Shown: in pieces, positions 1 to 32,740 of the stretch | Numbering within the stretch: the first letter of the stretch is position 1 | Layout of the letters: each line of letters begins with the position of its first letter | Assembly: GCA_028705215.1 (NCBI GenBank) | Contig: JAQWDY010000001.1 | Span: 96,785-129,524, forward strand | DNA from: Patescibacteria group bacterium | Lineage (GTDB): Bacteria; Patescibacteriota; Patescibacteriia; Patescibacteriales; UBA12465 | DNA length: 32,740 bases | Direction: 5' to 3' | Notes under the pieces: generated by a model | Seen by the model: the letters and a program-made list of their open reading frames with translations, nothing else | Told to the model about the DNA's origin: nothing | The model's database searches: none | Translations under genes and position numbers: made by a program

Positions 1-837
1 GATGCTGATATTTCACGTGCTTGGGCACCACTGAATGCTAAAAAAAGTCGAGTAAAATTCTTGGTACCCAATACTCAAGTTAAGGCGAGGTTGATTATGT
101 ATGGAGTTAAAGAGAGTAGTATACTTATTACTGGCTTTCCTTTGCCAGTTGAAAATATTGGTGAGAAAAATGAGATATTAAAAAAAGATTTGACAAACCG
201 TATTTCTAATCTTGATGTAGATTACGTTTATCGCGAAAAAGAAAAGGCGTTGCTTAAAAAAATAATCCCTGATGCGTTGGAGAATAGGAAAAAGAGACCC
301 ATTAGTATTACTTTTGCGGTTGGCGGTGCGGGGGCACAAAAAGAAATAGGTGGTGAAATTGTGAAAAGATTAGCTTCTCATATAGCAAGGGGAGAGTTTA
401 TAGTTAATTTAATTGCTGGCGTTAGATCTGAGGTAAAAAAATATTTTGAAACAGTGGTGAAAGAAAGTAATTTAGAATTAGGAAAAGACGTAAATATAAT
501 TTATCATAAAGATAAGATTGAATATTTTAAATTATTTAATAAAGTCCTAAGGCAGACGGACATATTATGGACTAAGCCATCAGAGTTGTCTTTTTATAGT
601 GGTTTAGGCTTGCCAATTATTATGTCGGAAACAGTTGGCTCACAAGAAGATTTTAATCGCGCCTGGTTAATTGCTAATGGAGCCGGCATTGATAGTAAGG
701 ATTTGCGTCATGTAGATGAGTGGTTGCCTGATATGTTAAAATCAGGGCGCCTTGCACGAGCAGCGATGGATGGATATTTAAATGCAGAAAATCGAGGATA
801 TTATAATATTGAGAAAGTGATAAAAAATAAAATATGA
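1..837 (+). CDS. GT-B (MurG/GT28-like) glycosyltransferase-like protein, 5' end cut by window
   Basis: The reading frame is open from base 1, so the gene starts upstream and only its last 278 codons are seen. The TTG at 61 is an internal codon, not a convincing start. The visible part looks like the second half of a GT-B fold protein of the MurG/diacylglycerol glucosyltransferase type. It has a hinge segment ending in 'ITGFPLP' (about residues 42-48), a glycine-rich strand-loop 'FAVGGAGAQKE' (about 106-116), and a C-terminal acceptor region with 'KPSELSFYSGLGLPII' (about 193-208). Such proteins transfer sugars from nucleotide donors to lipids or polymers at the inner face of the membrane. The substrate cannot be told from sequence. 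The stop TGA overlaps the ATG of the exporter gene (ATGA), so the two are translationally coupled. An alternative is a catalytically dead GT-B homologue. Confidence 0.6.
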   Translation, partial: DADISRAWAPLNAKKSRVKFLVPNTQVKARLIMYGVKESSILITGFPLPVENIGEKNEILKKDLTNRISNLDVDYVYREKEKALLKKIIPDALENRKKRPISITFAVGGAGAQKEIGGEIVKRLASHIARGEFIVNLIAGVRSEVKKYFETVVKESNLELGKDVNIIYHKDKIEYFKLFNKVLRQTDILWTKPSELSFYSGLGLPIIMSETVGSQEDFNRAWLIANGAGIDSKDLRHVDEWLPDMLKSGRLARAAMDGYLNAENRGYYNIEKVIKNKI

Positions 838-1772
838 ACTGGTTAACAGTTGCCCTGACAGCTTATTTATTATTAGCTATAGCTAATCTTTTAGATAAGT
901 TTCTAGTTGACAATGTCTTAAAGAGCAGCAAAGCCTATGCCTTTATTAATGGCATGATGGGTTTGCTGGTTTTTGTTGTTGCTCCCTGGTTTTTAAATTG
1001 GCCTGGATTATTCTGGTTTTCCTTTGATATTTTTTCTGGTTTTTTATTTGCACTTGCCCTGTGGTCACTTTATGAAGCTTTAAAGCAAGGTGACGCTTCC
1101 CGGGTTTTGGTTTTTATAGGTGGCCTGACCCCAGTATTTTCAATTATATTATCTATTTTATTATTTCAGGAAAAATTTAGCGCTAATCAGTGGCTCGGAT
1201 TAGGATTCATGTTACTGGGCGTATCATTAATCGCCTTTTTACCGCAGCCAAGAAATTTTTTATGGCGCTTTCTTGGTAAATTGGGTATAAAAAAAGTTAA
1301 TTTTAGAGCGGGGATTGATATCGCTATAGTCTCTGCACTTTTTTATTCTCTTTATTTTGTAGCAACTAAACATGCTTATAATTATCAGCCATTTGTCAGC
1401 ACCTTCTTGTGGACGCGTTTAGGGGCGGCTTTTTTTGTTTCTTTATTTTTATTTAATAAAAAAAATAGATTGGATATTCTTGACTTATTTAAAAAGAAGA
1501 CGCCAACTAAAAATCAGAGCTTAGTAGTGCTAAATCAAGCATTGGGATCTAGTGGATTTTTATTGCAAAATTATGCAATTTCTTTAGGCTCGGTTGCCAT
1601 TATTAACGCCTTGCAGGGCTTCCAGTATGCCTTTTTATTAATTATCAGTTCAGTTTTAGCTGTTTTAGCGCCTAAGTTATTAAAAGAAACTTTTAGTTGG
1701 CCTATTGTTTTGCAAAAAACGGGAGCGGTTTTGTTGATTGGCATAGGTTTGTATTTTATTGCTTTAGCTTAA
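834..1772 (+). CDS. EamA/DMT-family transporter
   Basis: A 312-residue protein made almost entirely of hydrophobic helices, about ten by eye, in two similar halves. This is the layout of EamA (drug/metabolite transporter) exporters. The first half ends with the typical 'GGLTPVFSIILSILLFQEKFSANQWLGLGFMLLGVSL' region (read in pieces around residues 96-132: a GG-x-P turn, then E-K-F and a G-rich helix). The second half has the matching 'AIINALQGFQYAFLL' and 'LKETFSW' stretch near the end. These proteins export small metabolites or nucleotide-sugar-like compounds. The start overlaps the previous stop by four bases, and a hydrolase-like gene follows 7 bases later. The context of glycan genes suggests an envelope precursor as cargo, but that is inference. 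Confidence 0.8.
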   Translation: MNWLTVALTAYLLLAIANLLDKFLVDNVLKSSKAYAFINGMMGLLVFVVAPWFLNWPGLFWFSFDIFSGFLFALALWSLYEALKQGDASRVLVFIGGLTPVFSIILSILLFQEKFSANQWLGLGFMLLGVSLIAFLPQPRNFLWRFLGKLGIKKVNFRAGIDIAIVSALFYSLYFVATKHAYNYQPFVSTFLWTRLGAAFFVSLFLFNKKNRLDILDLFKKKTPTKNQSLVVLNQALGSSGFLLQNYAISLGSVAIINALQGFQYAFLLIISSVLAVLAPKLLKETFSWPIVLQKTGAVLLIGIGLYFIALA

Positions 1773-1779
1773 TTGTGCT

Positions 1780-2832
1780 ATGTTTTTTAAACGAATCAAA
1801 AAAATATTACATCGTCGATCAACCCGGTCGTTTGGCAATAAAAAATGGCTATGGTTATTTCTGGTTTTAATAATAATTGTATCCTTTTTTTATTTTACTA
1901 AAATCGCTAAAAATTATCCTTTAAAACAAGACTTAGATCATGCTCCTGATTTTTTCGGTGTTACCTTTTCTACTAAGTTTTGTGAAGAAATTGGCCTTGA
2001 TTGGAAGGAGACATATCTAGCTACTCTTGATGACTTAAAGGTCAAGGAAATACGACTTCCTATTTATTGGGACGAAATTGAGGCTGAGCCAGGTGTTTAT
2101 AATTTTTCCAAATATGATTATATAATTAGTGAAGGTGAAAAACGTGGTGTTAATTTTATTATAAATATTGGTTGGCGTCTGCCGCGTTGGCCGGAGTGCC
2201 ATGCTCCTGATTGGGCGAATAAGGAAACCCTGGAATCAACTAAGGCAAAGGTTGTTAGAATGTTGATAGCAACAGTTAATCATTACAAAGATTATGACTC
2301 AATTGTCGCTTGGCAATTAGAAAATGAGCCCTTTTTTAATGAATTTGGCGTTTGCCCAAAAAGTGATGAGTGGTTTTTTGAGAAAGAATTGGAAACGGTA
2401 AGAGCGCTAGATGATAGGCCGATAATGATTTCTGCCACCGGAGAATTGAGTTTATGGAGCAAGGAGGCGAAATTGGCTGATATTTTCGGTAGCACTTTAT
2501 ATCGAGTTGTTTGGGGTAATTGGACAGGTTATGTTCGTTATCCTATTCCAGCGTGGTTTTATCGTTTTAAGGCTTATTTAGCTGATATTAAACCGGAAAA
2601 TAGAGTAATTATAGAGTTGCAAGCAGAACCCTGGGTGCCGAAAGGAAGTATTATTTATCTTTCCGATGAAGAGGCAAATAAGTCTTTTAATATCGATCAG
2701 TTTAAGGCTAATTTGCAATTCGCTATAAACACTAAGTTTAAAAAGGCTTATTTATGGGGAGTTGAATGGTGGTATTATAAATATAAAAATGGCAACCCCG
2801 AATATTGGGAATTAGCCAAAACATTATTTTAA
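1780..2832 (+). CDS. Membrane-anchored clan GH-A-like glycoside hydrolase
   Basis: A 350-residue protein with a basic N-terminus and one membrane helix (about residues 23-40), then a domain that reads as a TIM-barrel glycosidase of clan GH-A. Seen directly: 'IRLPIYWDEIE' (91-101) and 'YDYIISEGEKRGV' typical of early barrel strands; 'WQLENEP' (178-184) with N182-E183, the usual acid/base of this clan; and 'IIELQAEPW' (277-285), where E279 (or E283) is the likely nucleophile. The region is spaced as expected for strands 4 and 7. Substrate and GH family cannot be assigned; cellulase- or beta-galactosidase-like folds are possible. The helix should place the domain outside the membrane. The next gene starts at the base after its stop codon, so it belongs to the same operon as the exporter and glycosyltransferases. 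Confidence 0.7.
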   Translation: MFFKRIKKILHRRSTRSFGNKKWLWLFLVLIIIVSFFYFTKIAKNYPLKQDLDHAPDFFGVTFSTKFCEEIGLDWKETYLATLDDLKVKEIRLPIYWDEIEAEPGVYNFSKYDYIISEGEKRGVNFIINIGWRLPRWPECHAPDWANKETLESTKAKVVRMLIATVNHYKDYDSIVAWQLENEPFFNEFGVCPKSDEWFFEKELETVRALDDRPIMISATGELSLWSKEAKLADIFGSTLYRVVWGNWTGYVRYPIPAWFYRFKAYLADIKPENRVIIELQAEPWVPKGSIIYLSDEEANKSFNIDQFKANLQFAINTKFKKAYLWGVEWWYYKYKNGNPEYWELAKTLF

Positions 2833-3540
2833 ATGTTATCTATTATTATTCCAACTTTAAATGAAGAAAAATACCTACCCCGTTTACTTGAGTCTATAAA
2901 AAGGCAAGAATTTTCTGATTATGAAATTATTGTGTCTGATGCCGGATCTAGTGATAAGACAAAAATGGTTGCAGAAAACTATGGTGCTAATTTTATTTTA
3001 AGTAATAAAATAAAACATCCGTCCTTTCAGCGCAACAAAGGGGCAGAAATTTCTAAAGGAGGCATTTTATTATTTTTAGATGCTGACTCTGTTTTACCAG
3101 ATGGATTTTTGCAAAAAACAGTTAATCAGTTTAAGGCAAAAAATTTAGTTAGCGCTGGTTTTTATATTAAATTTAATCCTAATCATTGGTATTATAATAT
3201 TTATTCTTTTATCTCAAATTCTATTTGTTTTTTTAAACAAAGAGGCCGTCACCCCGCTTCCGTCGGGGCAGGCATCGTGGCTAAAAGGGACGCTCATTTC
3301 CTTATTAACGGCTTTGATTTAAGGGTTTTTTTGGCTGAGGATTATGATTATTGTTCGCGTATTAATAGGATTGGTAAATTTAGAATGATTAAAGGTATTC
3401 GCTTGCTTTATTCATCTCGTCGCATACAAAAGGAGGGTTTTTGGATTTCTGGTTGGAAATGGTTTCGCATGGGACTTTATACTTTAACTTGTCGTTCCAT
3501 TAAAAAAGAAATAATAAAATATGATTTCGGTAAATTTTAA
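2833..3540 (+). CDS. Family 2 glycosyltransferase
   Basis: A 235-residue GT-A fold enzyme of family GT2. The N-terminus 'MLSIIIPTLNEEKYLPRLLESI' region gives the first strand and helix. D36 in 'VSDAGSSDKT' binds the nucleotide, the metal-binding DxD is D83-A-D85 in 'FLDADS', and the likely general base is in 'LAEDYDY' (E169-D170). 'RNKG' (67-70) is the usual GT2 turn. It would transfer a sugar from an NDP- or lipid-linked donor at the cytoplasmic face. No membrane helices are obvious apart from a weakly hydrophobic C-terminal part, so it is likely soluble or peripheral. Translation starts immediately after the hydrolase stop, and its 3' end overlaps the DoxX-like gene by 20 bases, so it is well inside an operon. 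Confidence 0.85.
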   Translation: MLSIIIPTLNEEKYLPRLLESIKRQEFSDYEIIVSDAGSSDKTKMVAENYGANFILSNKIKHPSFQRNKGAEISKGGILLFLDADSVLPDGFLQKTVNQFKAKNLVSAGFYIKFNPNHWYYNIYSFISNSICFFKQRGRHPASVGAGIVAKRDAHFLINGFDLRVFLAEDYDYCSRINRIGKFRMIKGIRLLYSSRRIQKEGFWISGWKWFRMGLYTLTCRSIKKEIIKYDFGKF

Positions 3541-3928
3541 AAAGAGCCCAGAAAACTTGTTAAGAATTTTAATAGCTTTAACCTTTTTATCCGCTGGAAT
3601 TTTTAGGGTTATAAATCCAAGCTTTGCTAGTCTGGAGTTGAAAAATTTATACTTGCCAGCATTTTTTAGTTTGCCCCTGATTTTTTTGGAAATAGGTGGA
3701 GGGGCATATCTTTTAACAAGAGGAAAGTATTATCGTCAAGTTTTACTTATTTTTATTATCTTTTTAATTTTTGCCCTGACAAATGCTTTAAGAGTTGATT
3801 TTGCTGGTTTGGTTAAAAACGTTAGCGAGCTTTTTGTTTTTAATTTAACGCCAACCGATTTCTTTCTACACTTTGTTTTACTCGTTGTTTTATTGTTTCT
3901 ATTTTTGAAGAAAAAGAAAACTATTTAA
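3521..3928 (+). CDS. DoxX-like small integral membrane protein
   Basis: A 135-residue protein with four hydrophobic helices. The first, 'LRILIALTFLSAGIFRVINP' (about residues 14-33), matches the start of DoxX/DoxD-type proteins, where an arginine or lysine precedes a conserved Asn-Pro after helix 1. The function of such proteins in bacteria is poorly defined; some are linked to redox processes at the membrane. It overlaps the end of the GT2 gene by 20 bases and is the last gene before a strong terminator. It ends in a run of lysines. The family call rests on topology and the first helix only. Confidence 0.5.
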   Translation: MISVNFKKSPENLLRILIALTFLSAGIFRVINPSFASLELKNLYLPAFFSLPLIFLEIGGGAYLLTRGKYYRQVLLIFIIFLIFALTNALRVDFAGLVKNVSELFVFNLTPTDFFLHFVLLVVLLFLFLKKKKTI

Positions 3929-3933
3929 TAAAT

Positions 3934-3963
3934 AAAAATAGTCCTCATTGTAGGACTATTTTT
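3934..3963. terminator. Bidirectional intrinsic terminator (end of glycan operon / tRNA-Gly)
   Basis: A perfect 12-bp stem, AAAAATAGTCCT against AGGACTATTTTT, around the six-base loop CATTGT. A-runs on one side and T-runs on the other give U-tracts in both directions. It ends the + strand glycan operon and the - strand tRNA-Gly transcript. Confidence 0.85.
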
Positions 3964-3970
3964 CTAAGTG

Positions 3971-4043
3971 AGCGGGTAACGGGAATCGAACCCGTCTCTT
4001 CAGCTTGGAAGGCTGACATAATAAACCACTATACGATACCCGC
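3971..4043 (-). tRNA. tRNA-Gly (anticodon TCC)
   Basis: Read on the minus strand this 73-base stretch folds as a complete tRNA. The acceptor stem is GCGGGTA/TACCCGC, the anticodon arm is TCAGC-CTTCCAA-GCTGA giving anticodon TCC, and the T arm is ACGGG-TTCGATT-CCCGT. The discriminator base is T and CCA is not encoded. It has its own promoter at 4064-4092. Confidence 0.95.
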
Positions 4044-4063
4044 CTGATTAAAAACTATTTTAA

Positions 4064-4092
4064 ATATTATAAGAAAATACTAGGAAAGTCAA
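4064..4092 (-). promoter_or_regulatory. Promoter for tRNA-Gly
   Basis: On the minus strand TTGACT (4087-4092) is followed after 17 bases by TAATAT (4064-4069). A TATAAT lies two bases nearer (4066-4071, 15-base spacer). Start of transcription would fall a few bases before the tRNA 5' end at 4043. Confidence 0.65.
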
Positions 4093-4099
4093 TTTTTAG

Positions 4100-5269
4100 T
4101 TATTTTGTATCTGTAATAAAAGAAATTGAAAAAAATGCTGGAATAAGAATTATAGCTAGAACTAAAAAGACATAGTTTATTGGTAAAAATAATATACTTA
4201 AGGCGCCAAAGGCAGCGCCGATTACATAACCTAAGGGCCCGGTCATTCGAAACACATTAATTAAACCCAAATCTTTAGCACTTACGTTTTTAAAAAAATA
4301 TGAATCACGAGTGGCCTCAACCATGGCTGCGCCAACGCGACTAAAAAATAATGTAATTGCCCACAAAATTACAGCCGGAGTTTTAATATAGAAAAATAAT
4401 AAAGAAGAGGCAAAAATTATAAGTAGGCCTAAAAGCATTATCTCTTTTTCTCCCAGATATTTATCAGCCATTAAGCCAACGGGTATTTCAAAGATGACAA
4501 AAGGCAAGAGCATAAAAGAAAACATCCAACCTAAATTAGCCCAATCAATACCAAGTGTTTGGTGAAGATATATAGGAATATATAATACCACGCCACTGAA
4601 AAATATATTTAAAGCAGTGGCCGCAATAAAAACGCCTTTCAAATTTTGGTTTTTCCATATTTTTAGAAAACTGACAATAATTTTTTCCTTAGTTTTCTTT
4701 GTTTTATCTTTTAAATTATTTTTTTGTTTTTCAATTACTAAAAATACGGGGATCAATAAAAGGGCTGCTAATAGAAATGGCAAGGAATAACCGCCTTTTT
4801 CAATTAAATTAGCGGAAATTATAGGACCTATAATCCAACCAAGATTATAGAAAGTTAGGTAGATCGTTCTTATTTTTCCGGTGTCCTTATCATCAGAAAC
4901 CTCTTCTAAGTAAATATCGATATTAATCCAAATTAAATTAGAAGTGACTATAAAAAGCATTAAACTAACAGTGGCGGAAATGGGTCCGCTAGTCGCGGCC
5001 AGTGAAAGCAAGCTCGCGCCGAGTAAAATAAGGATATTTTTACTAGTAAAATAATTACCCAATTTATGGATTATATTTGGAAAATTAGCGATCGTTATTA
5101 AGGTGATAAAGTTGCTGATAACAAAAAACAAACTTATCCAACTAAGGCTAATGTGTTTTTCCAAGAAACTAGATTGGATATAAGATATAAGGGCAACTGA
5201 AGAAGCAATTATAAATCCGAGAAAGTATAAAGTCACCCTTCTTGCCTTATTAGCTTTTTTTACTGGCAT
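4100..5269 (-). CDS. MFS-family transporter
   Basis: A 389-residue protein with about twelve hydrophobic helices in two six-helix halves joined by a charged loop 'KQKNNLKDKTKKTKEK' (about residues 180-195), as in major facilitator transporters. The second half contains 'FEIPVGLMADKYLGEKE', close to the MFS loop motif between helices 8 and 9 (G-x-x-x-D-K/R-x-G), and 'RVGAAMVEATRDSYFFKNV', typical of drug/metabolite MFS proteins. The substrate cannot be predicted. Its start lies inside the 3' end of lgt (20-base overlap), so it is co-transcribed with lgt and probably coupled in translation. Confidence 0.8.
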   Translation of the reverse strand: MPVKKANKARRVTLYFLGFIIASSVALISYIQSSFLEKHISLSWISLFFVISNFITLITIANFPNIIHKLGNYFTSKNILILLGASLLSLAATSGPISATVSLMLFIVTSNLIWINIDIYLEEVSDDKDTGKIRTIYLTFYNLGWIIGPIISANLIEKGGYSLPFLLAALLLIPVFLVIEKQKNNLKDKTKKTKEKIIVSFLKIWKNQNLKGVFIAATALNIFFSGVVLYIPIYLHQTLGIDWANLGWMFSFMLLPFVIFEIPVGLMADKYLGEKEIMLLGLLIIFASSLLFFYIKTPAVILWAITLFFSRVGAAMVEATRDSYFFKNVSAKDLGLINVFRMTGPLGYVIGAAFGALSILFLPINYVFLVLAIILIPAFFSISFITDTK

Positions 5270-6080
5270 GAATGTTAATAATTAAAATAAAAACGGCAAC
5301 AAAAATAAAAAATAGACTAATTATTTGTGGCCATCGTAAATAAAATAGAATTAAGGTATCATCAAGACGAATAAATTCTAAAAAGAAACGTAATATAGAA
5401 TATAATATCACATAAGTGGCGGTTACTACAACATAGGATGACGTTAAGTGGCTGCTTGTTTTTTTATGAAGATTAATTTTCTCTATCATTATAATTAGTA
5501 AGATAAAAATTACAAATGAGCCCAAACTTTCATATAGAAAAGTTGGATGAAAATGAGTGTGGTTTAAGAAATCAAAGGGACGATTTATTATTTCAATTGG
5601 AATTCCCCAAGGTAGACTTGTCGGGAGGCCAAATAATTCTTGATTAAAATAGTTACCAAATCGGCCGATTGCTTGGCCTAAGGCTAGTCCCGGTACAAGC
5701 ATTGCCGTCATTTTAAAAAATGGCATTTTTTCTCTTTTTGAAAAAAAATAAATGACAATTAATCCAGCAATAATTGCTCCATGAATAGCTAGTCCTCCTT
5801 GCCAAATTTTTAATATTTGCGAAGGGTTATCAATATAGTAGGGGAGAAATAGAAGGACGTCATACAAGCGAGCGCCAATTAATCCAAAAATTATTAAATA
5901 AAAACTTAAGTCAATAACTTTTTCTGAATTAAAATTAAAATATTTTTTCCCTAAACGAAGAGTGATAAGAAGTGCTGCTAGAATTCCTAAACTAACAAAA
6001 AGGCCATACCAACGTAAAGCAAAGGGACCAAAAGTTGTAATTATAGGTTGCGGAAAAAAATTATGAAGAAGATTAAACAT
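5250..6080 (-). CDS. lgt: Prolipoprotein diacylglyceryl transferase
   Basis: Lgt transfers diacylglycerol from phosphatidylglycerol to the lipobox cysteine of prolipoproteins, the first step of lipoprotein maturation. The 276 residues give about seven membrane helices. The family signature 'GRFGNYFNQELFG' is at 139-151. H100 in 'GGLAIHG', R140 in the signature and R238 in 'FIRLD' match the essential His and Arg residues known for the E. coli enzyme. Length is normal. The ATG lies only 6 bases past the -10 at 6087-6092, so the mRNA may be leaderless. LspA, the next enzyme in the pathway, is at 27566-28033. Confidence 0.95.
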   Translation of the reverse strand: MFNLLHNFFPQPIITTFGPFALRWYGLFVSLGILAALLITLRLGKKYFNFNSEKVIDLSFYLIIFGLIGARLYDVLLFLPYYIDNPSQILKIWQGGLAIHGAIIAGLIVIYFFSKREKMPFFKMTAMLVPGLALGQAIGRFGNYFNQELFGLPTSLPWGIPIEIINRPFDFLNHTHFHPTFLYESLGSFVIFILLIIMIEKINLHKKTSSHLTSSYVVVTATYVILYSILRFFLEFIRLDDTLILFYLRWPQIISLFFIFVAVFILIINIHASKKS

Positions 6081-6086
6081 ATTTAA

Positions 6087-6115
6087 ATTTTAGCAATTAA
6101 CAGCAATTAAAGCAA
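6087..6115 (-). promoter_or_regulatory. Promoter for lgt-MFS, probably leaderless
   Basis: On the minus strand TTGCTT (6110-6115) and TAAAAT (6087-6092) are separated by 17 bases. The start codon at 6080 is where transcription should begin. It sits directly behind the tRNA-Leu terminator. Confidence 0.55.
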
Positions 6116-6121
6116 AATAAA

Positions 6122-6141
6122 AAACACCTTTTTAGGTGTTT
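6122..6141 (-). terminator. Intrinsic terminator of tRNA-Leu(TAG)
   Basis: An eight-base-pair stem AAACACCT/AGGTGTTT with a four-base loop, followed on the minus strand by TTTATTTT. It lies five bases beyond the tRNA 3' end. Confidence 0.8.
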
Positions 6142-6145
6142 CTTG

Positions 6146-6227
6146 TGCGGACGGAGAGACTCGAACTCTCAAGGGTCGCCCCGCTTGGTCCTAAGCCAAG
6201 TGCGTCTACCAGTTTCGCCACGTCCGC
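6146..6227 (-). tRNA. tRNA-Leu (anticodon TAG)
   Basis: An 82-base minus-strand tRNA. The acceptor is GCGGACG/CGTCCGC with discriminator A. The anticodon arm is CTTGG-CTTAGGA-CCAAG, anticodon TAG, followed by a long variable arm as expected for leucine, and the T arm is GAGAG-TTCGAGT-CTCTC. CCA is not encoded. Confidence 0.95.
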
Positions 6228-6236
6228 TTGTTTTAT

Positions 6237-6265
6237 ATATTAAATGATATTTTAAAGAAAGTAAA
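6237..6265 (-). promoter_or_regulatory. Promoter for tRNA-Leu(TAG)
   Basis: On the minus strand TTTACT (6260-6265) and TAATAT (6237-6242) with a 17-base spacer, about ten bases before the tRNA 5' end. Confidence 0.5.
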
Positions 6266-6270
6266 GTTTA

Positions 6271-6279
6271 TGTTATAAT
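6271..6279 (+). promoter_or_regulatory. Extended -10 promoter for ppsA
   Basis: TG at 6271-6272, one base, then a perfect TATAAT (6274-6279). No good -35 is seen 17 bases upstream. The extended -10 motif usually compensates for that. The start codon of ppsA is 31 bases downstream. Confidence 0.6.
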
Positions 6280-6310
6280 TAAAAAATAATAAAGTAATCA
6301 ATCTTCATTT

Positions 6311-8722
6311 ATGGGAAAATATAAATTCATTAAATTTTTTGACGAACTTACTATTAAAGACGTTCCTTATGTGGGTGGTAAAAATGCTTCTTTAGGAGAA
6401 ATGTATCGTTCTTTATCTAGTAAGGGTCTAAGAGTTCCCAATGGTTTTGCCACTACTTCAGAAGCGTATCGTTATTTTTTAGATTCTGCCAAACTTAAAC
6501 CAAAAATCAGAAAAATTTTAAAGGGGCTTGATACTCACAATGTTAAAGATTTAATGAAGCGTGGCAAGGAAGTAAGAGAATTGATTTTAGATACCCCCTT
6601 TCCGGATGATTTTATTTCCGAAATTAAACTTGCTTATAAGGAATTATCAGTCTTCTATAAAAGCAAAAGATTGGATGTTGCGGTTCGTTCAAGTGCGACC
6701 GCTGAAGATTTGCCTGACGCTTCTTTTGCTGGACAGCAAGAAACTTTTTTAAATATTTATGGAGAAAACAATTTATTGAATGCGGTAAAGGGTTGTATTG
6801 CGTCTCTTTTTACTAATCGCGCAATTTCTTATCGAGTTGACAAGAAGTTTAATCATTTTTCTATTGCCTTATCTGTTGGTGTTCAAAAAATGGTTAGAGC
6901 TGATTTGGGCTCATCAGGGGTAATGTTTACAATTGACACAGAGTCAGGTTTTAAAGACGCAGTGCTTATTAATTCTATATATGGATTGGGGGAAAATATA
7001 GTTCAGGGAAAAGTAAACCCTGATGAATTTTATTATTTTAAACCAACTGAGACGATTATATCTAAAAGCATCGGGCAGAAGGCAATTAAAATGGTCTATG
7101 ATTCTAAAGGGAGAAAGCCAGTAAAAAATATAGCAGTAAGTGAAACAGATAGATTTAAATATTCAATTTCTGATAAAGAGGCTATTCAGTTAGCAAAGTG
7201 GGGCGTAATGATAGAAAAGCATTACAAACGACCAATGGATATTGAATGGGCGCTTGATGGCAAGGATAAGAAGCTCTATATTACTCAAGCACGACCCGAG
7301 ACCGTGCAAAGCCAAGTTAATCCTAATGTCATAGAAAGATATAATCTAAAGGAAAAGTCTAAAATTATTTGTTCTGGTCAAAGTGTTGGTAATAAAATAG
7401 GAGCCGGAGTGGCTAATAGAATAATGGGAGTAAAAGATATTCATAAATTTAAGCCTGGTCAGGTCTTAGTTACTGATATGACAGATCCTGATTGGGAACC
7501 AATTATGAAAATCGCTTCAGCTATTGTTACTGATAAGGGAGGAAGAACTTGTCATGCGGCGATAGTATCTCGTGAGCTTGGTATTCCCTGTGTTGTTGGC
7601 GCAAAAAGCGCTTCTAAAAAAATTAAGAGTGGCAAAAGAATAACGGTTGACTGTTCTCAAGGTGAGGTTGGTTATGTTTATGATAAAGAATTACTTTTTT
7701 CTATAAATAAAACAGATATTCTAAATTTAAAAAGGCCAAAGACAAAAATCATGTTAAATATTGGTGAACCTGATAAAGCATTTTTAAACTCTTTTATTCC
7801 CAACGATGGGGTCGGTTTAGCTCGTTTGGAGTTTATTATTAATAATTATATTAAAGTTCATCCTCTCGCACTTGCTAATTATAATAAGTTAACTGATAAA
7901 GGGGCAAAACAAAAGATAGATCGCCTGACTAAAGGTTATAAAAATAAGAAACAATATTTTATTGATCGTCTAGCGCAGGGCATGGGAATCATTGCCGCTG
8001 CCTTTTATCCTAAAGAGGTTATATTTCGTTTAAGTGACTTTAAAAGTAATGAGTATGCTAATTTAATTGGTGGTAGAGAGTTTGAGCCGATAGAGGCTAA
8101 CCCCATGATTGGCTACAGGGGTGCTAGCCGTTATTATTCCAAACTTTTTTTGTCAGCCTTTAAAATGGAATGTCAGGCAATAAAAATTGTAAGAGAAAAA
8201 ATGAAACTAGATAATTTGAAACTGATGGTTCCTTTTTGTCGCACCATAGAAGAGGGTAAAATGATTTTACAAATTATGGAGGAAAATGGCCTTAAACGAG
8301 GTGATAGGGGCTTAGAAATATATGTTATGGCTGAGATTCCAGCTAATATTATTTTAGCGGAACAGTTTTGTAAAATATTTGATGGTTTTTCTATTGGATC
8401 TAATGACTTAACACAGCTGACATTAGGTATAGACCGTGATTCAGGAGGAACTTTAGAAATTTTAGGATTATCTGATGAAAGAAATGAGGCGGTTAAAGAG
8501 TTGATTAAAAAAATTATAGCGGTGGCAAAGAAAAATAAGAAGAAAGTGGGAATTTGTGGCCAAGGACCTAGTGATTTTCCAGAAATAGCATCCTTTTTGG
8601 TTGAAAATAAAATAGATAGTATGTCCTTAACTCCTGATAGTGCGGTTGAGACAACTATGGCAGTTTACAATACTGAGAAAAAGATGAAAAAGGGGAAAAG
8701 TTTGTTAAGCTATTTTTTTTAA
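6311..8722 (+). CDS. ppsA: Phosphoenolpyruvate synthase
   Basis: PpsA makes phosphoenolpyruvate from pyruvate and ATP, releasing AMP and phosphate; it feeds gluconeogenesis and sugar-nucleotide synthesis. At 803 residues it has the family's normal length and domain order. The N-terminal ATP-grasp-like domain (about 15-330) carries 'GGKNASLGEM' and 'VAVRSSATAEDLPDASFAGQ'. The swivel domain has the phospho-accepting H415 in 'GGRTCHAAIVSRE'. The C-terminal PEP/pyruvate barrel has 'GSNDLTQLTLGIDRD' and the catalytic C749 in 'GICGQGPSD'. All key residues are present, so it should be active. It stands alone between its own promoter and a strong terminator. Pyruvate phosphate dikinase is less likely, because the length and the N-terminal motif fit PpsA. 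Confidence 0.95.
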   Translation: MGKYKFIKFFDELTIKDVPYVGGKNASLGEMYRSLSSKGLRVPNGFATTSEAYRYFLDSAKLKPKIRKILKGLDTHNVKDLMKRGKEVRELILDTPFPDDFISEIKLAYKELSVFYKSKRLDVAVRSSATAEDLPDASFAGQQETFLNIYGENNLLNAVKGCIASLFTNRAISYRVDKKFNHFSIALSVGVQKMVRADLGSSGVMFTIDTESGFKDAVLINSIYGLGENIVQGKVNPDEFYYFKPTETIISKSIGQKAIKMVYDSKGRKPVKNIAVSETDRFKYSISDKEAIQLAKWGVMIEKHYKRPMDIEWALDGKDKKLYITQARPETVQSQVNPNVIERYNLKEKSKIICSGQSVGNKIGAGVANRIMGVKDIHKFKPGQVLVTDMTDPDWEPIMKIASAIVTDKGGRTCHAAIVSRELGIPCVVGAKSASKKIKSGKRITVDCSQGEVGYVYDKELLFSINKTDILNLKRPKTKIMLNIGEPDKAFLNSFIPNDGVGLARLEFIINNYIKVHPLALANYNKLTDKGAKQKIDRLTKGYKNKKQYFIDRLAQGMGIIAAAFYPKEVIFRLSDFKSNEYANLIGGREFEPIEANPMIGYRGASRYYSKLFLSAFKMECQAIKIVREKMKLDNLKLMVPFCRTIEEGKMILQIMEENGLKRGDRGLEIYVMAEIPANIILAEQFCKIFDGFSIGSNDLTQLTLGIDRDSGGTLEILGLSDERNEAVKELIKKIIAVAKKNKKKVGICGQGPSDFPEIASFLVENKIDSMSLTPDSAVETTMAVYNTEKKMKKGKSLLSYFF

Positions 8723-8740
8723 ACTTGTTTGTTAAATAAA

Positions 8741-8764
8741 AAAAGAGGGCAGCTGCCCTCTTTT
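8741..8764. terminator. Bidirectional intrinsic terminator (ppsA / 3D-domain gene)
   Basis: A perfect palindrome of AAAAGAGGGC-AGCT-GCCCTCTTTT, flanked by A and T runs on both sides. It ends ppsA from the left and the 3D-domain gene from the right. Confidence 0.9.
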
Positions 8765-8789
8765 TTATTACTTTTTATCTTATTTTGTC

Positions 8790-9371
8790 TTATTCAATAA
8801 TTTCAATCTTTGCAATTTTAACACCAAACTTTTTTGCATCTTGATAGTCTAACATCCAAATATCAACTCGATCAGTATAACGTTGATTCATACGATCACG
8901 AACAACGAAAACGCGGTCGCCAAATAATTCAGGGATTCTAACCTTGGTACCAAAACGAAGAAAGTTGGCAGCAATGGTATCTTCTATTCCATGTTCACAG
9001 ACATTAAACCCATTGGCTGTTATGCACGGGGTATCATCTGTTTGTCGCGGATCGGAATTATAAGCAGTCATAGTGTAAAAGCCGGTTCTTAAAACCTCCA
9101 CTTCTTTATCTGTGTGAGCAGGAAGAAAAGCTCTCTTTATTGACTCATCCATGGTCTCACTTTTTGTTAATACTTCATTGTTTATCAATGAATCAGTTAT
9201 AACTACTTCATTTTCTAGTAAATCGTTATTTTGCGCAACTGCTTGATTGGCCAGAGTTGGCGCAAAAAAGAGGACAAATTGAAAAATACAAGCAATGATG
9301 ATGTATAATAATAGGCTTTGTTTGCTACTGAGAGGAATAATTTCTTCTCGCAACAATTTCATTTGTTTCAT
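8790..9371 (-). CDS. Membrane-anchored 3D-domain protein (putative cell-wall-active)
   Basis: About 193 residues: a short basic start, one membrane helix ('LLLYIIIACIFQFVLFFAP', about residues 20-38) and a C-terminal 3D domain. That domain is the double-psi barrel named for three aspartates and shared with MltA and RpfB/YocH-like peptidoglycan lytic proteins. Seen: 'TMTAYNSDPRQTDDTPC', 'FGTKVRIPE', 'VFVVRDRMNQRY', and 'RVDIWM' near the end. Two cysteines flank 'ITANGFNV' and may form a disulfide. The frame is open up to 9473, but that would place the start in the -35 element, so the ATG at 9371 (or 9362) is chosen. A hairpin with a U-run lies between promoter and start. By family it may cleave or bind peptidoglycan outside the cell; this is inference. 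Confidence 0.8.
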   Translation of the reverse strand: MKQMKLLREEIIPLSSKQSLLLYIIIACIFQFVLFFAPTLANQAVAQNNDLLENEVVITDSLINNEVLTKSETMDESIKRAFLPAHTDKEVEVLRTGFYTMTAYNSDPRQTDDTPCITANGFNVCEHGIEDTIAANFLRFGTKVRIPELFGDRVFVVRDRMNQRYTDRVDIWMLDYQDAKKFGVKIAKIEIIE

Positions 9372-9390
9372 ATAGATTATTTTTTTAAAT

Positions 9391-9433
9391 AAAAAATCCC
9401 TAGCATAATGATGATTATCAAGCTTGGGATTTT
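9391..9433 (-). promoter_or_regulatory. Attenuator-like hairpin in the 5' leader of the 3D-domain gene
   Basis: On the minus strand, GGGATTTT... arms (9426-9433 with 9393-9400) form an 8-bp stem. It continues after one mismatch with GCT/AGC (9422-9424 with 9402-9404) and ATTAT/ATAAT (9414-9418 with 9405-9409) around the loop GATG. In the minus direction it is followed by a T-run. It starts a few bases after the predicted transcription start and ends about 20 bases before the ATG. It therefore has the form of an intrinsic terminator inside the gene's own leader. Confidence 0.65.
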
Positions 9434-9444
9434 CTTGACCAATT

Positions 9445-9473
9445 ATTGTAGCATCTTGTTTAAAAAAAGTCAA
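9445..9473 (-). promoter_or_regulatory. Promoter for the 3D-domain gene
   Basis: On the minus strand TTGACT (9468-9473), a 17-base spacer, and TACAAT (9445-9450). Transcription would start near 9438, giving a leader of about 65 bases. Confidence 0.8.
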
Positions 9474-9506
9474 GGGTAGTTAAACTATTTTAATGTAAAA
9501 TATAAA

Positions 9507-9535
9507 TTGACAAATCTATTTAATTATGATATTTT
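9507..9535 (+). promoter_or_regulatory. Promoter for the secreted coiled-coil gene
   Basis: A perfect TTGACA (9507-9512), 17 bases, then TATTTT (9530-9535). It is divergent from the 3D-domain promoter, with 33 bases between the two -35 boxes. Confidence 0.65.
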
Positions 9536-9580
9536 AAAGTTAGTAAAAATAGAACTTTAACATTTAAAAACTAAATAAAA

Positions 9581-10336
9581 ATGAAACAACTGATTGTATT
9601 TTTGTTGCTAGTTTTCATCGCTAGCCATTCAATGGCGCAATCTGCCTACGAAAAAGAAAAGATGGACTTGATTGAATCTGAAATTGCTCGCTTGGAGAAA
9701 AAGCAGATGAAATTAAAGAAAGAGTTGAACCGGGAAAAAGAAGGTCAAATTTCAAAATTGAAGCGTGATCTTAAAAAACATGAAAAAGGGACAGTTTATA
9801 CCGAAGAAGCAAGTAAAATACAAGCAAAAATTGATTCTATTACAAATATTGAATCCAATTTTCAGCTTGATGTACTTGGTTTTGATCTCGAGTATTATAA
9901 AAACGCTCGCCGTGATTTAATTGAATCATGGACCAAGCAAGATGTCCCCAGGGAATTATCGTATTATCGAAAACTTAGGCGCTCTCGTGCTAACGAAATC
10001 CGCCGTGAAGAGTTAGTATTGGAAAAGATTGAAAATAACATCAATCAACGCATCGAAGGAGGTGCTGTAGAAGGGGGGTATAAGGTAATTTTTGATAATA
10101 AATATAGTCAGAATGTCACCTTTATATTAAGAGCTTTAGACGGAAGTCAAAGATTTGCTATTTCAATTGCGCCAAGAACCAAAGAAAGGCATTATATTTT
10201 GCCGGGTAGCTATCAGGTAGAGGGAATTATTTCTGGTCGAAGACTAAGGGATGTTAGCTATTTAAATATCGATGGTGAGCAACATTATTACGAAACAGAG
10301 CCATGTTTTGGTTTTGTTCTAAAAGAAGCGTATTAA
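9581..10336 (+). CDS. Secreted coiled-coil protein of unknown function
   Basis: I do not recognise the family. The 251-residue protein starts with a clear signal peptide ('MKQLIVFLLLVFIASHSMAQ', cleavage likely near residue 20). A strongly charged helical stretch follows (about 22-75, 'EKEKMDLIESEIARLEKKQ...'), which should form a coiled coil. The middle is helical and rich in Arg and Glu. The C-terminal 85 residues ('GGYKVIFDNKYSQNVTFIL...') look like a beta-sandwich-type domain with alternating hydrophobic strands. It is a single-gene unit with its own promoter and terminator, back to back with a wall-active 3D-domain gene, so an exported role at the surface is likely. Its N-terminus resembles Bacteroidota-style signal peptides, but transfer is not proven. 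Confidence 0.7.
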   Translation: MKQLIVFLLLVFIASHSMAQSAYEKEKMDLIESEIARLEKKQMKLKKELNREKEGQISKLKRDLKKHEKGTVYTEEASKIQAKIDSITNIESNFQLDVLGFDLEYYKNARRDLIESWTKQDVPRELSYYRKLRRSRANEIRREELVLEKIENNINQRIEGGAVEGGYKVIFDNKYSQNVTFILRALDGSQRFAISIAPRTKERHYILPGSYQVEGIISGRRLRDVSYLNIDGEQHYYETEPCFGFVLKEAY

Positions 10337-10349
10337 AAGTTAAATTAAA

Positions 10350-10376
10350 AAAAGAGAGTCACTGGTACTCTCTTTT
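10350..10376. terminator. Bidirectional intrinsic terminator (coiled-coil gene / pilin array)
   Basis: A 10-bp stem AAAAGAGAGT/ACTCTCTTTT with loop CACTGGT and A/T runs on both sides. It ends the + strand gene at 10336 and the - strand pilin array at 10400. Confidence 0.85.
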
Positions 10377-10399
10377 CTTTTTGGTGTGTATAAAAATTA

Positions 10400-10813
10400 T
10401 TAACCGCTAGTTGTTATGCCTCCGGTTGGATCTGAGCTAAAAGGCAGTGCATCAAAGACAAAATAAGTAATAGTGTAGGCAGCTAAGACAATAATTAGAC
10501 CAATAATGGCGTTTTTTATAGTTCCTTGTGCTTTTTTAACCACCTCTTCATTACCTCCAGCCGTCATCCATTTAAAACCCGATACTAAAGTTAGGCCTAA
10601 AAAAATTATAGCCAAAAAACCTAAGATTACCTGAATGCCGCGAGCAGCAATTTGGCCTATTTCAACCTTCCCTAAATTAGACGCCAGACCAGTTTCGTTG
10701 GTCATTTTTTCCATTTCCTGAGGATTGCTTACTAACTGTCCCGAAGCTTGGCTGACGGCAATAATGGGGAAGATGAGAAGAGATAATAGCGCCAGTAAGA
10801 AGGATTTCTTCAT
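10400..10813 (-). CDS. VirB2/TrbC-like pilin, array member 6
   Basis: A 137-residue protein with an N-terminal signal peptide (about 1-22), a helix 'GIQVILGFLAIIFLGLTLVSG' (about 59-79), the short basic loop 'FKWMTAGGNEEVVKKAQGT', and a second helix 'AIIGLIIVLAAYTITYFVF'. Signal sequence, two helices and a cytoplasmic loop is the layout of VirB2/TrbC conjugative pilins, and the W-M...G-N-E...V...A core is shared with the five genes upstream. Its tail, with Gly, Ser, Thr and Pro, is longer than in most of the others. It is the last gene of the array; the next upstream gene ends four bases before its start. Assembly partners (VirB4, VirB6, VirD4) are absent from the window. Confidence 0.75.
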   Translation of the reverse strand: MKKSFLLALLSLLIFPIIAVSQASGQLVSNPQEMEKMTNETGLASNLGKVEIGQIAARGIQVILGFLAIIFLGLTLVSGFKWMTAGGNEEVVKKAQGTIKNAIIGLIIVLAAYTITYFVFDALPFSSDPTGGITTSG

Positions 10814-10817
10814 AGTT

Positions 10818-11273
10818 TTATAAAATTAAATTAACGAATATAAAGTTCCAAATAGTCCAAGCGGACAGGGTTATAATTAAGCCAATTACAGCCGCGGTTA
10901 AAGATTTTGTTGCTTTTTTTACCGTCTCTTCGTTACCCTGTGATGTCATCCATCTAAAGCCAGCAATAACTGTTAGAAAAATGAAGATAAGACCAGTAAC
11001 ACTTAATAGGGCATTAATTATAAGGCCAACTATCCTAGGAACAGAAGCGTTGTTTTCATTAGTTGAATAACCACCTTTTTTAGCAATACTTTCCATGCGG
11101 TCAAGAATGTGGTTACTTTTGCTTGACTTAATTTCCTCATCTTCTTCTGAGCTTGAAGTAAAATCTTGAAATTCCACATTATTTTCTACTTGCGCTTTAA
11201 CGTTATTAAATAGTGGTAAAAATAAAAAAACACTGATTCCAATAAGAAGATAAAATTTTAATTTATTTTTCAT
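10818..11273 (-). CDS. VirB2/TrbC-like pilin, array member 5
   Basis: A 151-residue member of the same family. Signal peptide about 1-27 (cleavage after 'NNVKA'), then a distinct acidic insert 'DFTSSSEEDEEIKSS' and a Lys/Ser/Asn-rich linker. Helix 1 is 'IVGLIINALLSVTGLIFIFLTVIAG', the loop 'FRWMTSQGNEETVKKATKS', and helix 2 'AAVIGLIITLSAWTIWNFIF'. The acidic mature N-terminus is the longest in the array and would be the exposed part. It lies in an operon, 8 bases from the upstream gene and 4 from the downstream one. Function as a pilus subunit is inferred from fold and array context only. Confidence 0.75.
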   Translation of the reverse strand: MKNKLKFYLLIGISVFLFLPLFNNVKAQVENNVEFQDFTSSSEEDEEIKSSKSNHILDRMESIAKKGGYSTNENNASVPRIVGLIINALLSVTGLIFIFLTVIAGFRWMTSQGNEETVKKATKSLTAAVIGLIITLSAWTIWNFIFVNLIL

Positions 11274-11281
11274 ATTTTTAA

Positions 11282-11683
11282 TTAATCGATTACGTTGGCT
11301 AATAATTCCGAAACCCAGGAGCTAAGAGCGTAGGCGGCTAAAACTATAACAAGCCCAATGCTTAAAGATGCTATTTGTTTTTGTGATTTTTTAACCTTTT
11401 CTTCATTGCCATTGGCTCGCATCCAGTTGTTGCCCGCTAAAAACATGAGTATTAGAAATATTGTGCCCAAAACCCCCATTACAGCTTTAATGACTGTTGC
11501 TATTATATCGTCTAGACTTCTTTGCGTATCAATATTAGCTTGAGCAACAATTTCATTTATGTTTTCATTATACTGGTTTTTCTTTTCTGGACTTAAAAAA
11601 TCAGCTTGAGTTGGATTAACAAAAACAAAGCTCATAACAAGTAATGAAAAGATCAAACTTTTTGTTGCAAGTCCCTTTTTCAT
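11282..11683 (-). CDS. VirB2/TrbC-like pilin, array member 4
   Basis: A 133-residue member. Signal peptide about 1-27 ('NPTQA' before the cut), then an Asn/Gln/Glu-rich mature start. Helix 1 is 'VIKAVMGVLGTIFLILMFLAG', the loop 'NNWMRANGNEEKVKKSQKQ', and helix 2 'LSIGLVIVLAAYALSSWVS'. The loop has NNWMR where its neighbours have FKWMT or similar, and the loop is more basic. Three bases separate it from the gene upstream. Same caveats as for the other members: the fold is clear, the machine it would belong to is not seen here. Confidence 0.75.
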   Translation of the reverse strand: MKKGLATKSLIFSLLVMSFVFVNPTQADFLSPEKKNQYNENINEIVAQANIDTQRSLDDIIATVIKAVMGVLGTIFLILMFLAGNNWMRANGNEEKVKKSQKQIASLSIGLVIVLAAYALSSWVSELLANVID

Positions 11684-11686
11684 ATT

Positions 11687-12088
11687 TTAAGTAAAATAAG
11701 AAATGATAAAATAAGAAATGGCATAAGCAGCAAGGGTAATAATTAAACCAATTATAGCATTAAGCAAACCGTCTTTTGCTTTTTCAACTTTATTTTCATT
11801 GCCTTGCGCTATCATCCATTTAAAGCCGCTAAAAATTATTAAACCAAAAAATATTACTCCGACTAGGCCCAGGGCTGAATAAATAATAGTGCCAATAATG
11901 CTATCTACCGTTTCTGCACTTTCTCCGGTGGCAAAGCCCGCTTTCTCACTAGTAGTTTTAAGGCCGCTATCATTATTGAAATTAAAGCTTTGTGCACTGG
12001 CAATGGTTAAAGGAAGTAGAGTAAAAAGAAAAATACCAAAAGAAAAAGCTAAGGCAATAATATCTTTTTTTCTCAAAAACATAAACAT
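11687..12088 (-). CDS. VirB2/TrbC-like pilin, array member 3
   Basis: The ATG at 12088 is chosen (alternative 12082). The frame is open to 12148, but that region would overlap the upstream pilin and encodes no signal peptide. From 12088 the protein has 133 residues: basic start 'MFMFLRKKD', signal helix ending 'TIASA' before the cut, mature N-terminus 'QSFNFNNDSGLKTTSEKAGF', helix 1 'IIGTIIYSALGLVGVIFFGLIIFSG', loop 'FKWMIAQGNENKVEKAKDG', and helix 2 'AIIGLIITLAAYAISYFII'. The 'GLKTTSEKAG' stretch resembles 'GLNETAGEVG' in member 2, so the two may be closest paralogues. Four bases separate it from the upstream stop. Confidence 0.75.
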   Translation of the reverse strand: MFMFLRKKDIIALAFSFGIFLFTLLPLTIASAQSFNFNNDSGLKTTSEKAGFATGESAETVDSIIGTIIYSALGLVGVIFFGLIIFSGFKWMIAQGNENKVEKAKDGLLNAIIGLIITLAAYAISYFIISYFT

Positions 12089-12092
12089 ACTG

Positions 12093-12485
12093 TTATTGTA
12101 GTATCTCGCTACCAATAAATGAGGTGATGGCGTAGGCAGCAAAAACAATTATTAATCCAATAATGCCGTTTATTAACAAATTTCTAGCTTTAGTTACCTG
12201 AGAGTCGTTGCCTTGAGCTGTCATCCACAAAATACCAGCATATATCATCAGAATTAAAAATAGAACGCCGACAAAGGATAAAACGGTGCCAATTATTTGC
12301 CCAGCCTTAGTTTGTAGAAAATTATCATAATTTGCGCCAGTTTGTGATTTAAAAGCACCTACTTCGCCCGCGGTTTCATTTAAACCATAGGAGCCGGTTT
12401 GGGCCAACGATTTGCTAACAAAAAAAGCGCTATTTAAGAGAAATATACCTATAATTAACAATAATATAGTTTTTTTTATTTTCAT
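12093..12485 (-). CDS. VirB2/TrbC-like pilin, array member 2
   Basis: A 130-residue member: signal peptide about 1-29 ('SKSLA' before the cut), mature start 'QTGSYGLNETAGEVGAFKSQ', helix 1 'IIGTVLSFVGVLFLILMIYAG', loop 'ILWMTAQGNDSQVTKARNL', and helix 2 'GIIGLIIVFAAYAITSFIG'. The sequence is close to pilin-like proteins I know to be widespread in CPR genomes. No Shine-Dalgarno site is seen before its ATG, and a 152-base spacer with two overlapping hairpins separates it from member 1. Expression may therefore differ from that gene. Confidence 0.75.
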   Translation of the reverse strand: MKIKKTILLLIIGIFLLNSAFFVSKSLAQTGSYGLNETAGEVGAFKSQTGANYDNFLQTKAGQIIGTVLSFVGVLFLILMIYAGILWMTAQGNDSQVTKARNLLINGIIGLIIVFAAYAITSFIGSEILQ

Positions 12486-12497
12486 AAAAATAATTTA

Positions 12498-12560
12498 CAC
12501 TGGTTTGGATACAAAAAATTTGCACCCAAGCCAGTGATTCCCAATTTTACTGAGAATCAC
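12498..12560 (-). promoter_or_regulatory. Two overlapping, mutually exclusive hairpins between pilin 1 and pilin 2
   Basis: Hairpin A pairs 12534-12543 with 12551-12560 (GTGATTC/GAATCAC plus extension, one mismatch, loop 12544-12550). Hairpin B pairs 12498-12508 with 12526-12536 (CACTGG/CCAGTG extended by TTTGG/CCAAG with one wobble). Both need bases 12534-12536, so they cannot both form fully. B ends about a dozen bases before the ATG of pilin 2, and neither is followed by a strong U-run. It could be an RNA-processing or translation-control element. Confidence 0.55.
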
Positions 12561-12637
12561 ATATTATTTATTATTATTTATAATATATAAATAATTTTCA
12601 GCAGTAATCTTTTTTTCTTACGTTAAGGAAATGGGGA

Positions 12638-13024
12638 TTAGACACCACTGGTAGCATTGTAAATAGCATTAATAACGAAGGTAGAAATCGCCCAGGCTGC
12701 TAAAATAATAACCAAACCAATAACGCCAGCTCCTAATAATTTTTGAGCCTCAGACACCTTATCTTCATTACCGCCAGCTGTCATCCATTTAAAGCCACCC
12801 ATTAAGATGATAGCTACAGCAATTACTCCCAAGAAACCAAGAACAACGTTGATAATACTACCAACAATTTCTCTTGGATCACGGTTTGATAAAGCATTGT
12901 CTAGACCATTGTTGACCTGATTTAAACCGAAATCAGCTTGAGCTGATACCTGTATAGCAAATACAGGGGTTAGCAATAAGGCAACGATAGCAAGAGACAA
13001 TAAGTGTTTGTAAATTTTTTTCAT
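12638..13024 (-). CDS. VirB2/TrbC-like pilin, array member 1 (probable major subunit)
   Basis: A 128-residue protein and first gene of the array. Signal peptide about 1-28 ('IQVSA' before the cut), short mature start 'QADFGLNQVNNGLDNALSN', helix 1 'IVGSIINVVLGFLGVIAVAIILMGG', loop 'FKWMTAGGNEDKVSEAQKL', and helix 2 'GVIGLVIILAAWAISTFVI'. It alone in the array has a near-perfect Shine-Dalgarno site six bases before the ATG, and it follows directly on a good promoter, so it should be the most expressed. The following genes lie beyond a structured spacer. A role as the main pilus subunit, with members 2-6 as minor or alternative subunits, is inference. Confidence 0.8.
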   Translation of the reverse strand: MKKIYKHLLSLAIVALLLTPVFAIQVSAQADFGLNQVNNGLDNALSNRDPREIVGSIINVVLGFLGVIAVAIILMGGFKWMTAGGNEDKVSEAQKLLGAGVIGLVIILAAWAISTFVINAIYNATSGV

Positions 13025-13028
13025 ATTT

Positions 13029-13039
13029 TCACCTCCTTT
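13029..13039 (-). promoter_or_regulatory. Strong Shine-Dalgarno site of pilin 1
   Basis: The minus strand reads AAAGGAGGTGA just before the ATG at 13024. It is the best ribosome-binding site in the window, where most genes lack one, and it fixes this start. Confidence 0.9.
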
Positions 13040-13072
13040 CTTAAGTAATAATATTCCTTTTTTATATCTTTA

Positions 13073-13101
13073 ATTCTAGCATATTATTTTTAACAAGACA
13101 A
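13073..13101 (-). promoter_or_regulatory. Promoter for the pilin array
   Basis: On the minus strand TTGTCT (13096-13101), 17 bases, then TAGAAT (13073-13078). The leader would be about 40 bases with the Shine-Dalgarno site at its end. Confidence 0.75.
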
Positions 13102-13118
13102 ATAAAAGAAGCTATGCT
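13090..13118 (+). promoter_or_regulatory. Promoter for the GT-C/GT2 pair
   Basis: TTAACA (13090-13095), 17 bases, then TATGCT (13113-13118). Its -35 box directly abuts the -35 box of the divergent pilin promoter, so the two may compete for RNA polymerase. Confidence 0.55.
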
Positions 13119-13142
13119 AAGATAAAAAAAGAGTCAGAATTT

Positions 13143-14738
13143 ATGTGGGAAAAATTAAGAAAAATAAAATTCGTTAATATATTTTGGTCCCTGTTTTATG
13201 GCCTTATTTTTTTAGTTTTACTAAATAATGGGTTTAACTATTTAGACCCAGATTTAGGGTGGCATTTAAAGGTTGGACAAGAGATTAGCTTAAATAGGCA
13301 GGTCCCAAGTGTTAATCATTATAACTATACCTATACTGGCAATTGGGTGGACCATGAGTGGTTAAGCGACCTATTAAGCTACCTGGCCTTCAATAATTGG
13401 GGCTATGAATTTTTAGTGTTCTTTTTCGCGGCCTTAATAACGCTTACTTTTATAATTTTAAATATTTTTGTTTCTAAAAAATTAAGCGACAAGACGCTTT
13501 TCCCCTTTATCGCTATTTTTCAACTTTTAGGCATTTTTGCCTCACTTCCACATTTTGGGGTAAGAATGCAAGGATTTGGCGTTTTATTCTTGCTTTTACT
13601 ACTTATTATAATTGATTTATATGATAGAAGAGGAGAAAAAAGATATTTATTTTTTCTACCTCTTATTTTTTTGTTTTGGGCAAATCTGCATGCTAGTTTT
13701 ATTCTCGGTCTCTTTATTTGTTTTGCTTGGTTGGGGATAAGAATAGGAGAAAGGTTGCTTTTGCTAGCAAAGAATAGATTACACTTTCTAAAATTAGATA
13801 AGGTGTTATCTGCTGATAAGATAAAACATTTCTTTTATTTTTCTCTTTTGTCTTTAGGTGCAACCTTAATTAATCCCTATACTTATAAGCTGTATAGCTT
13901 CTTAGGAGGTTATAAAAATAGAGCGTATCTATCTTTAATACAAGAATGGCTGCCACAATATCGCTTTCCCTTACATTATGATCAGTTAATTTATCTTGCT
14001 CTGGGTGCAGTAGTCTTGCTTTTTACCATCTATCAAGCTTTAAAAAAACAAAATAAAATAGAGCTTTGGCCCTTCTTTTTGACTTTTTTATTCTTAATTC
14101 TTAGCTTTAAATCAAAACGGCATTTTCCTTTGTTTGTCATCGCTTCGTTTCTGCCCTTAATTTCTTTTTATGGTAATTTCTTTAAAGGATTAAACATTAA
14201 GGGATATCAACATCTTTTGCGGGGATTAGTTATATTGTGCTTATTGTTAGTTGGTTTAAGTCAGGCGTTAAGTATAAATTTTATCAAACAACCTTTCACA
14301 TCTTTTTGTGGCAATTATCCATGCCAGGCTGTTGAATTTATAAAAAATAATAATGAATATCAGCAGTCTAATCTCTTAAATGCCTATGATTGGGGAGGTT
14401 TTTTAATTTGGACTATGCCAGAGAAAAAAATATTTATCGATGGCAGGTTGCCTCAAGTTAAATATGCTAATAAAACGTTTATTGAAGAATATAGGCGCTT
14501 TTTTAAAGAAAAGGAAGATAAAACAAGCTTATTGAATCAGTATAATATTGATTTGGTTTTAATTAGAACCAAAGAAGAGCCTTTGCAACTAAAGAAATGG
14601 GAAAGAGTTTTTTTTCAAATCAAAAGCGAGAAATTAAACGCAAAAAATTACCTTCGTGATTATTTAGAGGCAAGTTCTGAATGGAAGCAAGTCTATCAAG
14701 ATAAAACCGCTTCCATTTATGAGCGTTTACCCTTATAA
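13143..14738 (+). CDS. GT-C-like polytopic membrane protein
   Basis: A 531-residue protein with about eleven membrane helices. After helix 1 comes the loop 'LDPDLGWHLKVGQ' (D35-P-D37, W40-H41) and 'WVDHEWLSDLLSY' (H71-E72-W73). An acidic pair in the first outer loop is the hallmark of GT-C lipid-sugar-dependent glycosyltransferases. 'FWANLHASFILGL' recurs in similar unassigned proteins. The C-terminal soluble part has 'AYDWGGFLIWTMPEKKIFIDGRLP' split over about residues 417-440, also seen in this family. It would use a polyprenyl-phosphate sugar at the outer face. The GT2 five bases downstream is of the type that makes such donors, which supports the pairing. The acceptor is unknown. The assignment is at fold level only. 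Confidence 0.65.
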   Translation: MWEKLRKIKFVNIFWSLFYGLIFLVLLNNGFNYLDPDLGWHLKVGQEISLNRQVPSVNHYNYTYTGNWVDHEWLSDLLSYLAFNNWGYEFLVFFFAALITLTFIILNIFVSKKLSDKTLFPFIAIFQLLGIFASLPHFGVRMQGFGVLFLLLLLIIIDLYDRRGEKRYLFFLPLIFLFWANLHASFILGLFICFAWLGIRIGERLLLLAKNRLHFLKLDKVLSADKIKHFFYFSLLSLGATLINPYTYKLYSFLGGYKNRAYLSLIQEWLPQYRFPLHYDQLIYLALGAVVLLFTIYQALKKQNKIELWPFFLTFLFLILSFKSKRHFPLFVIASFLPLISFYGNFFKGLNIKGYQHLLRGLVILCLLLVGLSQALSINFIKQPFTSFCGNYPCQAVEFIKNNNEYQQSNLLNAYDWGGFLIWTMPEKKIFIDGRLPQVKYANKTFIEEYRRFFKEKEDKTSLLNQYNIDLVLIRTKEEPLQLKKWERVFFQIKSEKLNAKNYLRDYLEASSEWKQVYQDKTASIYERLPL

Positions 14739-14743
14739 AAACT

Positions 14744-15481
14744 ATGAAAACGATTGAAATATGTTTACCAATTAAAAATGAAGAAAAAATAATTGCTACT
14801 AAAGTTAAATTTTTAGATAAAACACTCTCAGATATAAATCTGGGTTTTAATTGGATTATTTCAGGCGTGGTTAATGGTAGCCAAGATTCCTCTTATAACG
14901 TATTGGAAAATTTAAGATTAGATTTAACGCATGAGTTAAAACTTTTTAACATTAAAAAAGGGGGGAAGGCGCGGGCGATAAAAACTTGCTGGCAAGAAAG
15001 CGAAGCTGATATCTTGGTTTTTATGGATATTGACTTAGCCGTTCCTCCTAATTTTTTAAAACCATTAGTCACGCCTCTTATTAATAAGGACGCTGAACTT
15101 GTGATAGGGTCACGTTTTTTACCGGAATCGGAAATGACCCGATCTTGGCAGCGACGACTAGTTTCTTGGCTGTATATAACTCTTTCATCAATATTGATTC
15201 GTCATAAACAAAGTGATCTGCAGTGTGGATTTAAGGCGATTACAAAAAGAGCTTATAAACAAATAGCTCATTATCTGAAAGATGATAATTGGTTTTTAGA
15301 TACTGAGCTTATAATGTTTACTCAGATGCATGGCATGAAAATAAAGGAAATTCCGGTAAAGTGGCAAGAGCGTGAAGGGTTGGTCAAAAAAAGCAATATC
15401 CGTGTTATAAGAGATGGTTGGCATTTTTTTAAAAACTTAATTAACTTGCGTCGTCGTTTAAAAAAGATAGAGAAAAAATAA
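14744..15481 (+). CDS. DPM/ALG5-like family 2 glycosyltransferase (polyprenyl-phosphate sugar synthase-like)
   Basis: A 245-residue GT2 enzyme. The N-terminal 'EICLPIKNEEKII' begins the GT-A fold, the metal-binding motif is D95-I-D97 in 'FMDIDLAVPP', and 'GSRF' is at 122-125. The trio 'SDLQCGFKA' (157-165), 'FLDTEL' (184-189) and 'EIPVKW' is typical of dolichyl-phosphate glucosyl/mannosyl synthases. These enzymes attach a sugar to a polyprenyl phosphate and so supply GT-C enzymes. There is no C-terminal membrane domain, only a basic tail that could touch the membrane. It follows the GT-C-like gene by five bases and precedes a terminator, so the two likely form a working pair. Confidence 0.85.
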   Translation: MKTIEICLPIKNEEKIIATKVKFLDKTLSDINLGFNWIISGVVNGSQDSSYNVLENLRLDLTHELKLFNIKKGGKARAIKTCWQESEADILVFMDIDLAVPPNFLKPLVTPLINKDAELVIGSRFLPESEMTRSWQRRLVSWLYITLSSILIRHKQSDLQCGFKAITKRAYKQIAHYLKDDNWFLDTELIMFTQMHGMKIKEIPVKWQEREGLVKKSNIRVIRDGWHFFKNLINLRRRLKKIEKK

Positions 15482-15507
15482 AAAAACCGCGCTTAGCGGT
15501 CTTTTTT
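15482..15507. terminator. Bidirectional intrinsic terminator
   Basis: Stem ACCGC/GCGGT (15486-15490 with 15496-15500), loop GCTTA, with A-run before and T-run after. It ends the GT-C/GT2 operon and, read leftwards, the transcript of the minus-strand gene at 15511. Confidence 0.75.
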
Positions 15508-15510
15508 ATA

Positions 15511-15894
15511 TTAGGGCAAATATTTATTTTTTTCTTTTTCTGCCTCTATCTCTTTTTTCTTTTCTGGTATTTTTTTTATCTTTTTAAAAATAAAGTAAAG
15601 CCATAAAACTATGCCAATAGCCCAGAGTGCTAACCAAAAACGAGCTGTAAAAAAGGGGATGTTTTCATAATGAAAGAATAAAAAAATTAGGCCAAGAATA
15701 AAATTGGCCACTGAAAAGTCATAGAGGCTATTAAAAACACCACGATATATTCCTTTTCTTCTTTTTAAAACAATAGTAACTAGCCCTAAGATAAGAAGGA
15801 CAATGGTAAGGGCGAGCAATAAATTAAAACCAAGGTTTAAAAGAGCGCCTGGGTTGACTGAAAACCAATATTTAAAGGTAAAAAGATTTGTCAT
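15511..15894 (-). CDS. Small membrane protein of unknown function
   Basis: I do not recognise it. The 127 residues have three hydrophobic helices (about 20-43, 60-77 and 86-104) and end in a highly charged Lys/Glu tail ('KKIPEKKKEIEAEKEKN'). A basic loop 'LKRRKGIY' follows helix 1, suggesting that loop and the tail are on opposite or the same cytoplasmic side depending on topology. It is the last gene of a minus-strand run (solute-binding protein, pilin 7, RodZ-like, methyltransferase, this gene), 32 bases after the methyltransferase. Confidence 0.6.
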   Translation of the reverse strand: MTNLFTFKYWFSVNPGALLNLGFNLLLALTIVLLILGLVTIVLKRRKGIYRGVFNSLYDFSVANFILGLIFLFFHYENIPFFTARFWLALWAIGIVLWLYFIFKKIKKIPEKKKEIEAEKEKNKYLP

Positions 15895-15926
15895 ATTTTT
15901 TCAAATTCGTTTATTTCAAATTAAAT

Positions 15927-16478
15927 TTATAATTTTGTTAAAATTAAGCCATAATGATAGGGTCCGGCGGAGAATTCTTCTTCTACTTCAAAGCCTAATT
16001 TTATAGCCGCTAATTTTAAGGACTCTGATTTTATTCTTCTTTCCGGACTTGGGCCTAGCGGTGAATCAATGGCGCTCCATTCGATAACAATTAAGCGACC
16101 CCCAGTTCGCAGGAGACGATAAGTCTCCCTTATTACATCAACTCTTTTATCAGATTGGTGTAAAACATTTACCAAGAAGGCGGCATCTAAACTGTTTGAT
16201 TCAATTTTCGTTCCTTTAAAGATTTCAAGATTGGCCCAAACCGTATTAATTTGCGACAGATTTTGTTCCTTGGCCCTATTTTTTATCTCTTCTAGGTAAC
16301 CCTTGATAATATCAACTGCGAAAACAACGCCACTTTTTCCAACTAGTTTAGCAATTGGAAAAGTGAAGAAACCAAAATTACCACAACCTAATTCAGCTAC
16401 TCGTTGTCTTTCCCCTATTGCCATTTTATCGATAATTTTATCAATGTCAAATAAAATAGTTTTTTTTGCTTCCATCAT
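15927..16478 (-). CDS. Class I SAM-dependent methyltransferase
   Basis: A 183-residue protein with the Rossmann-type methyltransferase motifs: motif I 'VAELGCGNFGFF' (27-38, binds SAM), the acidic end of strand 2 in 'VVFAVDI', 'SLDAAFLVNVLHQS' for motif post-II/IV, and 'RLLRTGGRLIVIEW' for motif V-VI. It lies closest to the ubiE-like/Methyltransf_11 type by motif spacing. The substrate is unknown; a small molecule or lipid is more usual than RNA for this compact form. It starts 10 bases after the RodZ-like gene, so the two are co-transcribed. No extra domain is present. Confidence 0.85.
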   Translation of the reverse strand: MMEAKKTILFDIDKIIDKMAIGERQRVAELGCGNFGFFTFPIAKLVGKSGVVFAVDIIKGYLEEIKNRAKEQNLSQINTVWANLEIFKGTKIESNSLDAAFLVNVLHQSDKRVDVIRETYRLLRTGGRLIVIEWSAIDSPLGPSPERRIKSESLKLAAIKLGFEVEEEFSAGPYHYGLILTKL

Positions 16479-16488
16479 ATTTTTATTT

Positions 16489-17148
16489 TTACTCTACTAA
16501 GATTTGTCTTATAACAACATTTTCTCGGCTATATTTTTTTTTAGCAACAATTTCAATGTTATTTAAACCTTTTTTCAAACTTATATCATGAGAAAAGGCC
16601 CCATTTCTGTCAGTTAAAATTAATTCTTTGTTAATATTTATCTCAGCGCCAGGATCAGTGATGCCACTTAAAGTTATTTGATTTTCGCTTGTCATGATGT
16701 TTTGTGTTGGATTGGTGATTTCTAAATCAGGAGAAGTGACAAGGTTGCGGAAATAGAAGCTAAGATAAAGAATAAAAATAGAAAAAACTAAAATCAACAG
16801 AATATTTTTTATAATTTTAGGAAAAACTAAGAACTCTTTCTTTTTAATTACTTTTTGCGCAAAAGGATCATCTTTTTCGAACTCATTTTCTAGTTGAGCG
16901 ATATATAAGTCTATTCTTTTTTTATCAATTTCTAAAAAAGTAGCGTATCTTTTTAAAAAGCTCTTGCAATATAAGCCGGATGGAAGACAATTAAAATTCT
17001 CTGATTCTAAATTTAATAAGTAATCTTTTCTAATTTGAATGGCGCTTGCCACTTCATCAATGTTTAATTTTTTTTCATTACGCGCTTGCCTTAACTCTTC
17101 TCCTAGGCTGAAGTCGGGCAATATTTTTTTAGAAACAAACGTATTCAT
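16489..17148 (-). CDS. RodZ-like cytoskeletal helix-turn-helix membrane protein
   Basis: A 219-residue protein with RodZ-like architecture. The N-terminal HTH (about 14-75, 'LGEELRQARNEKKLNIDEVA', 'IRKDYLLNLESENF', 'YCKSFLKRYATFL') is the HTH_25 domain that binds MreB rather than DNA in RodZ. A basic stretch and one membrane helix (about 112-132) follow. The outer domain (about 140-219) is a beta-rich Ig-like unit, with 'ITLSGITDPGAEININ' and 'KGLNNIEIVAKKKYSRE', unlike the DUF4115 tail of classic RodZ. The role would be linking the inner cytoskeleton or division machinery to the envelope. No mreB is visible in the window. It lies 88 bases downstream of pilin 7. Confidence 0.8.
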   Translation of the reverse strand: MNTFVSKKILPDFSLGEELRQARNEKKLNIDEVASAIQIRKDYLLNLESENFNCLPSGLYCKSFLKRYATFLEIDKKRIDLYIAQLENEFEKDDPFAQKVIKKKEFLVFPKIIKNILLILVFSIFILYLSFYFRNLVTSPDLEITNPTQNIMTSENQITLSGITDPGAEININKELILTDRNGAFSHDISLKKGLNNIEIVAKKKYSRENVVIRQILVE

Positions 17149-17236
17149 TAAGTTAAAGGGTTACAAAACAAAGATTAAATTTACAATAAAAAATATTTTT
17201 ATTTTTTTAATTATCTTTCTTTTCTTCTTGTTTAAT

Positions 17237-17665
17237 TTATTGTTTTAATTCCACTTCTAAGGAATCCTTTTCAGTCGTATTTGCGCCTAAAGAGGTAATA
17301 ACAAAGCTAATAATTAACCAGCTTGAAAAGACAATGATTAAGCCAACTACTGCTGATATAATAACTTGTTTTGCTCTTTGCACCTTTTCTTTTGATCCAG
17401 CAGAAAGCATAAACATGACTCCACCAATAACAAAAACAAGTAGGGAGAGGGAGCCTACTAGACCAAGGATTATGTCGGATATGTTAACTGCCATGTTAAC
17501 AATATCATTGACTCTGTAATTGCCACAATAGGTAGAGTCTCCATACTCACAATTTTTGCCGGTAGCATCTATTAACAAAGATTGGCCGTGGCTGATAGCG
17601 GGCACAGATACGAAGGCGAGAGAGAAAACTAAAATAATAAATATCTTTTTTGTTATATTTTTCAT
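17237..17665 (-). CDS. VirB2/TrbC-like pilin, divergent seventh copy
   Basis: A 142-residue protein of the same layout as the array at 10400-13024 but more divergent. Signal peptide about 1-27 ('AISHG' before the cut), then a unique mature start with two cysteines, 'CEYGDSTYCGNY' (possible disulfide). Helix 1 is 'ISDIILGLVGSLSLLVFVIGG', the loop 'VMFMLSAGSKEKVQRAKQV', and helix 2 'AVVGLIIVFSSWLIISFVI'. The core W-M becomes F-M and G-N becomes G-S. It starts four bases after the stop of the solute-binding lipoprotein, so the two are probably made together. An alternative is a channel-like subunit rather than a pilus subunit. Confidence 0.7.
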   Translation of the reverse strand: MKNITKKIFIILVFSLAFVSVPAISHGQSLLIDATGKNCEYGDSTYCGNYRVNDIVNMAVNISDIILGLVGSLSLLVFVIGGVMFMLSAGSKEKVQRAKQVIISAVVGLIIVFSSWLIISFVITSLGANTTEKDSLEVELKQ

Positions 17666-17668
17666 ATT

Positions 17669-19048
17669 TTAGTAAATTGTTTGCTGCACTTTAACAGCGC
17701 TGTTTGTAATTATTTTACGCATATCTTCAGTATTGGTGTTTAAAACGTTATCTATCATTTCTTTAAAAGCTAGCTCAGCGGCAGTAACATTGCGTCCTTT
17801 ATACCAACTTTTAGCGGTTAATACTTGATCAGCAAAAACACCAACGACATCGTCTTTAATTTGCTCTGAAACAAGGGATCTTAGGGCGGTTGGTTTTTGT
17901 GTTTTAGCTAAATAAGTTTTAGCTTGTTCCGCCTTGGTCATAAATTGAATAAAGTCCCAAGCCTCATTTTTATGTTTACTCTTTTTGGAAACAGTTTCTA
18001 CCCAGTAATTAGCAAAGTTAATATTAGTTGGTGGATTGCCCTCAATTTGGGGAAATTTAGAAACAGAGAAATTTAATTTTGGGGCAGCAGTTTTAATGGT
18101 GGGAATGTGATAAGCGTAACCAAACATAAGGGCCAAATTACCATTTATAAACATTTCTAAAGAATTGTTCATTTCGTTATTCCAGGCGTATGACTCCTTA
18201 GTAGGATTAGCAAAGTCGGTATAAAAACGAAGCGCTTCTAGCCCAGGGTTATAATTAGTTTCTTTGGCAAATTCAGGAATTAATTGAAAAGAAACTTTTA
18301 AATCATCATTTATCATTGTTGCACCGTTTTGTATCATTAAAAGGCTCAAAATATCACTAAAACGTTCAATGTTATCACTGCTGCCCATAGCTACACCAGA
18401 TTGAATTAATCCTTTTTTTGCATCCTGTTTAGTTAATTTTTTAACTGCTTGCAAAAATTCTCGGTTCCAATATTTTGGGGGCTCACTAATACCGGCATTA
18501 TTAAGCAAATCTTTGTTATAAAACATTGCTAGGGTATCGACTGAGAGCGGAAGTCCGTAAACCTTGTTGTCTTCTAAAACTACATCACCGCTGACAACAT
18601 CAACAAAATTATCTCTAATTTCGCGCAAACTTATACTGGGCGTAGTTCTCATCTCGTAAACAATTTCTTTTTTAATTGAACCTTTTTCTACCGGATAAAC
18701 CATGGCAGTTGAATCGGGCATAGGTTCAATTTTTGTTTGATATTTTCTAATCCAAGTATTATGAATTGAGAATATGTCAGGACCCCTATCTTCAGCTAGT
18801 GCATTTAATAATTCTTGCTCATATTCTTCATAGCGTAATTTTCTATAATCAATAGTAATAGATGGATGCATAGCGGTATATTTTTTGATTATTTCATCAA
18901 AAGCGTCGGGTCCTTCAAAGACTCGCCAGTATGATAAGGTGACAGGTTCCATTTTTTCAATTTTGATACCATTATTTACTTTGCAACCAAAACCAGAACT
19001 AATTAAAAAAATAGCAAGTAGTATTAAAAAACTAATTTTTTTTCTCAT
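17669..19048 (-). CDS. Extracellular solute-binding lipoprotein (family 1, ABC type)
   Basis: A 459-residue protein with a signal sequence and a cysteine at 22 in 'SSGFGC', a loose lipobox (Gly at -3 and -1). The mature part reads as a family 1 sugar-binding protein: 'VTLSYWRVFEGPDAFDEIIKKY' region at the start, 'LAEDRGPDIFSIHNTWI', 'VYGLPLSVDTLAMFYNKDLL', 'ALMFGYAYHIPTI' and 'AWDFIQFMTKAEQ' near the end. Such proteins deliver sugars or oligosaccharides to an ABC importer, but no permease or ATPase gene is near. It heads an operon and is followed four bases later by a pilin-like gene. It may therefore serve as a surface receptor rather than a transport subunit; this is inference. Confidence 0.85.
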   Translation of the reverse strand: MRKKISFLILLAIFLISSGFGCKVNNGIKIEKMEPVTLSYWRVFEGPDAFDEIIKKYTAMHPSITIDYRKLRYEEYEQELLNALAEDRGPDIFSIHNTWIRKYQTKIEPMPDSTAMVYPVEKGSIKKEIVYEMRTTPSISLREIRDNFVDVVSGDVVLEDNKVYGLPLSVDTLAMFYNKDLLNNAGISEPPKYWNREFLQAVKKLTKQDAKKGLIQSGVAMGSSDNIERFSDILSLLMIQNGATMINDDLKVSFQLIPEFAKETNYNPGLEALRFYTDFANPTKESYAWNNEMNNSLEMFINGNLALMFGYAYHIPTIKTAAPKLNFSVSKFPQIEGNPPTNINFANYWVETVSKKSKHKNEAWDFIQFMTKAEQAKTYLAKTQKPTALRSLVSEQIKDDVVGVFADQVLTAKSWYKGRNVTAAELAFKEMIDNVLNTNTEDMRKIITNSAVKVQQTIY

Positions 19049-19072
19049 ATAATAATAATTAAATCTAGTTTA

Positions 19073-19081
19073 ATTATACCA
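19073..19081 (-). promoter_or_regulatory. Extended -10 promoter for the solute-binding protein operon
   Basis: On the minus strand TGG then a perfect TATAAT (19073-19078). No clear -35 is seen. Predicted transcription start is about 18 bases before the ATG at 19048. Confidence 0.55.
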
Positions 19082-19133
19082 AAAACAAAAATATAGTTCC
19101 AACTTAGTTAAAATATTTCTAATTTCTTATAAA

Positions 19134-19162
19134 AAACAGAAAAACATTGCGCTTTTCTGTTT
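19134..19162 (-). terminator. Intrinsic terminator of smc
   Basis: A ten-base-pair stem AAACAGAAAA/TTTTCTGTTT around a nine-base loop, followed on the minus strand by TTTATAAG. It lies 24 bases after the smc stop codon. Confidence 0.75.
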
Positions 19163-19186
19163 CTTTAGAATTTTCCTTGGTACAAA

Positions 19187-22100
19187 TTATCGAGCTGCAA
19201 TTTTATTAATATCTACTTCATCTAATTTTATACTTATAATTTGACTTACCCCATCATTTTTCATGGTGACACCATAGAGAATATTGGCGCGACGCATTGA
19301 GGCGCGATTATGGGTGATGACGATAAACTGACTTTTATTTGATAAATCATCAAGAATTTTTGCCAATCTTTCAGAATTTGATTCATCTAAAGCAGCATCA
19401 ACTTCATCTAAAACCACAAAAGGAGCAGGATTAGCACTTATTATAGCACAGATTAGGGCAATAGCTGTCAGGGCTCTTTCGCCGCCGGAAAGCATGGTGA
19501 CTGATTGAATTTTTTTTCCAGGAGGATTGGCTTGAATTTCGATACCTGCTAATCCAACGGCATTATGTTTTTTGAGAAATTTAATTTTTCTCATTTTTTC
19601 ATCAGAGGCTAATTTAATTTCTGCCTCTGCCTTACTTAGGCCAGTTTCTATGTAATCTGATATTTCTTTTTCTTTCTTTTTGTCTTCATTTTCAAGATCC
19701 TCTAGCATTACCTTTGAAATTTTAGCGCTGCCACCACTAAATAAGATTTGAAAATATTCATTAAATTTCTCAGAAATGATTTTAAACTCCTTATCAAATC
19801 GTTCCTTGATTTTAACGTCAAGCTCTTTGATAATTTGTTCCAGCGATTTAATAGTTTTATCCAAATCATCGGTTTGCTTGAAAAGAAAATCATATCTTTC
19901 CTTGGTGTTAGCATATTCCTTTTCCGTTTCTTCATCTATGCCACCAATTTGTTCAAGTTGATTTTTGTAGTTATTGATATTTTTTTGCAAGACATTAAGG
20001 TCGGGTATTGTTTCTTCTTCAGGAAAGCTTTCTATTTCATTTAAGCTTAAATTATTATTTCTAATATTATTTTCTAAATCCTCTAATCTTGTTTCTTGAC
20101 GAGTAGCATCAATTTTAAGATTATTTAAATTGTTTAAATAGTCAGTCAGTTCAGTTTGTAATACTTGAATCTTTTTTTGACAAGCAAACATTTGATTTTT
20201 CTCTTCTTCCTTAGCTTGATTTAAGTCATCTAGCTCATTGTTAAGAGCTGCTTCCTCTTTTTCAATGTTTGCAATTTTTTCTGATAATTTTATTTTTTCT
20301 TCTTCAATCTGAAAAGTATCAAATTTTGTTTGACCTTTTTGGATTTTAATTTTAATCTCTTCTATTTCTGTGGCAGTTTTTTCCCTTTGTTCGTTTAGCA
20401 ACCTTATTTTATCTTCAAGTGCAGAATTTTTAAAATGACAAGTTTGTAATTTATTTAAGATTATCTGTTTTTTTTCAAGAAGTTGATTGCTTTTATTTTG
20501 CGGAATAAGGCGACTTAACTTTTCTGCTTGAGCACGTAAGTCTTGTTTTATAGAGCCGATATCACTATTTAAATTATTTTCTTTTTCTATATCTTCTTTT
20601 TTTAAGTCTTGTTCAATAGTGACAAGCTCCCACTCAAGGCGACTCTTCTTTTCTAAAACAACATTTATTTCTTCTTTAATTTTTGCTCTTTGATTGTTAT
20701 TCTGACTAATTTTTTCATTAATTATTTGTCTATTTTCAGTTAATTCAATTATTTCTTGTTGCAAACTTTGAATGCGCCTTGCATCTTCATCGCTTTCACC
20801 AGTTAGAACCGCCTTTATCTCTTCTTGAAATATCTCCTTAGCTTCTTTTAATAATTTTTTTGCTTCTTTGAAATCAGAAATGGTTTCAATTTTATCTAAT
20901 TTTTGAAGGAAGTTTTTAACAATGCTATTGATAGTTTCTTCCTTTCCTCCTGATTTGGCTGCTTTTTGAATCTTTTCGTTTATTTGTTGAAGCTCAATAT
21001 TTAAGGTTCCAATTTTTTCCTGCAGGACACGAAGTTCTTCTGATAGATTATGACTTTCTTTTTTGTCATATTTATCAGTTAATTCAGAAATTTCTTTATT
21101 TAAATTTTCAATTTCAAGATTAAAATTTTTACGTTTTTCTTTAAGGTTTTTAAAATTTATCCCGGCGCGAGCATTTATATTTGCCTCTAGAACTGCTTCA
21201 AGTCGGGTTAATTTATTTCTATTTTCCTCTTTTTCCTTGTTTAAATGACGAATTTCTTCTTGTATTTGAGCCGATTGTTTAAGTTCCTTTTCGATATCAG
21301 ATAGTTCTATTTTTAGAGATTCTTCTTCTTGATTTGAGCGATTTTTTTGCAGAGACTCTATTTCTAAATTTATGTTTTCAAGTTCTAATTTTAACTCTGA
21401 CAATTTGCCGTTTAGCCATGAGAGGTCAAATTGACCGCGCGATTCTAATTGGGTTTCCAGTTCTATTTCCAATTTTGCTAATTTCTTTTGATAAATATTT
21501 TTTTGATCGGACAAGTCTCTTATTAGAGGTTGAAGCTCATTGATTTTTTGGAAATTATCATTAGCGCGTATATGATTTAATTCATCATTCAAATTTTCTA
21601 AGTTTTTTTCTTTGCTAAGTTTAATTTTTTCAAGTTCAAGATAGCTTTTATTAGCTGAATTTAACTTTTGGCTAATATTTTGCCAGAGGTAACCAAAATA
21701 ATTAATTTGCGAACCTTTTAATTTATCTTCAATTTCTGTTCTTTTCTTCAATTTCTCCATTTGTCTAGTAAGGCTTTTAAGACGTGGCCTGATTTCCGAA
21801 AGCAACATTTCCACCTGTTGCAGGTTGTCATAACTTAATTCCAACTTGTTTAAGGCGTGATCTCTTTTTATTTGAAATTGTTTTACGCCCGTGGCTTCAT
21901 CAAAAAAATCCTTACGATCAGCAATGGAAGAATTTAAAAAATTATCAACCATTCCTTGCCCAATGACGCTATATGTCTTTTGGCCAAAGCTTGCCTTGGC
22001 TAATAACATTTGGATGTCACTTAAGCGAGAACGGGTATTATTAATTAAATATTCGCTTTCACTGTTTCTAAAAACTCGTCTAGTGATTACAATTTCACTA

Positions 22101-22453
22101 CAAGTGTTGATTATTTTATCTAAATCGCTATCATTTTTTTGGTCTAAATCCTTATTTTTTGCAACATTTTCAGCATTGTTTAAAAATAAAGACACCTCAG
22201 CTAAACCAAGACGACCTTTTTTGTCGGATCCAGAAAAAATAACATCTTCACTTTTTTTGCCACGTAGCATTTTTAGGCTTTGTTCTCCTAATACCCAACG
22301 AACAGCGTCGGCAATATTAGATTTTCCAGATCCATTAGGTCCGACTATTGCGGTTAGGCCCTTTTTGTCCTTAGATATAGAGCCAGAAAATATTAATTTA
22401 TTTTTATAAGCAAAAGATTTAAATCCTTGAATTTCTAATTTTTCTAAAAACAT
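19187..22453 (-). CDS. smc: Chromosome segregation ATPase SMC, apparently without the canonical hinge
   Basis: SMC dimers form rings that extrude and organise chromosomal DNA. The ATG at 22453 gives the usual start 'MFLEKLEIQGFKSFA' (four more codons are open upstream, to 22465) and 1088 residues. Numbering from 22465, Walker A 'GPNGSGKS' is at 42-49, 'ARRIQ...' begins the second coil near 565, the ABC signature 'LSGGER' is at 992-997, and Walker B ends in 'LDEVDA' with E1021. All ATPase residues are present. Between lie two long Glu/Lys/Asn-rich coiled coils. The middle (about 500-565) holds 'AAKSGGKEETINSIVKNF' and short helices, not the roughly 150-residue glycine-rich hinge. The total is about 100 residues shorter than common bacterial SMCs. 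No scpA or scpB is in the window. A TATAAT on the minus strand at 22513-22518 may be its promoter. Confidence 0.9.
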   Translation of the reverse strand: MFLEKLEIQGFKSFAYKNKLIFSGSISKDKKGLTAIVGPNGSGKSNIADAVRWVLGEQSLKMLRGKKSEDVIFSGSDKKGRLGLAEVSLFLNNAENVAKNKDLDQKNDSDLDKIINTCSEIVITRRVFRNSESEYLINNTRSRLSDIQMLLAKASFGQKTYSVIGQGMVDNFLNSSIADRKDFFDEATGVKQFQIKRDHALNKLELSYDNLQQVEMLLSEIRPRLKSLTRQMEKLKKRTEIEDKLKGSQINYFGYLWQNISQKLNSANKSYLELEKIKLSKEKNLENLNDELNHIRANDNFQKINELQPLIRDLSDQKNIYQKKLAKLEIELETQLESRGQFDLSWLNGKLSELKLELENINLEIESLQKNRSNQEEESLKIELSDIEKELKQSAQIQEEIRHLNKEKEENRNKLTRLEAVLEANINARAGINFKNLKEKRKNFNLEIENLNKEISELTDKYDKKESHNLSEELRVLQEKIGTLNIELQQINEKIQKAAKSGGKEETINSIVKNFLQKLDKIETISDFKEAKKLLKEAKEIFQEEIKAVLTGESDEDARRIQSLQQEIIELTENRQIINEKISQNNNQRAKIKEEINVVLEKKSRLEWELVTIEQDLKKEDIEKENNLNSDIGSIKQDLRAQAEKLSRLIPQNKSNQLLEKKQIILNKLQTCHFKNSALEDKIRLLNEQREKTATEIEEIKIKIQKGQTKFDTFQIEEEKIKLSEKIANIEKEEAALNNELDDLNQAKEEEKNQMFACQKKIQVLQTELTDYLNNLNNLKIDATRQETRLEDLENNIRNNNLSLNEIESFPEEETIPDLNVLQKNINNYKNQLEQIGGIDEETEKEYANTKERYDFLFKQTDDLDKTIKSLEQIIKELDVKIKERFDKEFKIISEKFNEYFQILFSGGSAKISKVMLEDLENEDKKKEKEISDYIETGLSKAEAEIKLASDEKMRKIKFLKKHNAVGLAGIEIQANPPGKKIQSVTMLSGGERALTAIALICAIISANPAPFVVLDEVDAALDESNSERLAKILDDLSNKSQFIVITHNRASMRRANILYGVTMKNDGVSQIISIKLDEVDINKIAAR

Positions 22454-22528
22454 AACAAGTTTCAAACTAAGATCATTAATAAGTAAAAAGGCCTAGGGCC
22501 TCTAATGATTTTATTATAAAGCAATTAA

Positions 22529-22557
22529 TTGATTTTTAAAAGCGCTTTCGCTATTAT
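22529..22557 (+). promoter_or_regulatory. Promoter for the CMP kinase-like gene, leaderless
   Basis: TTGATT (22529-22534), 17 bases, then TATTAT (22552-22557). The ATG at 22566 is eight bases past the -10, where transcription itself should start. Confidence 0.6.
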
Positions 22558-22565
22558 GAAGATAT

Positions 22566-23138
22566 ATGATTATTTCATTTAGCGGCACTGAAGGCTCGGG
22601 TAAGAGCACAATTGCTAAAAGATTAGCAGAAAAATTAAAAATTCCCCGTTATTATATGGGGGCCTTAAGGCGCGAAGCCGCTCAGAAAAAAGGCTTAACC
22701 TTAGCCCAATACAATAAATTAGGAGAAGAGGACCCGCTAACTGATTTTGAGGTTGATGAGCATCAACGTCAATTAGGTAGGGAAAGAGACAACTTTATCA
22801 TTGAAGGGCGTACCTCTTGGTATTTTATCCCTCATTCTCTTAAAATATATCTTGATGTTAAGCCTGAAATTGGAGCCAAAAGGATATTTGAAAGTTTACA
22901 GAAAAAAAATGATCGCAATGAGGATAGGGGACTTGAAACTTGGGAAAATGTTTTGGCAAGCAATCAAAGAAGGCAAGAAAGTGATCGCTTGCGTTATCAA
23001 AAATATTATAATATTAATGTAAATGATCCCAATCATTATGATTTTTACTTAGATACAAGTAATTTAAATGCGGATCAAGTTTATAATAAAGTAGAGGAAT
23101 TTGTGCTAAGTAAAGGGAAAAAAAAGAAAAAAAGTTAA
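22566..23138 (+). CDS. Cytidylate kinase-like P-loop kinase
   Basis: A 190-residue P-loop NTPase of the AAA_17/cytidylate-kinase-like type. Walker A is 'GTEGSGKST' (7-15), followed by 'LAEKLKIPRYYMGALRREAAQKKG'-like substrate-binding region (split around residues 22-44). 'FIIEGRTSWYFIP' (about 77-89) gives the strand with the acidic/Arg pair, and 'SNQRRQESDRLRYQKYY' (about 139-155) is the Arg-rich lid. This matches the short archaeal-type CMP kinases that convert CMP/dCMP to the diphosphates. It ends in a lysine run (KGKKKKKS) of unclear use. The bacterial long-form Cmk is different, and a related nucleoside or shikimate-like kinase cannot be excluded. Confidence 0.7.
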   Translation: MIISFSGTEGSGKSTIAKRLAEKLKIPRYYMGALRREAAQKKGLTLAQYNKLGEEDPLTDFEVDEHQRQLGRERDNFIIEGRTSWYFIPHSLKIYLDVKPEIGAKRIFESLQKKNDRNEDRGLETWENVLASNQRRQESDRLRYQKYYNINVNDPNHYDFYLDTSNLNADQVYNKVEEFVLSKGKKKKKS

Positions 23139-23162
23139 TTTTTTCTTATTCTGGTCTAAATC

Positions 23163-23191
23163 TTGACATATCTAAAATTAAATTATAAGAT
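23163..23191 (+). promoter_or_regulatory. Promoter for rplS
   Basis: A perfect TTGACA (23163-23168) with TAAGAT 17 bases on (23186-23191); TATAAG with a 15-base spacer (23184-23189) is the alternative. Start is about 70 bases before the rplS ATG. Confidence 0.7.
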
Positions 23192-23221
23192 TAGACAAGA
23201 AATAAATTATAAAAAAAGTAA

Positions 23222-23247
23222 AAACGAGATTTAAATTAATCTCGTTT
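23222..23247 (+). promoter_or_regulatory. Leader hairpin upstream of rplS
   Basis: A perfect ten-base-pair stem AAACGAGATT/AATCTCGTTT with a six-base loop, ending 16 bases before the start codon. It could be an L19 autoregulatory leader. L19 leaders are known in other bacteria, but this one is not matched to a described family here. Confidence 0.5.
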
Positions 23248-23263
23248 CTAGCTTATAAATTAT

Positions 23264-23590
23264 ATGGTTGAAACTAAAATGGAATTAAAACCGGGACTGA
23301 CTGTCAGGGTTTATCAAAAAATTAAAGAATTGAATTCAAAAGGAGAAGAAAAGGAAAGAGTTCAATATTTTGAGGGCATGATTATTGCTCGCAAACATAA
23401 CAAAGAAAAGGGAGCAACAATAACAGTGCGTAAAGTTTCTGAGGGCATTGGCGTTGAAAAGATTTTTCCCCTAAATTTACCGACAATCACTAAAATAGAG
23501 ATTAAAAAAGAGGCAAAGGTAAGGCAGGCTAAACTTTATTATCTACGTTCAGGTTATAAAAAGAAATTAAAAGAAAAGACTGTAAAGTAA
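23264..23590 (+). CDS. rplS: Large ribosomal subunit protein bL19
   Basis: L19 sits at the interface of the ribosomal subunits and supports bridge formation. The 108 residues are close to the normal 110-120. Family motifs are present: '[15 protein letters not shown]' near the start, '[15 protein letters not shown]' (about 37-51), '[19 protein letters not shown]' (about 58-76), and '[12 protein letters not shown]' towards the end, with a lysine-rich tail. The ATG at 23264 is chosen; a second Met at residue 6 is possible. It lies alone after a leader hairpin and just 14 bases upstream of tRNA-Leu(GAG), with no terminator between, so they may share a transcript. Confidence 0.95.
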
Positions 23591-23604
23591 TTTATGGTTT
23601 TTTT

Positions 23605-23691
<87 letters not shown>

Positions 23692-23724
23692 CGCCATTTG
23701 CCAATCGCGGTTGAGTCCGCTTTT

Positions 23725-23798
23725 GGGCGCATAGCTCAGTTGGTTAGAGCACTTCGTTTACACCGAAGGGGTCCAGGGTTCGAATCCTTGTGCGCCCA
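23725..23798 (+). tRNA. tRNA-Val (anticodon TAC)
   Basis: Acceptor GGGCGCA/TGCGCCC, discriminator A. The anticodon arm CTTCG-TTTACAC-CGAAG gives TAC, and the T arm is CAGGG-TTCGAAT-CCTTG (one wobble). The following CAAG shows that CCA is not encoded. Confidence 0.95.
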
Positions 23799-23809
23799 CA
23801 AGAGCAATG

Positions 23810-23829
23810 AAACATCCGAGAGGGTGTTT
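23810..23829 (+). terminator. Intrinsic terminator after tRNA-Val
   Basis: An eight-pair stem AAACATCC/GGGTGTTT (one wobble) with a GAGA loop and a T-run, 11 bases after the tRNA. Confidence 0.8.
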
Positions 23830-24039
23830 TTTGCTTTATTTACGGGCATATTCTAAGATTTCAAACTCTGCATCACTTCTTTTGCAGTTACCTTTTCTGG
23901 GATTGTGGCCATATTGTGGCCAAAATTTAAATTTTAAATACCTCTGGTTCTAGATGCGCGTTTTTTATCGAAAATGAATTGTTGTTGATTTGGGTGTAAT
24001 TTTTGATGCATACCTCTAGATTACCACTAAAACCGCCAT
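23830..24039. other. Gene-free stretch between tRNA-Val and the Gre-like gene
   Basis: With the adjoining regulatory elements, the span from 23799 to 24135 has no convincing gene. It holds the tRNA terminator, a tandem ATTGTGGCC repeat at 23902-23921, the palindrome at 24040 and the promoter at 24066. A 36-codon frame on the minus strand between stops (about 23841-23954) has no start codon. Nothing else is supported. Being directly downstream of a tRNA, it could be an old integration site, but I see no tRNA-end duplicate. Confidence 0.4.
23902..23921. repeat. Tandem ATTGTGGCC repeat
   Basis: ATTGTGGCC occurs at 23902-23910 and again at 23913-23921. The units are offset by 11 bases, about one helical turn, and each contains the palindrome TGGCCA once the following base is included. 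Confidence 0.6.
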
Positions 24040-24053
24040 ATGTGTGCACACAT
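24040..24053. promoter_or_regulatory. Perfect 14-bp palindrome, candidate operator
   Basis: ATGTGTGCACACAT is a perfect inverted repeat whose end lies 12 bases before the -35 of the promoter at 24066. Its position and symmetry suit a dimeric activator or repressor. No obvious regulator gene sits next to it. Confidence 0.5.
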
Positions 24054-24065
24054 CACCTCTCTCTA

Positions 24066-24094
24066 TTGACAAAATTTGAGATATGATGTATAAA
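24066..24094 (+). promoter_or_regulatory. Promoter for the Gre-factor-like gene
   Basis: A perfect TTGACA (24066-24071), 17 bases, then TATAAA (24089-24094). The ATG at 24136 is about 35 bases after the expected start. Confidence 0.75.
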
Positions 24095-24135
24095 TATAAA
24101 GTTATTTAACATAAACAATAAAAAACAGAAGGTAA

Positions 24136-24564
24136 ATGGAGAAAATTTCTGCAGGTTTAAAAAAGCACTTGAATAAGGAGCTGTCGCAATTATTGTCTCA
24201 ATATGAAAAGAAGCGGTTAACTCTAGCAAGAGAAGCGGAGGCTGGCTTTGACATTTCGTTTGCATTAGAGGAGGAAGTTTGGGAAAGAAAAATAAAATTT
24301 CTAAAAAATCTAATGAAAAACAAGGAGGTTGCGCCTTTTCAAAAAAAGAGCACAGAGGTTGTTTTGGGTAGTTATGTTACCATTAATTTTCAAGGGCTTA
24401 AAAAAAGCTTTATCGTTGATGGTGTTGGCTACAAAAAAGACGACATTATGATTGTAAGCAGTAAAAGTCCGATAGGCGCTATTCTGTTGGGCAAAAAAAA
24501 GGGTGAAACTATTTTGTTTCAAGGAAAAACTATAAAAATTGAAACAATCACATCCGCCTGGTAG
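24136..24564 (+). CDS. GreA/GreB-like transcription factor, short
   Basis: A 142-residue protein, slightly shorter than GreA (about 158). The first 65 residues are a charged helical stretch whose middle 'AREAEAGFDISFALEEEVWE' (31-50) could be the coiled-coil tip; GreA has a similar acidic 'GDLSENAEY' tip used to trigger RNA cleavage in stalled RNA polymerase. The C-terminal FKBP-like domain is clearer, with 'SYVTINFQGLKKSF' (79-92), 'SPIGAILLGKKKGE' (111-124), and 'FQGKTIKIETI' at the end, all typical of GreA/GreB. It could be a true cleavage factor or a Gre-fold paralogue that binds the secondary channel. It has its own promoter, an upstream palindrome and a terminator. Confidence 0.75.
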   Translation: MEKISAGLKKHLNKELSQLLSQYEKKRLTLAREAEAGFDISFALEEEVWERKIKFLKNLMKNKEVAPFQKKSTEVVLGSYVTINFQGLKKSFIVDGVGYKKDDIMIVSSKSPIGAILLGKKKGETILFQGKTIKIETITSAW

Positions 24565-24579
24565 TTAGTAATTATTAAT

Positions 24580-24602
24580 AGGTCGTCACATAGGGGCGAC
24601 TT
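24580..24602 (+). terminator. Intrinsic terminator of the Gre-like gene
   Basis: Stem GGTCGTC with GGCGACT (24580-24587 with 24595-24602, wobbles included), loop ACATAGG, then a run of eight T. Confidence 0.8.
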
Positions 24603-24613
24603 TTTTTTATTCA

Positions 24614-24622
24614 TGATATAAT
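24614..24622 (+). promoter_or_regulatory. Extended -10 promoter for the gene at 24650
   Basis: TGA followed by TATAAT (24617-24622), right behind the T-run of the previous terminator. The start codon is 27 bases downstream. Confidence 0.55.
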
Positions 24623-24649
24623 AAAGTAATATAAATTAAGATAAATTAT

Positions 24650-25531
24650 ATGTCTTTTGAGAAAAATTTTATCAAGTCAGAAAACAATAATGAAAGTTCT
24701 CTTGTTTTAGAAAGAGAAAAAGGGGTTGGGGAAAATCTGAAAAAGAAAGAAATGAATCATGAATTTTTATATGGCGCAGAAAAGTTGCGCTCATTTAAGC
24801 TCAGCAAAAAACCTGAAGAAAGAGCGATTTATGAAGCAGTTGAAAAAAAAGTAGAAGAGCTTACAAAAAAATCTAAGTTAGATGTTTTTGATACTATAAT
24901 AAAATTAAGAGCTAAGGGTGAGACAAATTGGAAGGAAAAGCTATTGGAAGAAAATATTGATAAGCTAATAAAAAAATATGGTTATTCTGATGAAACTTTG
25001 CTTGTTGATTTAAATGAAGAAACCTTAGGTCAACTGTTGCAACCCTTGCGCAAGGAGTTAAGAGAGAATACCTATGTAGCAAGAGATAGAGTGCCTTTAG
25101 GTAAATTTATCAAAGAAGGCCTAGGTAGAGCTAAAGATGATGTTTTAGTTTTTCATGTTAGCCCAGAAAAAATTAAAGATGGACTAAAGCCGGGAGATGG
25201 CGAAAATTATATTTATTTTAGTAGTGATCTTAAGCGTTTATTTAATTTAAATACGGCTAAATATATTTATGCTTTAAGGGTTGATAAAAGCCGGTTAGCA
25301 AAGTCTTTATACTGTGCCGCCAATTGCTTTCATCGAATATTGGCTACAGATGTCAAAGATTATTTAATTGAAGATAGTATTAAGATATTTTCTGAAGGAG
25401 ATCCTGGATACCGAAAATCTGTCTTAGATAGCTTGGGGGCTGATTTTAATACTTCTTACAGTCCAGCAAGTGGCCGAGCAGAGTCCTTTATGAAACAAAA
25501 AAATCAAGAAGAAGACAGATTTTCTTTATAA
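24650..25531 (+). CDS. Cytoplasmic protein of unknown function with a possible ADP-ribosyltransferase-like core
   Basis: I cannot assign this 293-residue protein. It has no signal or membrane helices. The first 130 residues are charged and helical. The middle reads 'DDVLVFHVSPEKIKDGLKPG' (about 164-183), then 'NYIYFSSDLKRLFNLNTAKY' (about 187-206) and 'IYALRVDKSRL'. An 'H-x-S...LxPG...hYFS...' order recalls ADP-ribosyltransferase-type and KptA/RES-like folds, in which His and Tyr hold NAD. That is a weak, by-eye similarity. The tail is polar ('SPASGRAESFMKQ') and likely flexible. It is a single-gene unit; the hairpin after it is better suited to the opposite strand. Confidence 0.55.
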   Translation: MSFEKNFIKSENNNESSLVLEREKGVGENLKKKEMNHEFLYGAEKLRSFKLSKKPEERAIYEAVEKKVEELTKKSKLDVFDTIIKLRAKGETNWKEKLLEENIDKLIKKYGYSDETLLVDLNEETLGQLLQPLRKELRENTYVARDRVPLGKFIKEGLGRAKDDVLVFHVSPEKIKDGLKPGDGENYIYFSSDLKRLFNLNTAKYIYALRVDKSRLAKSLYCAANCFHRILATDVKDYLIEDSIKIFSEGDPGYRKSVLDSLGADFNTSYSPASGRAESFMKQKNQEEDRFSL

Positions 25532-25536
25532 AAAAA

Positions 25537-25565
25537 AGACTCGAAATCATGATAGATTTGAGTCT
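25537..25565 (-). terminator. Intrinsic terminator for the minus-strand gene at 25575
   Basis: Arms AAGACTC-GAAATC and GATTT-GAGTCTT pair with one bulge around ATGA. Read on the minus strand it ends in a run of eight T; on the plus strand there is no good T-run. Confidence 0.7.
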
Positions 25566-25574
25566 TAAATTAGG

Positions 25575-25904
25575 CTATTTTTCCATTTTGTTTTTAGTGA
25601 TTAGAGCTAAATTTACAAAGCCCATATCCTTCTCTTTTTTTAGCACGTCGCGATAGATAATGAAATCTCGAATTCCATTTCTTTTGTTGTAAGCATCGTG
25701 AAGCGCATCAAATAATTTTTCTCTCTTATCAAAATTAGGGCCAATAATGAAGAGCCTACTTATTTCATGCAGTATTACAGCATGATCAAAGCCGGCCCTA
25801 CCTTTTAAATCATCTGATTTTTTATTGGCATTTATTTTTTCAAAAGAGTCAATAAATTCAATTAATAAGGACTGAACTGTTTTCGCATTTTCTCCAAATA
25901 ACAT
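25575..25904 (-). CDS. Small cytoplasmic protein of unknown function
   Basis: I do not recognise it. The ATG at 25904 is chosen because AAGGAGG lies four bases upstream; the open frame reaches 25937 with no such site. The 109 residues look soluble and helical: 'AKTVQSLLIEFIDSFEKINA' at the start, 'DHAVILHEISRLFIIG' in the middle and 'GIRDFIIYRDVLKKEKDMG' near the end. No catalytic motif stands out. It has its own promoter, one of the few strong Shine-Dalgarno sites in the window, and a terminator, which suggests steady high expression. Confidence 0.6.
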   Translation of the reverse strand: MLFGENAKTVQSLLIEFIDSFEKINANKKSDDLKGRAGFDHAVILHEISRLFIIGPNFDKREKLFDALHDAYNKRNGIRDFIIYRDVLKKEKDMGFVNLALITKNKMEK

Positions 25905-25908
25905 ATAA

Positions 25909-25915
25909 CCTCCTT
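25909..25915 (-). promoter_or_regulatory. Shine-Dalgarno site deciding the start at 25904
   Basis: The minus strand reads AAGGAGG-TTAT-ATG. With the pilin 1 site, it is one of two strong ribosome-binding sites noticed in the window. Confidence 0.85.
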
Positions 25916-25959
25916 TTTTGTTTTTGTAAATGAACAATAAGCTACAATCTAGCTATTAG

Positions 25960-25988
25960 TTTATATCATATAATTTAATATATGTCAA
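25960..25988 (-). promoter_or_regulatory. Promoter for the gene at 25575-25904
   Basis: On the minus strand a perfect TTGACA (25983-25988), 17 bases, then TATAAA (25960-25965). A short hairpin (AGCTA/TAGCT, about 25938-25957) lies at the start of the transcript. Confidence 0.8.
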
Positions 25989-26011
25989 TATTTTCAAAGC
26001 TGGAATAATAA

Positions 26012-26695
26012 TTATCCCCTTTTTTCATTTTTTTGTTCTTTTTTAAAAATTATGTAGGAAAAAATAGTGAGACTGGCAACCAAAATAATAGAGCCAGCAA
26101 TTATTGTGGGCATAACTAATTTTGGATTTAACCAAGGAAGAGCTATCATAATAAAGCCAAATATTACAAAAAGTTTACCGCTTAAGCGATGAGTTCTATT
26201 CCAAACATTGTCTGAAGAGAGGGTCCAGGGGTTTTTGATGCCAACAAACCAATTTTTTTTGACTTTTCCCAAGTAATTGCCCATAACTATAAAAAGCAAG
26301 CCAATGGTTCCTCCGGTTAAGCCGCCTATATTAAGTTTGTGGCCTAAATTAACGTAAGTAGCTCCAGTAAAAATGACCAAAAGACTAAATAGTAAGGTGT
26401 TTCTAATTATTAAATAGGTTTTAAAGAATTCTTGGTATCGTTTTTTGTTGGGATCTATGGCGGGCGTGATGTTGAGTACTAAATATATAAAGGCGATTAA
26501 TGCGGGAAAGAAAATAGTGTGGAAATTACGACTAGACCAGCCGTCAGCCACGCCCTGGGCGTTCCAGTGGCTTATCACTACTTGTGGTAAGAGAGGATGG
26601 GCAACAAGAGCTATAATTATAGTTGTAACTATGATTAAAATGGGGAATAGCTCAGTTTTTAATGTAAATTTTAAATTTTGTTTGTCTATACTCAT
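26012..26695 (-). CDS. sdpI: SdpI/DUF1648-family membrane protein
   Basis: A 227-residue protein with about six membrane helices. The N-terminal DUF1648 unit has 'ISHWNAQGVADGWSSR' (about 36-51). The C-terminal SdpI unit has 'KNWFVGIKNPWTLSSDNVW' (read in part) and 'NRTHRLSGKLFVIFGF' (about 166-181), both typical. In Bacillus subtilis SdpI gives immunity to the SdpC toxin and keeps the SdpR repressor at the membrane. Many homologues have no known toxin. Here the start codon lies one base past the stop of an ArsR-type regulator gene, the same pairing as sdpRI. No SdpC-like gene is in the window, so an envelope-stress or immunity role is inferred. Confidence 0.85.
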   Translation of the reverse strand: MSIDKQNLKFTLKTELFPILIIVTTIIIALVAHPLLPQVVISHWNAQGVADGWSSRNFHTIFFPALIAFIYLVLNITPAIDPNKKRYQEFFKTYLIIRNTLLFSLLVIFTGATYVNLGHKLNIGGLTGGTIGLLFIVMGNYLGKVKKNWFVGIKNPWTLSSDNVWNRTHRLSGKLFVIFGFIMIALPWLNPKLVMPTIIAGSIILVASLTIFSYIIFKKEQKNEKRG

Positions 26696-26696
26696 A

Positions 26697-26960
26697 TTAT
26701 TTTTTTATTAATTTTGTTATTGCTATCAACAACTCTTCGCTTACACTAAGATTAAGAGAATAGAAAATATTTTTGCCTTGGCGACGAGAGCTTATAAGAC
26801 CAATTTTTTTTAAAACATCAAGATGGTGGGAAAGCGTTGCTAGTGTGATATCAAGATTTTTAGAAATTTCTCCTACGTTTAACTCTGACCTCTTTAATAA
26901 TTGAATAATTTTTTGACGATTTTTATCGGCTAAGGCGTTTAGTATTTGTGATAAGCTCAT
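26697..26960 (-). CDS. sdpR: ArsR/SdpR-family winged-helix regulator
   Basis: An 87-residue ArsR-type regulator. The HTH reads 'LNVGEISKNLDITLATLSHHLDVLKKIGLI' (in two parts over about 28-57), and the wing 'SRRQGKNIFYSLN' follows. It lacks the Cys metal sites of metal-sensing ArsR proteins, and its 'LSHHLDVLKKIGL' segment is typical of SdpR. It should repress its own operon; a six-base-arm dyad at 26971-26986 lies at the expected transcription start, just before its ATG. The SdpI gene follows at once, so the pair forms an autoregulated unit. The gene name is given by pairing and family resemblance. Confidence 0.85.
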   Translation of the reverse strand: MSLSQILNALADKNRQKIIQLLKRSELNVGEISKNLDITLATLSHHLDVLKKIGLISSRRQGKNIFYSLNLSVSEELLIAITKLIKK

Positions 26961-26970
26961 AAAATAACAA

Positions 26971-26986
26971 TTAGATATTCATCTAA
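26971..26986 (-). promoter_or_regulatory. Candidate SdpR operator
   Basis: A perfect inverted repeat TTAGAT-ATTC-ATCTAA lying just downstream of the -10, over the expected start point. A bound repressor would block transcription of sdpR-sdpI. Confidence 0.65.
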
Positions 26987-26991
26987 ATATA

Positions 26992-27021
26992 ATCATAGCA
27001 AATATATAATATGGCAGTCAA
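26992..27021 (-). promoter_or_regulatory. Promoter for sdpR-sdpI
   Basis: On the minus strand TTGACT (27016-27021), 18 bases, then TATGAT (26992-26997). Confidence 0.65.
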
Positions 27022-27098
27022 TGGTTTTTGTTGAATATAAAAATCTTTGCTTTTTATTTATTTTTGTATAAAATAAAAACAAGGCTTATTTTGGAATT

Positions 27099-27560
27099 AT
27101 GAAAAATAACAATATTTTTAACAAAGAGCATTTTATTGAAAACTTATCTCAGACCAAGTCTTTAGCTTCTGCTTTAGCAGACAATATAAGGGGGGGTGAA
27201 GTTTTGTTGTTTTTTGGAAATTTGGGTGCAGGCAAGACCGCTTTTATTAAATATCTCGCAAATTTTTTGGGAGTTAGAGGTGTGGTAAGTAGCCCTACCT
27301 TCAATATTTTAAAAGTTTATAATGTTGCAAAAAATGAAAGGGTTAAACATTTTTGTCATATTGACGCCTATCGTCTTAATTCCGGAAAAGAATTGATAGA
27401 TTTGGGAATTGAGGAAATACTAGATCAAACTGACACTGTAACAGCAATAGAATGGGCTGAAAAAATTAAAGATATTTATCCTAAAAAATATATAAAAATT
27501 GAAATAAAAACATTAGATGAAAAGAGTCGTTTAATTAAGATTGCGAAAATAAAATCTTAA
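27099..27560 (+). CDS. tsaE: tRNA threonylcarbamoyladenosine biosynthesis ATPase TsaE
   Basis: TsaE works with TsaB and TsaD to make the t6A37 modification of tRNAs that read ANN codons. The 153 residues have the family's length and motifs: Walker A 'GNLGAGKT' (40-47), 'SPTFNILKVY' (65-74), 'HIDAYRL' (87-93), and 'AIEWAEK' (116-122) as Walker B-like/catalytic region. A TATAAA at 27067-27072 may serve as its -10, without a clear -35. It converges with lspA, six bases between the stops, and no terminator is seen there. tsaB and tsaD are not in the window. Confidence 0.95.
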   Translation: MKNNNIFNKEHFIENLSQTKSLASALADNIRGGEVLLFFGNLGAGKTAFIKYLANFLGVRGVVSSPTFNILKVYNVAKNERVKHFCHIDAYRLNSGKELIDLGIEEILDQTDTVTAIEWAEKIKDIYPKKYIKIEIKTLDEKSRLIKIAKIKS

Positions 27561-27565
27561 GATGG

Positions 27566-28033
27566 CTAGTTTTTTTTGGATAATTTAAGAAGATAGAGAA
27601 AGGCACCAAGACTAATCATTACATCAGCTAAGTTTAAAATTGAGAAGTCTTTAATATTGAGATAATCGATTACATATTTGAGTTGAAAGCGGTCAATTAA
27701 ATTGGAAAGGGCGCCTAAAATAATTAAAAGCAGAGAAAGAAGACTTAGATGATTTAAGTCCCTTTTTTTTATTAAAAGAATAAGCCAAGTGATAAGACCA
27801 ATGATAATAAGAAGGGTTAGCGGTAGGGTGATGTAAATAGAAAGTGGCAAAGAAAAGGCAATGTTGTGATTTGCTGCAAATTTAAAACTAAGTAAATTTT
27901 TAACAATAACCCACTCTCCATCAAAACTTATAGCTATTTTTTTAAAACAGCGATCAAGAATAAAAAATATAGCTATTATAAAAATAATAGCTATATTGTT
28001 TAATTTTATTTTATTTATTTTAATTTTATTCAT
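27566..28033 (-). CDS. lspA: Lipoprotein signal peptidase (signal peptidase II)
   Basis: LspA cleaves the signal peptide of lipoproteins after Lgt has modified the cysteine. The ATG at 28033 is chosen, giving 155 residues (the frame is open nine codons further, deep inside the upstream gene). There are four membrane helices. 'FILDRCFKK' near residue 25 and 'GALSNLIDRF' and 'ILNLADVMISLG' carry the catalytic pair D114 and D137. The usual 'N-x-G-x-A-F' segment reads 'NHNIAF' (55-60), with Asn in place of Gly. It overlaps the DksA-like gene by 8 bases and is co-transcribed with it. Confidence 0.9.
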   Translation of the reverse strand: MNKIKINKIKLNNIAIIFIIAIFFILDRCFKKIAISFDGEWVIVKNLLSFKFAANHNIAFSLPLSIYITLPLTLLIIIGLITWLILLIKKRDLNHLSLLSLLLIILGALSNLIDRFQLKYVIDYLNIKDFSILNLADVMISLGAFLYLLKLSKKN

Positions 28034-28439
28034 TTTCCTGAAGTTCGGTTTTGCATGCAATGCAGGCGCCGGCTGTGGGTCTAGCTATTAAACGTTTTTC
28101 TCCAATTGGTTTTTTACAATATTTACAAATGCCATAAGTATTGTTTTCAATTCTTTGTAAGGCGCTTTCAACGTCACTTAAGCTTTTCTCTAAAACTTTT
28201 TGTGTAGCCAAGGTTGTAGAGAAATCATTTATTTCCTGTGCGTTTTCATCTGGTTTATCACCATATTCAGGAAAGGCTACCCCTCTTTTATCAGCTTCGC
28301 GACTATCTTTTTTCGAGATTTTCTCTAAATCAGATATAATTTGACTTTTTCGTACTAAAAGATCGTTCTTGATTTTTTCAAGTGCCTCTTTCGTGATAAC
28401 AGTTTCTTTTTTTGCGAAAAAATTTGCTTCCTTTTCCAT
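28026..28439 (-). CDS. DksA/TraR-family zinc-finger protein
   Basis: A 137-residue protein. The C-terminal four-cysteine zinc finger is C105-x2-C108 ('CKYC') and C126-x2-C129 ('CIAC'), with the DksA/TraR context 'YGICKYCKKPIGEKRLIARP' in two pieces. The long N-terminal helices ('LEKIKNDLLVRKSQIISDLE' and 'TLATQKVLEKSLSDVESALQRIE') form the coiled coil that enters the RNA polymerase secondary channel in DksA. In many bacteria it tunes rRNA and stress promoters with ppGpp. The usual coil-tip acidic 'D-x-A-D' is not plain; 'GDKPDENAQ' (60-68) may correspond. It leads the dksA-like/lspA operon and, like the Gre-like protein at 24136, would compete for the same channel. Confidence 0.9.
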   Translation of the reverse strand: MEKEANFFAKKETVITKEALEKIKNDLLVRKSQIISDLEKISKKDSREADKRGVAFPEYGDKPDENAQEINDFSTTLATQKVLEKSLSDVESALQRIENNTYGICKYCKKPIGEKRLIARPTAGACIACKTELQENE

Positions 28440-28487
28440 ATATTTAATAGTAAGTTAAAAAAATCGAACCCCTAAAGTTCTACAAAA

Positions 28488-28516
28488 AGTATAGCTTATA
28501 TTAACACTTTTGACAA
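28488..28516 (-). promoter_or_regulatory. Promoter for the dksA-like/lspA operon
   Basis: On the minus strand TTGTCA (28511-28516), 17 bases, then TATACT (28488-28493). The leader is about 40 bases long. Confidence 0.7.
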
Positions 28517-28539
28517 GTCTCTCTTATTTTTTACAACCT

Positions 28540-28568
28540 TTGACAAGAAAAAAAGATTTTGCTATGAT
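28540..28568 (+). promoter_or_regulatory. Promoter for tRNA-Asp
   Basis: A perfect TTGACA (28540-28545), 17 bases, then TATGAT (28563-28568). A second TTTTGACAAG copy lies exactly 30 bases upstream (28508-28517), overlapping the divergent dksA-like promoter. Confidence 0.8.
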
Positions 28569-28609
28569 TTTTCTGTAATGGCTTGTAAGTTTGCCATTTT
28601 TTCAAACCT

Positions 28610-28683
28610 GGAGCGGTAGTTCAGTTGGTTAGAACGCCTGCCTGTCACGCAGGAGGTCGCGGGTTCGAGTCCCGTCCGTTCCG
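28610..28683 (+). tRNA. tRNA-Asp (anticodon GTC)
   Basis: Acceptor GGAGCGG/CCGTTCC (one wobble), discriminator G. The anticodon arm CCTGC-CTGTCAC-GCAGG gives GTC, and the T arm is GCGGG-TTCGAGT-CCCGT. CCA is not encoded. Confidence 0.95.
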
Positions 28684-28688
28684 CATTA

Positions 28689-28714
28689 AAAAATCACCGT
28701 AAAGAGTGATTTTT
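28689..28714. terminator. Bidirectional intrinsic terminator (tRNA-Asp / membrane gene pair)
   Basis: Stem AAAAATCAC/GTGATTTTT with loop CGTAAAGA and T-runs in both directions. It ends the tRNA and, from the other side, the operon at 28741-29318. Confidence 0.85.
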
Positions 28715-28740
28715 TTATATGCTTTTTATTGTTGAAATAT

Positions 28741-29136
28741 CTATTTAGCAATATCATTGTTTAAGTTTTCGGAAATGCTCCAGAGAGAGTAAAAACGACT
28801 GTAATATTTATGGGTAACAATAGCACTTTTATTATTATCCGATTTAAATAAATAGCCAGACCCCATTTGTTCGGTAAAGTAATATCCTTTATTCTTCATG
28901 AAGCTCTCAATTATGGTAAAGTTGTTATTTTTTGTTATGTATCTATTGCCATCATCATCTACCTGTACCATTTTTTTAGCAGTTAAATTTAACTGAGCAA
29001 CGCCTTTTATTTGTGGCCAAGGATTCCCTTCTTGGAAAACTATAGGCGAATAAAGAAGTGCAAAAACTCCAAATATTAAAATAATAATAGAGATAAGAAA
29101 TATGGATTTTTTATTTTTTGAGTAATGATAAATCAT
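28741..29136 (-). CDS. Single-pass membrane protein of unknown function
   Basis: I do not recognise it. The 131 residues start with a basic stretch and one membrane helix (about 11-30, 'SIFLISIIILIFGVFALLYS'). The outer part of about 100 residues is mixed strand and helix, 'ENGNRYITKN'-like repeats absent, with 'YITKNNNFTIIESFMKNKGYYFTEQMGSGYLFK' (in pieces about 67-100) the most conserved-looking segment and many Tyr and Asn residues. It overlaps the small gene upstream by four bases (ATGA), so translation is coupled. No catalytic motif is visible. Confidence 0.6.
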   Translation of the reverse strand: MIYHYSKNKKSIFLISIIILIFGVFALLYSPIVFQEGNPWPQIKGVAQLNLTAKKMVQVDDDGNRYITKNNNFTIIESFMKNKGYYFTEQMGSGYLFKSDNNKSAIVTHKYYSRFYSLWSISENLNNDIAK

Positions 29137-29318
29137 AATTTCTTCTTCCTCTTTCTTATTATAATAGTAATAGTTGTTAGAATTACAATAAGTCCAAGTC
29201 CCTGCAATCCCGGACTATCATCGTGGCCACCATAAACGATAAAAAATGAACCTAAAAATATTATTAGTATTTTTGGCCCCCAATACAAAATATTATTGAT
29301 AGCATTAGAACTATTCAT
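29133..29318 (-). CDS. Small two-helix membrane protein of unknown function
   Basis: Sixty-one residues: helix 1 'ILYWGPKILIIFLGSFFIVYGG', a short loop 'HDDSPGLQGLG' with an acidic pair, and helix 2 'LIVILTTITIIIRKRKKKL' ending in a basic tail. The 'GG-x-DDSPG-x-Q-x-LGL' loop looks conserved rather than random, and coupling to the downstream gene by an ATGA overlap supports it being real. The stop is TGA. The partner gene downstream is also a membrane protein, so they may form a complex. Confidence 0.6.
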   Translation of the reverse strand: MNSSNAINNILYWGPKILIIFLGSFFIVYGGHDDSPGLQGLGLIVILTTITIIIRKRKKKL

Positions 29319-29460
29319 CTAACTTTATTAAATTTTAAATAAATATAACTTGTAGTTATTTATTGTAGGAAGACTATTGGTTATTTAAGAATATTTTTAA
29401 TATTTAGTTTTTTTGGCGGAGAGGGTGGGGCGTAGTTGGAACGGTTTTGAATAATTAGAA

Positions 29461-30108
29461 CTATTCTTTTGCTATATTTTCTGAAACTCTTATTATTAAA
29501 TCATTAGCCTCCTCTTCATTTATTATAGTTCCAGTTTTATTTCTATTTATTTTATCAAAAAATTTATCAATTCCAGCTAGTTTCAATGCTTCTATTTCTT
29601 TATTTATACCATAACTATCTCCTAGTTTTTCTAGAGTTAAATTAATATCTATAGTGCCACAAAAGAAATCATATAGATCTTTGAAAGAATTAAAATCTTC
29701 TATTTTTAATTCTCCTTTACACTTTTGAAATTCACCTTCAAGTCTTTCGATAAATTCGGGATAGTATTTAACGGCTCTACTCCAACCACGAGAATATGCA
29801 TCCTGCTCTTTTTGTATGTTGAAACTTTGCTCGGGATTAATATTGATAAACTCATCTTGACGTAAATGACCCAGTTCATGTATTATGGCTGCAAATGAAA
29901 AAAATTTATCTCCCTTTGGATACCTTACTTCAAAATTATCACCTTCGATAATACGACCGGAACCTTGAACCTCTAAAGGCCAGTTCAAGACTTTAAAAAA
30001 CTCTTTATTTTCCAAATAGTTCATTAATTCTTCTAATGCTATTATATTTTCAGGCTTTATAGAAAATCTTGGTTTTTCCTGATAAAATTGTTCTTTCATT
30101 TTCTCCAT
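29461..30108 (-). CDS. HELGH zinc metallopeptidase-like protein
   Basis: A 215-residue protein without signal peptide or membrane helix, so cytoplasmic. The zinc site is H77-E-L-G-H81, followed 20 residues later by 'EQDAYSRGW' (101-109), where E101 is the likely third ligand of a gluzincin-type site. The region before it, 'FEVRYPKGDKFFSFAAIIHE', fits the helix that carries HExxH. The C-terminal 90 residues are helical and polar. Similar HELGH/E-x-D-A-x-x-x-G-W proteins occur in mobile and accessory regions, sometimes as regulators that cleave repressors (ImmA type), but no HTH partner lies next to it here. It stands alone with its own promoter. Confidence 0.65.
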   Translation of the reverse strand: MEKMKEQFYQEKPRFSIKPENIIALEELMNYLENKEFFKVLNWPLEVQGSGRIIEGDNFEVRYPKGDKFFSFAAIIHELGHLRQDEFININPEQSFNIQKEQDAYSRGWSRAVKYYPEFIERLEGEFQKCKGELKIEDFNSFKDLYDFFCGTIDINLTLEKLGDSYGINKEIEALKLAGIDKFFDKINRNKTGTIINEEEANDLIIRVSENIAKE

Positions 30109-30127
30109 ACTTGAATATTATACTAAT

Positions 30128-30136
30128 ATTATAACA
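30128..30136 (-). promoter_or_regulatory. Extended -10 promoter for the metallopeptidase gene
   Basis: On the minus strand TGT then TATAAT (30128-30133); TTTATC lies 17 bases further upstream. A second TATAAT lies about 11 bases downstream. Confidence 0.55.
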
Positions 30137-30167
30137 TACCATTTCAAAGCGATAAACTCCCTATCAA

Positions 30168-30192
30168 AAATAGCCCATATTTAGGACTATTT
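30168..30192 (-). terminator. Intrinsic terminator downstream of the gene at 30363
   Basis: Nine-base arms AAATAGCCC/GGACTATTT with one mismatch and loop ATATTTA, followed on the minus strand by a T-run. It resembles the terminator at 3934-3963 in sequence. Confidence 0.7.
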
Positions 30193-30197
30193 ATAAT

Positions 30198-30241
30198 CTG
30201 CGGGCTACCTCGGGCTGGAACCGTGGTTTCGGTAAGCCCAG
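30198..30241. other. GC-rich structured element in the AT-rich spacer
   Basis: About 44 bases that stand out as GC-rich. GGGCT-ACC (30202-30209) pairs with GGT-AGCCC (30231-30239, one bulge). A second CGGGCT at 30211-30216 can pair with the same AGCCC arm, so two folds compete. It lies about 120 bases past the stop at 30363 and just before the terminator at 30168-30192. On the minus strand part of it resembles a tRNA T arm, but no complete tRNA can be drawn. It may be a small RNA or a 3' UTR element. Confidence 0.4.
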
Positions 30242-30362
30242 TAAGGCTTTTCGGTGATATTTAAAGTATTCAATAAATAAGATCCTCGCGCACTATGGTT
30301 TTTCTTAAAAAGTGACAAAAGTAACACGAGTATTAAATATATAGTTACAGTTAGATGTAATC

Positions 30363-30911
30363 TTATTCGTCAGCAATAAATTCCAATATTTCTCTGGTTG
30401 TCCTAATTTGCTTACCATTAGGTAGTTTTATAGTTGTTTCTATTTTTTCTGTTACCTCCTCTGGCGCTTGTTGATTATCCTCTACCCTTATTTCTCCAGT
30501 TGTACCATCAATTACTATATGGACCTTACTGCCAGAACCATCTCTTTTACCAACCAAAACATGCTGATCCTCACCCTGTATTCTTGATTCAATAAAGAAC
30601 TGATCGTCACCAATTCTTTTTTTAATAGTTTTTTCTGCTAAATATTGCTGGAAAATATCAATATATTTCTCTATTTTTTGCCAGGCATTATCAACCGGAA
30701 AGCCTGCTGAATTAGACCACCAAGAATCTGGTTTTGCGTTTGAAGTAATTTTTCTTAATCTTAAACCTGGTAAAGAGCTTACATCTAAAACTGAATTTAA
30801 ATATTCAAGGATAGTGTCACGAATTTTTACAGCTTCACTAGTTAATAATAAATTCTCTCTTAAGGCAGTTTCATTGCTCCAAATTAATTTTGATATTTCT
30901 TTGTCATTCAT
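30363..30911 (-). CDS. Cytoplasmic protein of unknown function in the nuclease/peptidase operon
   Basis: I do not recognise it. The 182 residues have no signal or membrane helix. The N-terminal half is helical and contains 'KPDSWWSNSAGFPVDNAW' (about 60-77), a Trp-rich stretch that may be a conserved core. The middle is strand-rich, 'FFIESRIQGEDQHVLVGKRD', then 'KVHIVIDGTTGEIRVED'. The end reads 'IKLPNGKQIRTTREILEFI', like a short beta-hairpin plus helix. It starts three bases after the S51 peptidase stop and is the last gene of a three-gene operon with a PD-(D/E)XK nuclease. A structural or specificity role in that operon is possible but not shown. Confidence 0.6.
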   Translation of the reverse strand: MNDKEISKLIWSNETALRENLLLTSEAVKIRDTILEYLNSVLDVSSLPGLRLRKITSNAKPDSWWSNSAGFPVDNAWQKIEKYIDIFQQYLAEKTIKKRIGDDQFFIESRIQGEDQHVLVGKRDGSGSKVHIVIDGTTGEIRVEDNQQAPEEVTEKIETTIKLPNGKQIRTTREILEFIADE

Positions 30912-30914
30912 ACC

Positions 30915-31523
30915 TTATAAGTCTTTGTTTATATAATGAAATACCGAGTTTTTCAAAATAAAAGCTTGATTATCTTCTAATTCAATAATCGGATATCCAG
31001 TTCTTTTTTTAAACTCATCTAACTGCGGTTTTAATTCTTTTCTGTAATGAGGGTAAATTATATAATCAGTTAAACAGAGGCCCTTTAAATCTGTGAGTCC
31101 GATATCATTAGGGTCTTCGTCCCCAGCAATGGCTATATCTGGTCCTGCTAGAATACTGCCAGCACTAACACCAACATACGTGCTATTTTCTTTTTTAGCA
31201 AAATCCAATATAAACCTATAGAGCCCAGTTTTTCTTACTCTATCTAAATAATCAAAAGTATTACCTCCACAAACAAAGATTACGTCATATTCTTTACTAG
31301 CGGTAAATTTTTCATTTCCTAATTTAAAAACATCAATATCCTGAGCCCCCGTATTTTTTATTTCACTTAATGTTTTCTCTAAATAAAAAGCGTCCTGCTC
31401 TGAGTCTTGAATTGAAATAACTAAAAAAGATAAATCTTTAGGCTCTTTTGGCAAAAAGCTTGTTTCGAAATGACGTGAAATATCTATATTTTCTAAACCT
31501 GTTGATGTTAAAAATAGTTTCAT
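30915..31523 (-). CDS. Peptidase S51 family protein (dipeptidase E-like)
   Basis: A 202-residue protein with the class I glutamine-amidotransferase-like fold of family S51. 'VIFVCGGNTF' (81-90) and 'GVSAGSILAGPDI' (118-130) hold the nucleophile S120, the same elbow as in PepE and cyanophycinase. H159 in 'IYPHY' is the likely catalytic His, with an Asp near 135-137 as third member. PepE cleaves N-terminal Asp-X dipeptides; other members act on cyanophycin or modified peptides. No signal peptide is present, so it acts in the cytoplasm. It sits between the nuclease-like and unknown genes with gaps of 10 and 3 bases, which is unusual company for a housekeeping peptidase. Confidence 0.85.
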   Translation of the reverse strand: MKLFLTSTGLENIDISRHFETSFLPKEPKDLSFLVISIQDSEQDAFYLEKTLSEIKNTGAQDIDVFKLGNEKFTASKEYDVIFVCGGNTFDYLDRVRKTGLYRFILDFAKKENSTYVGVSAGSILAGPDIAIAGDEDPNDIGLTDLKGLCLTDYIIYPHYRKELKPQLDEFKKRTGYPIIELEDNQAFILKNSVFHYINKDL

Positions 31524-31533
31524 ATTTTAAAAA

Positions 31534-32007
31534 TTAATTATCCTGCTCAAATCTCTTTAATATCTGCAAATAATCATTTTGAATATCACCATTAATTTTA
31601 GGATGATTTAACTTAGCTATTTCTCCATTATTTTTAATAATATTTACTATTTCATCCATATAAAATCCATCCAAAGTGGCAATAAATAGATACGACGGAT
31701 TCCAGGATTGACTCATTCTGTTCGCAGCCTTAAGCGTATATTCCGAGCTTAAAGAACGCTGATATTTAACCTCTATTAATTTTACCTGTCTAGTGTCCCT
31801 ATCAATAACCGCAAAATCAGGGGCCGTCCTTAATGTTTCAATCATCGGGTTGCTTTCATTAAACCCCTGCTGAATCATTTCGGGGATTACTTTTTCATAA
31901 CCAAATTCCAAGACAGTAAAATTGCCCGATTCTCTAAACATCTGTGAAAATATTGTCTCAGCAATTTTACCTTTAACCAGTTGTCTGGTGAAGTTGATGT
32001 TGCTCAT
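31534..32007 (-). CDS. PD-(D/E)XK nuclease-like protein
   Basis: A 157-residue protein with the core of the PD-(D/E)XK restriction-endonuclease-like fold. E17 lies in the first helix ('VKGKIAETIF'), P63-D64 in 'TAPDFAVID', and E79-V-K81 in 'VKLIEVKYQ'. The spacing D64-x14-E79-x-K81 and the helix after it ('TLKAANRMSQ') match the fold. All metal-binding residues are present, so it could be active. The domain covers nearly the whole protein and there is no obvious DNA-recognition domain. It leads a three-gene operon and lies 72 bases downstream of an IS-cut gene. A defence, repair or mobile-element role is plausible. A non-nuclease PD-(D/E)XK protein is the main alternative. Confidence 0.75.
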   Translation of the reverse strand: MSNINFTRQLVKGKIAETIFSQMFRESGNFTVLEFGYEKVIPEMIQQGFNESNPMIETLRTAPDFAVIDRDTRQVKLIEVKYQRSLSSEYTLKAANRMSQSWNPSYLFIATLDGFYMDEIVNIIKNNGEIAKLNHPKINGDIQNDYLQILKRFEQDN

Positions 32008-32079
32008 ATTATGTTAATTTAATTATCAAAAAATAAGATTACTATAGTTTATTTAAATATGTTTATAAAATTATTTTCT

Positions 32080-32643
32080 TTATCCTAAATAATAATAGTC
32101 TAAATAATAATAGTCGTTTTCTAATTCTGGCATCGCCACATCATCCTCGTAAACTTCCTGAATTTCTTCATTTTGATTGACTTCAACGCCGTCCTCATAT
32201 TCCTCATAATCAACAGGACTCTTCCAGCCCTCCTCGTCTCGTTCACTTTCATAACGCAAATTCTGCATGTCTTTTTTTACTGACTCCGGCAACATATCTT
32301 CGCAATTATAACCAAGCTCTGGCAAGTAATAAGCAAGTGCGCTTAAGTTATCATAAGAAACTAATTTTTCTGCTATTTTATTCTTTATGTTTATCTTCTT
32401 TATATTAATCTTTTCTAGTTTTTCAATATTATCAAAAGAAATTAAATTAGAATGCGAATAAGCAATAAAATTAATAATGTCGTCTAAATAGCCATTAAAA
32501 GTATCTATATTATTAAGTATAAACTCAAAATTATTGGAATCTGCTAATTTTTTTATAAACTCTTTTGTAAAATCTAGACATGATTCAGGAGTGCTAATAT
32601 AACATGTCACCCAATTGGAAGGTACCCATTTTCTTAGACACAT
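32080..32643 (-). CDS. Acidic protein of unknown function, 5' end probably replaced by an IS element
   Basis: The frame runs from an ATG at 32643, but the first dozen codons lie in what looks like the end of an IS3-type element, so the original start was probably lost. The remaining part is not recognised: helical and Asn/Ile/Lys-rich ('FTKEFIKKLADSNNFEFIL', 'INIKKINIKNKIAEKLVS'), with 'LSALAYYLPELGYNCEDMLP' in the middle. It ends in a strongly acidic tail with 'EEYEDGVEVNQNEEIQEVYE' and a Tyr-rich end in which YYYLD is repeated. The tail's codons form a perfect 15-bp tandem repeat. It may be a pseudogene remnant or be expressed from inside the IS. Confidence 0.5.
   Translation of the reverse strand: MCLRKWVPSNWVTCYISTPESCLDFTKEFIKKLADSNNFEFILNNIDTFNGYLDDIINFIAYSHSNLISFDNIEKLEKINIKKINIKNKIAEKLVSYDNLSALAYYLPELGYNCEDMLPESVKKDMQNLRYESERDEEGWKSPVDYEEYEDGVEVNQNEEIQEVYEDDVAMPELENDYYYLDYYYLG
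32085..32114. repeat. Perfect 15-bp tandem repeat at the 3' end of the acidic gene
   Basis: CTAAATAATAATAGT occurs at 32085-32099 and again at 32100-32114. In the minus-strand gene it encodes a duplicated Asp-Tyr-Tyr-Tyr-Leu unit just before the stop. Confidence 0.85.
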
Positions 32644-32740
32644 TGTCCACGGGTCAATTGATATTGCCGACTGTACATTACAGGCGGCATTTTTAATTTA
32701 GTATGTATTCTGGTGTTGTTGTAGACATGGATAGTCCTGT
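32605..32740 (-). mobile_element. IS3-like insertion sequence, end cut by window
   Basis: The sequence from about 32605 or 32616 ('GGTACCCATTTTCTTAGACAC' region) to the right edge looks like the terminal part of an IS3-family element. A transposase C-terminus ends at 32693, and the gap to the presumed element end is the usual length of less than 100 bases. The exact inverted repeat cannot be fixed because the other end is outside the window. Confidence 0.5.
32693..32740 (-). CDS. IS3-family transposase, C-terminal fragment
   Basis: Only the last 15 codons are in the window: 'TGLSMSTTTPEYILN' then TAA. The 'GL-x-M-x-T-x-x-x-P-x-E-Y-x-L' end is how the integrase-core domain of many IS3-type transposases ends. 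The rest lies to the right of the window. Only a short fragment supports this, so the family is tentative. Confidence 0.5.
   Translation of the reverse strand, partial: TGLSMSTTTPEYILN

Follow-up and report, generated by a model that had tools for sequence, protein, structure and literature searches.

The window, a stretch of 32,740 nucleotides, is the end of contig C9 in the 746-kb genome G000, from a member of the Patescibacteria. Three genes are transcribed from its minus strand, following the remnant of a further gene, in the order nuclease, S51 peptidase and 182-aa protein, with gaps of 10 nt between the first two and 3 nt between the last two (Table 1). The tight packing described in the initial annotation was confirmed when the open reading frames were re-read. 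A conserved noncoding tail begins just after the stop codon of the 182-aa gene, and a terminator-like hairpin stands beyond it, though this hairpin is absent from the list of a stricter terminator consensus scan.

Table 1. Features at the locus and in related elements (positions are those of the window unless a locus is named)
Feature	Position	Strand	Basis or remark
Metallopeptidase, HELGH motif	29461-30108		Not part of the cargo; lies past the conserved tail
Hairpin and T-run, terminator-like	30167-30192	-	Sequence inspection
Conserved noncoding tail, 163 bp	30200-30362	-	Copies common to elements with other cargo
182-aa protein, no family or fold match	30363-30911	-	ORF, homolog searches, AF2
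S51 (PepE-like) peptidase, 202 aa	30915-31523	-	Pfam PF03575, PDB matches, triad conservation
PD-(D/E)XK nuclease, 157 aa	31534-32007	-	Family alignment, AF2, Foldseek, dN/dS
IS-cut gene preceding the nuclease, 3′ part only; its C-terminus is acidic	32080-32620	-	ORF reading
IS end: terminal-repeat-like sequence and transposase C-terminus	32621-32740		Coincides with the contig end
Related elements	L015:7567-16957; L032:926-10352; L033:5958-15001 (continued in L052); L034:8095-13508 (continued in L053)

The front of the operon is unreadable because the contig ends at an insertion sequence. Positions 32635-32738 encode RTIHVYNNTRIHTKLKMPPV.., a C-terminal piece of a transposase-like protein, which we take to be of the IS3/IS481 type. 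The open reading frame at 32080-32643 begins within the IS end; only the 3′ part of this cut gene is left, and no homolog of it was found among the 111 genomes of the order; no further copies of the IS were found in the assembled contigs of G000. Since the IS has removed the operon front, expression is doubtful, and the sequence suggests that the module may be silent or inactive in this genome. The initial annotation had placed the genes in an accessory stretch together with a metallopeptidase and an IS element. The accessory, mobile character of the stretch stands, but the metallopeptidase lies outside the cargo and only the end of the IS is present. Elsewhere in the window (26012-26960), an SdpI/DUF1648 membrane protein adjoins an 87-aa protein resembling ArsR-type regulators, an SdpI/SdpR-like pair.

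The three proteins and the recurrence of their genes

By its predicted core fold and its active-site pattern, the 157-aa protein is a PD-(D/E)XK nuclease, as had been proposed. An alignment of 27 full-length relatives over their whole length shows E17, D64, E79 and K81 to be invariant and P63 nearly so, which gives the E17, P63-D64, E79-x-K81 arrangement of the superfamily. The AF2 model (pLDDT 89.5) was matched by Foldseek to PA endonuclease (probability 1.00, E 8e-4), Hjc (0.99) and RecU (0.91-0.98) in the PDB. The core fold and the E..PD..ExK pattern are shared with Hjc, RecU, the influenza PA endonuclease and restriction enzymes; the protein differs from known PD-(D/E)XK enzymes in having no database family and in being almost restricted to Patescibacteria. 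Pfam returned sub-threshold matches only (HSDR_N_2 0.011, TnsA_N 0.016), and no Pfam, NCBIfam or PADLOC family was found above threshold. In a scan of 84,980 genomes the family was almost confined to Patescibacteria, and searches with the nuclease gave no relatives in IMG/VR or plasmid records and no match in phage records. The family is uncatalogued. Among close homologs dN/dS is 0.01-0.03, with synonymous sites near saturation in several pairs, and the 95-96% protein identity seen between families therefore reflects constraint rather than recent transfer alone.

The second protein matches Pfam PF03575 (6.6e-21; 75 bits against a curated cut-off of 23.9) and, in the PDB, Lmo0363 (4e-14) and peptidase E. 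Its candidate triad, S120, H159 and D184, is invariant in 15 Patescibacteria S51 homologs, and similarity above the cut-off together with an intact Ser-His-Asp triad bears out its initial assignment to the S51 family. The Pfam family, the triad and the GxSAGS nucleophile motif are common to PepE, Lmo0363 and MccG, from which the window protein is set apart by its place in an operon with a nuclease. The remaining Patescibacteria S51 proteins that turned up share just 30-39% identity with it. Distant S51 genes of this kind, at about 30% identity, occur in 40/111 genomes of the order, many of them standalone and typically among unrelated genes, which in part fits the alternative of an ordinary housekeeping peptidase. 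The clade of the trio was not seen alone in this survey.

The initial annotation also raised the combination of nuclease and peptidase known from defence modules in which proteolysis activates a nuclease. Characterised S51 enzymes hydrolyse Asp-X dipeptides, cyanophycin or isoaspartyl-nucleotides (PMC9239234), and no cleavage target is indicated here. Proteolytic activation of the nuclease is therefore unsupported, though conceivable. A literature search in the library consulted found no paper on S51 peptidases in defence.

The 182-aa protein, first described as Trp-rich, contains about four tryptophans and is not notably rich in them. Its AF2 model (pLDDT 83.6) has a helical N-terminal part and a C-terminal beta module (residues about 93-180), and no PDB fold matched it with an E-value better than 0.17. 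It belongs to no Pfam, NCBIfam or PADLOC family, and IMG/VR and plasmid records held no relatives. A match to DUF7717 (0.063) was rejected, as homologs of the protein had no such match. The C-terminal module recurs in a 309-aa protein (L018) and, beside a weak DUF5677 match, in a 430-aa protein (L089).

The exact trio, in the same order and with identical gaps, was found again in G068/ADurb.Bin115 and UR.bin240 (L015, L059, L060). L015 belongs to another genus than G000 and keeps the order and both gaps, in agreement with the proposal of a single operon. In a further locus, L061, an S49 peptidase gene and an HD_4 gene come between the nuclease and the S51 peptidase (91%), after which stand the 182-aa protein (99%) and the tail, and a helicase resembling those of Mko, Hhe and PDC-S37 lies upstream of the nuclease. 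The label of this locus as Bacilli is probably a binning error. G032 has an intact nuclease with decayed S51 and 182-aa genes, and in G043 the 182-aa gene is present at a contig edge. Every genome in the comparison is a draft or metagenome assembly, and many of the records are metagenome bins. Across the trio dN/dS is 0.01-0.13, indicating purifying selection on all three genes. When G000 is compared with L061, dS declines from gene to gene along the operon (0.59, 0.34 and 0.05), which suggests piecewise recombination.

Within the order, the nuclease occurs in 8/111 genomes and the 182-aa protein in 5/111, four of them with the short form. The short form and the nuclease share 3/111 genomes (P about 0.001), and most nuclease-bearing genomes have the nuclease without the other two genes. 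A second genus shows this order and these gaps, and purifying selection acts on each of the three genes, which makes the grouping more than chance. The co-occurrence stems from one mobile lineage, however, and co-inheritance in a single lineage is no proof of joint function. At L076:6564-8459 an S51 peptidase, an alpha/beta-hydrolase-like gene and a nuclease of the same family stand in a tight row with few-base gaps; this may be coincidence or, possibly, an independent pairing of S51 and nuclease.

The conserved tail and its mobile element

Besides the window copy, the tail was found in 12 others (L015, L017, L032, L033, L034, L061, L117-L121). In 13/13 copies it lies directly 3′ of the preceding gene and on the same strand, and these genes are very different from one another. 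Terminator-like hairpins, unrelated in sequence, follow most copies, and a TAGC.CACGAGGATC-like motif is repeated in and after some of them (L119, L120). Candidate readings of the tail are a recombination anchor, an attachment site, a packaging signal or a 3′ UTR element. An Rfam search of the tail gave no RNA family. On inspection, an AAGCC/GGCTT stem proved to be disrupted in both G772 and G630; compensatory pairing therefore lacks support, and a structured RNA was rejected. An integron attC site was likewise set aside, as RYYYAAC/GTTRRRY core sites were not seen at the aligned tail ends and no integron integrase was seen among the ORFs near tails; no tRNA stands at the tails that would make them tRNA-type attachment sites. 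Five matches to the tail pattern in IMG/VR were all chance hits within genes.

In four relatives (G065, G068, G073, G083) the cargo sits between the tail and a conserved block that encodes a serine recombinase, TerL, TerS and a ParB-methyltransferase in 4/4 and, in 3/4, also a 132-aa protein, an S24 repressor and an HTH protein. Element blocks are 77-90% identical in DNA among relatives, and the cargo differs. In G065 it is a CBASS system (SMODS 5.5e-12, S_4TM 1.5e-65), in G083 the PADLOC candidate PDC-S53 (1342 bits), in G073 a PIN/TM protein and in G068 the PIN/TM protein plus the trio, where 'PIN/TM' is a putative label read from the sequence, with no matching family. The CBASS operon (L034:8258-11126) comprises a CD-NTase with a SMODS domain, an S_4TM effector and proteins of 86 and 250 aa. 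Beyond the recombinase, the elements have further genes that read as restriction-type or diversity-generating. Beside the G083 element (L033:2730-3389 and L052:1633-4134), a reverse transcriptase and proteins with similar C-termini resemble a diversity-generating retroelement. A second tail copy in G068 (L015:4443-5038) directly follows a DUF5680 protein that comes after two radical-SAM-like genes, and looks like the cargo of an older, decayed element.

The core TerL was found in 8/111 genomes of the order and in six IMG/VR contigs (L046-L051); its similarity to phage records is distant, below 30% among the matches listed. No capsid, portal or tail families were recognised among the core and unknown ORFs scanned in the relatives' elements. 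Integrase, repressor and terminase genes, with variable defence cargo near one end, are shared with PICI-type phage satellites, a combination without capsid genes that holds for the relatives and not for the window copy, which has no core. Unlike PICIs, these elements have a core with a serine recombinase and a ParB-methyltransferase, Patescibacteria as hosts and extra defence-type cargo beyond the recombinase; the likeness is one of gene content. Our literature search found no paper on satellites in Patescibacteria in the library consulted. The element core was not found in G000, where the only match was a TerL of 27% identity in a separate phage-like region on contig C35 (L058). Because the core is absent from the assembly, we infer that the window copy represents the cargo-bearing end of an element that was lost or escaped assembly, either a remnant or cut by the contig end.

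Defence genes beside the nuclease family

Independently of the tail, a defence or restriction gene lies within about 1.5 kb of the nuclease in 14/27 loci (13 by PADLOC and one by eye); at roughly half of the loci no defence gene was recognised close by. The neighbours include Shedu (L064), DpnI (L067, L082), type IV Mrr (L074), HsdR (L078, L085), a type IIG enzyme (L082), PDC-S18 with a methyltransferase (L077), HEC-05 (L075), PDC-S37/Mko/Hhe-like helicases (L061, L070), an AriA/OLD-like ATPase (L073), a type II methyltransferase or HNH gene (L065, L068) and methyltransferases seen by eye (L020). The nuclease ORF overlaps the preceding gene by 8 nt in L015 and by 4 nt in L061, and lies 16-18 nt from the Shedu and Mrr genes. 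As a control, about 22 generic S51 loci showed no defence gene by eye, and a partial scan of ten control neighbours gave two generic matches (an NYN nuclease and a methyltransferase-like protein). The difference corresponds to a Fisher P of about 2e-5, which rises to 4e-4 when one control is counted, from a neighbour scan that covered part of the neighbours at nuclease and control loci alike. Together with the CBASS and PDC-S53 cargo of sister elements, these neighbourhoods support the link to defence suggested at the outset.

In PADLOC 2.0 no component HMM matched any gene of the trio up to E=1. CBASS, PDC-S53, Shedu, Mko/Hhe and R-M systems occur in the same slot or directly beside the nuclease, but none of them has a nuclease, S51 or 182-aa component of this kind in PADLOC. 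The statement that the genes belong to no named system held up, as neither the nuclease nor the 182-aa protein has a PADLOC, Pfam or NCBIfam family.

Possible roles of the trio

Cargo exchange at the same slot, intact active sites, purifying selection and the enrichment of the nuclease beside defence genes point to a mobile, defence-linked operon, probably a defence module that has gone unrecorded. We put at roughly 0.5 the probability that these three genes are defence-type cargo that moves between Patescibacteria in a variable slot beside the tail of a satellite-like family of integrative elements. The nuclease would then be a DNA-cutting effector, or a helper that degrades invading DNA, and would work alongside, and be directed by, a distinct recognition gene whose translation immediately precedes its own, such as the PIN/TM gene in G068 or the Mko/Hhe-like helicase set in L061; in G000 the corresponding gene would be the one cut by the IS. 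The 182-aa protein could serve as sensor or adaptor through its C-terminal module, and the S51 enzyme would act on a small aspartyl substrate, not on the nuclease. A quite improbable variant makes the nuclease a shared helper specific to Patescibacteria, added to the operons of many unrelated defence systems, with aspartyl-substrate chemistry controlling it in the version that satellite-like elements carry with the S51 enzyme and the sensor.

Several observations weigh against a defence role. The S51 and 182-aa genes join the nuclease in just one mobile lineage and could be passengers. Genes in an arms race are seldom as strongly constrained as this nuclease, and such constraint would suit an enzyme of repair or recombination that recognises DNA structure. 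The nuclease loci without a recognised defence neighbour, the missing element core in G000 and the many metagenome bins among the records count on the same side. It is unlikely, in our estimate, that the nuclease is a Holliday-junction-resolvase-like enzyme of recombination or repair, or a selfish exchange helper at island boundaries, found near defence genes because islands are its habitat. Hjc and RecU among its fold neighbours, dN/dS of about 0.01 at near-saturated synonymous sites and the recombinases and exchanged cargo of the islands would suit such an enzyme, and in phages, nuclease genes have been described at boundaries of genetic exchange (PMC10448857). The nuclease shows no tie to recombinase genes, however, and is often coupled directly to a defence gene, as the overlaps and short spacings given above illustrate.

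There is some chance, still rather a small one, that the S51 peptidase, perhaps with the 182-aa protein, is a passenger unrelated to the nuclease that detoxifies aspartyl-nucleotides of the microcin C kind or recycles aspartyl dipeptides. MccG enzymes, which make up clade V of S51 and confer resistance to peptidyl-nucleotides, cleave isoaspartyl-nucleotides, are mostly standalone and have Asp as the third triad residue (PMC9239234), as D184 is here, but this Asp is common to all homologs compared. Standalone distant S51 genes in Patescibacteria and the two genes that part the S51/182-aa pair from the nuclease in L061 fit a passenger; the 3-nt gap kept between S51 and 182-aa genes, operon membership in three contexts and a clade not seen alone speak for a lasting association. 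A chance assembly of three unrelated accessory genes in a mobile slot, held together by linkage to the tail, also seems doubtful. It would accommodate the single mobile lineage, the decay of two genes beside an intact nuclease in G032, the solitary nuclease of most genomes and the falling dS, yet it is at odds with the identical gaps and constant gene order and with the purifying selection seen throughout the trio.

Patescibacteria are a huge group, most of it uncultured, and the usual view is that they depend on simple restriction systems. The findings suggest that an uncatalogued family of nucleases goes along with a wide range of defence systems in these bacteria. They also suggest that mobile elements with terminase genes exchange their defence cargo, be it CBASS, PDC-S53 or the trio, at a fixed, tail-marked slot. 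The tail and the element core offer a direct handle for finding further, unrecorded defence genes.
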